A stretch of 64,000 nucleotides of DNA. Source: an uncultured Ilumatobacter sp. (GTDB lineage Bacteria; Actinomycetota; Acidimicrobiia; Acidimicrobiales; Ilumatobacteraceae). The notes beneath the pieces are model-generated. The model did not search any database and was not told where the DNA came from. It saw only the letters and a program-made list of their open reading frames with translations. The stretch covers positions 29,347 to 93,346 of the forward strand of contig CALFRK010000028.1 in assembly GCA_937919625.1 (NCBI GenBank). The letters run 5' to 3'. Positions 1 to 64,000 of the stretch are shown piece by piece. Position numbers and translations under genes: made by a program. Position 1 is the first letter of the stretch. Every line of letters begins with the position of its first letter.

Positions 1-1101
1 CGACAACGCGCGGACCACGTCGTCGGCACTTTCAAACGTTGACTCATGGATCATCTCGAGCGCCAGCAAACGCACCGAGGTGCGCAGCGAAAGGTAACGC
101 TCGACGAGTTCGTCGGGCGTCGCCAGACCTTCGGCGACAACTGCCCGAGCTGTGCCGAGAATCGGATCGCGCGCCATATCTTGACGAATCGCCGCTGCCG
201 GTCGGTAGCTCGATTCGACATCGGTTCCCGCGTGGCCCAGAAAGCGGACCGTGCGAAGGTGCAGAAACGCCGGCTTGCCAGTGGTGCGCACATCGTGGGC
301 GAGCGCAGCCGTGGTGTTGAACACGGCCAGCGGGTCTGCCCCGTCGATCTGTTCGTACCGCAGCCCCGGCCGGTTCCCGAACGAGGCCTCGATCCACCCT
401 GCCGGGGTTGGGACGCTGATCCCCAGCCCATTGTCCTCACAGACCAGGAGCAACGGAATCGGCAACCCGCTGTGGGACACGTAGCAGGCGGCGTTGATCG
501 CGCCTTGCGCCGTGGAGTGGTTGGCGCTGGCATCTCCGAACGAGCACACGGCAAGCGCGTCGTGGGGCCAGTGCGTAGCCACGCCGAGCCGGCGCGCCCT
601 GCCGATCGCGAACGCCACGCCCAGCGCACGCGGCAACTGCGAAGCGATCGTCGATGTCTGAGGGATGACAGCGAGGGCGTGATGGCCGAACACCTTGTGC
701 CGCCCGCCGGAGATCGAGTCCTCCGTCAATGCCAGCATCCCAGCCAGCACGTCGCGCACGGCGTGATGACCCGGTCGCTGCTGAGCGCGAGCGCAATAGA
801 ACCCTCCCGAGCGGTAGTGCAACAGCGCTGGGTCGGTGACCCGCAGAGCGGCGGCGACGGCCGCATTGCCCTCGTGACCACTCGACCCGATCGTGTAGTA
901 ACCGTGGCCCTGGGCGCGGAGCCACCGTGCGCAGTGGTCGAGCGAACGGCTCTCCGCCTGGGCGGTGAAGATGTCGAGCAGTGGGGCGGCAACGGTCGCC
1001 GCGGTTGGTGATGCAGCCGAGCCGGTGGCGATCGCCGCGATTCCATTCAGTAGCGACTTCTCGAGCTCGTGCAGGTCGTCTGGTAACACAGCAGCGGTCA
1101 C
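1..1101 (-). CDS. Thiamine-pyrophosphate-dependent dehydrogenase E1 component alpha subunit (partial, 3' end beyond window)
   Basis: Minus-strand frame reads VTAAVLPDDLHELEKSLLNGIAAIATGSAA...GYYTIGSSGHEGNAAVAAAL...CEDNGLGISVPTPAGWIEASF..., typical of 2-oxoacid dehydrogenase E1 alpha; GTG start at 1101; frame open to window edge. Confidence 0.88.
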   Translation of the reverse strand, partial: MTAAVLPDDLHELEKSLLNGIAAIATGSAASPTAATVAAPLLDIFTAQAESRSLDHCARWLRAQGHGYYTIGSSGHEGNAAVAAALRVTDPALLHYRSGGFYCARAQQRPGHHAVRDVLAGMLALTEDSISGGRHKVFGHHALAVIPQTSTIASQLPRALGVAFAIGRARRLGVATHWPHDALAVCSFGDASANHSTAQGAINAACYVSHSGLPIPLLLVCEDNGLGISVPTPAGWIEASFGNRPGLRYEQIDGADPLAVFNTTAALAHDVRTTGKPAFLHLRTVRFLGHAGTDVESSYRPAAAIRQDMARDPILGTARAVVAEGLATPDELVERYLSLRTSVRLLALEMIHESTFESADDVVRALS

Positions 1102-1235
1102 ACCCGAATCGTACGCTCATTGAGCACGACCGCGACCGAGAGCGCGGCGGCGCAGCAGGTACGTTCAAGCTCAGGAACTGCGATGACAAACCAGCGAACA
1201 TCCCTCGCCCGTCACGGCCGAATCGGGCCGGTCAC

Positions 1236-2396
1236 ATGACCGACGGCTGGAAGCGCCACGATCGGCCGGACGGACCCGCCGTCGAGATCCCGCTCACCGG
1301 TGACGGTCCGTTGGTGATGGCGACAGGCGACGAACTGCCTGCGACGCCGCCCAACTGGCGCAAGATCGTCGGCCTGTCATCACTCGGGGGAGTCGTACTC
1401 GGGATCGTCGTGGCGATCACGCTGATCGGGTTCGTGTGGGACGATGACGAGCGCAACGGCGGCATCACCGGCGGTCCGACGACAACGATCGACAACTTCG
1501 ACCTGGCCACACCACTGACCACTCCCCCGACGCTGCCGCGGCTGAACCCGGTCGGGTCACCGACCGTCACGACGGATCCGATGACCGAACCCCGGAACAT
1601 GCTCGACACTTCGACCACGCCCGCCCCGCCGACTTTTGTCGGCCCGAAAACGTATGGGACGATCCCGGATTACCCCCGATTCACGGGCGTCCCGGACGGC
1701 GGGCTCGACAGCTTTGATCTGGCGATCGCCGTCGACGCAGTTGGCGCCGACGTCGCACGTCGGAGTAAGACGCACATCGAGATCGGATCTACCGACAACA
1801 CGCTCGAGATCACGATCGTGCGCGATCCGATCAATGATCGCTACGGCCTGACATCCTTCGTCGACGGGGTGACCGAGTTCGTCGTCGTCGATGTCGCCGA
1901 CGGGTTCACATACAGCCAGTCAGAACCAGACACGTGGGTCGCCGTTTCGAACGCCGACGTCATCGCCAACCTCGGCCTATCCGATATCGGCGTGTTCCTC
2001 GACCGGCTAATGCTTGGGCCGCTGCGCCCAGACACCCTGGATAGCGCGACGATCGAGCCGCTTACTCTGGTGTTCTTCGAGGGCGAGGACACCATTGCTC
2101 GCCAGTTCGCGATCGAACTGCCAGGTGACCGCGTCCCCGAGTGGCAGCGGTATCCGCTCGGTTCCAGCCGCTCCATGTTCCCCGATTTCCTCCCAGAGCG
2201 GCTGGACTACTCGGCGTATGTAGACGATCGTGGCGAACTCATCCTTGTCACCGGATCGGCAACCATCGCAGATGTGACGCAGCTCGTGATCCACCGCCTC
2301 GAGACTCTCGCCGAGCCGAAAATCGTTTCGTTGCCCGATCCGGCGCTCGTGCGAACGCCCAACGACATCTCGGGCTCAACGGTCGCCCGCGCATGA
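1236..2396 (+). CDS. Single-pass membrane-anchored protein of unknown function (paralog of the next gene)
   Basis: N-terminal TM segment (GGVVLGIVVAITLIGFVW), Pro/Thr linker, extracytoplasmic domain; shares pattern with the downstream ORF. Confidence 0.75.
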   Translation: MTDGWKRHDRPDGPAVEIPLTGDGPLVMATGDELPATPPNWRKIVGLSSLGGVVLGIVVAITLIGFVWDDDERNGGITGGPTTTIDNFDLATPLTTPPTLPRLNPVGSPTVTTDPMTEPRNMLDTSTTPAPPTFVGPKTYGTIPDYPRFTGVPDGGLDSFDLAIAVDAVGADVARRSKTHIEIGSTDNTLEITIVRDPINDRYGLTSFVDGVTEFVVVDVADGFTYSQSEPDTWVAVSNADVIANLGLSDIGVFLDRLMLGPLRPDTLDSATIEPLTLVFFEGEDTIARQFAIELPGDRVPEWQRYPLGSSRSMFPDFLPERLDYSAYVDDRGELILVTGSATIADVTQLVIHRLETLAEPKIVSLPDPALVRTPNDISGSTVARA

Positions 2397-3523
2397 CAAA
2401 AGACCAACCATCGGCGCTTCCGCCCACGGTGCCCTCGTTCGAGGTGCCGCTGGCCGGCCACGGCCCACTCGCCGACAGCGGGCAGCCGACCGAAAGTTCG
2501 TCGGACGATCCTGCTCCCAACCGGCGCAAGATCGCCTGCCTGGCGTCGCTCGGTGGCATCGGAATCGGCATTCTCGTGTCTGTGGTGCTGCTCGGCGTCG
2601 TCTGGAGCGACGACGGCGAACACGGCGAGACCGAAAGTTCCCCATCACAAACCGCCGATCGCTCCGACGCTGCTTCGCTTATCCCGACCCCTCCGACCTT
2701 GTCGCCACTCGACAGAATCCCCGCCCCCGATCGCACCCCGACCGCACCAGCCGGTCAGGGAGCCCCCGTCCGAGAGGGTTCGCTGCTCGATCAGATCATC
2801 GTGCCGACCTACCCCCCGGTCGCCAAACGCGAGGTCTTCCCGCCCGACTCGTTCGATCTCTTCGCGGCGGTGTCGCTGCTCGCCAAGGATGTCCCGCGTC
2901 TCAGCTCGACCCGACTCGAACTGGGCGTCGGCGGCTTCGTTCGCGACTACACGATCCTGCGCGACCCGGTTACCGATCGATACCAATTCACGACTGGCGG
3001 GCTGGTCTCGGTCGTCGACGAGACGACCGGGTTGACCTACCTGGACCTCTCGGTCCCCGGCGACGAACAATGGGTGCTGAATGACAACCGACTGGTCGCC
3101 GATCACTTTGGCGTCGAGAGTGTCAGCTTGATCTACGACCGGCTGTTGCTGGGGCCGATCCGACTCGACACGATCAGTTCAGCCAGCCTGACCGCCGGCG
3201 ACTTCGTGATCATCGACGATGGAAACTCCGTCGCTCGAGCTTTCACGGTCGACGTTCCGGGCAGTCTGATTCCTGAGTGGCAGCTGTTCGCCTTCGGGCC
3301 GACCAGCGAATTCATGCCTTCTGACCGGCCGACCCGGATGACCTACACGGTCTATGTCGACGAGCACAACCAGATCCGCCGCATCGTGGGTCTGAGTGAT
3401 CTCGGCGGTGTCCCACAATTGGTCGTGCACGACCTCGGACTGCCCTCCGAGCGCATCCCGATCGAGCTTCCGGATCCGGCGACCATCAACACCGGCCCGC
3501 CTCGCTTTCCGACCGCTGACTGA
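2393..3523 (+). CDS. Single-pass membrane-anchored protein of unknown function (paralog of the previous gene)
   Basis: ATGA overlap with preceding gene; NRRKIACLASLGGIGIGILVSVVLLGVVW parallels NWRKIVGLSSLGGVVLGIVVAITLIGFVW. Confidence 0.75.
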   Translation: MTKDQPSALPPTVPSFEVPLAGHGPLADSGQPTESSSDDPAPNRRKIACLASLGGIGIGILVSVVLLGVVWSDDGEHGETESSPSQTADRSDAASLIPTPPTLSPLDRIPAPDRTPTAPAGQGAPVREGSLLDQIIVPTYPPVAKREVFPPDSFDLFAAVSLLAKDVPRLSSTRLELGVGGFVRDYTILRDPVTDRYQFTTGGLVSVVDETTGLTYLDLSVPGDEQWVLNDNRLVADHFGVESVSLIYDRLLLGPIRLDTISSASLTAGDFVIIDDGNSVARAFTVDVPGSLIPEWQLFAFGPTSEFMPSDRPTRMTYTVYVDEHNQIRRIVGLSDLGGVPQLVVHDLGLPSERIPIELPDPATINTGPPRFPTAD

Positions 3524-3537
3524 ACCTCATCGTCGAA

Positions 3538-4209
3538 TCAGGAATCAATTCGGGTCGCCGTGAGGACAAGCGGCTCATCCCCATTGTCACCCTCGCTGGA
3601 AATCGTGATCGTCATCACGTCGCCAATCACCTCGGCCCGAATATCAACGGGGAAGAACTCGGTTGCTGGCACGGCCGCTCCGACGCATCGGTCATCTTCC
3701 AATGCGAAGAATTCGGTACCACGTCCGGCATAGGTTTGCGTGCCGTTGTCGACGAGTTGCACATCGCGGAACTCATAGAGTCGGTAGACGCAGCTCAGAT
3801 CACCGAGAAAGTTGACGTTCGCCAACAACTCGGCAGTGCCGTTCAGCGTGGCACCTGCGACAAAGCCGACCGTATCGATCCAAATCTCATCGTCGGGTTC
3901 ATCAGAACGCCCTTCTTCTCCTAGCCCGCCGAATTGTTCCCCAGCCCCTGAACGGCCAACTGAGAAGAATCCTTCATATCGTGCGACCTCAAAATCGGCA
4001 GCTGGGTTGTCAGAAGCTCCGGCCGATTGACCATCATCTGGTTCGGCGCCGGTGTCTGGTTGAGGATCTGACGCGCCCGGGGAGCTACTCACGACCGGCG
4101 CCGCGGGAGCAAGGGTGGGGGCGGGCGTGGATGAGTCTCCGGGATCATCACCACCAGCGCACGCCGCCACGACCAACATCCCTGCCACCAGCACCACGTA
4201 TCGCCTCAT
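3538..4209 (-). CDS. Putative lipoprotein of unknown function
   Basis: MRRYVVLVAGMLVVAACAGGDD: lipobox VAAC. Confidence 0.7.
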   Translation of the reverse strand: MRRYVVLVAGMLVVAACAGGDDPGDSSTPAPTLAPAAPVVSSSPGASDPQPDTGAEPDDGQSAGASDNPAADFEVARYEGFFSVGRSGAGEQFGGLGEEGRSDEPDDEIWIDTVGFVAGATLNGTAELLANVNFLGDLSCVYRLYEFRDVQLVDNGTQTYAGRGTEFFALEDDRCVGAAVPATEFFPVDIRAEVIGDVMTITISSEGDNGDEPLVLTATRIDS

Positions 4210-4369
4210 GGCGACACGATACGACTCGTGCGGCGCGCTCACGCCTACGGCTGTTTCGGGCCGGCGCAGCAAATTTGATCAGCACGCGTCTCTTGGCGAG
4301 TACGGGCGCTGAGGTCTCACCTTTGAGAAACTGCCACCCTCGCATCGCACGCGGGTACACGTCCCACCG

Positions 4370-4474
4370 GTGGCCGACGTGGCCTGGTCCTACCCGGCCC
4401 CCTTCGACGAAGCACGACGTACCACCGGCCACTGGTCCTTCGACGGCGACGACGTGTCGGTCGACGTCCAGTAG
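4370..4474 (+). pseudogene. DUF427-like C-terminal remnant
   Basis: Frame reads VADVAWSYPAPFDEARRTTGHWSFDGDDVSVDVQ*, resembling the end of DUF427 proteins; no upstream intact ORF. Confidence 0.4.
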
Positions 4475-4571
4475 CCCTGACCGCACTCGTCCAGCGAGGT
4501 CGATATCGCGATCGCTGAATTCGTTCTTGACTTTGACGTCGCGTCAATCCGTACGGTTGGAACCACAGCGA

Positions 4572-5072
4572 ATGCGTCTCATCGAGTCGAGGATCGATCA
4601 AATCGACTCGCCCGACGATGACATCGACCTACTGACGAAACACGTCGATGCGCAACCCTTTCTGTCGGTCCACACCACTTTCGACGTGGCATCCGACGCG
4701 ATCGCGTTCGCCGGACGAATGCTCGAAGCGGCCGCCCCGTTCGCGAAGGATCTGCGCGTTCTCGCATCCTGGCATGGCGAGTTTGCTGACGAAGACTTGG
4801 ATGTGGAAGTTGGGCTACTCGGCGGCGTGATCACCGACGAACTCAAGATCGACGACCAACGAACCCTGAAACCGCACGGGCTCCCGGCCGCCGACGTGGT
4901 CTCGACGGTACGCGTCGGAAGTCCTGACGTGACGCACGGCGTGTACGCCGCCGTCGGCCGGTGGATCGTCGCAAACAACGCAAAAATCGCCGGCCCCGTC
5001 CGAGAACTGATCATGCAATGGCCTGCCCCGGGCATCGCCCCCGTAGTCGAAGTCCAATTCCCGATCGCCTGA
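4572..5072 (+). CDS. GyrI-like/effector-binding-domain protein
   Basis: MRLIESRIDQIDSPDDD...ASWHGEFADEDLDVEVGLLGGV...VVEVQFPIA pattern of MerR-associated effector-binding domain; start uncertain. Confidence 0.5.
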   Translation: MRLIESRIDQIDSPDDDIDLLTKHVDAQPFLSVHTTFDVASDAIAFAGRMLEAAAPFAKDLRVLASWHGEFADEDLDVEVGLLGGVITDELKIDDQRTLKPHGLPAADVVSTVRVGSPDVTHGVYAAVGRWIVANNAKIAGPVRELIMQWPAPGIAPVVEVQFPIA

Positions 5073-5089
5073 AACCACTGGAGAATCAC

Positions 5090-5545
5090 ATGAGAACCGT
5101 AAAACTAAGCAAGAAGATCGACGCACCGCGGCAGGTGATCTGGGACATCCTGGCTGATTTCGGAAACGTCTCCGACTGGAACACCGGCGTCAACGAGAGC
5201 CATTCCACGAGCGACGCAGCAAACGGGGTCGGTGCGACACGCCATTGCGACCTCGGTCCAGGCGGCGCACTCGAGGAAACAATTCGTGATTGGGAACCAA
5301 ACGAACGTATGGCGATCTCGATCGATGCTGCCACGAAGGCGCCGATCAAGGGAGGACTGGGCACATTCCTTCTCACAGGTGATGAGGCCGGCCCCACCGA
5401 GGTCGCACTGAACTTCGAGTACACGCCCAAAGGGGGCCCGATCGGCAACCTGTTCGGCAGAGTGCTCGACAAGCAGTTCACCAAGGGCTTCCGCGGGTAC
5501 TTCACCGATCTGGACAGCACAGCCACGCAACGTTCAACCGCCTGA
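5090..5545 (+). CDS. SRPBCC family protein
   Basis: MRTVKLSKKIDAPRQVIWDILADFGNVSDWNTGV... polyketide cyclase/SRPBCC signature. Confidence 0.8.
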   Translation: MRTVKLSKKIDAPRQVIWDILADFGNVSDWNTGVNESHSTSDAANGVGATRHCDLGPGGALEETIRDWEPNERMAISIDAATKAPIKGGLGTFLLTGDEAGPTEVALNFEYTPKGGPIGNLFGRVLDKQFTKGFRGYFTDLDSTATQRSTA

Positions 5546-5584
5546 CCAACCCCAAAAACCGAACCACCGGAAAGCCAAAACACT

Positions 5585-5893
5585 ATGACTGTTCAACTCA
5601 TCATCCTCGGCACGCGACGCCCCAACTCCGACGACGACTACGCGGCCTACGCCGCAGTTGCCGGACCGCTCATGGCTGCAGCCGGCGGCACGTTCACCGG
5701 CCGATTCGGCCACATCGCCGACCTTGCCGGCGAGAGCGGCCCGCAGCAGGTAGGGATCATGGAGTTCGCCAACGAAGAAGCCGTGCGAACCGCATTCGAC
5801 AGCCCCGAGTACCAAGCCGTCATCCCACAACGCGACAAAGCGTTCGAGAAGCTCAACATCATCCTGGCCGCCTCACCACCCGCAGCATCATGA
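5585..5893 (+). CDS. DUF1330-like protein
   Basis: AAVAGPLMAAAGGTF...GIMEFANEEAVRTAFDSPEYQAVIPQRDKA signature. Confidence 0.65.
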   Translation: MTVQLIILGTRRPNSDDDYAAYAAVAGPLMAAAGGTFTGRFGHIADLAGESGPQQVGIMEFANEEAVRTAFDSPEYQAVIPQRDKAFEKLNIILAASPPAAS

Positions 5894-6399
5894 TCCAATC
5901 GCGGGGACTGTCAGACGCTCCCGGCGCATATCGCCAACCACAACAGACCGCGGGAAGGAGCGCACAGCGGCACTTCGGATCGGTCGAGCGGTGACCTGCA
6001 CCCGCTCGTAATCGCGGGTGAGAACGCTCAGGTCCGCGTGGCAGCACCGGCGAACTCGAGCGAGTGGATCGGATGGAAAGCCGCCCATAACAACGGCACA
6101 GATTCGCGGTCCTCGACAAGTCTGTGACGGCGCATCGGGCGCGCCTCCCGCCCGGCGTTGATGACACCCACGTCGCAACGATCGGACCGGATGGTGCGAT
6201 GTGCGGCTTGGGCCGTGATGCAGCACCGATCAAGCTTGGGTGACACACTCGTGGTACCAAAGCTCGACCTACGTATCCCACGCATATCCGTTAGTTAGGT
6301 GGCAGGTATCGATACCGCGACATGGAGAAGAACGAACGTGAGAATATTGTGCCGTACAATGCTCGTCGTCGGAGCGCTGAGCCTCACCCGAGTACTCGC

Positions 6400-7379
6400 A
6401 TGACAGAAACGACATCCGTCTCCTTCTCCGGTGACGCCGTCTTGGAGATCATCCGATGGGCCCGATCCGACTCTCTCGAGGTACCGACGGCCTGGCGTTC
6501 ACACCCTGCCTACGCGCTCACCCGCCAATGGGCCAAGTTGGCGGGTCAACCCAATCCTGATCTCGAGGTCGACCGCATCCTGAAGGAGATCGCCAGCGAG
6601 AAGCCTCACGCGCCGCCGCAAACCCGCGCGGCATCGATGGCCTCGACGGAGAATCTGATGGCCAGCATCCTCGGCGAACGAGACCGCGTACTCCACCGGG
6701 CGGTTCCGCACATACAGCGCTACCTGCCGGCCAGCACGCCTGTTCGGGGCGCGTTCTTTTCGCCGTCTTCATCCCGCCTTATGCGTTCTCGATGGAGGGG
6801 ACAATCGTCATCAACCTCACGTCGGCGTTCTGGAACCAGAACCCCGAGAAGGTCTTCAACCTGTTGGTGCACGAGTTCTACCACAACGGTTTCGACGAAC
6901 ACTGCGAGAATGCGCCTGGTGGCGAGACGCAAACAACCGCGGCCCTTGTCGAGGAAGTCCTTTGGCAGGTGCAGAACGAGGGTATGGCGACCTATGTCGC
7001 GTATCGGGCCAAACCCACCCACCTCGAGGTGGAGGACTACCGGCTTCTAGACGATTCCGCTGAAGTTCACCGGCGGTTCGCCACGGTGCGCAAACTCCTT
7101 GGTGACATCGAGAGTGCAGATCCGTCGGCGATCCCGCAACTGCGTGCGCGCCTCTGGACCGAGGGGGTCGAAGACCGTGCCTTCTACATCGTCGGCGCAC
7201 ACATGGCGCGCCAGATCGAGGAGAAGAGGGGACTCGAAGTGCTTGTGAGAACAGTTCCCGACGGTGCACGGACGTTTGTCGAGGCCTATATGAGTACTTC
7301 CCCTCCGGGAGAGCCACTACTGCTCAAGGAAGGAAGTGGCGTGGCACGGTATGAACTCGAGCCGACTAGGCACATGTGA
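6400..7379 (+). pseudogene. Putative zinc metallopeptidase (HEFYH motif) split by one frameshift
   Basis: N-terminal half (frame of ORF 6322..7050) and C-terminal half (ORF 6792..7379, NLLVHEFYHNGFDEH) join if the frame changes by -1 near the TTTT run at 6757-6760 (...GAFF/AVFIPPYAFSMEGTIVINLTS...). Confidence 0.6.
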
Positions 7380-7673
7380 CACCTCCAGGGCCATCATGAG
7401 GACGAGTTCAGACTCGGCCAATGGGTTACGGTGCAGCGCCGTCCAAACAGTCGTGATACTGAACGGTCAGCTCGGCTGGAGGCTCTGCCCACCTGGAGCT
7501 GGTCTTGAGGGGGACCCGTTTGGTGGTCACCCTCGTCTCCACGCGTCCAATAGACGAACGGCAAACGGGCACCCCGCCGCCGACCGAGACCCCGAGTCCT
7601 TGGTCTGCTCGCGCGTACGGATGGGGAAGGATCGTCATACGGACGTTCTTATTTGCCGCTCAGGGTGGAATCG

Positions 7674-8152
7674 TCAGAGTGAAAGCGTGAAGCAGACGTA
7701 CGGTTTGTCTTCTGGGGGTTGAGTTTCGTCTGCATCGGGAAACGCAGCTCTGCTGAACGCGATCGATGCGGAGTTGCCGGGATGTACGAGCCACTCGACC
7801 GTGGCACGCCGGTCGCTTGAAGGTCGGCAAGTATCGATTCAGTGAGGTAGGTGGCGGATCCGTTCCGACGTTGATCAGCTCGAACAGCAACGACCACCAA
7901 GTAGCGGTGTGCTCGCATCGCTTGACCGTGCTGATTGATTACGTCCATGTGTGCGGCTAGGGCGACGATCTCGTCGTCGTGTTCTGCCACCACGACTCGG
8001 CGGTGTTCCTCGCTGGCGCCCGGGTCCGATCGCCACGCGACCAGGCCGTGGACGATCTCAGCGACCTCGTTCAACCACGGTGATGAAGCATCGCCAACGT
8101 CGAATGCCTCGAGCGTCAGGCTGTCCTCATCGGTCGCCTCGCGAAGATTCAC
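7674..8152 (-). pseudogene. GNAT-family N-acetyltransferase, frameshifted
   Basis: MNLREATDEDS...YLVVVAVRADQRRNGSATYLTESILADLQATGV is in one frame; one-base frame change near 7805 restores ATVEWLVHPGNSASIAFSRAAFPDADETQPPEDKPYVCFTLSL*. Confidence 0.6.
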
Positions 8153-8469
8153 GAACCCGAGCGCGAAACAGTACCGACGGGGCCTTTCGGCGACCAGCGT
8201 GCCGTTGGGATCGCGGGTGTACGTCGACCGCGGTTGGCGTTGGCGAGGCTCCGTCGAGGGTCGTCGGTGGTGGTTTCGAGCGCTTCGGAGAGTCGCTGGA
8301 TCGTTGACCAGCGGGCGTCGAGGCGTCCGTTCTCGATCCGTGAGATGTCGGCTTGGGAAACTCCGGAGTGTGCAGCCAGTTCGGTCTGTGTCCAGCCCAG
8401 CTCGATTCGTCGACTTCGAATCGAGTCTCCAGGATGCTGCATCTCAGCAATCGTCGCCAGGTCGGTCAT
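8149..8469 (-). CDS. XRE-family helix-turn-helix protein (possible antitoxin)
   Basis: IRSRRIELGWTQTELAAHSGVSQADISRIENGRLDARWSTIQRLSEALE; 4-nt overlap with GNAT start. Confidence 0.8.
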   Translation of the reverse strand: MTDLATIAEMQHPGDSIRSRRIELGWTQTELAAHSGVSQADISRIENGRLDARWSTIQRLSEALETTTDDPRRSLANANRGRRTPAIPTARWSPKGPVGTVSRSGS

Positions 8470-8545
8470 GCGCCCAATCTATGTGTGATCCCACATAGAT
8501 TACAACGAACGCCCGAAACTGCCTGCGTGCAGTGAACGACGACGG

Positions 8546-8770
8546 CTACGAACTCATCCGATTGAGCGTGCGATACACCGTTGGCCGCGAAACCGAGAAC
8601 AGTTCGCTGAGATCGGAAATCGTGTACTCGCCGGTCTCATGCATTCTCTTCAGTTCGCGCTGCTGCTTGGGAGTCAACATCGGCTTACGGCCCTTCAGCC
8701 TGCCCTGCGCCCTGGTGACAGCCATTCCCTCTCGAGTACGCATACGAATCAGGTCCACTTCGAACTCGGC
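8546..8770 (-). pseudogene. Serine recombinase (resolvase/invertase) C-terminal fragment
   Basis: AEFEVDLIRMRTREGMAVTRAQGRLKGRKPMLTPKQQRELKRMHETGEYTISDLSELFSVSRPTVYRTLNRMSS: linker helix and HTH of resolvases, catalytic domain absent. Confidence 0.75.
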
Positions 8771-9013
8771 AATGTTCCATCCATGCCACCACGCTGCCAT
8801 CGGTGGCGGAACGTCCGTTTGCGAATCCGCCATCGGCAAGTGAGACGCCCGGGTCTCCCGGCGGCGGAGACAAGACAGCCCAAGAACCGTCCGTTGGGCG
8901 CCGTCGTCATCTGAGACGCCTACCGAGCGCTCGATATCGGTGGATATGAAGCTCCGTGAAAGTGTGACGTCGCGTAAGGGCCGTTCCCGAGCTGCCTGAC
9001 TGGTCGACAGGCT

Positions 9014-9322
9014 GTGATTCTGCGGAGCGATACCGAGTGGCCCGCCGCCAGCCCTTCGAGGTCTGCCTCGCTTGCGCTGGACGCCGAGAACGGGCGACCT
9101 GTTCAGGTGACGAACGCCGACAAGCCGCCATACAAATCTGGAACCTTCACGGATTCTGCGGCAGACGACGGCGCCTATTGGAACGTCCGCAAGTTCGCCG
9201 ATGGTGCCGCCATCGCCCTCAGCCATGAGCACGACCGCGACATCGACGTCTTCATGGACAGGGAGACTGCCGTCGCATTCGCACATGCTTTGCTGTGGAC
9301 GGTCGACGCTGAGAGCTCCTGA
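9014..9322 (+). CDS. Hypothetical protein
   Basis: LDAENGRPVQVTNADKPPYKSGTFTDSAADDGAYWNVRKFADGAAIALSHEHDRDIDVFMDRETAVAFAHAL has protein-like composition; N-terminus uncertain. Confidence 0.4.
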   Translation: MILRSDTEWPAASPSRSASLALDAENGRPVQVTNADKPPYKSGTFTDSAADDGAYWNVRKFADGAAIALSHEHDRDIDVFMDRETAVAFAHALLWTVDAESS

Positions 9323-9491
9323 CGACGCCCCGCGCTGCCAATCCGGTCGTCCGAGCATGCGACCGATGTCAGCCCGAACGTACGCAGTAATCGCGGGCCG
9401 GAGCGCGCCGGGCCGCGTGGCGGTACCGGCGAACTGTGGAAGCGGATCGCTCGATAACGATTGCAGTCGTTGCGGCACCGCCGATGACGGG

Positions 9492-9815
9492 TCATTCAGG
9501 GTCGAGGTCGGAGAGGATGAGCGGAAGGTTCTGTGCGTCGGCTAACAGCCGAACGACGTCGACATGGTCGAAGCGCACAAAGTAGAACCAGCCAACCGGG
9601 AAACCCTGCACTCGTCGGACTCGGAGATCCGGAATGCCAGCCAGCTCGCCTGCCCGCGGGAACCCAGCGCGAGGCATCCTCTCGATCGCGCGCAGTGATC
9701 CAACCGCGGCATCGAAGAATCGCTCACCGAGGTCAGTGCCACCTTCCGTTCGGTAGTAGCGGGTTCGTTCGACGAGATCGATCTCGGCCAGTGGCCGAAC
9801 CCGGGTGACTGTCAC
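9492..9815 (-). CDS. parE: ParE/RelE-family toxin
   Basis: VRPLAEIDLVERTRYYRTEGGTDLGERFFDAAVGSLRAIERMPRAGFPR...VRRVQGFPVGWFYFVRFDHVDVVRLL. Confidence 0.85.
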   Translation of the reverse strand: MTVTRVRPLAEIDLVERTRYYRTEGGTDLGERFFDAAVGSLRAIERMPRAGFPRAGELAGIPDLRVRRVQGFPVGWFYFVRFDHVDVVRLLADAQNLPLILSDLDPE

Positions 9816-10063
9816 GAGTCGGTAGCGAACGCGCGTTGGCGGAGTTCGTCGATGACGTCGTCCGTCGCCGGTCGAGCTTTACCGGATGCGAGCCCATCGG
9901 CGATGAGATCGCGCAATCGTCGCTCGGCCATGGTCTGCTGATCGCGTCGGATGAGTTCGCGTAGGTACTCGCTCGTGTTGCCGTACTCGCCAGATTGGAC
10001 ACGTTCATCGATGTAGCTCCGCAGCGCATCGGGGAGGGCGAAACTCATCGTGGTCTTGCTCAT
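9812..10063 (-). CDS. parD: ParD-family ribbon-helix-helix antitoxin
   Basis: MSKTTMSFALPDALRSYIDERVQSGEYGNTSEYLRELIRRDQ; ATGA overlap with parE. Confidence 0.88.
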   Translation of the reverse strand: MSKTTMSFALPDALRSYIDERVQSGEYGNTSEYLRELIRRDQQTMAERRLRDLIADGLASGKARPATDDVIDELRQRAFATDS

Positions 10064-10279
10064 TCCAACAGCCTGCCCTGGTTATCAACAGTTGTCAATG
10101 GCTTCCAAGGGGCCAGAGGATCTGCCGAGCGATAATCCCAGGCAGCATGACGCCACCACCCGCCCACCGCCGCGAACGTACGTATGGCGATCGGCATTTG
10201 AGACAGGGAAGTCGGTTTGCGACGGTTTCGCACCCCGCCGATCGAATCGGTGTCGTTCGGATATGGCTATCATCTCGCC

Positions 10280-10576
10280 ATGAGCGCATATTTCGTTGCC
10301 AGCTATACGGTCACCAACGAGGCGGGGTACGAGCCCTACGTCCCCGCGGTGCTCCCGACACTCATGGCTTCGGGAGCAGAAGTCCTCGTCGCCGACTACG
10401 ACTCCGAGGTGATTGAGGGCGAGCCCCACACGATCACCGTCGTGCTCCGGTTCGAGTCCAAAGCGGCCGCTCATGGGTGGTACGGCTCTGCTGAGTACCA
10501 GGCGATCAAACACCACCGCTTGGACCACAGCGATGGCACCGCGGTCCTCGTCAACGAATTCGTGATGCCGGGCTAA
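10280..10576 (+). CDS. DUF1330 family protein
   Basis: MSAYFVASYTVTNEAGYEPYVPAVLPTLMASGAEVLVADYDSEVIEGEPHTITVVLRFESKAAAHGWYGSAEYQAIKHHR. Confidence 0.8.
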   Translation: MSAYFVASYTVTNEAGYEPYVPAVLPTLMASGAEVLVADYDSEVIEGEPHTITVVLRFESKAAAHGWYGSAEYQAIKHHRLDHSDGTAVLVNEFVMPG

Positions 10577-10649
10577 GCGGCCCCACTCCGCCGCTGCGTT
10601 CGCGATCGGCACGCATGGACGCCTTGGCCTGTGCCGGTCGCCGTCTCAA

Positions 10650-10732
10650 TTGACGAACGCCAATCGGGCGAATCCGCTGGTGCGGACAGTCTCGGTTGGT
10701 GACCCAGAGTCATCTCAGTTGACGATCGCCAA
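10650..10732. repeat. Two near-palindromic boxes, TTGACGAACGCCAA and TTGACGATCGCCAA, 69 bp apart
   Basis: Direct reading: 10650-10663 and 10719-10732; both fit TTGRCGNNCGYCAA. Confidence 0.5.
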
Positions 10733-10909
10733 ACGAACACTCCTATCGACCAGAGGGAGGAGGCGGCAACGGGCGTCACGTTCGTGGCGGCCGGAGCGTG
10801 GCGTACGATCTGGCGTCGACAACCGGTTCGCTAGCCTTGCAAAGCTGGTATTCGCGTGGGAGGGTTCGTGGGTCGAGCGAGCGAGCCCGACGTGACGATG
10901 GGGGTTGTT

Positions 10910-11305
10910 ATGTCACTTGAGAAGACTGTTGTCCAAGAAGGACCGTTCGCTCAGTTCATTCCCGAGGGAGTGAGGGCTGGAAACCTGATCTTCCTGTCCG
11001 GACAAGTCAGTATCGACGAGCAGGGAGAGGTCGTCGCTCCGGGCGACCTTGTTGCCCAAGCGAGACAGGCGTACACCCACGTCAAGGCCACGCTGGAGAA
11101 GCTGGGCGCTGGCATGGAGGACATCGTGGATGAGACGTTTTTCGTCACCGATGTGGGCGCTGCGATGGGAAACATCGAGTCGTTGTGGGCGGCCCGAGCG
11201 GAGGCGTATGGCGGAGATCCCAGGGTCAGCCAAACCATGTTGCAGATAGCGGGCCTCGTCATGCCCGAACTGATGATCGAGATCAAGGTGACCGCAATCG
11301 TGTGA
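10910..11305 (+). CDS. RidA family protein
   Basis: GPFAQFIPEGVRAGNLIFLSGQVSIDEQGEVV...AGLVMPELMIEIKVTAIV. Confidence 0.85.
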   Translation: MSLEKTVVQEGPFAQFIPEGVRAGNLIFLSGQVSIDEQGEVVAPGDLVAQARQAYTHVKATLEKLGAGMEDIVDETFFVTDVGAAMGNIESLWAARAEAYGGDPRVSQTMLQIAGLVMPELMIEIKVTAIV

Positions 11306-11561
11306 CTGACGCGTCACCGCGGTCCAGACAGGGTCGGGTCGGGCGCTTGCTCATGGGCCGTCACACGTCTCAGTCCAAGAAGGGCAAACGAACGGTCCAG
11401 GACCGCTAACAGCCGTCCGCATGACGATCAGCGTTTCAGGCCAGACCAGTTACACCGCGGATCTGACAGTCCCGCGTCGAGATCGCGCGAATCGCCTGTG
11501 CCGTCGCTGGTGCTACTCGAGCGTCTGCAATACTTCGGGCTCTCGTCGATGAAAGAGCACT

Positions 11562-12386
11562 ATGTCAGGGAACCATGAGTCAGATCTGTTGTTCGCGGGT
11601 TCGGTCCCCGAGCTCTACGACCGTCTTCTGGTTCCGCTGATTTTCGAGTCGTACGCGGACGACATTGTGGGTCGGCTCGCCGAGTTGGACCTTGCTGCGG
11701 TGTTGGAAGTAGCGGCAGGTAGTGGAGTGGTAACTCGCGCGATGGCCGCCGGCCTGTCTGCGTCGGTGTCGATCACCGCGACAGATCTGAGCCAGCCAAT
11801 GATCGATCACGGCCGATCGGTCGGGACGAAACGGCCGGTGCAGTGGCAAGCCGCCGATGTCATGGATCTGCCATTCGATGACGCCAGCTTTGATGCGGTG
11901 GTCTGCCAGTTCGGGGTCATGTTCTTCCCAGATCGCCCGGCTGCGTTCGCCGAGGTGGGTCGCGTACTCCGGCCGGGCGGAGTATTCGTGTTCAACGTGT
12001 GGGATTCGATCGAGCACAACGAGTTCGCTGACGTGGTCACGTCAGCCGCGAGAGATTTGTTTCCCGATGATCCACCGATGTTTCTGCCGCGTACACCACA
12101 CGGCTACTTCGATGAAGAGGTCATCCAAGCCGATGTCGCGGCCGGCGGGTTCGTGTCGCCAGCGCCATTCGAGCGACTCGAAGCGCGGAGCAAAGCGGCG
12201 TCGGCTGAGGTGCCTGCGATTGCTTACTGTCAGGGAACCCCGCTGCGCAACGAGATTGAGGCCCGCGATCCGTCCCGGCTCGCAGAGGTCACGGCAGCGG
12301 CGTCAGCGGCGATCGAACGACGCTTCGGAGCGACCGACGTCGACGGCCTAATCAGCGGTTACGTGATTGCCGCCACCAAGCTCTGA
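11562..12386 (+). CDS. Class I SAM-dependent methyltransferase
   Basis: VLEVAAGSGVVTRAMAAGL...DVMDLPFDDASFDAVVCQFGVMFFPDRPAAFAEVGRVLRPGGVFVFNVWD. Confidence 0.88.
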   Translation: MSGNHESDLLFAGSVPELYDRLLVPLIFESYADDIVGRLAELDLAAVLEVAAGSGVVTRAMAAGLSASVSITATDLSQPMIDHGRSVGTKRPVQWQAADVMDLPFDDASFDAVVCQFGVMFFPDRPAAFAEVGRVLRPGGVFVFNVWDSIEHNEFADVVTSAARDLFPDDPPMFLPRTPHGYFDEEVIQADVAAGGFVSPAPFERLEARSKAASAEVPAIAYCQGTPLRNEIEARDPSRLAEVTAAASAAIERRFGATDVDGLISGYVIAATKL

Positions 12387-12464
12387 CTCGCCAACCCAGC
12401 GCTTGACCAGAGTCGCAGACGGCGGCCTCATCGCAAGAGCCTCTCAGTTGGGGAACCGCGGTCG

Positions 12465-12564
12465 GACGCATCAGACCGGCGAGTACACGAGCTCAGATCT
12501 CGGCGAGTTGTTCTCGGTGTCGCGACCGACGGTGTACCGCACCCTCGCCCGAACGAACCCGTAG
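12465..12564 (+). pseudogene. Serine recombinase C-terminal tail fragment
   Basis: HQTGEYTSSDLGELFSVSRPTVYRTLARTNP*, near-identical to the tail at 8546-8770. Confidence 0.65.
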
Positions 12565-12654
12565 TCAACCCGGTCTGCGGGTCGGAACGGCATCTCAGAC
12601 CGGGATCGACATCGGGCCGCTTCCGCGGTTTCTGGGTTACATATGTAATATCAT

Positions 12655-12906
12655 ATGGTGATGGCTCGACGTGAAGTCCTTGTGCAACTCGATGACGACC
12701 TCGTAGAGCAACTCGACGCGCTGGCGGCCCAACTCGGCACGAACCGCTCCGAACTTCTTAGGCGCGGCGCCCAAGCCGTCATCAGTGTCGAAGACCTCGC
12801 TGAGGCAGACCGCGCCCTTCAGGCCGCGTATCGCCGGCAGCCGCCTGACCCCGCTGTGATCAAATCCGCTCGGCGACTCGCCGCTCAGACGACACCAGCG
12901 TGGTAG
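12655..12906 (+). CDS. Ribbon-helix-helix (MazE/CopG-like) antitoxin
   Basis: MARREVLVQLDDDLVEQLDALAAQLGTNRSELLRRGAQAVI; immediately upstream of a MazF-like ORF. Confidence 0.8.
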   Translation: MVMARREVLVQLDDDLVEQLDALAAQLGTNRSELLRRGAQAVISVEDLAEADRALQAAYRRQPPDPAVIKSARRLAAQTTPAW

Positions 12907-13223
12907 CTCGCAACGACATCTACTGGGCCGACCTCGGGCCGCCGGCCGGACGACGCCCAGTGTGCGTTCTCACCCGCGACCCCGCAATCGACGTGCTCAC
13001 CTCCGCGACGTGCGCACCGATCACACGCACGATCCGCGGTATCCGATCCGAAGTCGAACTCGGACCTGAATACGGCCTTCCCGAGGCATGCGTGATCAAC
13101 TGCGACAACGTCATGACGGTTCCCATCGATGCTCTCGACGACCAGGCTGTCGGCCACCTCGACGAGATAGCCCGAGCTGCCCTCGACCGGGCACTCCGCT
13201 ACGCGCTCGACATCGTCTATTGA
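12900..13223 (+). CDS. mazF: MazF/PemK-family endoribonuclease toxin
   Basis: VARNDIYWADLGPPAGRRPVCVLTRDPAIDVLTSATCAPITRTIRGIRSEVELGPEYGLPEACVINCDNVMTV; overlaps the antitoxin gene. Confidence 0.85.
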   Translation: MVARNDIYWADLGPPAGRRPVCVLTRDPAIDVLTSATCAPITRTIRGIRSEVELGPEYGLPEACVINCDNVMTVPIDALDDQAVGHLDEIARAALDRALRYALDIVY

Positions 13224-13716
13224 CACCTCATTTCAGGCGGTTCGGTGCTGTCCTGGTCCCGAGGTCGTCGGCGAGATACCTTCTCAAACGGGGATCGCTG
13301 GCTGAGACGCGTGTGGAAGCCCTCGACTGTCGGGCGTTCGGTATGGGGGGCGAAGCAGCGCGGTGCGGCGGTGCGGGGGGTGCGGGCGAAAGAACTTGTT
13401 GTCCCTCGATGGGCCGAACCTCTGCCGTGGCCGCAATGCAGTTCGGACGTTCGGGTCTCCCGTTGCGCGGTACGAAGCATGGATGTCTCGGCCGCAAGCG
13501 CCCAGGTCGAACGCTCGATCCGACCCAGACGCTCCGGTGTGCCCCATAGCGCGAGTTCGGTGACCTCAGGGCCCTGACGCGGCCGCATCATCTACGCCAC
13601 AGCCATCGCTCCCGCGATTCGCTTCGTTGGCCCTACGTCATTCGATTCTGGACCGGATTCTGATTGCAGCGACGAAGGCTCGTCGGTTGCGTCGCTCGCG
13701 CTGCGAGACTGGAGTC

Positions 13717-14169
13717 ATGGAACGCATCACCTTGCTCTGCACCGACGGTTCGGAGTTGGCAATCGAGGCGCTGCGAGCGTCGCTCCCGCTCCTCGCACCG
13801 GCTGACCGAACCATCGTCGTCACGGTCGAATCGCCGATGGCGGTCGACACCACGACTGGCACCGGCTTCCACGCCACCACCAGGGCAGACCTCGACGCCG
13901 AGGTCGAGACGAGCGGTGACGCACTCGCCCGCGACCACCTGATCGCCACGGTCGACGCTCTCGGACTCGTCGACGTCGAGCTGATGGCCGTGGTCGGAGA
14001 ACCCGGCGCCGCCATCTGCGACCTCGCCGAGCAATTGCCGGCGAGCGTTGTCGTCATCGGCACAAGCGGTCGGAGCGGGCTCCGACGCGCGGTGATGGGC
14101 TCCACGTCCGATCACGTGATCCGCCACGCCCCCTCCCCAGTGCTCGTCCAGGGCGTCGGCCACGGCTAG
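13717..14169 (+). CDS. Universal stress protein family
   Basis: MERITLLCTDGSELAIEALRASLPLL...VVIGTSGRSGLRRAVMGSTSDHVIRHAPSPVLV. Confidence 0.88.
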   Translation: MERITLLCTDGSELAIEALRASLPLLAPADRTIVVTVESPMAVDTTTGTGFHATTRADLDAEVETSGDALARDHLIATVDALGLVDVELMAVVGEPGAAICDLAEQLPASVVVIGTSGRSGLRRAVMGSTSDHVIRHAPSPVLVQGVGHG

Positions 14170-14434
14170 ACACGAGATGCCGGCGAGGCCCGCTGGCGTT
14201 ACGCCGCACACCTCTCGCCCAGGCGAGCCTGCCCTTCTTGGATCATCAACCTGTCACCTACCACCAGGTCGAGGACACCCTGTCCGGATGACGATCCGTC
14301 ATGCGTTCACTTCGTTCGGGATGCGATCGGTGATTATGCGGTGCCCTGAAGTCGCCGCGACCTGACCGACTTCGCCCGAAACGCGCTCGCGGGCGAGCGG
14401 TTTCGGTCAGTCATTACCGAGCGGCGAACTGGAC

Positions 14435-14767
14435 TCAGGTTCGGAAGGTGACCCGTTCGCGCAGCCAGGTCGCCAGCCACGTCTCGTCGACGTCGCGTGC
14501 GGCCACGGCGAGCATCGCTTCGACGGCGCCGTCGGTATCAGGTCGCTCGTCGTTCCACGATCCGTCATTGAGATCGACGAACAGCACGAGACGCGCCCAC
14601 GCTGCTCGGCCCGTCGAATTGGCGATCTGACCACCGCACGAGCAGCTTCGCGGGGCGCTCGACAATCCAGCGCGCTACCGCCCGGACTCCCGCACGGCGA
14701 TCGGTCCCTGGCCGGCGACTGCCGCCCATAACACAAGCGCCGTAACCAGCGGGTCGGCCGTCACGAG
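14435..14767 (-). pseudogene. Doc/Fic-like toxin remnant (frameshifted)
   Basis: STGRAAWARLVLFVDLNDGSWNDERPDTDGAVEAMLAVAARDVDETWLATWLRERV resembles the C-terminal half of Doc toxins; upstream part in another frame. Confidence 0.45.
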
Positions 14768-14774
14768 CCACTCG

Positions 14775-14830
14775 GGCGAAACCGAGAACAGTTCGCCGAG
14801 GTCGGAGATCGTGTAGTCGACGGTCCCTGT
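14775..14830 (-). pseudogene. Third serine recombinase tail fragment
   Basis: Reads TVDYTISDLGELFSVS; DNA gcgaaaccgagaacagttcgccgaggtcggagatcgtgtagtcg nearly matches 8586-8630. Confidence 0.55.
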
Positions 14831-14925
14831 TGGTCCCTCAGTTGGTTCCCCACATGAAGCCGACTCCGAGATGCGACTCCTGACCAGGCGTGCATCGGGG
14901 AGCCACGTTTGACAAACTGTCAAGC

Positions 14926-17547
14926 GTGACCTCTCTAGATGACACCGACGCCTCTTCCGAGTCGATCGCGCCGACCACCTCGTTCACGCTGAATGGGCAA
15001 CCGGTCGTCGTGCATCGTCAACACCCGCACCTGCTCGCCGCGCTGCGAGAAGAGCTCGATGTCACGTCTCCCAAGGACGGCTGTTCGCCGTCTGGGCAGT
15101 GTGGCTGTTGCACCGTGCTGATCGATGGCAAGGCCGTGGTGTCGTGTCAGCAGTCGCTCGAGAAGATCGAGGGCAGCGAGATCATCACACTCGAAGGCGT
15201 CCCAGAGGCTGAGCGCAAAGCGTTTGCCGACTCGTTCGCTGCGAACGGTGGCCTGCAATGCGGATTCTGCATTCCCGGCATCGTGATGCGCGCCAAAGCC
15301 CAGATCGACAAGAAGGGCGCAGGCCTCACGAAGCAGGGCATGGCGCCCCACCTCGGCGCTCACCTGTGCCGCTGCACGGGCTATGTGAAGATCCTCGACG
15401 CCATCGAGGCAGTCGCCCAAGGCACCGTTCATGTACCGGCACTGTCTGCTGAAATCGGGGGTGGAGGCGCCAAGTACCAGGCTGCCGAGCTGACGCTCGG
15501 CGACCGCAACTATGTCGATGACATCCGGGTACCCGGCATGTTGCACGCCGCCCTACGACTGACCGACCACGCCCGCGCCGACATCACCTCGATTGACACC
15601 TCGAAAGCCAAAGCAGCCGTAGGAGTTGTCGCCACGTTCACCGCCGCCGACATCGCCGGCGAGCTGCGGGTCGGCATCATCTACAAGGACTGGCCGGTGA
15701 TGATCCCGATCGGTGGCACCACCTCGTGCCCCGGCGACGTGCTGGCGATCGTCGTCGCCGAAACCCGCGATCAAGCTCGGGCCGCAGCCGAGCTGGTCGA
15801 TGTCGGCTACACGGTTCACAAGCCGAACACTGATCCAATCGCGGCACTCGCCCCCGGCAGTCCGCTGTCGGTGTGGGGCACCGAGTCGAACACATTGTCG
15901 GTCAGCGCTTACCAGAACGGCGGCGCCGTCGAACAGCTGCTCGACAACAGTGCCTTCACCGTCCGCGAAACCTTCACGACCCAGCGCATCGAGCACGCCT
16001 TCCTCGAACCCGAGTCGACACTTGCCGTGCCATCGGGCGATGGCGACGAGCGCACGATGCACGTGTACTCGGGCGGCCAGGGCGTGTGGGACGACCGCGA
16101 CGACATCGCCGCCGTGCTAGCCGTCGACACATCACGCGTCACGGTCGAGCTGGTGTCGAACGGCGGGGCGTTCGGCGGCAAAGAAGATATGAGCAACCAA
16201 GCTCACGCCTCGCTGGCGGCATGGCTGTTAGGTCGTCCAGTCAAGTGCACGTTGTCGCGCGAGGAGAGCTTCCGGATTCACGCCAAGCGTCATCCGATCA
16301 CACTCGAGTACGCCGCCGGTTGCGATAGCGATGGGCATCTGACAGCGTTGAAGGTCAGGGCGATCGGTGACTCGGGCGCTTACGCCAGCGTCGGCATGAA
16401 GGTGCTCGAACGTGCTGCCGGTCACGCCTGCGGGCCGTACCGGTGGGACGCGATCGATGTCGAGGCGACGGCCGTGCGCACCAACAATCTGGTGTGCGGC
16501 GCGTTCCGTGGGTTCGGTGCCAACCAAGCTCAGTTCGCTACGGAGGGCGTGCTCGACCGACTCGCCGAGCAGGTCGGCATCTCCGGGTGGGAAATTCGCA
16601 AGCGCAACGTGATCCATCCGGGCGACGCGTGGGGGCCTGGCCAGATCATGGACGCTGGTGCCGGTGGTGCCGAAGCCGTGCTCGACGAGATCAAGGGCGC
16701 CTACGACGAGGCCCGCGCCGCAGGCAAGGCGATCGGGCTCGGCCTCGGCCTGAAGAACTCGGGGCTCGGCAACGGCTTTCGCGAGGTGTGCGGTGCAGTG
16801 GTCCGGTTTGGCAGTGACACGGGGCGGGTCGAGGTCCGCCACGGTTTCACCGAGATGGGCCAGGGCGTGCACACCGTGGCGCTCCAGGTGGCCGCCGAAG
16901 AGCTCGGCATCGACCCCAACCGCATCGATGTGATCGTCGACACCACCCGCCAGCTCGGCTTCGGCCAGACGACAGGGTCGCGGGGCACCCTGATGACCGC
17001 CGGTTCGGTGCGGAACGCGTGCAATGTCGCGCTCGCCGCCGGGTGTACTCCTGATGTCGACCACACGGCCGAGTACGTCGTCGACTGGACCCAGAAGCTG
17101 GGCGACCCAAACGTCACCAATCCCACCATCCACTCGTGTTTCAGCTACGCCGCCCAACTGGCGATCGCCGACCCGGAGACCGGAAAGATCGAGAAGGTGA
17201 TCGCCGTCCACGATGTCGGCAGGGCTATCAATCCGATGCTGGTCGAGGGCCAAATCGAGGGCAGCGTGCACATGGGCCTCGGCTACGCCCTTACAGAAGA
17301 CTTCCCAACCGACCCCGAGACCGGCTTCCCGACCAACCTGACCTTGCGCTCACTCGGCATTTTGCGGGCCAAGGATGTGCCGGAGATCGAGGTCCGAATC
17401 GTCGAGGTGCCGCAGCCGCGCTCACCGTATGGCGTCAAGGGTGTCGGTGAGATCGGGCTCGTGCCCACCGCGCCAGCCGTCGCTGCTGCGCTGCGCGAGG
17501 CAACCGGCGTCTGGCACACCAAACTCCCGATGAGGTCCGACGTCTAA
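14926..17547 (+). CDS. Xanthine dehydrogenase/aldehyde oxidase-type molybdenum hydroxylase, 2Fe-2S and Mo-binding domains fused
   Basis: DGCSPSGQCGCCTVLIDG...CGFCIPG...LCRCTGYV, then GGAFGGKEDMS, AFRGFGANQ, PYGVKGVGEIGLVPTAPAV; start codon uncertain. Confidence 0.9.
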   Translation: MTSLDDTDASSESIAPTTSFTLNGQPVVVHRQHPHLLAALREELDVTSPKDGCSPSGQCGCCTVLIDGKAVVSCQQSLEKIEGSEIITLEGVPEAERKAFADSFAANGGLQCGFCIPGIVMRAKAQIDKKGAGLTKQGMAPHLGAHLCRCTGYVKILDAIEAVAQGTVHVPALSAEIGGGGAKYQAAELTLGDRNYVDDIRVPGMLHAALRLTDHARADITSIDTSKAKAAVGVVATFTAADIAGELRVGIIYKDWPVMIPIGGTTSCPGDVLAIVVAETRDQARAAAELVDVGYTVHKPNTDPIAALAPGSPLSVWGTESNTLSVSAYQNGGAVEQLLDNSAFTVRETFTTQRIEHAFLEPESTLAVPSGDGDERTMHVYSGGQGVWDDRDDIAAVLAVDTSRVTVELVSNGGAFGGKEDMSNQAHASLAAWLLGRPVKCTLSREESFRIHAKRHPITLEYAAGCDSDGHLTALKVRAIGDSGAYASVGMKVLERAAGHACGPYRWDAIDVEATAVRTNNLVCGAFRGFGANQAQFATEGVLDRLAEQVGISGWEIRKRNVIHPGDAWGPGQIMDAGAGGAEAVLDEIKGAYDEARAAGKAIGLGLGLKNSGLGNGFREVCGAVVRFGSDTGRVEVRHGFTEMGQGVHTVALQVAAEELGIDPNRIDVIVDTTRQLGFGQTTGSRGTLMTAGSVRNACNVALAAGCTPDVDHTAEYVVDWTQKLGDPNVTNPTIHSCFSYAAQLAIADPETGKIEKVIAVHDVGRAINPMLVEGQIEGSVHMGLGYALTEDFPTDPETGFPTNLTLRSLGILRAKDVPEIEVRIVEVPQPRSPYGVKGVGEIGLVPTAPAVAAALREATGVWHTKLPMRSDV

Positions 17548-17606
17548 CCCGTTCTGGTCGCGAAACCGCCGCAACCGGCCAGCCGATTCGCGACCAGAAC
17601 GGGTTA
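17545..17606. terminator. Bidirectional hairpin, 20-bp perfect arms spanning both convergent stop codons
   Basis: taacccgttctggtcgcgaa (17545-17564) / ttcgcgaccagaacgggtta (17587-17606). Confidence 0.75.
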
Positions 17607-18551
17607 GGGGTCGAACGGGTCGAGCGCTTGTAGCACCTCGTCGAGGTCGAACGATGCTGGATCGAACGACGCCAGTGGACCGTTAGGGTCGCCGTACCAC
17701 GGACGACCTGCACCCAGCTCATAGATCGCACCACACACGATCTCGGGAGCATTCACCGTCCCCGCCACGTCGAACGTGAGCGTTCCGGGACCCGGTCCGC
17801 CGTCGCACCCTCCGAGCGGATCGAAGTCGTGAGCGAATGCCAGCACGTCGCCGGCCGCCAGATCGATAACGGCCAGACCATCGAAGTCGGTTCGTGGTCG
17901 GGTGGAGGCGGTGTTGCCGCCAACCTGGCTCAACTCGCCCAACACACACGCAGAGAACGACGCGTTGCGAACCAACACGAACCGGTCGACGTTTACCACC
18001 TCGAGATCGTCGCACGCCCGACCCGCGACGTCGTTCGGGAAAAAGGCGGTCAAACGCCAGCCACAAGAAGCGACCGCGGAAGTCGGCACGACCACGACCT
18101 CACCGTGAACGTCGATCTCGGCGAGCGACACGATCGCCCGCTGGCGACACCCCTCGCCCGACTGACCCACTACCAGGTCGGCCCACCCGCCCGGTTCGAA
18201 CCACACGTCGGGCTCGATTTCAGGGTCGATCAGCGGTGAGCCACCGATGTCGGATTCGCACCATAGGTCGCCGACGTTGCGGACCCGAATCACGGCATCT
18301 ACCGACTGGTCGCCGACGAGCACCTGCGCCGTCCAGAACTCGAGATCAGCCAGCGCACAAGGGTCCGGCGTGTCGGGGGCGGCAACCGTCGAGCCGGTGA
18401 TCTGGCTCGGTGCCAGATCATCTGTCGGCCCCGTGTGCTCAGGCGACTCGACGACGTCGGCAAGTGGCAGCGTGGCGACCGACACAGTGGAGCCATCGCC
18501 TCCGCAGGCGGCAATGACGAGCACTACGGCGGCTGCCCATCGCGATCTCAT
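17604..18551 (-). CDS. Putative lipoprotein of unknown function
   Basis: MRSRWAAAVVLVIAACGGDGS lipobox; DUF4232-like CALADLEF...VRVRNVG pattern not certain. Confidence 0.7.
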   Translation of the reverse strand: MRSRWAAAVVLVIAACGGDGSTVSVATLPLADVVESPEHTGPTDDLAPSQITGSTVAAPDTPDPCALADLEFWTAQVLVGDQSVDAVIRVRNVGDLWCESDIGGSPLIDPEIEPDVWFEPGGWADLVVGQSGEGCRQRAIVSLAEIDVHGEVVVVPTSAVASCGWRLTAFFPNDVAGRACDDLEVVNVDRFVLVRNASFSACVLGELSQVGGNTASTRPRTDFDGLAVIDLAAGDVLAFAHDFDPLGGCDGGPGPGTLTFDVAGTVNAPEIVCGAIYELGAGRPWYGDPNGPLASFDPASFDLDEVLQALDPFDP

Positions 18552-18602
18552 CCGCCGAACCCTAGATCGACGCGACCCGCGGGCACGGAAGCCAAGACGC
18601 GA

Positions 18603-18630
18603 CAATGGGACCGCCGGAGCGGTCCCATTG
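18603..18630. terminator. Hairpin caatgggaccgc-cgga-gcggtcccattg
   Basis: 12-bp perfect stem between minus-strand genes. Confidence 0.65.
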
Positions 18631-18648
18631 CACGTCAGCGCTGGTTCG

Positions 18649-19686
18649 TCAGCTAAGCCAGGTCGACCACACGTCTTCGTGTGCGGCAACCCACTTGGCG
18701 GCGACATCGGCGGGGTCATCACCATCGATCTCAAACGCCGGCAGCATTTCGAGCTGATCGTCGGTCGTGATCGTGAAGGCCTGCAGGAAGGCGTAGACGT
18801 CGGGCGCCTTCTCCTCCAGCTGGCCCGAGGCGGCTTTGATCAGCACGTCCTCGGGATAGTCACATGCGTAGCCACCATCGGATGCTCCTGCCGAAGCATT
18901 GCATTCGTCGGTGACCGCCGGCAGTTCGACCTTGACCAGGTTGTATTTGGCAACCGCCGCGGTTGGCGTCCACCAGTACATGACCACCGGCTCGCCTGCT
19001 GACGAGCGAGCATCGAGTTCGGCGATCGTGGCCGGCTCGGAGCCAGAGTACTGCACCTCGAACGGCATGTTCAGGTTGGTGATGATCTGCTCGTCGAACT
19101 GGGAGTACGACGGATCTGTCGCCAGAAAGCGTCCGAGGTCACCCGACTCTGCGGTACCGAATAGCTCGGCTGCGGTGGGCATCACGAAGCCCTCCCACGT
19201 GGCCAGCTCCGGATTGGCGTCGAGCACGTACTGCGGCACGAACCAACCGATTCGGCCGACCGCACCGAGGTCACCGATGTGGGCGACCGTGCCGTCGTCG
19301 AAGTAGGCATTCTCGGCGTCGGTGATACCTGACGGCCAGATCTCGAGCACCGCATCAAGGCTGCCGTCGGCCATTCCGGTGAACATCGCGTCGTTTTCGT
19401 TGACCTCGGTGATCTCCACTGGGTAGTGGAGATTGCTCTCGATGATGTTCTTGGCAACCTCGACGTTGAGGCGTGAGGCCGACCACGGGTTCACGATCAG
19501 CTTGATGGTGGGCTTCGACGAGTCGACACCCTCCATCGCTGGTTCGGCGGCCGGTTCGGCGGCCGGTTCGGCGGCCGGTTCGGCGGCCGGCTCGGCGGCC
19601 GGCTCGTTCGCTGCGTTGTCATCACTGCCGCATGCGGCGACACCGAGCGCGGCGATTACCGCCAGTGCAATTACACGTTTCTTCAT
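18649..19686 (-). CDS. Glycine betaine/proline-type ABC transporter substrate-binding lipoprotein
   Basis: MKKRVIALAVIAALGVAACGSDD; PTIKLIVNPWSASRLNVEVAKNIIESNLHYPVEITEVNENDAMFTGMADGSLDAVLEIWPSG; divergent from the matching ATPase/permease. Confidence 0.88.
   Translation of the reverse strand: MKKRVIALAVIAALGVAACGSDDNAANEPAAEPAAEPAAEPAAEPAAEPAMEGVDSSKPTIKLIVNPWSASRLNVEVAKNIIESNLHYPVEITEVNENDAMFTGMADGSLDAVLEIWPSGITDAENAYFDDGTVAHIGDLGAVGRIGWFVPQYVLDANPELATWEGFVMPTAAELFGTAESGDLGRFLATDPSYSQFDEQIITNLNMPFEVQYSGSEPATIAELDARSSAGEPVVMYWWTPTAAVAKYNLVKVELPAVTDECNASAGASDGGYACDYPEDVLIKAASGQLEEKAPDVYAFLQAFTITTDDQLEMLPAFEIDGDDPADVAAKWVAAHEDVWSTWLS
19545..19605 (-). repeat. 12-bp tandem repeat encoding (EPAA)n linker
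   Basis: ggccggttcggc repeated about five times; encodes EPAAEPAAEPAAEPAAEPAAEPAM. Confidence 0.85.
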
Positions 19687-19740
19687 GCTCTCCCCCTCTG
19701 TCGGCCGATGGCCGATCTCGTTTGGCGTACATTACCCGTG

Positions 19741-20769
19741 ATGAGCGTCGAAGCTGTTACATCGTCCTGTATTCGGGTCAGAGGGTTGTGGAAGGTGTTT
19801 GGCGCTCGACCCGACAGGGCAGTTCAAATGTCCGAAGCAGGTTCCAGCCGCGCAGAGGTGCTAGAAGCCACCGGATGCACGATCGGGGTCCGCGACGTCT
19901 CGTTCGATGTCAGGCTCGGCGAGACGTTCGTCGTGATGGGCCTTTCGGGCTCCGGCAAGTCGACGCTGGTGCGGTGTGTGGCCCGATTGAGCGACGTCAC
20001 CAAGGGTCAGGTCACGCTAGACGGCGACGACCTAACCGCCATGGACGAGCGAACGCTGCGAGAGGTGCGCCGCAAGAAGCTGTCGATGGTGTTCCAGCAT
20101 TTCGGCCTGTTTCCGCACCGCAGCGTGATCGACAACGCTGCCTATGGGTTGGAGGTGCAGGGCATCTCGAAGAGTGCACGTCACGCCGAGGCGCAGCGCG
20201 TGCTCGAGTTGGTCGGGCTGGCTGGCTACGAGTACCACTACCCCCAGCAGCTGTCCGGCGGAATGCAACAGCGCGTCGGGTTGGCCAGGGCGCTGGCAAT
20301 CGACCCTGAGGTGCTGTTTTTCGACGAACCGTTCTCGGCTCTCGACCCTCTGATCCGGCGCGACATGCAGGACGAGCTGATCCGGTTACAAGGTGAGCTG
20401 CAGCGCACGATCGTGTTCATCACCCACGACTTCGCCGAGGCGATCAAGCTCGGCGACCGGATCGCGATCATGAAAGACGGCGTGTTCGATCAGATCGGCA
20501 CCGCCGCCGAACTGATCACCAACCCGGCCACCGACTATGTGCGCGAATTCACTCAGGACATCCCGAAGACAAAGGTTCTCACCGCCGCTGACGTGATGGG
20601 GTCGGGCAACGGTGGCGGACGAACGGTGGGCGCCGATCAGTCGGTCGAGTCGTTGATCCCGATGATGCTCGACGACCCGGCGCCGCTCACCGTCGTCGAC
20701 GCCACAGGCATGTCGCTCGGCGTGATCGATCGCAGCGCCGTCCTGGCGGTGCTGGACGGCGACTCGTGA
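19741..20769 (+). CDS. Quaternary amine/glycine betaine ABC transporter ATP-binding protein
   Basis: FVVMGLSGSGKSTLVRC (Walker A), QLSGGMQQRVGLARALA, VLFFDEPFSALDP. Confidence 0.9.
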   Translation: MSVEAVTSSCIRVRGLWKVFGARPDRAVQMSEAGSSRAEVLEATGCTIGVRDVSFDVRLGETFVVMGLSGSGKSTLVRCVARLSDVTKGQVTLDGDDLTAMDERTLREVRRKKLSMVFQHFGLFPHRSVIDNAAYGLEVQGISKSARHAEAQRVLELVGLAGYEYHYPQQLSGGMQQRVGLARALAIDPEVLFFDEPFSALDPLIRRDMQDELIRLQGELQRTIVFITHDFAEAIKLGDRIAIMKDGVFDQIGTAAELITNPATDYVREFTQDIPKTKVLTAADVMGSGNGGGRTVGADQSVESLIPMMLDDPAPLTVVDATGMSLGVIDRSAVLAVLDGDS

Positions 20770-22709
20770 CGGTCACCACCGCGCCCGTCGCCCAGGCGGC
20801 CAAGATCAACACGCGTCGATGGGCACCTTGGGTGGCGTTGGTCGGAGGAGCGCTCGCCCTGCAGATCGCCTTCTCGTCGTCATCAGGATTCCCAGCCAAG
20901 CTCGATAACACCTTCGCCGATCCGATCGATCGGGCCGGGGCGTGGATGCGGTCGAACCGACTCGATCGCACCATCGATGGTCAGTTCGATCCCGGGCACC
21001 CGATGTTCACCAAGTTCTTCACGCCCCTGTCAAAACTGATCGACGCCACCATCGGCGATCTGACCGACCTGTTGTTATGGGCGCCCTGGTTCATCGTCAT
21101 CGCTGTGGTCGCATTGGTTCCGATCAGCCGCCGAATGTGGACAGAGGCCGCCGCCGTGGTCGGAGGATTCGTGTACATGGGACTGTTCGACCTCTGGAAG
21201 CCGAGCATGCAGACGTTGTCGCTGATGACGGTATCGGTCTTGCTCGCCGTCGTGATCGGTCTGCCGCTCGGTGTCTGGGCGGCGATGCGCCCGCGGGTCG
21301 AGATGGTGCTACGTCCCGTACTCGACGCAATGCAAACGATTCCTGCGTTTGTCTACTTCCTCCCGCTCTTCATGCTGCTCGGGATCGGCAACACCCCTGC
21401 CGCGGTGGCGACCGTCATCTACGCACTTCCCCCCGTCGTTCGTCTGACGACTCTCGGCATCAAGCAGGTTGACGACGCGGCCGTTGAGGCATCGACGATG
21501 TTCGGGGCCTCGCGTCGACAGACACTCTTCAAGGTTCAGCTTCCGATGGCGGTCCGCACAATCGTCACCGGCATGTCGCAAACCGTCATGATGGCGCTCG
21601 GCATCGTGGTGCTGGCGACGCTCGTGGGGGCTACCGGGCTCGGCAGCCCGATCTTGCAAAGTCTCAACCAGCGACGCCCTGGCCGTGGGCTGGCCGCCGG
21701 GTTCGCGATCGTTGCGATCGCCCTGATTCTCGATCGCATATCGCGAGCGGTCGCCGAACGCGATCCAACGCGACGCCTCCCGCGGAACTGGCTGATCGGG
21801 GCCGTCCTAGCGATTGGGGCGGCAATCGTGGTCGGCCGAAGCGCCGGTTGGTCGACGTTCCCGGCCGCGTCGGACTGGACCAAATTCGACCCGATCGACG
21901 ACGCCGTCAACTGGGTCCGTGACAATTTTCGCCCGGTCACCCGATGGATCACTGATGTCGTCACCACCAAGCTGTATCTCCCGCCGCGCGACTTCATGAC
22001 CGACACCCTGGAGTGGCCGGTGCCGATCTTTGTGACCGCCTGGGCGTGTTGGCGGATTCGCGGCATCGGCCTAGCGTTGTTCGCCGCTTTGGCGCTGACG
22101 ACGATCGGCCTGATCGGCCTATGGGAACCGTCGATCGAGACATTGGTGCAGGTGATCATCTCGACGGTGCTGACCCTGCTCGTGGCGATCCCGCTCGGGG
22201 TGTGGGCGGGCCTCAATCGGCGGCTCGAACGGATGATCGGACCTGTCCTCGACACGTTCCAGACAATGCCCTCGCTGGTGTACATCATCCCGTGCGTCGT
22301 GCTGTTCACCGTCGGTGTCGTGCCAGGCATCATCGCCACCGTCGTCTACGCCATGGTGCCGGGGGTACGGATCACGGCGCTCGGTATTCGAGAGGTCGCC
22401 GAGGAGAGCATCGAGGCCTCGCGCACGTTCGGAGCAACACCTCGCCAGACACTGTTCGGGGTGCGCCTGCCGTTGGCCGCGCCAACGATCATGGCGGGCA
22501 TCAACCAGGTCATCATGATGGTTCTTGCAATGGTCATCATCGTCGGCCTTGTGGGAGGTGGTGGGCTCGGCTTCATGGTCACCGAGTCACTCGCTCGGAG
22601 CTACTTCGGCCAGGGATTCGAGGTAGGTCTGGCGCTCGTACTGATGGCGATGATCCTCGATCGGTTCACCGAAGCGTGGGCAGACCGACTCAAGCCACCC
22701 TCGAACTGA
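20766..22709 (+). CDS. ABC transporter permease with two fused permease domains
   Basis: Two EAA-like regions (VEASTMFGASRRQTLFKVQLPMA and IEASRTFGATPRQTLFGVRLPLA) in one 647-aa ORF; GTGA overlap with ATPase. Confidence 0.88.
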   Translation: MTVTTAPVAQAAKINTRRWAPWVALVGGALALQIAFSSSSGFPAKLDNTFADPIDRAGAWMRSNRLDRTIDGQFDPGHPMFTKFFTPLSKLIDATIGDLTDLLLWAPWFIVIAVVALVPISRRMWTEAAAVVGGFVYMGLFDLWKPSMQTLSLMTVSVLLAVVIGLPLGVWAAMRPRVEMVLRPVLDAMQTIPAFVYFLPLFMLLGIGNTPAAVATVIYALPPVVRLTTLGIKQVDDAAVEASTMFGASRRQTLFKVQLPMAVRTIVTGMSQTVMMALGIVVLATLVGATGLGSPILQSLNQRRPGRGLAAGFAIVAIALILDRISRAVAERDPTRRLPRNWLIGAVLAIGAAIVVGRSAGWSTFPAASDWTKFDPIDDAVNWVRDNFRPVTRWITDVVTTKLYLPPRDFMTDTLEWPVPIFVTAWACWRIRGIGLALFAALALTTIGLIGLWEPSIETLVQVIISTVLTLLVAIPLGVWAGLNRRLERMIGPVLDTFQTMPSLVYIIPCVVLFTVGVVPGIIATVVYAMVPGVRITALGIREVAEESIEASRTFGATPRQTLFGVRLPLAAPTIMAGINQVIMMVLAMVIIVGLVGGGGLGFMVTESLARSYFGQGFEVGLALVLMAMILDRFTEAWADRLKPPSN

Positions 22710-22998
22710 CCGACCGTTTCCGGCCGTCGCCGGACGGGTCTATGGTTGCGCCAAGTCCACCAACTTCCGCGACTACGTAAAGTTCCTCTACGCCTTCGAG
22801 CATGTGATGCGAATGGCACCCGAAAGGGCGCTGACGCGCAGCCCCAACATGTTCACCGCTGCGATCAAGCCGGCCAAGCGGGCGGACGCCCAGACCCGTC
22901 TGCTCAACTACCTCGTGAGCGCTGCCTAGACCTTCCTGTCCGGTGGTGGGGGTGACAGGTCCACTGTGAAGTGGCCCGGTGATTGATTGCTGCGGTTT

Positions 22999-23020
22999 GT
23001 TCACACGCCGTTCACATTGC
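22999..23020 (+). promoter_or_regulatory. 11-bp direct repeat (PHO-box-like or GlnR-like) upstream of glutamine synthetase
   Basis: GTTCACACGCC-GTTCACATTGC. Confidence 0.4.
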
Positions 23021-23093
23021 GAACATGGCGGAGTAATCGCACGCTGGCATCGTGCGACCACCCCCTACAACCGCTGATTGGAAGGACCCATTC

Positions 23094-24152
23094 GTGGCGT
23101 ACCAAGCTGAATACATCTGGCTCGACGGCACCGAGCCGACACCGATGCTCCGGAGCAAGACCAAGATCCTGCACGACGAAGTCTCCGAGCCCCCGATCTG
23201 GGGTTTCGACGGTTCGTCGACCAACCAGGCAACCGGCGACAAATCCGACTGCGTCCTGCGGCCTGTGTTCCAATGTCATGACCCGATCCGCGGAGGTCGC
23301 AACATCCTGGTGATGTGTGAGGTACTGCTGGCGTCGAACATGCGCCCCCACGCCACCAACACTCGCGCCCCCGCAGCACGGGTCGAGAGGAAGTTCGCCC
23401 ACGACCAGATGTGGTTCGGGCTCGAGCAGGAGTACACGATGCTGCGCCTCGACCACACGCCGATCGGCTTCCCCCCAGGTGGCGGTCTGCCCGCTCCGCA
23501 GGGCCCGTATTACTGCGGCGTCGGCGCAGACCACATCATGGGTCGCGAGATCGTCGAACTGCACACCCAAGCGTGCATCGACGCCGGGCTGTCGATCTCT
23601 GGCACCAACCCAGAGGTGATGCCCGGACAATGGGAGTTTCAGATCGGCCCACTCGGCCCAACTGCGGTCGGCGACCAGATGCATGTTGCTCGCTGGCTGT
23701 TGCACCGCATCGCCGAAGACTTCGACGTCCTGATCAGCCTTGCCGCCAAGCCAGAAAAGGGCGACTGGAACGGCGCTGGATGCCACACCAACTTCTCCAC
23801 GATCGCTATGCGCGAGGGGTACGACGCGATCATCGATGCCTGCCAGGCGATCGGCGACAACTTTCTGATGCTCGTCGAGAACTATGGTGACGGCATCAAA
23901 GAACGCCTCACGGGCGCCCACGAGACTGCTCCTTGGAACAAGTTCAGCTATGGCGTGTCGGATCGTGGTTCGTCGATCCGCATCCCGTGGCAGGTCGAGA
24001 AAGACGGCAAGGGCTACGCCGAAGACCGGCGCCCAAACGCCAACATGGACCCGTATCTGGTCGCCGGTCTGATCACCCAGGTCGTGTGCGCCGCAGCCGA
24101 CGCCAAAACCGCAAAGAAGCCAACCAAGAAGACCGTCGCCAAGAAGAAGTGA
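23094..24152 (+). CDS. Glutamine synthetase, type II (eukaryote-like)
   Basis: AEYIWLDGTEPTPMLRSKTKIL...WGFDGSSTNQATGDKSDCVLRPV...GPYYCGVGAD...NPEVMPGQWEFQIGP. Confidence 0.92.
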   Translation: MAYQAEYIWLDGTEPTPMLRSKTKILHDEVSEPPIWGFDGSSTNQATGDKSDCVLRPVFQCHDPIRGGRNILVMCEVLLASNMRPHATNTRAPAARVERKFAHDQMWFGLEQEYTMLRLDHTPIGFPPGGGLPAPQGPYYCGVGADHIMGREIVELHTQACIDAGLSISGTNPEVMPGQWEFQIGPLGPTAVGDQMHVARWLLHRIAEDFDVLISLAAKPEKGDWNGAGCHTNFSTIAMREGYDAIIDACQAIGDNFLMLVENYGDGIKERLTGAHETAPWNKFSYGVSDRGSSIRIPWQVEKDGKGYAEDRRPNANMDPYLVAGLITQVVCAAADAKTAKKPTKKTVAKKK

Positions 24153-24160
24153 CCCCGCCG

Positions 24161-24196
24161 CAACGCTCGGAGTGTGTAGGCGCACTCCGAGCGTTG
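24161..24196. terminator. Hairpin caacgctcggagtg-tgtaggcg-cactccgagcgttg
   Basis: 14-bp perfect stem between the GSII and GSI genes. Confidence 0.7.
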
Positions 24197-24246
24197 GCAA
24201 TCAAGCGAATATTTCAATCGAACTAAAACTCGACCAGACTGGTGAG

Positions 24247-25593
24247 GTGGACGAATTGCTCGATCAGCACCGTGACTATGTGTTGCGGACCGTAGAAGAG
24301 CGTGGCGTCCGACTTGTGCGCCTGTGGTTCACCGACGTACTCGGCGACCTGAAGAGCTTCGCCATCAGCCCAGCCGAGCTCGAGAACGCTCTCGCAGACG
24401 GCATGACTTTCGACGGATCGTCGATCGACGGCTTCTCGCGCATCCAAGAATCCGATGTGCTGGCGGTTCCCGACCCAGACACGTTCGAGTTGATCCCGTG
24501 GAGCGAGCCCGGCGCCGCCGAAGCCCGAGTCTTCTGCGACATACGCAGCCTCGACGGAGACCCGTTCGAGGGGGACCCGCGGCAGGTTCTTCGCCGCACC
24601 GTCAAGGCAGCCCACGATCAGGGTTTCACGTTTTACATTGCCCCCGACATCGAGTTCTTCTATTTCGAGCCGCCCGTCAAGGGCGAGCAGCCGCAACCGC
24701 TCGATCAGGGCGGCTACTTCGACCTCACCACCCGCGATGCCGCCGGCGATCTGCGCAAGGAGACGATTCGCAAGCTCGAGCAGATGAGCATCCCGGTCGA
24801 GTACAGCTTTCACGAGGATTCGCCCAGCCAGCAAGAGATCGACCTCCGCCACACCGACGCCCTGACGATGGCCGACAGCGTGATGACGTTCCGTCTGATC
24901 GTTAAAGAGGTCGCCGCCAGCCAGGGCGTGCACGCCACGTTCATGCCCAAGCCACTCGGGGGTGTGCAGGGCTCGGGTATGCATCTCCACATGTCGCTGT
25001 TCCGCGGTGACGAGAACGCCTTCTACGACGGCGACGACCCGCATGCCCTGTCGCCGCTTGCGAAGTCGTTCATGGCCGGCCTCTTGGTGCACGCCGCCGA
25101 GATCACCGCAATCACCAATCAAACCGTCAACAGCTACAAGCGGCTGGTTCCCGGGTTCGAAGCGCCCGTCCACATCAGCTGGGCCCGCAACAACCGCAGC
25201 GGTCTGATCCGGGTGCCGATCGCCAAGAAGGGCAACCCACTCGCAACCCGCATCGAATACCGGTCGCCCGATCCGGCTTGCAACCCGTATCTGGCGTTCA
25301 GCCTGCTGCTGGCGGCCGGCATGCGCGGCATCGAACAAGGCTACGCGTTGCCCGAAGAGGCCGACGCCAACCTGTTCGAGATGGACGACGCGGCGCTCGC
25401 CAAGCTCGGCATTGCTCAGCTCCCGCAGTCGCTCAGTGATGCCCTCAACACGATGGAGCAATCCGAGTTGGTGCACGACGTTTTGGGCGAACATATTTTT
25501 GAGTGGTTCCTGCGCAATAAGCGCCGCGAGTGGCGCGATTACAAGACCCATGTCAGCCAGTTCGAACTCGATCGTTATCTGAGGTCGGTGTGA
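24247..25593 (+). CDS. glnA: Glutamine synthetase, type I
   Basis: LWFTDVLGDLKSFAISPAELENALADGMTFDGSSIDGFSRIQESD...GSGMHLHMSLF...KRLVPGFEAPVHISWARNNRS. Confidence 0.92.
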   Translation: MDELLDQHRDYVLRTVEERGVRLVRLWFTDVLGDLKSFAISPAELENALADGMTFDGSSIDGFSRIQESDVLAVPDPDTFELIPWSEPGAAEARVFCDIRSLDGDPFEGDPRQVLRRTVKAAHDQGFTFYIAPDIEFFYFEPPVKGEQPQPLDQGGYFDLTTRDAAGDLRKETIRKLEQMSIPVEYSFHEDSPSQQEIDLRHTDALTMADSVMTFRLIVKEVAASQGVHATFMPKPLGGVQGSGMHLHMSLFRGDENAFYDGDDPHALSPLAKSFMAGLLVHAAEITAITNQTVNSYKRLVPGFEAPVHISWARNNRSGLIRVPIAKKGNPLATRIEYRSPDPACNPYLAFSLLLAAGMRGIEQGYALPEEADANLFEMDDAALAKLGIAQLPQSLSDALNTMEQSELVHDVLGEHIFEWFLRNKRREWRDYKTHVSQFELDRYLRSV

Positions 25594-26303
25594 CCGACAA
25601 TCCAGGATCGCCCGTGGCGAGCATGCTCGCCGTGTTCGCCGATCCGGTTGCGCCCGAGTTGGCGCGCTCGCTCGATCTTGCCGGCTACTCGTGGAAGGGT
25701 GTCGCCTCAGCCGACGAAGCGGCCGACAGCGAGCCAGCCGCCGGTTGGAAGGGTGCGATCGTCGACTGCACCACCGATCCCGAGGGAGCATGGACGTTCG
25801 CCCGAACGATCCGCAAGTCGGATGGCTCACAACTGAACGTCTTGGTGTTGGTGGGCGGCGCCCAAGTAGGCGATCTGGAACTTCGCGACGATCTGTTCGA
25901 CGACTTCTGCCTGTGGCCATTCCACCCCACCGAGTTTGTGGCGCGGTTGCGGCACCTGCTGTGGAGCGCCGGTGACACGCCCGGCCCCCGCGTCGACCTG
26001 GTCGAGTACGGTCAGCTCGTCTTGAACCTTGAGACGTATCAGGCGACGATCGCCGGTCGGCCGCTCGACATGACCTATATGGAGTACGAACTGCTCAAGT
26101 TCCTCGCCCAGAACCCCGGCAAGGTGTTCACCCGCGAGATCCTGTTGTCGCGCGTGTGGGGCTACGAGTACTACGGCGGCGCCCGTACAGTCGACGTGCA
26201 CATCCGGCGCCTGCGCGCCAAGCTGGGCGAAGAACAGGCCAGCCTGATCGCCACCGTGCGATCCGTCGGCTACCGCTTCGGCCAATCCCGCTGGGGCAGC
26301 TGA
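25590..26303 (+). CDS. OmpR-type winged-helix response regulator with atypical receiver (GlnR-like)
   Basis: C-terminal MEYELLKFLAQNPGKVFTREILLSRVWGYEYYGGARTVDVHIRRLRAKLG; degenerate receiver; GTGA overlap with glnA. Confidence 0.85.
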   Translation: MTDNPGSPVASMLAVFADPVAPELARSLDLAGYSWKGVASADEAADSEPAAGWKGAIVDCTTDPEGAWTFARTIRKSDGSQLNVLVLVGGAQVGDLELRDDLFDDFCLWPFHPTEFVARLRHLLWSAGDTPGPRVDLVEYGQLVLNLETYQATIAGRPLDMTYMEYELLKFLAQNPGKVFTREILLSRVWGYEYYGGARTVDVHIRRLRAKLGEEQASLIATVRSVGYRFGQSRWGS

Positions 26304-26345
26304 GCCCGCACTGCGGCGGCGGCGGCGCTCAGTCGGTCAGCCGGA

Positions 26346-28046
26346 TCACTCGTCGGAGGCCACCCGCTCCAACGTTCCGGTCATGGTGTCACCCTCCTCG
26401 AAGGTGAGCGTATAGGACACAAGATCAGTCGAGAGATCGACCACGGCATCGAAGGGCGCCGTCAGCCCGTTGAAGTCCTCGATCGTGATGAAGCCTCCGT
26501 CCTCCTCGTCACAATGCCCCGAAGCGCTCAATGTCAACAGCCCGGTGCCCGACGCGGACCAGCCCAGCTCCTCGCTCACCGGCACGACGAATGTTGCATC
26601 GAGTCCCATTCCGAGCGTGACACTGCCTCCCTCACAGGGCCCGACCACCACCATATTGCCCGCCAGGCCCTGCACTGTTCCGTCAGCGATGGCCAGACGG
26701 ACCTCGTTCTCCATCACCGTCTCGGTGCCTTCGAACTCGAACGCGCCGAGATCCAGTGGGCCGACGTACTCGCCGTTCACGTCGCGACCGGAGGAGTCGC
26801 CTTCGCCGGCCGAGACCGGCACCAGTTCGCTGTCGACCTCCTCGCTGTCGTCGTCTGGGTCCTGCTGGCTGTCGACGAACGCCTGCAGCTTCTCGGGGTC
26901 GCCGAACAACGTGCACGGCGTCGAGGTGTTCGGTGTCGGGTCGCCTGCTGCCGTCGCGTCGAGTTGGATCCGTCGGGCTGCACCGGCCAACCGGCCGCAG
27001 ATCTTACCGATCCGTTCGAGCGAACGACCCAGCATCGCCGCATGCACCCGATCGCGCATGCGCCGAAAGTCGGTGGGATCGATGGCGCCGAGCGCGACGC
27101 CCACGTTGGCCTGGAGCGGCGTGAGAGCATCGCGCGCCAGCGCGTCGGCGATGACATCCCGGTCGGGCGAGCCCCCGCCGCGCGGCGCGAAGATCCGATC
27201 GAGCATGGCGTCGGCAGCCTGTTCGAGGGCCGCATCGGCTCGTACCGTGCGGGTTGCCTCGAGGCCTTCGCCGATCCCCCCGGTCAGCGAGTCGAGTTCT
27301 CCGATCACGGTCCTCGCCGCGCCCACCGCCTCCGACGTCGCCGCCTCGACCTTATCGAGTTCGGCGCGCGCCACGTTCGAGATGTTGCCGAGTGTTCGTC
27401 CGAGAGGGCCGTTGAGCAGGCCACCCAGCGCGGCGTACCGGTCGAGGCGGTCGAGCTTGCCTCGCAGGTCGGCGACGAGATTGTTGATCGGGTTACCGCC
27501 CTCGATTGCGGTCCGCGCCTGCTCGAATGCATCGCGCACATCCTCGATCGCCTCCTTGGCCCGCTCGAGCCCGCGACGCATCCGGGGCACACGGAGCAGG
27601 GCGCCGGTCAGCTCTTGCTTCAGCTTCGACTCGAACCCGAACTTCGCTGCCCGCTTCTCGTCCTCGGTGATGTCGAGCGCAGCGTCGCGCTCGGCCTGCA
27701 GACGTGCCATCACCCTCTGATAGGCGCGCACCTGCGACGACTCCAGGCCAAGTTGCTCGCGGTTGAGCAGCTGTCGACGAGCCGTCTCGATCTGGGCGTC
27801 GTAGTAGGCGCGCAGGTCGCCTTGGACCGAACGTGCATCACGGTAGACGCGGTTCCGGCCGGACAAGCCCTTGAAGATCCTGATACCAGCGAGCACCTGG
27901 CGTGCCCCTGGCGGCAGGGCGTCCTCAATCGCGCCGATCGCCGGAGCCGCGGCAGGAGCGGCGGCGGCGTTCGCCGACGGACCGACGCTGGCGCCGAACG
28001 GTAGGGCGACGGTCAACAGCGCTACGAGCGATCGTCGTAGGTTCAT
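26346..28046 (-). CDS. Secreted helical/coiled-coil protein of unknown function
   Basis: Signal peptide MNLRRSLVALLTVALPFGASVGPSANAAAAP; long charged helical region; Asp/Glu-rich linker; C-terminal beta-rich domain. Confidence 0.75.
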   Translation of the reverse strand: MNLRRSLVALLTVALPFGASVGPSANAAAAPAAAPAIGAIEDALPPGARQVLAGIRIFKGLSGRNRVYRDARSVQGDLRAYYDAQIETARRQLLNREQLGLESSQVRAYQRVMARLQAERDAALDITEDEKRAAKFGFESKLKQELTGALLRVPRMRRGLERAKEAIEDVRDAFEQARTAIEGGNPINNLVADLRGKLDRLDRYAALGGLLNGPLGRTLGNISNVARAELDKVEAATSEAVGAARTVIGELDSLTGGIGEGLEATRTVRADAALEQAADAMLDRIFAPRGGGSPDRDVIADALARDALTPLQANVGVALGAIDPTDFRRMRDRVHAAMLGRSLERIGKICGRLAGAARRIQLDATAAGDPTPNTSTPCTLFGDPEKLQAFVDSQQDPDDDSEEVDSELVPVSAGEGDSSGRDVNGEYVGPLDLGAFEFEGTETVMENEVRLAIADGTVQGLAGNMVVVGPCEGGSVTLGMGLDATFVVPVSEELGWSASGTGLLTLSASGHCDEEDGGFITIEDFNGLTAPFDAVVDLSTDLVSYTLTFEEGDTMTGTLERVASDE

Positions 28047-28603
28047 CCGTCGACCTCCTGCTCGCCGGGTGCAAGCGGGAATGCCTCGACATAGATCAGC
28101 CGGTCGTCGACGAAGGCCAGGGCGAGCTGCTCGCCGGCCCACAGTTCGGCACCTTCAACTTCGAAGTCGGCCGCCGACTCGATCGGCTCAAGGTCGACGT
28201 CGCCAAGGGTCGCCAAGGTGTCGTCCACCGAGGCAAGCATCGTGAACTCGGTCGGTTCGTAGGTCAACGGGAGCAGCGTGCCGTCGGGCAGCGCGCCGAT
28301 CTGGATGTCCCACAGCAGCTCGCCATCGACGAAGTCGATCTGGGTGTTCGCCGAGTAGTACGACCACGATTCGAACCGCGAGATAGTTCCGTCGAACTCG
28401 TCGACGGTGATCACGAACGCCTCGGGTCCGCCGAGTTCGCTCAGGATCGCCGGGCGCCGATCGATCGACTCGGCCTCGACCGGAGCGTCGGGCAGTTGCT
28501 CGGCGAGGTCGCCACCACCTTGGGAATCGCCGCCACCACCGCAGGCGACGAGCGCTACCGCCCCTACCAACGTCACGAACGCTTTGAGCGCCGCTCTGTT
28601 CAT
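28043..28603 (-). CDS. Putative lipoprotein of unknown function
   Basis: MNRAALKAFVTLVGAVALVACGGGGDS; ATGA overlap with the downstream gene. Confidence 0.75.
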   Translation of the reverse strand: MNRAALKAFVTLVGAVALVACGGGGDSQGGGDLAEQLPDAPVEAESIDRRPAILSELGGPEAFVITVDEFDGTISRFESWSYYSANTQIDFVDGELLWDIQIGALPDGTLLPLTYEPTEFTMLASVDDTLATLGDVDLEPIESAADFEVEGAELWAGEQLALAFVDDRLIYVEAFPLAPGEQEVDG

Positions 28604-28772
28604 CGCCCGCTCCTCCCATGGCTACGAATTACTCGTGACGCTAGCCCGATCGCCTTCGGCGGGAAAATGCAGAAGACAGACCGCCCTACTTGGGACTGAG
28701 CTTGCTGCAGACGTCCGACCCGTCCGGCGACGTTTCCAGTGTGACACCGCGCCACTCTCGAGAAACCATGCA

Positions 28773-28803
28773 GTTGTGAGTTGTGCCTGGCACAACTCAC
28801 AAC
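28773..28803 (-). terminator. 31-nt palindromic hairpin gttgtgagttgtgcc-t-ggcacaactcacaac
   Basis: 15-bp perfect arms directly after the SGNH gene stop. Confidence 0.7.
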
Positions 28804-29586
28804 TCAGTCGGCGAACGTGGCGTCGATGGCGGTGACGATCGAGTCGGCGAACAGCTGCTGGCCATCCGCCGTGAGATGCACGCCGTCACGGGTGATGATG
28901 CCTGGGTTGTCGGCCTGGGTGTGCCAATCGACGACCGCACCAACACCCCGGCGGCGCCCCAACTCCAAACGGATCGCCTCGTTGGCTTCAACGATCTTGC
29001 CGTCACGATCACGAATCCAAAGGTCGACCCAGATCACCGAGGCGTTCACCGGGAGTAGGTCGAGCATCACATTCATGTCCTCCCGGAATACATCGGTGCC
29101 GGTCTGGGCGCCGACATCGTTGGTTCCGAGTGCGAACACCCATAACTCGGGCTGGGCGTCTTGAAGCACGGCCTCGATCGATGCCGTCGCCGGCGGCACC
29201 TCGCTCGAGCCGCTGGTCATCCTTCGGTTCTCTGCACCGTCGACGATGAACAGTTCGATCCCTGCCAATTCCAGCGCCGCCGAAATCTCCTCTTGGGCAG
29301 ACAAGGTCAGCGAGTCACCGATCACAGCCACCGATCGCGGCCGAGCGGGCAGGGGCGGCCCGCTCACGACGTCGATCGACGCCAAGAGGTCGTTAAAGAG
29401 ACCATTCGCCGAGAGTTCGGTGTCGGACTCTCCGTTCTGGGGGGCGGCCTGCGCCGAGCCTGCCGCCGCAATAGCAGGCTCGATCGCGATGCTTCGCGAT
29501 TCGATCACCTCGACCCCAGCGGTCACCTCTGCGGCACTGCAGCCGGCAACCAACAGCAGGCACGAGAGCAGGACAAGGCGGGGCAC
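28804..29586 (-). CDS. SGNH/GDSL-type hydrolase lipoprotein
   Basis: LLLVAGCSAAE lipobox; VAVIGDSLTLSAQEE; ALGTNDVG; DGVHLTADGQQLFAD. Confidence 0.85.
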   Translation of the reverse strand: MPRLVLLSCLLLVAGCSAAEVTAGVEVIESRSIAIEPAIAAAGSAQAAPQNGESDTELSANGLFNDLLASIDVVSGPPLPARPRSVAVIGDSLTLSAQEEISAALELAGIELFIVDGAENRRMTSGSSEVPPATASIEAVLQDAQPELWVFALGTNDVGAQTGTDVFREDMNVMLDLLPVNASVIWVDLWIRDRDGKIVEANEAIRLELGRRRGVGAVVDWHTQADNPGIITRDGVHLTADGQQLFADSIVTAIDATFAD

Positions 29587-29647
29587 AGCGACCCATTCTG
29601 TCCGGTCGGTCGCGCTGATGGGTGGCACCCGTCCGACAACCACACGT

Positions 29648-31006
29648 TCACCCCAGCTGCTGGATGCGACGAGCCATGCCATCGTGTGCGACCAGCATCT
29701 GATCGAGGCGCGACGACACCAGCACCCCACCCCGAACCACCGGGCGGCCCTGAACGATCGTGTCGCGAGCCCCGGTTGGCCCACATCTCAGCCAAGCCTC
29801 GACCGGGTCTGCCAGCGCTCCGGCAAATGAGGGTCCGGTCAGCGACCACACGGCGACGTCCCCTGCGGCGCCCGGCTCGATCACGCCCAGCTCACCGGTA
29901 CGCCCGAGGCAAGCTGCACCTCCGAGTGTGGCGATCTCGAGAGCCATCCGGGCGGTCCCGGCGGCGACGCCGTTGCGCAGCTTGGCGAGCAGCATCGCCT
30001 GGCGGGCCTCAAGCCACAGCGAGGCCGAGTCGGCCGACGACGAACCGTCGACCCCGAGTCCGACGTGCACGCCCGCAGCCCTCAGATCGACGACCGGCGA
30101 GATACCGGACGCCAGGATCAGATTGCTGGACGGACAGTGGGCGACGCCCACGCCGGCGGCCCCGAGACGCACGATCTCGTCGGCGTTCGGCATCACACAA
30201 TGCGCCACCCAGGTTCGATCGCTGGCCCAACCGGTGCGCTCGAGGTACTCCATCGGCCGACACCCGAAGGTGGCCAGGCTGAACTCGTTATCCTCCGCGT
30301 TTTCGGCGAAGTGGGTATGCAGCCTGACGTCCAGCCGTTCGGCCAACTCAGCGGTGCGCACCATCAGGTCCTCGGTCACGCTGAACGGCGAACAGGGCGC
30401 CAGCGCCACCCGCGTCATGGCCCCCCAGGAACGATCGTGATGGCGCTCCACAGCTGCTTCGCTGGCGGCGAGGATCGAGTCGTCGTCGTCGACCACGTTG
30501 TCGGGCGGCAAGCCACCGTCCTTCTCGCTGAGCGACATCGACCCGCGGGTCGGGTGAAACCGGACACCGAGATCTCTGGCCGCCTCGATCTCCGCCGTCA
30601 GCAGGTCGCCCGCACCCCTGGGATGCAGGTATAGGTGATCGGCAGAGGTGGTGCACCCAGACATCGCCAACTCGGCCAGACCCACCCAGGTAGACACATA
30701 CACCGACTCGGTGTCGATCGCCGCCCAGAGCGGATACAGCGACTGGAGCCATCCGAACAGCGGCTTGTCTGTCATCGGCGGAAAGGCGCGTGTGAGGTTT
30801 TGGTACAGGTGATGATGGGCGTTGATCAGCCCGGGTGTCACCAGACAATCGGTGGCGTCGATGGTGTCGGTTGCAACCGGGGGCTCGCCGACACCCACCG
30901 CTTCGATCAGACCATCGGTGATCGCCACCCAGCCGCCAGATAGCTCGCGCCGGGCCCCATCGAGTGTGGCGACGCAACGGGCATTGCGGATCACCAAGCC
31001 GGTCAT
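29648..31006 (-). CDS. Amidohydrolase, 8-oxoguanine deaminase-like
   Basis: CLVTPGLINAHHHLYQNLTRAFPPMTDKPLFGWLQSLYPLWA...VALAPCSPFSVTEDLM...HTHFAEN...VAHCPSSNLILASGISPV. Confidence 0.85.
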   Translation of the reverse strand: MTGLVIRNARCVATLDGARRELSGGWVAITDGLIEAVGVGEPPVATDTIDATDCLVTPGLINAHHHLYQNLTRAFPPMTDKPLFGWLQSLYPLWAAIDTESVYVSTWVGLAELAMSGCTTSADHLYLHPRGAGDLLTAEIEAARDLGVRFHPTRGSMSLSEKDGGLPPDNVVDDDDSILAASEAAVERHHDRSWGAMTRVALAPCSPFSVTEDLMVRTAELAERLDVRLHTHFAENAEDNEFSLATFGCRPMEYLERTGWASDRTWVAHCVMPNADEIVRLGAAGVGVAHCPSSNLILASGISPVVDLRAAGVHVGLGVDGSSSADSASLWLEARQAMLLAKLRNGVAAGTARMALEIATLGGAACLGRTGELGVIEPGAAGDVAVWSLTGPSFAGALADPVEAWLRCGPTGARDTIVQGRPVVRGGVLVSSRLDQMLVAHDGMARRIQQLG

Positions 31007-32364
31007 GCGAGAGACTCTACGATCATGGCTAGGTCGGCGACCGTTGTGAGCGGGTTCACGACGCAATAGCGCAGCACGGTTTCCCCGTGCCACGATGTCG
31101 GCACGACGAACGCTTGCTGGGCGGCCAGCAGCTCGCTGCTCCACTGATGGTATTGCTCGCTGGTCCACTCCTTTCGGCGAAACACCACGACCGACAACTC
31201 GGGTTCGAGCACTAGCTCACAGTGCTCGCTCTGACGGATTAAATCGGCACCGCCGTGGGCCACCTCCAGCGTCGTCTCGATCGCTGACCGGTAGGCATCA
31301 GTGCCATACGTGGCGAGGCTGAACCACAACGGAAGCCCGCGCGCCCGGCGCGACAGATGATGGGCGTAGTCGCTGGGATTCCACTGATCGTCTTGTAACA
31401 CGTCGAGATACTCGGCTTGCTGAGAGTGGGCGGCCTTGGCGATGTGCGGGTCGCGATACAGGAGGGCACAACTGTCGAATGGCGCGAACAGCCATTTGTG
31501 CGGATCGACGATGAAGCTGTCGGCACGCTCGATGCCATCGAACAGCGACCGTACCGAGGGCGCCGCCAGGGCAGCGCCCCCGTAGGCGCCGTCGATGTGC
31601 AGCCAAAGGTTGTACCGCTCGCACATATCGGCGGCACCCGACAGATCGTCGACAATTCCGGCGTTGGTTGTTCCGCTGGTGGCGACGATCGCAAACAACC
31701 GCCGTCGGTCGTCTGGCGCCAACGTCTCGAGTGCGCCCGCCAGCTCGCGACCATGCATCCGCCCGGCTGCGTCGGCAGGCACGAGCACAACATCGGCATC
31801 CATCGCCCGACCCGCCTGCGCCACCGACGAGTGAGCGCCCCTGGAGGCGACTATCAGACCGCGGGTGCGGTCGTGGGCGCCGTCGGCGTCGTGGCGCCAT
31901 TTCCAGCGGGCGGCGATCAGGGCACTCAGGTTGCCCGCCGTGCCGCCGCTGACGAACACTCCCCCAGCCCCGGCAGGAAAGCCCGCCAGGTCAGCGATCC
32001 AACGCAAAGCCTCGTTCTCGGCGAAGACGGCACCGCCGCCCTCCATCCACGAGCCGGCGTAGATGCTAGAGGCGCCGACCACGAGGTCGAACAGGATCGA
32101 TGCCTCGGTGGGCGCCGCCGGCACGAATGAGAGAAAGCGAGGATGGTCGACCGAGATGCACGCAGGGGCGAGCACGTCGCCAAACACCCGGAGTGCCTCG
32201 AGCCCACCGATCCCTTGTGACGTGACCGTACGACCCGCCATCGCCTGCAACTCGGTGGGAGTGCGTGGCCCGTCGAGCGGAGGAGGATCGAGCCGGACGC
32301 GGTCGATCGAGTACCTCACGATCGCTTGGGTCAGCACCTCGATCGACGAGTCATGAAGATGCAT
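31003..32364 (-). CDS. Group II pyridoxal-5'-phosphate-dependent decarboxylase
   Basis: SFVPAAPTEASILFDLVVGASSIYAGSWMEGGGAVFAENEALRWIADLAGFP...WLHIDGAYGGAAL...DSFIVDPHKWLFAPFD. Confidence 0.9.
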   Translation of the reverse strand: MHLHDSSIEVLTQAIVRYSIDRVRLDPPPLDGPRTPTELQAMAGRTVTSQGIGGLEALRVFGDVLAPACISVDHPRFLSFVPAAPTEASILFDLVVGASSIYAGSWMEGGGAVFAENEALRWIADLAGFPAGAGGVFVSGGTAGNLSALIAARWKWRHDADGAHDRTRGLIVASRGAHSSVAQAGRAMDADVVLVPADAAGRMHGRELAGALETLAPDDRRRLFAIVATSGTTNAGIVDDLSGAADMCERYNLWLHIDGAYGGAALAAPSVRSLFDGIERADSFIVDPHKWLFAPFDSCALLYRDPHIAKAAHSQQAEYLDVLQDDQWNPSDYAHHLSRRARGLPLWFSLATYGTDAYRSAIETTLEVAHGGADLIRQSEHCELVLEPELSVVVFRRKEWTSEQYHQWSSELLAAQQAFVVPTSWHGETVLRYCVVNPLTTVADLAMIVESLA

Positions 32365-32444
32365 GCCCGCGAGTTTGCCAGAGGCAGAGCAAAACCGCTG
32401 ACTAGTGCCGTGTCAGCGAACTTTTGCAGATGCTGGAGGGAAGG

Positions 32445-32600
32445 TCAGTCGTCGATCTGGAGCAGCTCGCTGCCAGCGTGGCGGGTCTCGCCGTCCTTCT
32501 GAAGAAAAAATCCGAGTATTGCCGACGCAACGCCACCGCTCACAAAGATGAGCGTCGGGAAGATCAACAAAACGACGACGATCGCAATCGCTCCGGCCAT
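32445..32600 (-). CDS. Small (51 aa) membrane protein
   Basis: Minus strand: MAGAIAIVVVLLIFPTLIFVSGGVASAILGFFLQKDGETRHAGSELLQIDD*; below the ORF-track length cutoff. Confidence 0.65.
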   Translation of the reverse strand: MAGAIAIVVVLLIFPTLIFVSGGVASAILGFFLQKDGETRHAGSELLQIDD

Positions 32601-32648
32601 GCTGATCAGGTTAGCTGGCAGCGGTCCGACGAGCGAGATCCATCCGAT

Positions 32649-32999
32649 TCACACCGGCTTGTAGGCCATCGCCTCGATCTCGACGACTGCGCCGACCGGC
32701 AGCTCGCGCACGGCAACTGTCGAACGCGCCGGACGGTGATCGCCGAGCCCCTCGACATAGGCGACGTTGAACGTGTCGAACGAGTCCATGTCGACCAGGA
32801 AGCACGTCGTCTTCACCACGTCGGTCAGCTCGGCCCCCATCTCGGCGAGCCGATCGACCAGATTGGCAACCGCCTGGGCGGTCTGTCCGGCGACACCTCC
32901 GTCAACGAGCACACCGTCTTTGGCGCCCACCTGACCCGAGACGATGATGAAGTCACCGGCGCGAACGACCGGCGTGTATGGACCCAACGGCTTGCTCAT
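32649..32999 (-). CDS. RidA family protein
   Basis: MSKPLGPYTPVVRAGDFIIVSGQVGAKDG...ARSTVAVRELPVGAVVEIEAMAYKPV. Confidence 0.88.
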   Translation of the reverse strand: MSKPLGPYTPVVRAGDFIIVSGQVGAKDGVLVDGGVAGQTAQAVANLVDRLAEMGAELTDVVKTTCFLVDMDSFDTFNVAYVEGLGDHRPARSTVAVRELPVGAVVEIEAMAYKPV

Positions 33000-33048
33000 G
33001 CCCACAACGGTAGCCGCGCCTCAGCCAAGGCTCGGCAGAAGAGCCTGG

Positions 33049-34590
33049 TCAGTGGGCGGTCGGCCAGCGAGGTGCCCAGCCCGAGCGACACCAGGCAGCA
33101 GCAGCGACTGCGGCGAACACGGCGTCGCTGCCGTTGACCGGCGGGCCTTCGCAAGCCAGGATCTCGACCTCGATCGGCGGTGTGTCGACAGCCCGTAGCA
33201 CGCCGAACGAGCGGATCGTCAGGTCGTGCGGAACACCCTTATCATCGACCGACAGACCCTCGGACGTGACCCAACCGAGCGCCATGTGAGCAGCTCCGAT
33301 GCAGTAGCTCCGCAACACGGTGGCATCGAGCGAATCACCACACGAGACACTCACTCTGATCGTGCCATCGTCGTCGATCTTGGCGGCGGCTTGGGCACCA
33401 TTCGGCGAGATGACGGTGAACGATGGCTCGTCGCTGAGCGAAGCAAGCAGCACGGCCAATTCGACCCAGCCGGCACCCCGCAAGGACGACGACGTGGGCG
33501 GTCCGGCGACACCGACCTCCACCACCTGCACATTCGGCGCAACCGACAGCACAGCATCGACGATTCCTTCGGTGCGCGCCACATGCACCACGCCCGTTCC
33601 GTCGGCGTGCAGGCCGGCAGCCAACGGCGGGCGTTTGGCACCCAACCGAACGACGTCCTCGCGCGTGCTCAACACCCGCACCGGTCGACCGTGCTGGTTG
33701 GCGAGTCGATGGGCGACAGCGCCGAGTTCACCTGACTGCTTGGCTCCGAACGCGCCACCGTTGCCGTGCGAGCTCATCGGCTCACCGCCCGGCAGGCACC
33801 ACGACGCGTCTGGCTCGAGATACGCCGGTTCGACCCAGGTGGTCTGGAGCGATCGCTTCCACTCTCCGGGCGGCACCTCGATCGGCCACACCAGCGGTGC
33901 CGTCGTGCGCCGGCCCTGAACCTTCCCGCTGAGCTCACGGGCCTCTGTCAACGACTCGCCCAACACCCAGTCGCCATCGGCGCCGCGGACAGCGACCAAG
34001 GCGTCGGGTGGTGCCGTGTCATCGGCGAATCCGCCACGCCCCAACGCGACCGTCGCACCGACCTGTTGAGGTACCCCACCCTCGATGGTTGCCCGCCGGG
34101 CCGCCGCGTCTGGATCGGCCGTGCGCACCGCTGTGCGAGCGAAACCGACCGACGTGATCGATTCGACGATCGGATGCCAACCGGTGCAGCGACACATGTG
34201 CGCCAGAAGCGCCTGGCGAACGGCGTCGGGCGAACTCTGTTTGGCGGCATCGAGCGCAGCCGCCCGCATGATGATGCCGGGAGTGCAGAAACCACACTGG
34301 CTTGCACCGTGCTCGCTGAACACAGCGGCCCATGCGTCGGCGTCGACGAGCCCTTCGATCGTTGTGACCGACCGGCCACGAACACGAGCCACGGGCGTCA
34401 CGCATGAGGCCCTGGGCTGACCGTCGACCCATACGGTGCAACAACCACACTGCCCCTGGGGGCTGCAACCGTCCTTCACCGAATGAAGACCGAGATCCTC
34501 CCGTAGGGCGTCGAGCAGGGTGCCGCCGGCCGGAACCGACACCGCTTCGCCATTGATGATGAAGTCGACGTCAATCGACAGCTCTGCCAC
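33049..34590 (-). CDS. Compact molybdenum-hydroxylase-like protein: intact 2Fe-2S domain fused to a strongly shortened Mo-binding region
   Basis: DGCSPQGQCGCCTVWVDG, CGFCTPG, CRCTGWH intact; C-terminal GNGGAFGAKQ and IRSFGVLRAVDTPPIEVEI homologous to the long paralog, large internal section absent. Confidence 0.8.
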   Translation of the reverse strand: MAELSIDVDFIINGEAVSVPAGGTLLDALREDLGLHSVKDGCSPQGQCGCCTVWVDGQPRASCVTPVARVRGRSVTTIEGLVDADAWAAVFSEHGASQCGFCTPGIIMRAAALDAAKQSSPDAVRQALLAHMCRCTGWHPIVESITSVGFARTAVRTADPDAAARRATIEGGVPQQVGATVALGRGGFADDTAPPDALVAVRGADGDWVLGESLTEARELSGKVQGRRTTAPLVWPIEVPPGEWKRSLQTTWVEPAYLEPDASWCLPGGEPMSSHGNGGAFGAKQSGELGAVAHRLANQHGRPVRVLSTREDVVRLGAKRPPLAAGLHADGTGVVHVARTEGIVDAVLSVAPNVQVVEVGVAGPPTSSSLRGAGWVELAVLLASLSDEPSFTVISPNGAQAAAKIDDDGTIRVSVSCGDSLDATVLRSYCIGAAHMALGWVTSEGLSVDDKGVPHDLTIRSFGVLRAVDTPPIEVEILACEGPPVNGSDAVFAAVAAAAWCRSGWAPRWPTAH

Positions 34591-35230
34591 CGCGCAACCC
34601 GTCGGTGAGAGCCCTAAAGTCGCGCCAACGGCCGGCAGCCAGCAGTGCCGCCTGTTCCGGCCATGCCGACGGGTCGTGTGCGCTGAACTGCGAACCGGCA
34701 TCGGCCAGCATCGTTCGCAACAGCGACACCTCGGTCGTCGACAAATCGAACCAGGTTCGGATGCCGATTCCGTGGCACAACAACTCGATCTTCGGCCCGA
34801 TGCCTTCGATCGCCTTCAGATCATCGAGCGTGACCGACCTACCCAACACCGCCTTCGCCCGCGAGACATCGGGAGCCGCGGGAGCGGTGATCGGTTCGCC
34901 CGCGGCAGGCTCGGGTGGAGGTGCGACATCAGATCGAGCTTCGACCTCCGGCTCGCTCGTTGCCGCCAAGTGCCGTACCTCGGCGACTGCAGATTTCTGA
35001 GCTCGACAGTCGTTGAGATCTGCCTTCAGGCGATCGCGTTCCGACGCGACCGGCTCGAGATTTGCGACCCGTCCGCGCAAACGTTCGAGCTCAGCGGTGT
35101 CGACGTGATGCTTTCGGGCACGGGCGACCTGGCGCTTGGCTGCGATGCTGCGCATCAACCAGCCGACGACGATGCCCAACAGCACCCCCGCCAGCACCCA
35201 GACCCAACCCTTCATCAATGTGTATGGCAT
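34571..35230 (-). CDS. Membrane-anchored helix-hairpin-helix protein
   Basis: MKGWVWVLAGVLLGIVVGWLM TM segment; LDDLKAIEGIGPKIELLCHGIGIRTWFDLS HhH motif. Confidence 0.75.
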   Translation of the reverse strand: MPYTLMKGWVWVLAGVLLGIVVGWLMRSIAAKRQVARARKHHVDTAELERLRGRVANLEPVASERDRLKADLNDCRAQKSAVAEVRHLAATSEPEVEARSDVAPPPEPAAGEPITAPAAPDVSRAKAVLGRSVTLDDLKAIEGIGPKIELLCHGIGIRTWFDLSTTEVSLLRTMLADAGSQFSAHDPSAWPEQAALLAAGRWRDFRALTDGLRGGRAVD

Positions 35231-35277
35231 CAGTAGTTCACCTCGAACAGTCCTGGCTCATGCTTGCATGCCTTCGA

Positions 35278-36903
35278 TCACGATGTGGCTACCACGCGGA
35301 ACTCGACGCGCCGGCTCGCCTGCTTGTCTTCGGCGCCAGCGACCAGCACCGGCTGATCGCTGCCGAACCCGACCGCCGTAATCGAGGCCTCGGCGATCCC
35401 ACGGTCGATCAGCGCCTGGCGCACCACGAGCGCCCGAAACTGGCTGAGCGCTCGATTCTCGTTGGGGTCGCCGTCACTGTCGGTGTGGCCCTCGACGGTG
35501 ATCGCCACACCGGCGAACTGTTGCGCCAGCAGTGCCAAACGATCGAGGACGACGAGCGAGGGGTCGGTCGGCGTCGAGGAACTCGGCTCAAAAAGAACCG
35601 GATTTGCGGCGACGTAGGCGTTGAGTTCGGCCTCGAGGTCGACTGCATCGGTCTCGGTCGCCTCGGGTTGCGCTTGCAGATCGACCGATGCCGTGACGAG
35701 TTCGGCCACCGCGGTCATCGCCTCGCGATCGGTGTCGTCGAGATAGGTGCCCGTTACATACAGTCCGATACCGTCGAAACCGCTGACACCGTTGAGCAGG
35801 TGGACCGGCATCGCGGCGACCAACTGGGAGAGCGCCGCCACGGTTGCCGCGTCGAGGCCGGTGTCGGGATCGACGGTGAGCTGGTCGTCGATTTCCAACA
35901 AACCGGGAGCGCCTTTGACGGCAGCCGTCAGCACCGCCCGCTCGACCTCGGTGGCGACGACACCCGTGAGGGCGACGCCGCCACTCTCGAACCGCGCGCT
36001 CGCCTCGGCAAATGGCCCGGGCACCGAAAGATCTACGTCGGCGGGCACCAGCACCTGATCGATGATGTGCACGACACCATTTGCGGCAGCTATGTCGGGT
36101 GTGATGATCGTGGCGCCGGACACCGTGATGATCGAGTCGTCGGTGGTGATTTCGACGTCGCCGCCCGCGAGCGTTCGCAACGCGCCATCTACGAGATCGC
36201 CTGTCAGCAACGAGCCCTCGACGGTGTGGTGGCTGAGCACGTGTCTCAACATTTCAGGGTCGGCCCGCAACTTGGCGAACACATCGGCGGGAAGCGCGTC
36301 GAAGGCGTCGTCGGTGGGGGCGAACAGCGTTACCGGGCGCTCGGCAACGACGCCCAGGATGTCCGCAAGGCCGGACTCTTGGGTCAGCACCGCCAGCAGC
36401 GACAGCTGAGGGCTGGCGGAAACCACTTCGGCGACGGTGTCGAAGTCGGGTGGAATCGACGTGGCCGTTGGCAACTCGCTGGATGCGGCGTCGACCACTG
36501 TGTCGCTAGCCTCGTTCTTCGGTGAGCTGCCGGCGATCTCGTCATCATCGGTCGCCGCAAGCGTGGTGGTGGTCTCGACGGTCGGGGCGCGGTTGACACG
36601 ACACGATCGGTCGAGCGAGATCGCTCGCACCCCCCAGACGTCGTACGCAGCCGCCAACGCACGCTCGGGATCGTCGAGTGGAGCTACACAGCGAAGCGTG
36701 CCGTCCTGACCGGAGAACGTGGCGGTAATGCCACCGAAACCTGCGTCCGTCAGTTCGCTCGGAACCCGTTGCTCGAGATCATCCTCGACCCGGTTGACAA
36801 AGAACGGGGCACCAATCACTAGCAGCAACACAGTTCCGAGCGCGCCAAGACCCAGGATTCGACGGTGAAACCGGGGGGCTGGTCGGGTTGATGGCAAAGC
36901 CAT
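35278..36903 (-). CDS. Membrane-anchored fasciclin-BON-OmpA multidomain protein
   Basis: Fasciclin: VTLFAPTDDAFDALPADVFAKL...VLSHHTVEGSLL...NGVVHIIDQVLVP; OmpA: AITVEGHTDSDGDPNENRALSQFRALVVRQALIDRGI; N-terminal TM. Confidence 0.85.
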   Translation of the reverse strand: MALPSTRPAPRFHRRILGLGALGTVLLLVIGAPFFVNRVEDDLEQRVPSELTDAGFGGITATFSGQDGTLRCVAPLDDPERALAAAYDVWGVRAISLDRSCRVNRAPTVETTTTLAATDDDEIAGSSPKNEASDTVVDAASSELPTATSIPPDFDTVAEVVSASPQLSLLAVLTQESGLADILGVVAERPVTLFAPTDDAFDALPADVFAKLRADPEMLRHVLSHHTVEGSLLTGDLVDGALRTLAGGDVEITTDDSIITVSGATIITPDIAAANGVVHIIDQVLVPADVDLSVPGPFAEASARFESGGVALTGVVATEVERAVLTAAVKGAPGLLEIDDQLTVDPDTGLDAATVAALSQLVAAMPVHLLNGVSGFDGIGLYVTGTYLDDTDREAMTAVAELVTASVDLQAQPEATETDAVDLEAELNAYVAANPVLFEPSSSTPTDPSLVVLDRLALLAQQFAGVAITVEGHTDSDGDPNENRALSQFRALVVRQALIDRGIAEASITAVGFGSDQPVLVAGAEDKQASRRVEFRVVATS

Positions 36904-37039
36904 GGCCGTTCACGATCTCATCGGGAGGCAGCGCGTTGCAACCTCGTCAACGGAGTGCAACACAAACGTAGGCGAGACTTCACGTTGGCTGGGACGTGTC
37001 TCGGCCCTAAGCCAGCCCGCCGATCGGTCGGCCCGACCC

Positions 37040-37366
37040 CTAAGAGAAGCTCTGGCCGCACCCACAGGAGCGGCTGGCATTGGGGTTGGTGATCGAAAAG
37101 CCGGACTGATCGAGACCATCTTTGTAGTCGAGCGTGGCGCCCTGCAGCAGCTGAGCTGAAGCCGGGTCGACGACGACCTTGACGGCCTCGCTATACGTTG
37201 ACAACTCGTCGTCGGCTGCAAAATCGCCATCGAAGAACATCTCGTAAGAGAACCCGCTGCAACCACCCGGACGTACGGCAACGCGAAGCGCGAGGTCTGC
37301 GGCACCCTCCGCGGCGAGCAGCTCTTTCACCTTGGATGCTGCGGTATCGGTCAGTGTGATCATCAA
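37040..37366 (-). CDS. A-type iron-sulfur cluster carrier (IscA/ErpA family)
   Basis: ITLTDTAASKVKELLAAEG...RPGGCSGFSYEM...FSITNPNASRSCGCGQSFS. Confidence 0.92.
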   Translation of the reverse strand: MMITLTDTAASKVKELLAAEGAADLALRVAVRPGGCSGFSYEMFFDGDFAADDELSTYSEAVKVVVDPASAQLLQGATLDYKDGLDQSGFSITNPNASRSCGCGQSFS

Positions 37367-37421
37367 TCGGTCCCTTCTCGAGTAGATGAAACTCCGAGCC
37401 TACCTGGCTTGGAGATGGCCG

Positions 37422-38135
37422 TCATGAGCGGTCACCAACGGTGACCCTGCATGGCGTACGGTCGATCGCGCCGAAGAACTGCCGCACCTCGGTGTCACCC
37501 AAAGCGTCGATGAACCCATCGATCATGCCGTGGTGCAGGCCGCAGACCAGGTCGGCATGATCGGCAGCGAGTTCGCCGAACGGACAGTTGGCGAACGCCA
37601 CTACCGCCACGTCGCGGGGATCGTCAGCGTCGATCACGATCGGGTCGAAGCCGAGCCGGTCGTGATCGTTGACGAACGCCTCGAGACTCGAGGGCGAATC
37701 ACGAAACGTCGCCGACCGGCGAACGCCCTCGTCGATGCCAACGCAGCGGGCGTCGTGCCGATCGGCGCCAAGTCGCTGGGCCATCGACAAAACCATCCGA
37801 GCCAGAATCGGCATCACCGCCGGCTCGATACCTAACGAAGGGGCATCGGCGGTCAGCGAATAGTGATGCTGCGGCCTACCGATCTCGCCACGGCCACCGA
37901 CGTGCACGTCGATCAATCCGACGTCACGCATCCGGTCGAGATGGGGACGCACAGTGTTGGGGTGAAGCCCGATCCGTTCGGCGATCTCGACCGTGGTTAC
38001 CGGACTCGGGGCACGGATCAACTCGAGATAGATCGCATAGCGCGTGTTATCACCAAGCGTCTTGAACAGGTCGAGCCGGGCCTGCGAGTCGACCCCCGCC
38101 GCCGATGGAACACTCGGACTCACACCCATTCCCAA
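37422..38135 (-). CDS. SufR-like HTH transcriptional regulator
   Basis: LFKTLGDNTRYAIYLELIRAPSPVTTVEIAERIGLHPNTVRPHLDRMRDVGLI; Cys-containing NCPFGELAADHADLVCGLHHGMIDG. Confidence 0.82.
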   Translation of the reverse strand: MGMGVSPSVPSAAGVDSQARLDLFKTLGDNTRYAIYLELIRAPSPVTTVEIAERIGLHPNTVRPHLDRMRDVGLIDVHVGGRGEIGRPQHHYSLTADAPSLGIEPAVMPILARMVLSMAQRLGADRHDARCVGIDEGVRRSATFRDSPSSLEAFVNDHDRLGFDPIVIDADDPRDVAVVAFANCPFGELAADHADLVCGLHHGMIDGFIDALGDTEVRQFFGAIDRTPCRVTVGDRS

Positions 38136-38168
38136 AGATTACACGGTATTCGCCGGTAAAATGCTCCG

Positions 38169-39377
38169 ATGCGCAACACCGCACATCCCGCCCCCCCGAG
38201 TCGCGACGATGTGCTCGGTGTGCTCGGCAACGTGGTCGACCCCGAACTCGGCGATGACATCGTGTCGCTCGGCATGGTTCCCAATGTCTCGGTCGACGCC
38301 GACGGAGCTGTGATTGTCGGCATCAAGCTCACGATCGGTGGGTGCCCGCTTAGAGCCGACATCAAACGTGAGGTCGAAACCCGTGTCGGTCTGCATCCCG
38401 GCGTCACAGGTGTCAGCATCGAGTGGGGCGAGATGAACGCCGAAGAACGGTCCGAGGTGATGGGCAAGGCCCGTTGGAATGCCAGAAAGCTGGCCCCCGA
38501 CACCTCTATCCCTCTGCGTTGTCAGGTATTGGCGATCGCCAGTGGCAAGGGTGGCGTCGGCAAAAGCTCGGTCACCGTCAACCTGGCGACCGCTCTGGCC
38601 GCGCAAGGGCACACCGTCGGAGTGCTCGACGCCGACATCTGGGGTTTCTCGGTGCCACGCCTGCTCGGCATGTCCGACCGGATGGAGGCCGAGCGGATCG
38701 AGGGTTCCGACAAGCCCATGATCATTCCCAACCGCAAGAAGATCGGAGCGGGGCTGCTCGAGGTCGTGTCGACCGGCTTTCTCGTCGCTGAGTCAACCGC
38801 ACTGATGTGGCGCGGGCTGATGCTCACCAAAGCCGTCGAGCAGTTTCTCGCCGATGTGGCCTGGGGCGATCTCGACTATCTCCTGATCGACATGCCGCCC
38901 GGCACCGGCGACGTTCAGATGGGGCTGGCCCGAATGCTGCCGCGCACCTCGATGGTGATCGTCACAACACCTGCCGTAGCTGCTCAGAAGGTCGCTCAAC
39001 GCGCCGCCGACATGGCCAAGCGGAGCTTCCTCCCGGTCATCGGCGTGATCGAAAACATGAGCTCATTCACATGCGACCACGGCCACACCTACACCCTGTT
39101 CGGAGAGGGCGGCGGCACAACGCTGGCGGCTGAGATCGATGCCCCCCTACTCGGGCAGATCCCACTCGAGCCGGCGATTGCGACCGGCAATGACGAGGGG
39201 TCTCCCATCTCACTCTCCGGCGACAGCGCGGCAGCTCAGATCTTCCGATCGATCGCCGCCCGCATCAGCGCCGAGATTGCTCCACCAATCCAGGTCGACC
39301 AGGTCGACATGGCCGGCTGCTCAGCACGATTACTCGACGCCGTCAACGCCGCCTTCGAAAGTCAGCCGAACAGCTAG
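38169..39377 (+). CDS. Mrp/NBP35-type P-loop ATPase with N-terminal MIP18/DUF59 domain
   Basis: LGNVVDPELGDDIVSLGMV; AIASGKGGVGKSSVTVNLATALA; DYLLIDMPPGTGDVQM. Confidence 0.93.
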   Translation: MRNTAHPAPPSRDDVLGVLGNVVDPELGDDIVSLGMVPNVSVDADGAVIVGIKLTIGGCPLRADIKREVETRVGLHPGVTGVSIEWGEMNAEERSEVMGKARWNARKLAPDTSIPLRCQVLAIASGKGGVGKSSVTVNLATALAAQGHTVGVLDADIWGFSVPRLLGMSDRMEAERIEGSDKPMIIPNRKKIGAGLLEVVSTGFLVAESTALMWRGLMLTKAVEQFLADVAWGDLDYLLIDMPPGTGDVQMGLARMLPRTSMVIVTTPAVAAQKVAQRAADMAKRSFLPVIGVIENMSSFTCDHGHTYTLFGEGGGTTLAAEIDAPLLGQIPLEPAIATGNDEGSPISLSGDSAAAQIFRSIAARISAEIAPPIQVDQVDMAGCSARLLDAVNAAFESQPNS

Positions 39378-40228
39378 CGCGGGGCCACCACGAACTCGGG
39401 TTCGGGCGTGCTGTCGTAGTCGGGATCGCCGGGGCGCACCACCCCGACAAACTTGCCATCAACGAACACGATCCGGGGCAGGATCACGGGCGGCACGCCC
39501 ACGCCGGCGGCGGCCTTCAGTGCTGCAGCCGCTGTTGCATGCTGCTTGAGGAATGCCAGCGAGACGAGCGTCGGCGGAAACATTTGCAGCTCGCCGTGCT
39601 TCCACATTTGGATCGCGTCGGCGGGGCGCACCCACAAGCTAGCGATCGTTTCGCCGTCGTCGTGAAGTGGCTCTTGAGCCTCCGGTGCCAAGGCCACGAA
39701 GAAACGGGTGTCGAACCGGCGCCGCTCGCCAAGCGGCGTGATCCAGTGATCGACCAAATGGATGCGATCGGTCAGCAACAGCAATCGCTCGGTGGCGCAC
39801 AGGTCGACGAGCGACAAGGATCCGTCATGGATCTGGTGGCGGGCCGCATTGAAGCGGGCCTCGACCTCGTCACCGTCGAAGCGCACAATGTCGATGCTGT
39901 CGATGGGGCGAGCCAGCAACACCCCGGCTTCTTCGAAACACTCGCGGATGGCAGCGACCAGCCACGCCAAACCGCCGTGGTCGATCCCCATCCGCTTCGA
40001 CGCCGTTGCATCGTCGAGGCCGTCGCAGATCGGCTCGAACGCCTCGCCATGATCGGCATCGTCGACCTTGCCACCCGGAAACACGTACTGACCTCTGGCA
40101 AACGCCGCCGACATTGTGCGCTGCAACATGAAAACTTCTAACCCCTCAGCTCCGTCACGCAGCAGCATCACGGTTGCAGCAGGCCGCACTGGAATCGACG
40201 CGGAGGGTACAAAGTCGGTTTCATTCAC
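39374..40228 (-). CDS. NUDIX hydrolase
   Basis: QYVFPGGKVDDAD...AAIRECFEEAGVLLA. Confidence 0.88.
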   Translation of the reverse strand: MNETDFVPSASIPVRPAATVMLLRDGAEGLEVFMLQRTMSAAFARGQYVFPGGKVDDADHGEAFEPICDGLDDATASKRMGIDHGGLAWLVAAIRECFEEAGVLLARPIDSIDIVRFDGDEVEARFNAARHQIHDGSLSLVDLCATERLLLLTDRIHLVDHWITPLGERRRFDTRFFVALAPEAQEPLHDDGETIASLWVRPADAIQMWKHGELQMFPPTLVSLAFLKQHATAAAALKAAAGVGVPPVILPRIVFVDGKFVGVVRPGDPDYDSTPEPEFVVAPR

Positions 40229-40276
40229 GACTGGCGACCGTATCTGACCTCCAACCTCACAGATAGCGTCGAAGCC

Positions 40277-41542
40277 GTGGAAATGCGCAACCAACCCGAC
40301 GACGTGCTCGATCACATCGGCCCCGGCACCCAATTGATCGTGCCGCTCGCCAACGGCGAGCCGACCTGCCTGCTCGACGCGATCGAGGCAGCCGCCCCTC
40401 GACTCGAGCATGTCCGGGTGCATCAGATGCACGCCATCCACGAGCGGCCCTATCTCGCCGGCGAGTTTGGCGACCGGATGAAACATCTGTCGTATTTCCT
40501 GTCACACGTCACTCGACCACACTTCGCCAACGGCACGATCGGATTGATCCCGGCCCACTTCTCAGAAGTCTTCGCGTTGATGCGAGCCCGAACCGTCGAT
40601 CCGTTGGTGATCGCCGCTGCTTCGCCCCCCGACCGGCACGGATACTTCTCGCTTGGTGTGTCGGCCGATTACACGTCGAGCTTCATCGGACGCGCCAGGT
40701 TCTTCCTCGAGGTCACCGATCACATGCCGCGCACATTCGGGCGCAACCAGCTCCACGTCAGCCAGGTGGAAGGCTGGTGCCGCACCGACCGACAGTTGGT
40801 CGAAGTCGAGCCACGCCAACCCGACGATCTGGATCGCACTATCGCCACCTATGTCGCAGAACGGATCCCCAACGGCGCCACGTTGCAGACAGGGATCGGC
40901 GCCATACCCAACGCCATCATGGCGGCCCTGATGAATCACCGCGACCTCGGCATCCACACCGAGTTGCTGTCCGACGGTGTTGTCGATCTGATCGAAGCGG
41001 GCGTGGTCAACGGAATCCGCAAAGACCTCAATCGCACCAAGACCGTCGGAACTTTCGCCCTGGGTACCAAGCGGCTGCACGAGTTTCTGCACGAAAACAC
41101 GGCGGTCGAGTTGTGGCCCGTGCGCTATGTCAACGATCCGGCGATCATCGGGCGCGAGCGCGGCTTCGTCTCGATCAACGCCACGCTGACGGTCGATTTC
41201 CTCGGCCAATGCGCCAGCGAAACAATCGGCGGTAAGTACTACTCGTCGGCCGGCGGCCAGAACGACTTCGCCCGTGGAGCGATGAACTCACGCGACGGCC
41301 AAGGCTTCGTTGTGTTGCACTCGACCACCAGTGCCGGCGCCAGCCGAATCGTTCCTCGCCTCACCGCCGGCGACGCCGTCACAACACCCAAGAACACGGT
41401 CGACAAGATCGTGACCGAGTATGGGGTGGCCGAGCTGCGGGGCAAGTCGATCCGCGAACGCACGCAGGCGTTAGTGCAGATCTCCCATCCCGACCATCGC
41501 GCCGAACTTCAAGCAGAGGCCGAACGGATGCGCTACTGGTGA
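40277..41542 (+). CDS. Acetyl-CoA hydrolase/4-hydroxybutyrate CoA-transferase family
   Basis: ATLQTGIGAIPNAIMAALMNHRDLGIHTELLSDGVVDLIEAGVV...GGQNDFARGAMNS...VTEYGVAELRGKSIRERTQALVQISHPDHR. Confidence 0.92.
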   Translation: MEMRNQPDDVLDHIGPGTQLIVPLANGEPTCLLDAIEAAAPRLEHVRVHQMHAIHERPYLAGEFGDRMKHLSYFLSHVTRPHFANGTIGLIPAHFSEVFALMRARTVDPLVIAAASPPDRHGYFSLGVSADYTSSFIGRARFFLEVTDHMPRTFGRNQLHVSQVEGWCRTDRQLVEVEPRQPDDLDRTIATYVAERIPNGATLQTGIGAIPNAIMAALMNHRDLGIHTELLSDGVVDLIEAGVVNGIRKDLNRTKTVGTFALGTKRLHEFLHENTAVELWPVRYVNDPAIIGRERGFVSINATLTVDFLGQCASETIGGKYYSSAGGQNDFARGAMNSRDGQGFVVLHSTTSAGASRIVPRLTAGDAVTTPKNTVDKIVTEYGVAELRGKSIRERTQALVQISHPDHRAELQAEAERMRYW

Positions 41543-41546
41543 CGTT

Positions 41547-41573
41547 GCCACGTTGTGTCAGAGACAACGTGGC
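41547..41573. terminator. Hairpin gccacgttgt-gtcagag-acaacgtggc between convergent genes
   Basis: 10-bp perfect stem. Confidence 0.65.
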
Positions 41574-41574
41574 G

Positions 41575-42396
41575 TTAGGCGTTGGGACGACGGCGACCGA
41601 GTGCGTAGATCGCTGCACCCGCCACGACGGCGAACAGCACGACAGCGACCATTTGCCAGCTGTCGATCAGTTCGACTTGGACACGCCGCTGCAGCCATTC
41701 CACCCTGTCGGTGATCGCTGAATGCTGCTCGTTGATTTCGACTACCCAGAAGTAGTACTCGAGATACAACCCGGACAGCAGCACCATTACGGCAGCGAGC
41801 CGATCGACGTACTGCGAGCCGCTCCGCAGCAGGCGCAGCAGGCTGGTGTTGGCCACCGCCAGTGCAATCGTAAGGGCTGTGACGACCAAGGCCATCGCCG
41901 CGCCGTACGCCAACACATGGGCGAGACCGGCACCCCACCCCTGCTCGTCAACGGTGCCGAACAGCACGGTCGAGAACAGCGGCAACGTGCAGCCGATCGA
42001 TGCCACGGCGTAGGCGACGCCGTACAGTGCCATCGCCCGCAGCGTGCGATCTGGAGTTCCCGTGTCGATCTTCGGCATCGAGATCGGCAGCCGATAGCCG
42101 GCCAACATGGCGACCCCGAGTACGACGAAAGCGACACCGATCACCGCCGTGGCGTACTTGGCGTTGTTCTCGATCCACAGCGTGGCGTACTCGGAGATGA
42201 CCCCGACCAAGACGAACACCGCCATGAATCCAGCCGAGACGGCAGCCGACACCAACAACGCCCGGCGCAGCGTGGCGCGCTGATCGCCGGGCCGATGGCC
42301 CTGCATCCCCAGGAAGTACATCAGATAGGTCGGCAGCATCACGAACGCGCATGGGTTGACCGCCGCAACGAGTCCCCGCAGAAACGACAGTCCCAT
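41575..42396 (-). CDS. ccdA: Cytochrome c biogenesis protein CcdA/DsbD-like
   Basis: FLRGLVAAVNPCAFVMLPTYLMYFLG; SIGCTLPLFSTVL. Confidence 0.9.
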   Translation of the reverse strand: MGLSFLRGLVAAVNPCAFVMLPTYLMYFLGMQGHRPGDQRATLRRALLVSAAVSAGFMAVFVLVGVISEYATLWIENNAKYATAVIGVAFVVLGVAMLAGYRLPISMPKIDTGTPDRTLRAMALYGVAYAVASIGCTLPLFSTVLFGTVDEQGWGAGLAHVLAYGAAMALVVTALTIALAVANTSLLRLLRSGSQYVDRLAAVMVLLSGLYLEYYFWVVEINEQHSAITDRVEWLQRRVQVELIDSWQMVAVVLFAVVAGAAIYALGRRRPNA

Positions 42397-42983
42397 CAGA
42401 ACAGCGTCTCGATCAGCGAGCGCAGCGTCTCGGCGTCGAGCTCGCCGGTCTGGCGCAGAATGCGGCCTTCGGCGCTGACGAACAAGGTGACCGGGTAACC
42501 GACAATGCCCAGTTCGTTCGATAGTGAACCGTTATCGCGCAACAGGTCGTAGGCAACGCCGCGGTCGCGGGCAAACTGCTCCATCACGTCGACGGTGTCG
42601 AACGGATCTACGCCGACGAACTGCACCCTGTCACCGACCGCGGCGTGCACGGTGGCGAAGTCGCGAAGCTCTCGCCGGCACGGCACACACCTTGAGAACC
42701 AGAAGTTGACGACCAAGGGCTGGCCGCCGTAATCGGCGAGCTGCACGGACTGGCCCTCCCGATCCAGCAGGTCGACAGCGGGCAGATCGGCGCCCGTGAC
42801 ATCGGCGTTGACGTCATCGAAGGGCTGGTCGAAGATCCCTGGCTGGTCGAGCACGAACTCTCCGTCGATCGCGGGGCCACCGCCCAGCGCGCCCGCCAAC
42901 CAGGCACCCCCAAACAGCGAGACCGCCGCCACAGCCACGCCTGCGACTGCTGCCAAGACTAGGTGTCGCGAGCGTGGTGCCAC
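42396..42983 (-). CDS. TlpA-family thioredoxin-like protein (Cys pair in SRCVPC)
   Basis: LADYGGQPLVVNFWFSRCVPCRRELRDFATVHAAVGDRVQFVGVD. Confidence 0.88.
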   Translation of the reverse strand: MAPRSRHLVLAAVAGVAVAAVSLFGGAWLAGALGGGPAIDGEFVLDQPGIFDQPFDDVNADVTGADLPAVDLLDREGQSVQLADYGGQPLVVNFWFSRCVPCRRELRDFATVHAAVGDRVQFVGVDPFDTVDVMEQFARDRGVAYDLLRDNGSLSNELGIVGYPVTLFVSAEGRILRQTGELDAETLRSLIETLF

Positions 42984-43022
42984 CGTCCCCAGGTTACGAG
43001 GCGGGGCGGCGCACTGTCCTTC

Positions 43023-43060
43023 GGCTCTGAAACCTGCCCGGACACGCAGGTTCCAGAGCT
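43023..43060 (-). terminator. Imperfect hairpin between whiB and the TlpA gene
   Basis: ggctctgaaacctgc / gcaggttccagagct. Confidence 0.55.
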
Positions 43061-43071
43061 GAGGGGGATGC

Positions 43072-43428
43072 TCAGACGACCACCCGATCGGCAAGCTCAT
43101 CGGACTCGACGAGGCCGAGTTCGTTGACGATGACAGGAGGCCCAGGCCTCTTGGAAGGTCGCCCGCCGGGTCTCTTGTGGGCGACGATGCGTCCGCCGGA
43201 CAGCAACTCGCCACCCCAGACACCCCACGGCTCCTCACGCTCGAGGGCGTCGTCCAGGCATGACTCGCTGAGTGCGCATTTGGCACAGATCGCCTTGGCG
43301 CGTGCGATGTCGAGCACATGGTCGGAGAAGAACAGTGGGGTGAGCGTGCCGTGGCCGTCCGCACAGCGGGCGACTTGCAGGGTCGAGATGGAGTACTCAT
43401 TTATGAGCTGAAGCTGAATGGTGCTCAT
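43072..43428 (-). CDS. WhiB-family regulator, WhiB7/WblC-like with AT-hook-like tail
   Basis: C...CAKCALSESC 4Fe-4S cysteines, EEPWGVWGGELLSGGRIVAHKRPGGRPSKRPG: tail pattern recalls the WhiB7 HKRPRGRPRK AT-hook. Confidence 0.85.
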   Translation of the reverse strand: MSTIQLQLINEYSISTLQVARCADGHGTLTPLFFSDHVLDIARAKAICAKCALSESCLDDALEREEPWGVWGGELLSGGRIVAHKRPGGRPSKRPGPPVIVNELGLVESDELADRVVV

Positions 43429-43496
43429 GGGCGATGTCTTTCTGGTCGTGATGATGGTTGTCGTCGTGGTTGCTGGTTGTTCGTTGCTGGGTTCAT
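43425..43496 (-). CDS. Short upstream ORF (23 aa), possibly translationally coupled to whiB
   Basis: MNPATNNQQPRRQPSSRPERHRP*; GGAAG about 5 nt upstream; stop overlaps whiB start (ATGA). Confidence 0.5.
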   Translation of the reverse strand: MNPATNNQQPRRQPSSRPERHRP

Positions 43497-43517
43497 GAGA
43501 TCTTCCGTATCGGGGTC

Positions 43518-43556
43518 GAAAAACGAGAAAGGCCGCCGGGTCGGAACCCGGCGGCC
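43518..43556 (-). terminator. Intrinsic terminator in whiB leader
   Basis: Stem ggccgccgggt-cgga-acccggcggcc (11-bp perfect) followed on the minus strand by TTTCTCGTTTTTC. Confidence 0.85.
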
Positions 43557-43583
43557 TCGGTACGAGGGTGATTCGACGTTTGG

Positions 43584-43835
43584 TTACGTCGACCCCGTTT
43601 CGAGGTGCCGGGCGTGGCGCTTGACGAACATTGCGTTCTTGGCGGCGGCCAGAGTGGTGGTGTTGCCGTTATACGCATTGATCGGGAGCCCAGCGACACC
43701 GGTTGTGCCGCGACCGTGGAATTCGGGCGCAACGGTGTGCTGACGCCAGCTGGAGCAGGCAACCACGGCAGACCCGCAACGGCGGGCGCGACCGGGCGTG
43801 TGGCCCAGCTGGTGCGTCGTCGTCATCGTGTCCAT
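43584..43835 (-). CDS. Upstream ORF (83 aa) in whiB leader, candidate regulatory leader peptide
   Basis: AGGAG-caaccg-ATG; MDTMTTTHQLGHTPGRARRCGSAVVACSSWRQHTVAPEFHGRGTTGVAGLPINAYNGNTTTLAAAKNAMFVKRHARHLETGST*. Confidence 0.55.
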   Translation of the reverse strand: MDTMTTTHQLGHTPGRARRCGSAVVACSSWRQHTVAPEFHGRGTTGVAGLPINAYNGNTTTLAAAKNAMFVKRHARHLETGST

Positions 43836-44073
43836 CGGTTGCTCCTGCGCTTGGGCTGCAACACGCGAATGTGCGCAGCGGAGGTTCCAGTGGACCACGC
43901 CGCGCGCATCACAGTCAAGGAGGTTTCCACGGGAAACTCCGAGACCGCTCTCGGGGCGACGGTTCGGCCGTCAGGCGAGCAACACCGGTCAACCCGAACG
44001 GCATATCGCTCGACAGGTTAGAGAGCACCGCCGAGGCAGTTCTGGCGAGCCAACATTTTGCCCAGATAGTGGC

Positions 44074-45144
44074 TCAGTCGACGAGCACGTACCGATACGG
44101 CGACGGCTCGGTCTGACGCGTCATCTCACCAAGCCGGCGGAGGTGCTCGAGATGGGCGTAGGTTTCGCTGTCGGCCATCGTGCCCTGAACCCGAGCCGAG
44201 AACAGATGCTGTGAGTATTCGGTCACGGATGCCGGGTGACCGATCTGTTCGGCCGTCGACCGGAGCTGATCGAGGCGATCGACATGATGCTGCTTGATCG
44301 ACTCGGCGCGTGCCGCCAGGCTCGAGAACGGATGCCCGTGCGCCGGCAGCACTACCGAAACGTCGTCGCCGTACGCCGCGATCTTGTCAAGCGATTCCAG
44401 AAAGGTCGCCAGCGGGTCTGCCATCGGTGAGAGACCACCGACGTGAGGAGTGATCGTCGGCAGCACGTGATCGCCCGACAGCATCACGCCATCGGTCGGG
44501 TCGAAGAGACACAGATGATCCTCGGTGTGGCCAGGGGTGTGGATCGCGACCCAGTCACGACCCGCCAGCGAGATTGTCTCAGCTTCGTTCAGTCGCATGG
44601 TCGGCGTAGGCGTGCGCATCAGACGCGGGAGGTGCCGGGATGCCCTGAGGGCCAGCTTTCGTTTCCACGAGAAGGCCATCTGCTTTCCGTCCCACGGTGT
44701 CGGGTCCCACGGGAATCGGCGGCCGAGCAGTTTTGCCACCTCCGGCAGATCCTCGACATCGACGTCGGGAGGCTCGGATGGGTCCCACATCAGTCGGAAC
44801 CGTTGGTGGGTGACGACCTGAGCCCCGGACTCGTGCTGAACGCGCCCGGCGCCACCGAAGTGATCGGGGTGGCTGTGTGTGACGATCACGGTGTGCACTC
44901 GCTTGATCGGGAACCCAGCGGAGGCGAGCCGCCGCCGTAGCACCTTGTACGAAGACAGTCCCGGAAGACCTGGATCGACGATCGCGACGCCGTCGCGATC
45001 CTCGAGCAGATAACAGTTGACATGGCCGAGTCCGGTGAAGTCGATCGGCAACTGAGCGCGCAAAACGCCCGGTGCAACCTCGATGATCTCGTCGCTCGCC
45101 CGCTCCTGCTCCTGTTTGGGCACCCGCCCGGTCGTGCTCGTCAT
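44074..45144 (-). CDS. MBL-fold metallo-hydrolase
   Basis: VIVTHSHPDHFGGAGRV; HTPGHTEDHLCLFDP; LSGDHVLPTITPHVG. Confidence 0.92.
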   Translation of the reverse strand: MTSTTGRVPKQEQERASDEIIEVAPGVLRAQLPIDFTGLGHVNCYLLEDRDGVAIVDPGLPGLSSYKVLRRRLASAGFPIKRVHTVIVTHSHPDHFGGAGRVQHESGAQVVTHQRFRLMWDPSEPPDVDVEDLPEVAKLLGRRFPWDPTPWDGKQMAFSWKRKLALRASRHLPRLMRTPTPTMRLNEAETISLAGRDWVAIHTPGHTEDHLCLFDPTDGVMLSGDHVLPTITPHVGGLSPMADPLATFLESLDKIAAYGDDVSVVLPAHGHPFSSLAARAESIKQHHVDRLDQLRSTAEQIGHPASVTEYSQHLFSARVQGTMADSETYAHLEHLRRLGEMTRQTEPSPYRYVLVD

Positions 45145-45226
45145 CGCCTCGTCAACAGTAGGTCTCGCGGTGGCATTCGGGCGACGCCGAGCAAAGCTGC
45201 TGCTGTTGAACTTCGTGCTGCGCCGC

Positions 45227-46201
45227 TCAGATATCGAGCAGGATCTTGCCGATGTTGGCGTTCGCCTCCATATGGCGATGGGCCTCGACGATGTCGCCAA
45301 GGGCAAATCTCGAGTCGATCACCGGCCGTAACGCACCCGAGTCGAAGAGCGGGATCATCTCGGCGATGAAACGTTGGCTGAGCGCTGCCTTCTGCTCGAT
45401 AGGGCGGGCCCGCAGAGTGGTGCCAATCCAGCGAACCCGCCTTACGAGCAGCAACCCGAGGTTGACGGCCGTCTGGCCGCCGCCCATCAGCCCCACCTGC
45501 ACGATCGCGCCCTGTGGTTTGATCGAGGCAAGGTTGCGGTTGGTCTCCTCGCCACCGATCACATCGAGAATCACGTCGACACCACCAGGCACGGCGTCAC
45601 GGAGCGCAGCCGACCAATCGGCAGGCGATCGTTCGAGCACGAGATCAGCACCGAGGTCACGGCACGCCTGCATCTTGCCGGTCGAGCACGTCACAGCAAT
45701 CTGGGCGCCGATCGCCTTGGCGATCTGGATCGCAGCTGTACCAACACCGGAGGCACCGGCGTGCACGAGCGCCCACCGCCCGCACGTCAGCCCACCCTGC
45801 ACGACGAGTGCGTCCCAGGCCGTTAGAAATACCTCGGGGATCGCCGCCGCGTCAGACAGTTTGACCGTCACGGGAATTGGCAATGCCTGTCGTTCGTGGG
45901 TCGCCACGAGTTCGGCATAGCAGGCGCCCGACTCGATACCCATCACGCGGTCGCCAACGTTCCACAGCGTGACGCGGTCGCCGACCGCTGTGACGGTTCC
46001 GGCGTACTCGAGCCCGAGAATCTCGTGCTGACGCGCAACGGGATCGCGGTAGCCACCCATTCGCTGCAACGTGTCGGCCCGATTGCAGGCGCTGTGGGCG
46101 ACCCGAACAAGGATCTCGTCAGGCCCATGGATCGGGTCGGGAACCTCCGTGACGGTGAGGACCTCGGGCCCTCCGTACTCGGTAACGACGACAGCGCGCA
46201 T
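45227..46201 (-). CDS. Zinc-type alcohol dehydrogenase/quinone oxidoreductase family
   Basis: MRAVVVTEYGGPEVLTVTEVPDP...ALVHAGASGVGTAAIQIAKAIGAQIAVTCSTGKM. Confidence 0.92.
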   Translation of the reverse strand: MRAVVVTEYGGPEVLTVTEVPDPIHGPDEILVRVAHSACNRADTLQRMGGYRDPVARQHEILGLEYAGTVTAVGDRVTLWNVGDRVMGIESGACYAELVATHERQALPIPVTVKLSDAAAIPEVFLTAWDALVVQGGLTCGRWALVHAGASGVGTAAIQIAKAIGAQIAVTCSTGKMQACRDLGADLVLERSPADWSAALRDAVPGGVDVILDVIGGEETNRNLASIKPQGAIVQVGLMGGGQTAVNLGLLLVRRVRWIGTTLRARPIEQKAALSQRFIAEMIPLFDSGALRPVIDSRFALGDIVEAHRHMEANANIGKILLDI

Positions 46202-46216
46202 CCAGCAAGTGTGGCC

Positions 46217-46243
46217 GCCACGTTGTGTCTGACACAACGTGGC
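46217..46243. terminator. 27-nt palindromic hairpin gccacgttgtgtc-t-gacacaacgtggc
   Basis: 13-bp perfect arms; same stem sequence as 41547. Confidence 0.65.
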
Positions 46244-47166
46244 TATCCGGGGGCGACGAGTGCGGCGACCATGGCGAGTACGTCAGCCGCCGGAGGCGGC
46301 GCGAGTCGTTCGGTACGCGGTAGCCACAACTGATTCGACCAGATCGCCACCATCACCTCGGCAAAGTCCTCGCTGGGCTGGAGGCCCCATTGATCGAGAC
46401 GATGCGCCGCTTCGTCGCTCCACACCGTGGCAGGATCGATGCCGCGCAGCTCGAGATACTCCCCGCGCTCTGCATTATTGAGACGTTCGAAGTCGGCGAC
46501 GTGCCCGAACTCGTGCAGGATCGTGCGTACGAAGTCATCGACAGTACGCCCTCGGTTTCGGTAGATCGTTACCGTCTTCGTGTCGGGATCTGTGGTGCCG
46601 CCAGTACCCGCCAGTGCCCCGCCGATCGCGACGTCCCACTCGGGAAACTCAGCCGGATATCGAAGAAACTCCTGGGCGAGCGGTATCGCCTGTTCGATCT
46701 TGGCGACCACTTCTTCTGGCGAATCGGCGTCGGCAGCCAGCGTGTACACGCGACCGCAGGCGTCAGCCACGCAGACCGTGTGGGCACCCTCATCGTCGAT
46801 CCAGACCTGCAAGACGAACTGGCCCCGAGCATCGACCTCCAAGGACAACACATCAGCCGGATCGGCGTCGACCGTGACAGCGTCGGTCGGCTCGGCGCCC
46901 GTGCCCGACATTTCGGCTATCGCGTTGGCGGGGCTGAACAGGGCCTCGATCTCGATCGCCGCGAACGAAGCGGTCGTTTCGACAACAAATGCGGCCGTGG
47001 GTGGGACCGTCAGGAGTGCAGTGGATGCTGTTTCGGCGACCGTGACCGGCTGAGCCGGTAGATCGAACACCGGCTCGGCTAGCTGGCGCCCATCACCTGT
47101 GCCGCAGGCCAGCAGCAGCACGGCAGCCAACCCAAGCGAAAAAACGTTACGGGACAACCGGATCAT
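46243..47166 (-). CDS. Lipoprotein with HExxH metallopeptidase-like motif
   Basis: LGLAAVLLLACGTGDG lipobox; RTILHEFGHVADFERLNNAERGEYLE. Confidence 0.75.
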   Translation of the reverse strand: MIRLSRNVFSLGLAAVLLLACGTGDGRQLAEPVFDLPAQPVTVAETASTALLTVPPTAAFVVETTASFAAIEIEALFSPANAIAEMSGTGAEPTDAVTVDADPADVLSLEVDARGQFVLQVWIDDEGAHTVCVADACGRVYTLAADADSPEEVVAKIEQAIPLAQEFLRYPAEFPEWDVAIGGALAGTGGTTDPDTKTVTIYRNRGRTVDDFVRTILHEFGHVADFERLNNAERGEYLELRGIDPATVWSDEAAHRLDQWGLQPSEDFAEVMVAIWSNQLWLPRTERLAPPPAADVLAMVAALVAPG

Positions 47167-47770
47167 CGGATTCGGAACCGGCCTCGGCGGCGACCTTGCC
47201 GTGCAACAGCTGTAGCCGCGCCGTCACCTCGTCAGGACTGCAAAACACGAGGTCTCGGTACAGCTGAAGCTCGGACACGCTCTCACGAATGTCGTCCAGC
47301 GCGCGATGGGCCCCTTGCTTCCAGCCGCGCTGGCTGAGCACCTCTGGATACCACCGCCTGACAAGCTCCTTGATGCTGGACACGTCGACCGATCGGTAGT
47401 GCAGGTGTTCCTCGATCTCTGGCAGATAGGCCGCCAGGAATCGTCGGTCGGTGCCGATCGAGTTGCCACACAGCGGCACTGTCCGCGCCTCTGGCACGTG
47501 CTGGCGAATAAACGCCAACGTCTCGGCCCCCGCCTGGTCGAGCGAGATCGTGGAGGCTCGGATTTGATCGAGCAACCCAGAGCGGGTGTGCATGTCGACC
47601 ACGAACGGGTCCATCTTGAGCAGCATTTCCTCGGGCTGATTGACAACCAGATCGGGGCCTTCGGCAATCACCCGCAGATCATCGTCGGTAATCAGCGTCG
47701 CAATCTCCACGATCACTTCAGACGTGTGATCGAGGCCAGTCATCTCGAGATCCATCCACACCAGCATCAT
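47147..47770 (-). CDS. orn: Oligoribonuclease
   Basis: MLVWMDLEMTGLDHTSEVIVEIATLITDDDL...CGNSIGTDRRFLAAYLPEIEEHLHYRSVDVSSIKELVRRWYPEV...HRALDDIRESV. Confidence 0.95.
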   Translation of the reverse strand: MMLVWMDLEMTGLDHTSEVIVEIATLITDDDLRVIAEGPDLVVNQPEEMLLKMDPFVVDMHTRSGLLDQIRASTISLDQAGAETLAFIRQHVPEARTVPLCGNSIGTDRRFLAAYLPEIEEHLHYRSVDVSSIKELVRRWYPEVLSQRGWKQGAHRALDDIRESVSELQLYRDLVFCSPDEVTARLQLLHGKVAAEAGSESDDPVVP

Positions 47771-47795
47771 GGCGACTCTATTGCGGCGTGGGACG

Positions 47796-48413
47796 ATGGA
47801 GACAATGTCCCGCCCGACCTTCGCCGAGTTGCTCGCCATGCCGGGCGTCATGGAGGAGTGCGAGCTGCGCGGCCGGATGGGTTTTATGGCTTACCACGGA
47901 GGGAGTCTGGAGGAGGCGACCGACATCGTGGCGAGGCGGGCTGCAGCCCTGTCCGGTGCTTCGTACTATGGCGTGTTGCATCCGCCCGACTGGGACCTCC
48001 ATATCCCGTCGATTCGAGTCACCCCTGACCAATCGCCCATATTGCGCAGTTTCCTCGATCATGTCGAGATTGTGATCACCATTCACGGGTTCGGGCGGCG
48101 GCCATTGCCGACATCTGTGCTACTGGGCGGTCAGAACCGTTTACTGGCCGCTCACGTGGCCGCTCACCTGCGGGCGGTTCTGCCCGCCTACGACATCGTC
48201 GACAAGCTCGACGACATCCCTCTCGAACTGCGCGGCGTGCACGATCGCAACCCGGTCAACCTTCCGCTGCACGCAGGGGTGCAGGTCGAATTACCACCCC
48301 GGGCGCGCGGCTCGAGCCCTCTGTGGTGGGACTGGGAGAGCGGTCTGGTGCCCCACACCCAGTCATTGATCTCCGGCTTGGCGGCCGCCGCAGCATCGTT
48401 CGAGATCCCCTGA
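47796..48413 (+). CDS. Poly-gamma-glutamate hydrolase family protein
   Basis: MAYHGGSLEEATDIVARRAAALSGASYYGVLHP...HIPSIRVTPDQSPILRSFLDHVEIVITIHGFGR. Confidence 0.8.
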   Translation: METMSRPTFAELLAMPGVMEECELRGRMGFMAYHGGSLEEATDIVARRAAALSGASYYGVLHPPDWDLHIPSIRVTPDQSPILRSFLDHVEIVITIHGFGRRPLPTSVLLGGQNRLLAAHVAAHLRAVLPAYDIVDKLDDIPLELRGVHDRNPVNLPLHAGVQVELPPRARGSSPLWWDWESGLVPHTQSLISGLAAAAASFEIP

Positions 48414-48451
48414 GAACCGTCCGACCCATCGCTCTGGCGTACGGTTTCGAT

Positions 48452-51406
48452 GTGCAGGTGGATCGCGATCTCATCGGCGAGCGGATCAAACGTGAGCTGT
48501 TCGAGCGCGTGCTGCCGTTGATCGAGCGCCGGCGACGGCCGCTCATGGTCACCGCCGGGCCGACACCCGACAATCAGCAACCGTTCGCGGTCGGAAGCCA
48601 GTGGGGACCTCCATGGGGCACGACCTGGTTCACGTTCCGCGGCGAGATCCCTGAGTCGTGGCGAGGAGAACGTGTCGAGGCAGTTCTAGATCTCGGGTTT
48701 CACCCCGATGCCGCAGGCTTCCAGTGCGAGGGGCTCGTCGTCGACGAGGGCGGTCGGCCAGTTCAGGGCATCCACCCTCGCCGTACCAAGCTTCGAGTGG
48801 CCGATCGCCCCGGCCCCGTGACGATCCGGCTCGAGGCGGCCTCGAACCCGACCTTCCTCCAGTTCGCGCCGTCGCGATTGGGTTCACTCTCCACCGCCGG
48901 CGATCGCCCTCTGTACCGATTGCACCGCGCCGAGCTGGTAGTGATCGACAGCGACGCCGAGGCGTTGGCACACGACATCGACGTGCTCGCCGGGCTGATG
49001 AACGCTTTGGCACCGAGCGACCCGAGGCGCGACCGATTCCGTCACACGATCACGACCGCCCTGGGTCATCTGCCGGACGTCGTCGCCATGCGAGCCACCC
49101 TGCGGCCGCTGCTCGACACCCGGGCCGCCAGCAGTGCTCACCACATCATCGCCACCGGCCACGCCCACATCGACACCGCCTGGCTGTGGCCGATCCGCGA
49201 AGCGGTTCGCAAATGCACCCGCACATTCGCCTCGGCCGTCCGCCTCATGGACGAATACCCCGAGTACCGCTTTTCGTGCTCGCAGGCCCAGCAGTACGCA
49301 TGGATCGAGGAGCTCCACCCCGAGCTGTTCGAGAAGATCTCGACCAAGGTCGACGACGGCCAATGGATCCCGGTCGGCGGGATGTGGGTCGAGGCCGACA
49401 TGAACCTTCCGTCGGGTGAGAGCCTGGCGCGCCAGATCGTGCACGGCCAGCGCTGGTTCGAGAGCCGATTCGGGCAACGCTGCACCGAGGTCTGGATCCC
49501 CGACGTGTTCGGCTACCCGGCCAGCATGCCGCAGCTTTACGCCGCCGGAGGGATGCGCCGCTTCGTCACGCAGAAGCTGTCCTGGAACACGACAAATCGA
49601 TTCCCCCATCACACGTTCTGGTGGGAGGGCCTCGACGGCACAAGGGTCCTGACCCACTTCCCCCCGGTCGACACGTACAACGCCGAGATCACGCCCGGCG
49701 AGTGTGTGCAGTCTGTCGAACGATTCAGCGACGCCGCCTGGTCGAATTGGTCGCTGATGCCGTTCGGTCACGGCGACGGCGGCGGCGGGCCGACCCGAGA
49801 GATGCTCGAGCGGCGGCGGCGGTTGGCCGACATCGACGGCGCGCCGAACGTGTCGATCGGGTCACCAGCCGAGTTCTTCGAACACATCGAGCGCGAAGCG
49901 TTCGAGGGTGCACCCGTGCCGGTGTGGCGGGGCGAGCTGTACTTCGAAACCCACCGCGGCACGCTCACCAGCCAACTCCGCACAAAGGCCGGCAACCGCC
50001 GATGCGAACGCCTGTTGCGCGAGGTCGAGCTGTGGTCGGCCACGCTCGGGCGACATGCCGATCTCGACGACATCTGGCGTGAGGTGTTGACCCAACAGTT
50101 CCACGACATCATCCCTGGATCATCGATCGCCTGGGTTCACGCCGACGCCGAACAGGCGCACAGCGAGGTCGCCGCCGACCTCGAGCTTCGTTTGATCGAC
50201 CTTTTCGACGCCCTGGTTCCGCAGACTGCGCACCTTGCCAATGCAGCCGGCGTCGATCGCGACGAGGTGATCGAAGTCGTCGGATCGTCGCCGTTTCGCG
50301 CTCGCGTGCCGGCCAACGGAATCGCACCGCTCGTCGCAGTCGCGGCCGAAGATCGTGTCGTCGTCACCGACTCGTCGATGATCAACCATCATCTTGCAGT
50401 TCGGTGGGACAACACCGGGGCGCTGACCTCCGTGATCGACCTCGCCCGCGCCCGCGAGTTGATCCCGAGCGGCGAACGGGCGGCGACCCTCGAACTCGCC
50501 CCTGACCGGCCCGTCCGCTATGACGCCTGGGATCTAGAGGCGTGGACACCCGGGCTCGCTAAACCCCTGCTTTCCCCGAGTCACGTCGAAGTGGTCGACC
50601 ACGGCCCGCTGATCGGCCGAGTTCGAGTGCACTATTCGTTCGCGCCTTCGACGGCAACGGTCACGTACACCATGCGGGCCGGCAGCGCTCGGCTCGACAT
50701 CGGTGTCGCCTTCGACTGGCAGCACGACGAGCATCTGTTGTCGATCGCATTTCCGCTCGATGTCCGCGCCGAGACTGCCGCCTGCGACATCCAGTTCGGG
50801 CACGTGCATCGCCCGACTCACCCGTCGAACTCGTGGGATGCCGCCAAGTTCGAGGTGTGCGCCCATCGTTATGTCGATCTCAGCGAACCGGATTTTGGCG
50901 TCGCCGTGTTGAACGACGGTCGCTACGGCCACGGCCTGTTCGGCGGCCGTGTGCGGGTCAGCCTCGCCAGAGCAGCCCGCTATCCCGACCCCAACGCCGA
51001 CCGCGGCGAGCACGCCGTCAACCTGGCGCTGTTTCCACACGGCAGCGGCCTCAACGAGGTGGTCGCCGAGGCCCAACGATTCAACCATCCTCTCAAGGTG
51101 GTATCCGGGTCGGCGATCGGCGCCGCCCCTGCGCCAATCGTGAGCCTGGTCGGTGAAGGGGTCGAGATCGATGCCATCAAACCCGCCGACGACGATCCCG
51201 ACGACATCATCGTTCGCCTCCACGAATCGGTCGGCAACCGCACTCGGATCACGATCGGCAGCAACCGTCGGATCCTGGCCGCCAGCCGCTGCAACCTGCT
51301 CGAAGAACCTCAGTCAGGTCTCGAGGTCGGTGACGGAATCTGCGCACTCACAATAAGGCCGTTCGAGCTGGTGACCCTGCGCCTCACCCGACTAATCGCC
51401 CCCTAA
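48452..51406 (+). CDS. Glycoside hydrolase family 38 alpha-mannosidase
   Basis: IATGHAHIDTAWLWPIREAVRKCTRTFASAVRLMDEYPEYRFSCSQAQQYAWIEELHPELFEKI; WIPDVFGYPASMPQL. Confidence 0.95.
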   Translation: MQVDRDLIGERIKRELFERVLPLIERRRRPLMVTAGPTPDNQQPFAVGSQWGPPWGTTWFTFRGEIPESWRGERVEAVLDLGFHPDAAGFQCEGLVVDEGGRPVQGIHPRRTKLRVADRPGPVTIRLEAASNPTFLQFAPSRLGSLSTAGDRPLYRLHRAELVVIDSDAEALAHDIDVLAGLMNALAPSDPRRDRFRHTITTALGHLPDVVAMRATLRPLLDTRAASSAHHIIATGHAHIDTAWLWPIREAVRKCTRTFASAVRLMDEYPEYRFSCSQAQQYAWIEELHPELFEKISTKVDDGQWIPVGGMWVEADMNLPSGESLARQIVHGQRWFESRFGQRCTEVWIPDVFGYPASMPQLYAAGGMRRFVTQKLSWNTTNRFPHHTFWWEGLDGTRVLTHFPPVDTYNAEITPGECVQSVERFSDAAWSNWSLMPFGHGDGGGGPTREMLERRRRLADIDGAPNVSIGSPAEFFEHIEREAFEGAPVPVWRGELYFETHRGTLTSQLRTKAGNRRCERLLREVELWSATLGRHADLDDIWREVLTQQFHDIIPGSSIAWVHADAEQAHSEVAADLELRLIDLFDALVPQTAHLANAAGVDRDEVIEVVGSSPFRARVPANGIAPLVAVAAEDRVVVTDSSMINHHLAVRWDNTGALTSVIDLARARELIPSGERAATLELAPDRPVRYDAWDLEAWTPGLAKPLLSPSHVEVVDHGPLIGRVRVHYSFAPSTATVTYTMRAGSARLDIGVAFDWQHDEHLLSIAFPLDVRAETAACDIQFGHVHRPTHPSNSWDAAKFEVCAHRYVDLSEPDFGVAVLNDGRYGHGLFGGRVRVSLARAARYPDPNADRGEHAVNLALFPHGSGLNEVVAEAQRFNHPLKVVSGSAIGAAPAPIVSLVGEGVEIDAIKPADDDPDDIIVRLHESVGNRTRITIGSNRRILAASRCNLLEEPQSGLEVGDGICALTIRPFELVTLRLTRLIAP

Positions 51407-51434
51407 CCGTTACCAAAGGTGCGTTTGGCAACGG
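51407..51434. terminator. Hairpin ccgttaccaaa-ggtgcg-tttggcaacgg between convergent genes
   Basis: 11-nt arms with one mismatch. Confidence 0.5.
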
Positions 51435-51442
51435 CCTCTTGT

Positions 51443-52663
51443 TCAGGCGGTTACGCCGAGGTGGCGGAGCGCCATCTGAGCGTAGAGCTCGACGCCGACC
51501 GGCATCGCTGTTTCGTCGAAGGTCACCAGGTTGGAGTGGTTGGCCGGCGCAGTGCGGGCGTCGCGTTCGGGCGGTGTGCCGCCCAGGAACATCATCGTGC
51601 CGGGCACCTCGTTGAGCACGTACGAGAAGTCTTCTGCCCCCATGATCGGATTCGGGAACCGGCGCACGTTGTCGGCACCGAGCACCTGCTTGGCGGTGTC
51701 GAGCGTGAATTCAGCGAATTGATCATCGTTCGACGTGACCGGGTACCCGAAGATGATCTCGGGCTCGGCCGTGGCGCCGTGGGCCTCGGCGATGCTCTGT
51801 GCAACACGCTTGAGGTTGTCGTGCACCTGGGCACGGGTCGTTTCGCTGACGGTGCGGATCGTCCCCTCGATCTCGGCCAGCGGCGAGATGATGTTGTTGG
51901 TAGTGCCGGCGTGGATCCGACCGACCGTTACGACTGCGGGATCGAACACATCGATCCGTCGTGTGATCATCGTCTGCAGGGCCAGCACGATCTCGCAGGC
52001 GATCGGCACCGGGTCAACGGTGCGAAATGGTTCGCTGGCATGGCCGCCTGCACCGTGCACACGGATCAGGAAGCGGTCTGCGGAAGCCATGCAGGCACCT
52101 CCGCGAGTCGCCACCATGCCGGTCGCCAACGTCGAGGTGATATGCAGCGCAAACGCACCGGTCACGGGCGAGTCGGTGCCATCGGCCAGCGCCGGTACGT
52201 CGAGCAGGCCCTCCTCCAACATGAACTTGGCGCCGTGGTGCCCTTCCTCGCCCGGCTGGAACATGAACAACACTCGGCCGGGGATCTCGTCACGGTGCGC
52301 CGACAGCACCTTGGCAGCAGTCGACAGCATCGAAGTGTGCGTGTCGTGACCGCAAGCATGCATGCAGCCGTCGGTACGCGACGAGAAGTCGAGGCCCGTG
52401 TCCTCGTTGAGTGGCAGGGCATCCATGTCGCCGCGCAGCAACACGGTCGGACCTGGCTTGCCGCCCGTGAGTAGCGCCGAGACACCCGACGTGGTCTGGT
52501 GCAGCGTGAGATCGAGGGGAAGTCCTTCGAGCGACTCGAGCAGCAGATCACGAGTGATCGGCAACTCGTTTCCGAGTTCGGGCCGCTCGTGCAGTGAGCG
52601 TCGCAACGCCACGGTTTCGCCCTGGAGATCGAGTGATTCGTCGCGCAGCGTCTCAAGCGTCAT
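51443..52663 (-). CDS. M20-family amidohydrolase/peptidase
   Basis: LRGDMDALPLNEDTG...MHACGHDTHTSMLSTAAKVL...MFQPGEEGHHGAKFMLEEG. Confidence 0.93.
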   Translation of the reverse strand: MTLETLRDESLDLQGETVALRRSLHERPELGNELPITRDLLLESLEGLPLDLTLHQTTSGVSALLTGGKPGPTVLLRGDMDALPLNEDTGLDFSSRTDGCMHACGHDTHTSMLSTAAKVLSAHRDEIPGRVLFMFQPGEEGHHGAKFMLEEGLLDVPALADGTDSPVTGAFALHITSTLATGMVATRGGACMASADRFLIRVHGAGGHASEPFRTVDPVPIACEIVLALQTMITRRIDVFDPAVVTVGRIHAGTTNNIISPLAEIEGTIRTVSETTRAQVHDNLKRVAQSIAEAHGATAEPEIIFGYPVTSNDDQFAEFTLDTAKQVLGADNVRRFPNPIMGAEDFSYVLNEVPGTMMFLGGTPPERDARTAPANHSNLVTFDETAMPVGVELYAQMALRHLGVTA

Positions 52664-52765
52664 GGACCAATCGTAGGCCCATACGTAGGGTGCATGCCCA
52701 GCCCAAGCGTCGCGCCAAGAACGTCCGGGTGTGGCTGAACCCGTTCGCGCGTACGATCAACAACC

Positions 52766-53017
52766 GTGCAGCGAGTTGAGTTCACGATCGAACCGTTCGT
52801 CGAGGGTAAGCCAGGTTCTCACGTCACCGAACCGATCGCAGCCATCCGCGACCTCGGCGTCGAGGTCGAGGTCGGACCATTCGCAACCGGATGTTCCGTC
52901 GACGACACCCATGCGCCTGAGATCGTTGCCGCGATCGTACGAGCAGCGTTCGCCAACGGTGCCACCCACGTCAATCTCGACATCACCAACGGATCCTTCG
53001 ACCGAGGCGACACATGA
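52766..53017 (+). CDS. Thiamine-binding (MTH1187/YkoF-like) small protein
   Basis: VEFTIEPFVEGKPGSHVTEPIAAIRDLGVEVEVGPFATGCSVDD. Confidence 0.65.
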   Translation: MQRVEFTIEPFVEGKPGSHVTEPIAAIRDLGVEVEVGPFATGCSVDDTHAPEIVAAIVRAAFANGATHVNLDITNGSFDRGDT

Positions 53018-53373
53018 ACGAGCCGCACCCCTTGTTGCAGGCGGTCAAACCAGTCGTCGACGCTGTCGGCGCCACGCTCGTTCCCCCTGCCGCACAAGAG
53101 CCTTCCGACGTTCCATTAGTGTGGGACGGCAAGGTGGTCGCCGCCGTTCGGCTGCCGCCATTGCATGGAGCGCTCGACCGTTTGATCGATTCGGTCGAGA
53201 CCGAGCTCGGCGGCCCACTACCGACACTCACGCGTGAGGACAAACAACGGGCCGTCCGCCTACTCGACGAGCGCGGAGCGTTCATCCTGCGTCGCGCCGT
53301 TGAAGATGTCGCCGACGCGATGGGTGTCAGCCGCATCACGATCTACAACTATCTCAACGCCATTCACCGCTGA
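53014..53373 (+). CDS. HTH_22/YheO-like DNA-binding protein
   Basis: LTREDKQRAVRLLDERGAFILRRAVEDVADAMGVSRITIYNYLNAI. Confidence 0.7.
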   Translation: MNEPHPLLQAVKPVVDAVGATLVPPAAQEPSDVPLVWDGKVVAAVRLPPLHGALDRLIDSVETELGGPLPTLTREDKQRAVRLLDERGAFILRRAVEDVADAMGVSRITIYNYLNAIHR

Positions 53374-54086
53374 TGAGTACGGCCATGGCCGGCGGCGGCC
53401 AGTTCGAGGTCATCGGGTTCGATGCCGACGACACGTTATGGCGCAACGAAGACTCGTTCCAGGCAGCGGAGCTGATGTTCGCCGAGATCGTCGCCCCGTA
53501 CTCGCCCGAGGGCATCGCCGTGCTCGACGTGTTACACGCCACCGAAGCCGACAACATCCCAATCTCCGGCTATGGAGTCAAGGCGTTTGCCCTCTCGATG
53601 ATCCAAGCAGCCGTCACGGCAACCGGCGGACGCGTGCCGGCGTCGGTGATCGGATCGCTCGTCGACCATGCCCATCAGATGTTGATGCACCCGGTCGAGC
53701 TACTCGACGGCGTCCCAGAAACACTCTCCACCGTTGGGCAAACGAACCGTCTGGTGTTGATCACCAAGGGTGACCTCGTGCATCAGACACGCAAGGTCCG
53801 TACGTCTGGACTCGAGCACCATTTCGAACACATCAAGGTCGTGCTGGACAAGGACGTCGCCAGCTACCGAGGTGTCCTCGCCGAATGGGACATCGATCCG
53901 TCCACGTTCTTGATGGTCGGCAACTCGCTGCGCTCGGACATCCTGCCGATCGTCGAGCTCGGCGGGCACGGTGTCCACGTGCCGTATCACACCACCTGGG
54001 AGCACGAGGTCGTTCACGATCACAACGGTGGCTTCGCCGAACTCGCCCAGATCGGTGATCTACCTACCTGGCTCGCCGACAGCTGA
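53373..54086 (+). CDS. HAD-superfamily hydrolase
   Basis: VIGFDADDTLWRNEDSF...LVLITKGDLVHQTRKVRTSGLEHHFEHIKVV...FLMVGNSLRSDILPIVELGGHGVHVP. Confidence 0.9.
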   Translation: MSTAMAGGGQFEVIGFDADDTLWRNEDSFQAAELMFAEIVAPYSPEGIAVLDVLHATEADNIPISGYGVKAFALSMIQAAVTATGGRVPASVIGSLVDHAHQMLMHPVELLDGVPETLSTVGQTNRLVLITKGDLVHQTRKVRTSGLEHHFEHIKVVLDKDVASYRGVLAEWDIDPSTFLMVGNSLRSDILPIVELGGHGVHVPYHTTWEHEVVHDHNGGFAELAQIGDLPTWLADS

Positions 54087-54104
54087 CCGGCGGCGGGCGA
54101 CGCG

Positions 54105-55031
54105 TCAGAGTTTGCGCAGAGACACTTCGCTGACGCGGTGGTCACGTTGCTTGCGAATGATCAGCGAAGCACGCTCGCGGGTCGGTGCAATGTTCTCGCG
54201 TAGGTTGCGGCCATTGATGCTGGTCCAGATGTGGCGGGCCGTCGCATCGGCCTGCTCGTCGGTGAGTTCGGCGAAGTTCGTGAAATAGCTGTCGGGGTCT
54301 TGAAACACCGACTCACGAAGGGCGAAGAAGCGGGCGACGTACCACTCCTCGATATCGTCCACATCGGCATCGACATAGATCGAGAAATCGAAGTAGTCGC
54401 TGACGAACTCCACGCCCTCACGATTGACCTGCAACACGTTGAGACCCTCGACGATCACGATGTCTGGGTGCCGCACCGTCAACGACACACCGTCCAACAC
54501 GTCGTAGGCGACATGGTCGTAGACGGGCGCTGAGACCTCTTCCTGGCCACTCTTCACGGCCCGCAAGAAGCTCAGCAGCGCCCGCGTGTCATAGCTTTCC
54601 GGAAAACCCTTGCGGTCCATCAGGCCACGTTCGGTGAGCACCGCATTCGGATACAAGAATCCGTCGGTCGTGACGAGGTCGACCTGAGGATGATTCGGCC
54701 AACGCGACAGCAGCGCCTGCAGAATGCGAGCGAAGGTCGACTTGCCGACGGCCACCGATCCGGCGACGCCGATCACATATGGCACCTTGGACGCCTTCGA
54801 GCCCAGAAACGTCGACGACACGCGCTGCAGGTCCTGCACGGCGCTGACGTACAGGTTCAGCAAACGACTGAGCGGGAGATATACAGCGGTGACCTCGTGC
54901 AGGTCGATCCGGTCGTTGATGCCCTGCAACGACTCGAGGTCGGGTTGGTCGAGGGTCAGCGGCGTCGCCGCCCTGAGGGCCGCCCATTCGTCGCGGTGGA
55001 AGGTGAGATACCGGTCCAGCACGATCTGCAA
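54105..55031 (-). CDS. coaA: Type I pantothenate kinase
   Basis: [65 protein letters not shown]. Confidence 0.95.
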
Positions 55032-55045
55032 CCTATTCTCAGTCG

Positions 55046-56416
55046 GTGGCTTCTACGCAACCGACCCGCAAGATGCGCGGCGCGTGGTACACCCCACCAG
55101 AGCTGATCGAGATCGTCGTCGCCGGCCTGTTCACCAACTTTGCCCTGCCGCGTCACCGACCGATTCGGGTTCTCGACCCAGCTTGTGGCGACGGCCGCTT
55201 TCTGGTGGCGGTGGCCGATCGCTTGACCGATCTCGGGCACGAGTTCGAGCTGATCGGCTGCGATGTCGACGCCAGTGCGCTCGACCGGGTTGATGGCGCG
55301 CTGGTTCGATTGACCCACGACGATGCACTCGCCCACGATTGGGGCGGCGAGCAGTTCGACATCGTGGTTGGCAACCCTCCCTTCCTGTCCCAGATGGCCT
55401 CCGGCACGACCCGCGGTGGATCGAGCCGTCACGGAGGCGGCCCATATGCCGACGCCGCCTTCGAGTTCCTGGCGTTGGCGGTGCGACTGGTCAACGCCGA
55501 CGGCGGGCGCGTCGCGTTGGTTCTCCCCCAGTCGATCCTCGCCGCTCGCGACGGTGGACCGGTGCGACGAGCGGTCGCCGAACAGGCTGACTTGTGCTGG
55601 TCGTGGTGGGAGCCGAGCCAGCGACATTTCGATGCCAGCGTCAACGTCTGCGCGATCGTGCTGCGGCGTCCGGCGACCGGCTCTATGTCCCCTACAAGCT
55701 GGACGAGGGTCGTGACCGACCGGCTGGGGGTACCGGTGCTCGACCGCCTGGCGCTGCACACCTCAGGCACGCTGGGTGACCGCGCCGACCTGAACGCCAA
55801 CTTTCGCGACGAGTACTACGCCCTCGTCCCCGCTGTCGGCGACGACGCCACCGGTCCGCCGCTGGTCACCAGCGGACTGATCGACCCCGGCCTATGCCTA
55901 TGGGGGACAAGACCGGTTCGGTTCGCCAAAAGGTCGTTCGAGCACCCCCGAGTCGACCTGTCGAAGTTGACCGGACGGTTTCCGGCATGGGCCGCCCGCA
56001 AGCTGGTGCCAAAGGTGCTCGTCGCCAACCAGACACGAGTTATCGAGGCCGTCGCCGACCCTGAGGGAGCCTGGCTTCCCGGTGTTCCCGTCACGTCGGT
56101 GACACCGGTCGGAACGGCGGCCACGGTGACCGAGTTGGCGGCCGTACTGACGTCGCCGATCGCCTCTGCCTTGGCGTGGCACTCAGGAGGCGGCACCGGC
56201 CTCTCGACTACGTCCGTGCGCATCGGACCCGCCGGGCTAGCGGCAACTCCGTGGCCCGCCGGCGACCTGTCGGCAGCCGTCGACGCCCTCCACGCCGGCG
56301 ACATCGTCGGATGTGGGCAGGCCGTGTGTCAGGCTTACCGACGACGAGCGAGCGAGATCGACGATTTCGAGCAGCTGCTCAACTGGTGGGCCGAGCGGCT
56401 CCCCGCTGGCGCGTGA
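55046..56416 (+). CDS. N6-adenine DNA methyltransferase-like protein (orphan)
   Basis: [48 protein letters not shown] (NPPF). Confidence 0.85.
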
Positions 56417-57047
56417 GCGAGCGCAATCCGTCGCGGACACGGTCCCAACCAGGCGATCCGGCGACCATCCACAGCAGAATCAAGCCGACCAACTCGATCA
56501 GGTGTACCGCCTCGGCCAGCGCCGAACGGTTGCCATCGATCGTGTCGAGCACCGTGCTCACAACGGTGGAGGCCAGCAGCGCCCCGACGAACGGCAGCAG
56601 ACCGAATGCTCGATGAGGACGCCAGGCGGCATACAGCAACCCGATCGCCAGCGCCAGCGCCAGCGATGATGCTCCGACATGGCGGGCGATGTGCGTCGGC
56701 GTGCCATCGAGCTCGGCAAAGACCAGCGGGCGCAAACTCTGCACGATGATCATCACTCCGCACCATGCCAGCGCGGGGCGTAGCCAGCCTCCCCGACCCA
56801 GGCGCGGCGGGCGCGAACGGGTCATCACCCGAATGACAAAGTCACGTTCGGACTCAACCGAACGGAGCCGCATGGTACGAGTCAGCGAGGCGACGACGTC
56901 AACATACGTTCGACACGGTGAACAGTCGTCGAGGTGGGAATCGAGCCGCAGCTGCTGTTCAAAACTCAACTCGTCGTCGGTTCCCGCAGAGATCATCTCC
57001 CGCGCCTCGGCACAATCTGCAGAACGGACTCCCGACGATGGCTCCAC
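56379..57047 (-). CDS. Zinc-finger anti-sigma factor (membrane)
   Basis: CAEAREMISAGTDDELSFEQQLRLDSHLDDCSPCRTYVD, HxxxCxxC-type motif, then several TM segments. Confidence 0.75.
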   Translation of the reverse strand: MEPSSGVRSADCAEAREMISAGTDDELSFEQQLRLDSHLDDCSPCRTYVDVVASLTRTMRLRSVESERDFVIRVMTRSRPPRLGRGGWLRPALAWCGVMIIVQSLRPLVFAELDGTPTHIARHVGASSLALALAIGLLYAAWRPHRAFGLLPFVGALLASTVVSTVLDTIDGNRSALAEAVHLIELVGLILLWMVAGSPGWDRVRDGLRSLTRQRGAARPTS

Positions 57048-57101
57048 GATGTGACGGTCGGCCCTAGGGAGTTTTTAGTTCCCACGGCAGACTGAGTGCC
57101 C

Positions 57102-57674
57102 ATGGATCAGCTGACGTCGCTCTTGCTCGCAGCCCAAGCTGGCGACCAAGACGCGCTCGAGCGGTTCGTCACTGCCACCCAGCACGATGTCATGGCGCTG
57201 TGTCGCTATCTAGGCGACCGAGACAACGCCGAGGATCTGGCACAGGAAGTCTACGAACGGGCCTTCGCCTCGTTGCACCGGTTTCGGGCCACGGGCCCGG
57301 CACGCCACTGGCTGCTCACGATCACGAGACGCACGTGTGCCGACGCCACCCGCAGCCGAAGCCGACGCCGCAAGACCGAGCAGCGAGTCGTCAACTTGGC
57401 CCGCGACGTGTCCGAAGGTTGCGTCCCCGCCTGCGATGGCCTTGTTATCGAAGAACTCCTCCATGAACTCGATGACGATCGCCGAGCGGCGTTCGTACTC
57501 ACCCAGCTGACCGGGTTGCGGTACGACGAGGCCGCCGACATCCTTGGCGTGCCGATCGGTACGATTCGGTCTCGTGTAGCACGCGCCAGAGACCAGCTAC
57601 TGCAGACGCTCCATGCTGCAGAGACCACCGACCAGCAGGAACCAGAACGACTTCGCCAACGACCACCCTCATGA
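57102..57674 (+). CDS. ECF-subfamily RNA polymerase sigma factor
   Basis: AQAGDQDALERFVTATQHDVMALCRYLGDRDNAEDLAQEVYERAF; LTGLRYDEAADILGVPIGTIRSRVARARDQL. Confidence 0.92.
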   Translation: MDQLTSLLLAAQAGDQDALERFVTATQHDVMALCRYLGDRDNAEDLAQEVYERAFASLHRFRATGPARHWLLTITRRTCADATRSRSRRRKTEQRVVNLARDVSEGCVPACDGLVIEELLHELDDDRRAAFVLTQLTGLRYDEAADILGVPIGTIRSRVARARDQLLQTLHAAETTDQQEPERLRQRPPS

Positions 57675-58093
57675 TGCCGACCCCCCGTTTCAGCGCCGTG
57701 CTTGGTGTTTTCGCGCTTACCGGTGCGGTCACGTTGTCGGCGTGTGGGGTGAATGGATCCGGAACTGACTCCCTTCCTCTGTCACCGATCGCCGCCGAGG
57801 GTCGCTTCATCGTCAGGACGACCGGTTGCGGGGCATGCCACGGCATCAATGGGCAGGGCGGTGTCGGACCCGCATTCATCGACCTGTTCGGATCCGTGGT
57901 CCAACTTAGCGACGGTTCAGTCGCCACCGCCAACCGCGAATACTTGATCGAATCGATCAAGACCCCCGCTGCCAAGCAGACCGACGGGTTCAAACTTCCG
58001 ATGCCTGCCAACACACTCACCGACGACGAGATCGACAAGGTCCTCGCTTACATCGAGGCGCTCGCCACACCCGCCGAGGGGAAGACGTTATGA
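57671..58093 (+). CDS. Cytochrome c family lipoprotein
   Basis: LTGAVTLSACGVNG; TTGCGACHGINGQGGVGPAFIDLFGS; DDEIDKVLAYIEAL. Confidence 0.88.
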   Translation: MMPTPRFSAVLGVFALTGAVTLSACGVNGSGTDSLPLSPIAAEGRFIVRTTGCGACHGINGQGGVGPAFIDLFGSVVQLSDGSVATANREYLIESIKTPAAKQTDGFKLPMPANTLTDDEIDKVLAYIEALATPAEGKTL

Positions 58094-58713
58094 CATCTCG
58101 CCGCCCAGCACTCCGGTGCCGAATCGGGGCGCTGCTGGTGGTGGCTGCCACGGTGGCCACCGCATGTGGCAGCAAGTCACCCCGCGAGTTCACTGGTTAC
58201 CGCCGTGAACCTGCACCCCTTGTGGGCGATCTGGCGCTTCCTGATCTCAGCAATCCGGGCAGCGATTTGTCGTTCGTAGCAGAGCAGGACCATCTGCTCG
58301 TGGTGTACTTCGGGTACACCAACTGCCCCGACTTCTGTCCGACCACCCTCAGCGACCTGCGCCTCGCCACGCGCCGGATGGACGAGGGCGCGGCCGCCCG
58401 CATCGACGTGGCGATGGTAACGGTCGATCCTCAGCGCGATATCGAAATATTGCCCGACTACATCACGAGCTTCTTCGACAACGGCCACGCACTCGGCACC
58501 AACGACGCCAGCCTGCTGGCGACAGCGGCTGCACCATTCGGAGCGTCGTACAATGTTGATCAGGCAGGCGATGGCACCGTCGACGTCGCACACACGACTT
58601 CGCTATATGTCATCGACGACACCGGCCATCTGGCGCTCACCTGGCAGTTCGGGGTTTCGATCGACGACCTCGCTGCCGATCTGACGCAACTACTTGATTC
58701 GAGTTCGACATGA
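58090..58713 (+). CDS. SCO1/SenC family protein
   Basis: LVVYFGYTNCPDFCPTTLSDLRLATRRM; VTVDPQRD; VAHTTSLYVIDDTGHLAL. Confidence 0.92.
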   Translation: MTSRRPALRCRIGALLVVAATVATACGSKSPREFTGYRREPAPLVGDLALPDLSNPGSDLSFVAEQDHLLVVYFGYTNCPDFCPTTLSDLRLATRRMDEGAAARIDVAMVTVDPQRDIEILPDYITSFFDNGHALGTNDASLLATAAAPFGASYNVDQAGDGTVDVAHTTSLYVIDDTGHLALTWQFGVSIDDLAADLTQLLDSSST

Positions 58714-59120
58714 ATCGCAAACAGCTTGGACTACTGGCCGTACTGCTGCCGTTGGTGATCGTCGGAGGGCTGTTGCTCGGGCGCTCAAAGGGCGGATCGG
58801 GTGGCGGATCGGCCGGTACAGGTATCCAGATCACCGACGCCGACAGCGCCACCGTCTTCGTGCACGACTTTTTGATCCCGCCCGGCACGGCCGATCGAAT
58901 CGCCGCCGGCGAATCAGTCGAGATCGTGCCCACCGAGTTGGTCGTGAAGGTCGGCGACGCGATCAGGATCGTCAACAACGACACCGACGACCACGTCGTG
59001 GGCGTGTTCTTCGTGGCATCCGGCGAAACGCTGACGCAACGCTTTAACACCGTAGGAGTTCTGGAGGGAGAATGCAGCGTGCATCCCAGCGGCTCATTCA
59101 CCCTGCGCGTCGAATCTTGA
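58710..59120 (+). CDS. Cupredoxin-like membrane-anchored protein
   Basis: TM start; ELVVKVGDAIRIVNNDTDDHVVGVFFVASGETLTQRFNTVGVLEGECSVHPSGSFTLRV. Confidence 0.7.
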   Translation: MNRKQLGLLAVLLPLVIVGGLLLGRSKGGSGGGSAGTGIQITDADSATVFVHDFLIPPGTADRIAAGESVEIVPTELVVKVGDAIRIVNNDTDDHVVGVFFVASGETLTQRFNTVGVLEGECSVHPSGSFTLRVES

Positions 59121-60112
59121 TCGAGCGGCTGCTGCACTGCAGTGTCGGCCTGGCCGCGCTCGCGCTCGGCTTGCTGGCGGCACCGCAAATCGCTCACGCC
59201 GACGCCGCCGGTCCAACCGACTACAGCACCGACGTTGTGGCCATCACTCCGGCGACAGACGTGATCACGGTCACGATCGAAGGTGGTGACTCGTTCGTGC
59301 GAGTTGTCGTGGCCGAGGGCCACGAGGCGATCGTGCTCGGCTATGACGACGAGCCATACCTTCGGTTATCGGCCGACGGCACCGTCGAGGAGAATCGTCG
59401 ATCGATGGCGACCTACTACAACGCCGATCGGTTTGGCGACGTCGAAATCCCCACCACTGTCGACAACACGGCCGCCCCCGACTGGCACAAGATCGGGCGC
59501 GGGGGCAGCTGGGCCTGGCACGATCATCGTGCCCACTGGATGGGTTCAGAACCTCCGATCGGGCTTGATGCAGGCGAATCGTTGCCGGCACAGGTGCTTC
59601 CGCTCCTGGTCGACGGCGATCTGGTCGAGATCAAGGTGCAAACCACACTCCAGCCGTCTCCGTCGATCTGGCCCGTCGTGTTCGGGCTGTTGATCGGTCT
59701 CCAGCTTGTCTTGCTCAGCACGCTTGCCGGTCCGGCCACGGTGACATTCGGTTCACTTCTGCTGGCGGTTGGGGCGACCGTCGTTGGTGTAGCCCAGTTT
59801 CGTTCGCTGCCCAGCGAAACAGGCCCGCTCGTGTCGTGGTGGCTACTTCCGGCCATCGCCCTGGCGTGCATGATTGCCACGATCCTCACCTATCGGCGCT
59901 GGGCGCTGCTGCAGAGCGCCCTGGCGCTGCTGGCGGGGCTGCAGCTGGCGCTGTGGGCGTTCACGCGGCGCACGACACTCACCAAGGCCGTGCTGCCCAC
60001 CGATCTCCCGTTCTGGTTCGATCGATTGGTCACAGCCGCAGCCTTGGTCGGCGGCGCGACGCTGGCCCTGCTGGCCCTGCTGGCCCTGTTTCGACCGGCG
60101 ACGGCCTCGTAA
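59117..60112 (+). CDS. Membrane protein with WAWHDHRAHWMG motif, unknown function
   Basis: Extracytoplasmic N-terminal domain followed by about five TM segments; TTGA overlap (alternative ATG at 59072). Confidence 0.72.
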   Translation: MIERLLHCSVGLAALALGLLAAPQIAHADAAGPTDYSTDVVAITPATDVITVTIEGGDSFVRVVVAEGHEAIVLGYDDEPYLRLSADGTVEENRRSMATYYNADRFGDVEIPTTVDNTAAPDWHKIGRGGSWAWHDHRAHWMGSEPPIGLDAGESLPAQVLPLLVDGDLVEIKVQTTLQPSPSIWPVVFGLLIGLQLVLLSTLAGPATVTFGSLLLAVGATVVGVAQFRSLPSETGPLVSWWLLPAIALACMIATILTYRRWALLQSALALLAGLQLALWAFTRRTTLTKAVLPTDLPFWFDRLVTAAALVGGATLALLALLALFRPATAS

Positions 60113-60123
60113 CGCCGAAGCCG

Positions 60124-60648
60124 CTACAGGCCTAGAGCGTCGTCGATCGCCTCGTTCAGGCCGTCCTCATCGAGCGGACCAAGATGACGTCTGGTGATGA
60201 CTCCGTCGGCGTCGAGTATCACTGTGGTTGGCATCGTGCTGGTGCGCAGCTCGGTGACGACATAACCCTCGGAGTCGAGGAACTGGTCATAGGTGGCACC
60301 GACCTCGGCCACGAACTCGGCAGCCTGGCCAGAGCTCTCACCGATATTGATGCCAACGAAACGGACCTCGTCACCCCGCGCCTGATGGACCGCCTCGAAA
60401 TCGGGGATCTCGCGGCGACACGGAGCACACCAGGTTGCCCACAAGTTGATGACCGCCGGCCCATCGATGTCGGCCAGGCTGATGGTGCCGGTGCCGTCGA
60501 GATATTCGATCTCGACGTCGGGAAGCACATCACCGCTGGGCTCGGCAGCTGCCGATGAAAGGGCGGCGCCCTCCGACGAGCCACATGCCGACAAGATCAG
60601 CGCTGCAGCGACAAGCACGGCCAGGCCCATACGGCGAGACACGATCAT
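60124..60648 (-). CDS. TlpA-like redoxin lipoprotein
   Basis: ALILSACGSSE; AVINLWATWCAPCRREIPDFEAVHQARGDEVRFVGINIGE. Confidence 0.9.
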   Translation of the reverse strand: MIVSRRMGLAVLVAAALILSACGSSEGAALSSAAAEPSGDVLPDVEIEYLDGTGTISLADIDGPAVINLWATWCAPCRREIPDFEAVHQARGDEVRFVGINIGESSGQAAEFVAEVGATYDQFLDSEGYVVTELRTSTMPTTVILDADGVITRRHLGPLDEDGLNEAIDDALGL

Positions 60649-61223
60649 GGCGCCGATTCGGCCACCTCGACCGTGAGCGTGATCGAATCGGACATTGCGA
60701 AGTCGAGCGTGACATCGACCGTGTCGCCGACCTCAAGCGGCTCGACCAGGTCGACCAGCATCACGTGATAGCTGCCGGGCTTGAACGAGACCGTCTCGCC
60801 GGCAAACAGCTCGAGGCCATCGGTGAGTTCTTGCATGGTCATAGCCGGCGCCGCGCTCGGATCCATGTCATCTATGTGGTCGGTGTCGCCCGACTCCATC
60901 TCAGTCATGTGGTCGGTGTCGCCCGACTCCATCTCAGTCATATGGTCGGAACCCTCCGTGCCGCCAGATTCGTCCATTTCGGCCATCACGACTTCGTGAA
61001 CCTGAGCGTCGGCGGCGATCGACGCCGGAACCGACGCCCCAACAAGCGTGTCGTCCTGCTCGGAGGTCAGATTGAAGTAAATCGCACCGGTCGTCTGCCC
61101 CGCAGCGCTGGTACGCGCCCAGGAGTTCTCGATCGAGATCGATTCGTCATCGGAGCCACAGCCGGCCAGTGCCAGAACTGCAAGTGACAGGCCAATCGGT
61201 AGGAGGTTGAATGCACGTTTCAT
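60645..61223 (-). CDS. Copper chaperone PCu(A)C family lipoprotein with Met/His/Asp repeat insert
   Basis: LAVLALAGCGSDD; ENSWARTSAAGQTTGAIYFNLTSEQDDTLVGASVP...VHEVVMAEM...LELFAGETVSFKPGSYHVMLVDL. Confidence 0.88.
   Translation of the reverse strand: MKRAFNLLPIGLSLAVLALAGCGSDDESISIENSWARTSAAGQTTGAIYFNLTSEQDDTLVGASVPASIAADAQVHEVVMAEMDESGGTEGSDHMTEMESGDTDHMTEMESGDTDHIDDMDPSAAPAMTMQELTDGLELFAGETVSFKPGSYHVMLVDLVEPLEVGDTVDVTLDFAMSDSITLTVEVAESAP
60874..60939 (-). repeat. Exact 33-bp tandem duplication inside the PCu(A)C gene
   Basis: atgtggtcggtgtcgcccgactccatctcagtc x2, encodes DHMTEMESGDT x2. Confidence 0.9.
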
Positions 61224-61292
61224 ATCAGGCCATGGTCGTCGCATCGGGGCTGGGAGTTCCCAAAATGTCCGAACAAAAGCCAAACTGAAGAA

Positions 61293-62291
61293 TCACGGCT
61301 TGAAACTTTGCCGATTCCAGGGGGCACTCGGCGAGACAGCACCTTCGCCGGCCGTCAGCACCTCGACACCGTCTTCGGTAACCAGACAGGTGTGTTCGTA
61401 CTGAGCGGTGCGCTTGCCATCGGACGTGACGGCGGTCCAGCCGTCGTCCCATGTTTTGTGTTGCCAGGTGCCGAGCGTGATCATCGGTTCGATCGTGAAG
61501 GTCATGCCGGGCTTCATGATCATCGAGCTACGAGAGTCGTAATAGTGCAGAACCTGGATGTCGGAGTGAAACTGCTCGCCGATGCCATGCCCGACGAAGG
61601 CTTTGACGACGCCCAGTCGGTGCGCTTTGGCGTGCTCTTCGATGGCGCGCCCGACATCGCTGATCGGACGGCCGGGCTTGACCGCCTCGATGCCCTTCCA
61701 GGTGCATTGCTCGGTGATCCGCACCAGTTCGCGGCTCTGTGGATCGACGTCACCGATACAAAACGTGGCATTGGTGTCACCGTGAACGCCACCGATGAAG
61801 GCGGTGACGTCGAGGTTCATGATGTCGCCGTCGCGCATCGCCCGTGAATCCGGGATGCCATGACAGATGACCTCATTGGCCGAGGTACACAGGCTCTTAG
61901 GGTAGTGGTGGTAATTGAGCGTGCTCGGGTACGAGTTGCGCTCGATGTACAGGAAATGGCAGTACTCGTCAACCTCTTCGGTCGTTATCCCTGGACGCAA
62001 GAACTCGCCCGTCAGCCGCAAGATCTCGGCCGCGACCTGGCCTGCGTATCGCATCCGCTCGATGATCTCGGGCGTCTTGATGCGGGGTTCGTCCCATGAC
62101 ACCGGATTGCCCGTATCGGCATAACTGGGACGTGCGATGTGATCGGGCACCGAACGCATCGGGCTGATCTCACCGGGCAGCACACGCCCCTCCGAGAGCT
62201 TGTGGCAACGCTTGTACTTGCGAGCGCTGCCGCACCAACACGGGTCGTTCGCCAGCGGCAGAATCGTCGGGGGCTGGAGAACGCTGCGCAT
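61293..62291 (-). CDS. map: Type I methionine aminopeptidase with N-terminal SEC-C zinc motif
   Basis: NDPCWCGSARKYKRCH; KTPEIIERMRYAGQVAAEIL; VICHGIPDSRAMRDGDIMNLDVTAF; FVGHGIGEQFH. Confidence 0.94.
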   Translation of the reverse strand: MRSVLQPPTILPLANDPCWCGSARKYKRCHKLSEGRVLPGEISPMRSVPDHIARPSYADTGNPVSWDEPRIKTPEIIERMRYAGQVAAEILRLTGEFLRPGITTEEVDEYCHFLYIERNSYPSTLNYHHYPKSLCTSANEVICHGIPDSRAMRDGDIMNLDVTAFIGGVHGDTNATFCIGDVDPQSRELVRITEQCTWKGIEAVKPGRPISDVGRAIEEHAKAHRLGVVKAFVGHGIGEQFHSDIQVLHYYDSRSSMIMKPGMTFTIEPMITLGTWQHKTWDDGWTAVTSDGKRTAQYEHTCLVTEDGVEVLTAGEGAVSPSAPWNRQSFKP

Positions 62292-62344
62292 CAAGACCAC
62301 AGTCTAGAAGGCTGCGAGCCAGGCTGCGCCTCTGTCAGGCAGGC

Positions 62345-62379
62345 GGTGTAAGGACAACCGGCGGAGTCGTCCTTACACC
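62345..62379 (-). terminator. Hairpin ggtgtaaggac...gtccttacacc
   Basis: 11-bp perfect arms, 13-nt loop, between kinase and map genes. Confidence 0.6.
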
Positions 62380-62530
62380 ATGATGCCCGTCGGCGCTGTG
62401 GGCCATCGAAGGACCACCGCCAATACGGAGAAAAGATCTCCGCTAGTCACAGAATATCCGTTTCAACTTCTCAGAAACAAGCCCCGCCGATTTCGATACA
62501 CACACGTTCGACCCCAGCGATGCTGGATCG

Positions 62531-63571
62531 TCACTTGGGTAGCCGAACTTCGACGGTGCAGCGTGTGTCATCCACAACCGCGATCGTGCCGCCGTGGGCA
62601 GAGACGATGCCACGGGCGATCGCCAGGCCGAGGCCGGCGGTTCCGGTGCTGACGTCACGCGCCGGGTCGCCGCGTGTGAACGGCTCGAATGCCCGTTCGC
62701 GCATCTCTGGTGGGAACCCAGGTCCATCGTCGACAACCCGAAACACCACCGAGTCCGAAGCCGACTCGACCTGAATTCGGACATTCGAGTCGGGTGGCGT
62801 GTGGCGAATCGCATTGTCAAGCAGATTGCGGATGACGCGCGACAGTTGGGTCGGGTCGCCGGTGACCGCCAATCGCTCTTGGGCATCGATGTGAATCGAC
62901 ACGCCGGCGGGCCGCGCCAGCGGGCGAACAATCTCGACCGCTTCATCAGCCAGTTCGGTTAGGTCGACCCTGACCATCCGCATCTCGAGCGTGCCGCTGG
63001 TCAGCCGGGTGTGCAGCTGCAGGTCGTCGACAAGCTCTCCCAAGGCCCGCACCTGATGTTCCATCCCATTCAGGTAGGCATCCGGGTCGGGTGCGACCCC
63101 GTCTCGAATCGCTTCCACCGAGGCCCGCAGGGCCGCCAACGGTGTCCGCAAGTCGTGGGAAATCGACGACAGCATCAGCGAGCGCTCCTTTTCGACGGCA
63201 GCGAGGCGGACCACCATCCGATCGAACTCGCGAGCGGCGTCGCCGAGCTCGTCGTGGCGCATGACACCGGAGCGGGCGGTCAGGTCACCATTGGCGACCC
63301 TCATGGCGGCATCACTCAATCGGTTCGCGTCACGGGCGATCGGCGACGAGAGCAGGTAGGCAACGGCCGCCGCAGCGATCGTGGCAGGGATCATGATCCA
63401 CAACAGGAAGCCGAGGTCCTGATGATTGATGAACATCTGTTGGGCGGCGATCACGATCATGATCACGGCGACCGCCAACACGCCGAGCGAGGCCCACATG
63501 AAACGGCGACCGAGCCGGTTCAGTTGCCAGACAGGCCTGCCGGCGGGGCGCAGCTCGGATCTATCGCTCAT
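62531..63571 (-). CDS. HAMP-domain sensor histidine kinase
   Basis: LLSSPIARDANRLSDAAMRVANGDL; MLSSISHDLRTPLAALRASVEAI; LLDNAIRHTPPDSNVRI; DDGPGFPPEMRERAFEPF. Confidence 0.93.
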   Translation of the reverse strand: MSDRSELRPAGRPVWQLNRLGRRFMWASLGVLAVAVIMIVIAAQQMFINHQDLGFLLWIMIPATIAAAAVAYLLSSPIARDANRLSDAAMRVANGDLTARSGVMRHDELGDAAREFDRMVVRLAAVEKERSLMLSSISHDLRTPLAALRASVEAIRDGVAPDPDAYLNGMEHQVRALGELVDDLQLHTRLTSGTLEMRMVRVDLTELADEAVEIVRPLARPAGVSIHIDAQERLAVTGDPTQLSRVIRNLLDNAIRHTPPDSNVRIQVESASDSVVFRVVDDGPGFPPEMRERAFEPFTRGDPARDVSTGTAGLGLAIARGIVSAHGGTIAVVDDTRCTVEVRLPK

Positions 63572-64000
63572 GGCTCGAACCGGTAGCCGACGCCCCAGAT
63601 GGTCGTGATCCAACGCGGATTCTCAGGATCGGTCTCGATCTTGTTGCGGATCCGGCGGACATGCACCGTCACGGTCGCTGAGTCCTGCCAATCGGGCGAT
63701 GATTGCCAGACGTCGCGAAGCAGATCGGCGCGAGAGAACACCCGGCGCGGCGACGCCGCAAGATGGGCGAGAACATCGAATTCCTTGGGCGTCAGCTCGA
63801 CCAGTTCGCCGGCCCGGCGTACTTCGCGCGAGCGAGTGTCTATCGAGAGGCCATCGAACTCGATCAGGTCGCTGAGCGGTGCCGGCCTGGGGGCTGCCCG
63901 CCGCAACACCCCGTTGACACGCGCAGCCAGCTCACGTGGCGAGAACGGCTTGACCACATAGTCGTCGGCGCCGAGCTCGAGCCCGGCGACACGGTCGGAT
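63568..64000 (-). CDS. OmpR-family response regulator (partial, 5' end beyond window)
   Basis: GLELGADDYVVKPFSPRELAARVNGVLRRA; ELTPKEFDVLAHLAASPRRVFSRADLLRDVW; frame open to window edge; ATGA overlap with kinase. Confidence 0.92.
   Translation of the reverse strand, partial: SDRVAGLELGADDYVVKPFSPRELAARVNGVLRRAAPRPAPLSDLIEFDGLSIDTRSREVRRAGELVELTPKEFDVLAHLAASPRRVFSRADLLRDVWQSSPDWQDSATVTVHVRRIRNKIETDPENPRWITTIWGVGYRFEP

Follow-up and report, generated by a model that had tools for sequence, protein, structure and literature searches.

The whiB7 gene of this uncultured Ilumatobacter sp. lies on the minus strand of the window, by which we mean the whole 64-kb stretch of DNA analyzed here, and a leader of about 450 nt separates it from a metallo-beta-lactamase-fold gene ending at 44074 (Table 1). 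The encoded protein (P0001) carries C22, C48, C51, and C57 together with EPWGVWGGE. WhiB7 (WblC) proteins have an AT-hook, RGRP, at the C-terminus; in the window protein the core GRP is there, but as GGRPSKRPG rather than RGRP. Four cysteines, a G[IVL]W[GA]G turn, and a WhiB7-specific EPW are described as the hallmarks of this group (PMC10727445), and all of these are found in the window protein. Its top match in the PDB is WhiB7 (E 6e-18), followed by WhiB3 (E 6e-6), and Pfam identifies the Whib family (E 1.4e-12); a search of NCBIfam gave no match. By these motifs and matches, the protein is a member of the WhiB7 clade, and it shares 75-83% identity with proteins from metagenome-assembled genomes of Ilumatobacter and other Ilumatobacteraceae or Acidimicrobiia.

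Table 1. Features of the whiB7 locus and its leader (positions in the window).
Feature	Position	Strand	Description	Basis
WhiB7-type promoter	43889..43927	minus	GAAACC 43927-43922, 3 nt, -35 TTGACT 43918-43913, 18 nt, extended -10 TGG-TCCACT 43897-43889	
Shine-Dalgarno AGGAG of uORF	43842..43846	minus	6 nt before ATG	sequence
uORF	43584..43835	minus	83 codons, ATG 43835 to TAA 43584; all 20 amino acids, one W, one Y	
Antiterminator strand A	43601..43612	minus	CCCGGC-A-CCTCG, in last uORF codons	covariation with 43559-43547
Hairpin H	43573..43592	minus	TCGACGT/ACGTCGA, arms 43592-43586/43579-43573; uORF stop codon in loop	
Shared segment	43547..43559	minus	CGAGGCCGCCGGG; partner of A and terminator left arm	
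Intrinsic terminator	43518..43557	minus	12-bp stem and 4-nt loop 43557-43530, T-rich tail to 43518	
whiB7 gene	43072..43428	minus	118 aa, four Cys, EPWGVWGGE, AT-hook-like GGRPSKRPG	

Several observations concern the surroundings of the gene. Directly downstream of whiB7, a strong inverted repeat without a T-run occupies 43065-43019, and a similar hairpin is formed 3' of whiB7 by a different sequence at another locus (L002), which suggests a conserved transcript 3' end. The adjoining positions 43019-41575 (minus strand) hold TlpA/AhpC-TSA-like and DsbD/CcdA-like genes, and a similar pair apparently trails whiB7 at locus L016; these thiol-redox genes could be coupled to whiB7 by read-through if the intervening hairpin leaks. 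Most same-genus genomes have a second WhiB7-like gene about 900 bp upstream of whiB7 (L173-L176; G009:C1:3754010-3754273 and equivalents), which lacks the EPWG motif, and no such copy is listed for the window genome or its nearest relative, G008. Ilumatobacteraceae-type whiB7 loci were also encountered in records titled Bifidobacterium breve or Ferrithrix thermotolerans (L078, L082, L089, L107, and L108, also L094 and L141), which are probably misassigned metagenome bins.

The leader has a conserved WhiB7-type promoter, an element absent from the earlier, sequence-only reading of this DNA, and its predicted transcription start is near 43881. In all nine same-genus leaders, GAAACCTSCTTGAC and the downstream GTG-TCCACT box are kept, with small changes, upstream of the uORF; the boxes are degenerate but present in most of the family, with variants such as TAAATCGGTTGAC combined with GTGGTTnCCT. 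Promoters activated by WblC follow the consensus GAAAWY, 3 bp, TKGMNN, 16-19 bp, TANNNT (PMC7157823). Compared with this consensus, GAAACC-TCC-TTGACT-18-TCCACT agrees in its -35 element and spacing and deviates at base 5 of the box and base 2 of the -10 element. The match to the published layout makes autoregulation of whiB7 by WhiB7 likely. A wider WhiB7 regulon in the same genome found no support, as the strict promoter pattern matched the whiB7 leader alone and GAAAYYNNNTTGAC occurred at three sites versus two for the reversed control, with one of these sites inside a helicase-like frame and another ahead of a shikimate-kinase-like frame. A further, identical occurrence of GAAACCTCCTTGAC (L172, at G000:C166:8374-8387), within a long helicase-like frame, is probably due to chance.

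Between this promoter and whiB7, the uORF and the Shine-Dalgarno sequence ahead of it are present as they had been described. Using the WhiB7 protein as an anchor, we examined 60 relatives, and nearly all of them have an equivalent uORF with a Shine-Dalgarno sequence, spanning about 46-113 codons from predicted start codons, and a conserved stop position, mostly 23-37 nt before the terminator; conservation of both the frame and its stop was among the checks suggested at the outset. The median length is 69 codons in the Acidimicrobiia set (86 uORFs) and 75 codons in 47 non-redundant uORFs mainly from the class Actinomycetes, in which the stop lies 13-32 nt before the terminator; elsewhere in the phylum, uORFs reach 105-109 codons in one large-genome family and about 45-76 in another. 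The suggestion that the window has a much longer uORF than known leaders therefore does not hold, since comparable lengths occur throughout the phylum. The Shine-Dalgarno sequence and the open frame are conserved, although an open frame is weak proof of translation in such GC-rich DNA, where frame +2 is likewise stop-free in 44 of 86 cases.

Downstream of the uORF, the sequence-only reading had placed a strong terminator before whiB7. Its strength (-26.5 kcal/mol for the terminator alone) and its location are borne out, while the stem has 12 bp and not the 11 bp given for it. The terminator with its T-run was recovered at 26 of 30 related loci. Because terminator-like sites are about as frequent in this DNA as expected (2 in 4 kb versus 1.7), the case rests on conservation. 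The proposed pairing of strand A with CGAGG-CC-GCCGGG in the shared segment, exclusive with the terminator, was confirmed. A search for covariation in related leaders had also been proposed, and in alignment A1 (27 leaders) it revealed compensatory changes: the antiterminator turns from G-C to A-U on both sides in three sequences at one column pair and in five at the next, whereas at the same columns the terminator is weakened and retains only U-G in seven of the eight base-changed sequences. Among 92 distinct leaders, arm variants are matched by their own complement in the uORF (GCCGGG in 32/49, GCTGGG in 18/24, and GTCGGG in 6/13). The mean energy of the arm/partner duplex in these leaders, which share ancestry, is -24.2 kcal/mol for own pairs versus -21.2 +/- 0.25 for pairs swapped between leaders and -16.7 for shuffled ones, so that own pairs beat swapped pairs by 3 kcal/mol.

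These results bear on a nonregulatory explanation, in which the hairpin would simply terminate the upstream metallo-beta-lactamase-fold gene and be followed by an independent whiB7 promoter. Such an arrangement could draw on the end of the upstream gene at 44074 and on the frequency of terminator-like sites in this DNA. However, a conserved promoter lies between the upstream gene and the uORF, the antiterminator covaries, and the leader goes with whiB7 rather than with its upstream neighbor, which is another whiB in several relatives. We consider this explanation hardly credible. The leader of the window is very probably a uORF-controlled transcription attenuator of whiB7, and ribosome-controlled attenuation of this gene, as first proposed from the letters alone, is strongly supported by conservation, covariation, the WhiB7-type promoter, and the protein family.

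The way in which the uORF changes indicates what its 3' end is kept for. Within the genus, codon differences in the last 13 codons are synonymous in 3 cases and nonsynonymous in 130, and codon positions 1, 2, and 3 have 68, 83, and 15 changes; in strand A, third positions are frozen, and first and second positions vary. Furthermore, the reading frame of the CCCGGC-type segment differs between lineages (44, 11, and 1). Since A occurs in different frames and change in the last 13 codons is mostly nonsynonymous, the constraint acts on RNA and not on peptide, and by this substitution pattern the last uORF codons are held as RNA. The peptides as a whole are unconserved, and, in the middle of the uORF, all three codon positions change to a similar extent.

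A second conserved hairpin, H, which the sequence-only reading did not include, has compensatory changes in five of its seven pairs (A1), and its fold has a mean z of -2.15 versus -0.52 for a control stretch (92 leaders). When the RNA is folded up to the end of the terminator left arm, the prediction is a single hairpin (-41.1 kcal/mol) whose tip holds the stop codon. Predicted folds of the 92 leaders follow this design, as the arm is paired with the uORF in 90 (versus 61.5 in shuffles), a single apex is formed in 89 (versus 51.5), and the apex falls at the uORF stop in 82 (versus 14.6). Several leaders of other classes are predicted to fold in much the same way, for example, the GGGCC-type leaders of large genomes. 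The best-fold energies before and after completion of the terminator are close (-41.1 versus -45.5 kcal/mol), and therefore the outcome would hinge on kinetics. The earlier proposal that a ribosome at the stop masks CCCGGC fares less well, because this segment lies 18-23 nt before the last sense codon and thus beyond the usual footprint. A ribosome at the stop would instead occupy hairpin H, at the antiterminator tip.

From these parts, their conservation, and their covariation, we infer an order of folding and an effect of the ribosome. WhiB7 and the housekeeping sigma factor would start transcription near 43881. If no ribosome is at the end of the uORF, one long hairpin would form, with A and the terminator left arm outside, H inside, and the stop codon at the tip; this hairpin would form before the terminator right arm exists, and RNA polymerase would read into whiB7. 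Once a ribosome arrives at the stop codon, it would occupy the tip and melt the hairpin; the left arm would be released, and the terminator could form. A ribosome halted anywhere upstream, by a drug or by a missing charged tRNA, would leave the hairpin intact and whiB7 on.

A covariance model of the leader (R1) gave one clear match in the genome of the window, where all further matches were weak (E 0.4 and above); across the order, it matched 123 of 199 genomes. Among 20 order-level genomes with WhiB7, 18 have the match immediately before the gene, and the four genomes without WhiB7 have none. Leaders from other classes are also recognized by the model, about 15 of 50 with an E-value of 0.01 or lower. 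A search of the window against Rfam returned no family above the gathering threshold.

It is important to consider the amino acid composition of the uORF, in which nearly every amino acid occurs. Exactly one Trp is encoded in 77 of the 86 uORFs of the Acidimicrobiia set. After reduction to a non-redundant set of 51 uORFs below 40% identity, a single Trp is encoded by 43 (18.4 expected), and 2 have none (17.7 expected). Tyr and Cys show the same tendency less strictly, and Trp and Tyr usually appear just once. The single-Trp pattern is found only in frame 0 (43/51, versus 17/51 in each of the other two frames), and this restriction of the bias argues for translation of the uORF. The 51 uORFs use a mean of 18.8 kinds of amino acid versus 17.6 +/- 0.14 in permutations that ignore kinship, and 23 of them contain all 20 versus 4.4 expected; the last 50-60 codons tested alone agree with this bias. 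The sample of Actinomycetes behaves alike, with 18.3 kinds versus 17.4 +/- 0.15 and all 20 amino acids in 16 of 47 uORFs. On the contrary, in ordinary protein, taken as 71-residue windows of the long frames in the 64 kb, the bias is reversed (17.1 versus 17.5), and Trp is overdispersed.

Two readings that assign the signal to particular residues agree poorly with these data. A classical attenuator for a single amino acid, of the trp or his type with runs of regulatory codons, would share the layout of uORF, antiterminator, and terminator; however, no amino acid forms a run or is in conserved excess in the uORF, the 13 Thr and 11 Ala among the 83 codons of the window are scattered, and residues turn over between species. 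This type of attenuator is very improbable. A specific arrest peptide, which would stall translation in the presence of drugs through contact of the ribosome tunnel with either a near-invariant Trp or the conserved C-terminal KR.ARHLG, would be in line with the presence of Trp in 84 of 86 uORFs, usually in mid-peptide. Nevertheless, no conserved motif of residues or codons surrounds the Trp codon, the distance from Trp to stop ranges from 18 to 81 codons, and the C-terminal residues vary freely where RNA pairing permits, all of which makes an arrest peptide unlikely.

On balance, we lean toward a broader function, in which the whiB7 uORF would be a general probe of translation fitness, kept by selection to hold each amino acid, with the rare ones about once upstream of the switch; any shortage of charged tRNA or any ribosome inhibitor would then turn WhiB7 on, and mycobacteria would represent a derived, alanine-tuned case. 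In uORFs with one Trp, this residue lies 18-81 codons before the stop, and therefore a ribosome halted there would leave the antiterminator free. That the uORF senses a shortage of charged tRNA besides ribosome drugs is a purpose that we infer from a statistical pattern, and the stall at one hungry codon may be too weak to matter. This sampling of amino acids fits the reported response of wblC to amino acid starvation (PMC12421871) and the strong induction of whiB7 in M. abscessus by depletion of one serine tRNA (PMC10287673). A somewhat less probable alternative is that the same attenuator senses ribosome drugs only and that its composition arose for other reasons, for example, because selection favored an unremarkable, well-translated peptide or because a few old residues were conserved. 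The established role of whiB7/wblC is indeed the drug response (PMC10727445, PMC7157823), and composition cannot reveal the sensed signal. Against this alternative, the single W, Y, and C are found in all six possible orders among the uORFs, and Tyr shifts its position within the genus while its count stays near one, which does not correspond to fixed old residues; the bias is also missing from ordinary protein stretches, and the reported starvation response of wblC also speaks against it. If the uORF samples all amino acids, this would be a testable explanation for the many translation stresses that a single leader reports. With the terms tried, we found no earlier report of all-amino-acid uORFs or of a composition bias, which is not proof of absence; Lee et al. 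(2022) was outside the search.

Actinobacterial WhiB7 genes typically have a leader with a uORF, a terminator, and an antiterminator (PMC10727445, PMC11550727), and both attenuation through the uORF and induction by amino acid starvation are known in relatives (PMC11550727, PMC10727445, PMC12421871). We found no report of a whiB7 attenuator in Acidimicrobiia in the literature, Lee et al. (2022) again lying outside the search. Thus, the kind of switch is already known, and what is new, as far as the literature found, is its occurrence in Acidimicrobiia and the composition bias. With these results, the range of the whiB7 attenuator grows to include a class whose members are mostly uncultured environmental actinobacteria, and its two RNA states gain evidence from covariation.

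Among known systems, the wblC leader of Streptomyces coelicolor (Lee, Lee and Roe 2022), as described in the papers that cite it (PMC11550727, PMC10727445), has in common with the window a uORF, an intrinsic terminator, an antiterminator made of uORF and terminator sequence, and an autoregulated promoter with a GAAAWY box. Streptomyces-like leaders of large genomes use other stem sequences (GGGCCGCGGAACC) than the window leader, and the position of the stop at the tip and the all-amino-acid composition are features that derive from the present comparison. The mycobacterial whiB7 leader has the layout seen in the window. In mycobacterial-looking leaders, the uORFs span 45-76 codons and end 18-27 nt ahead of the terminator; they differ from the uORFs of other lineages in being alanine-rich, and some miss several amino acids (L155, L157, L158), with 17 kinds in L155 and 13 in L159. 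This richness in alanine fits the reported alanine-starvation response of mycobacterial whiB7 (Poulton 2024, as cited in PMC13370626). The ilvB1 leader attenuator of M. tuberculosis (PMC13236596) works alike, in that a ribosome on the uORF stop covers RNA and leads to the terminator while a stall leads to the antiterminator, but its uORF is short and carries the branched-chain regulatory codons LVVI, whereas the uORF of the window is long and has no run. Similarly, in the attenuators of the ABC-F genes vmlR, vgaL, and are5sc (PMC12421871), translation of a uORF selects the terminator or the antiterminator; these uORFs are very short and sense particular drug classes, in contrast to the long uORF of the window.
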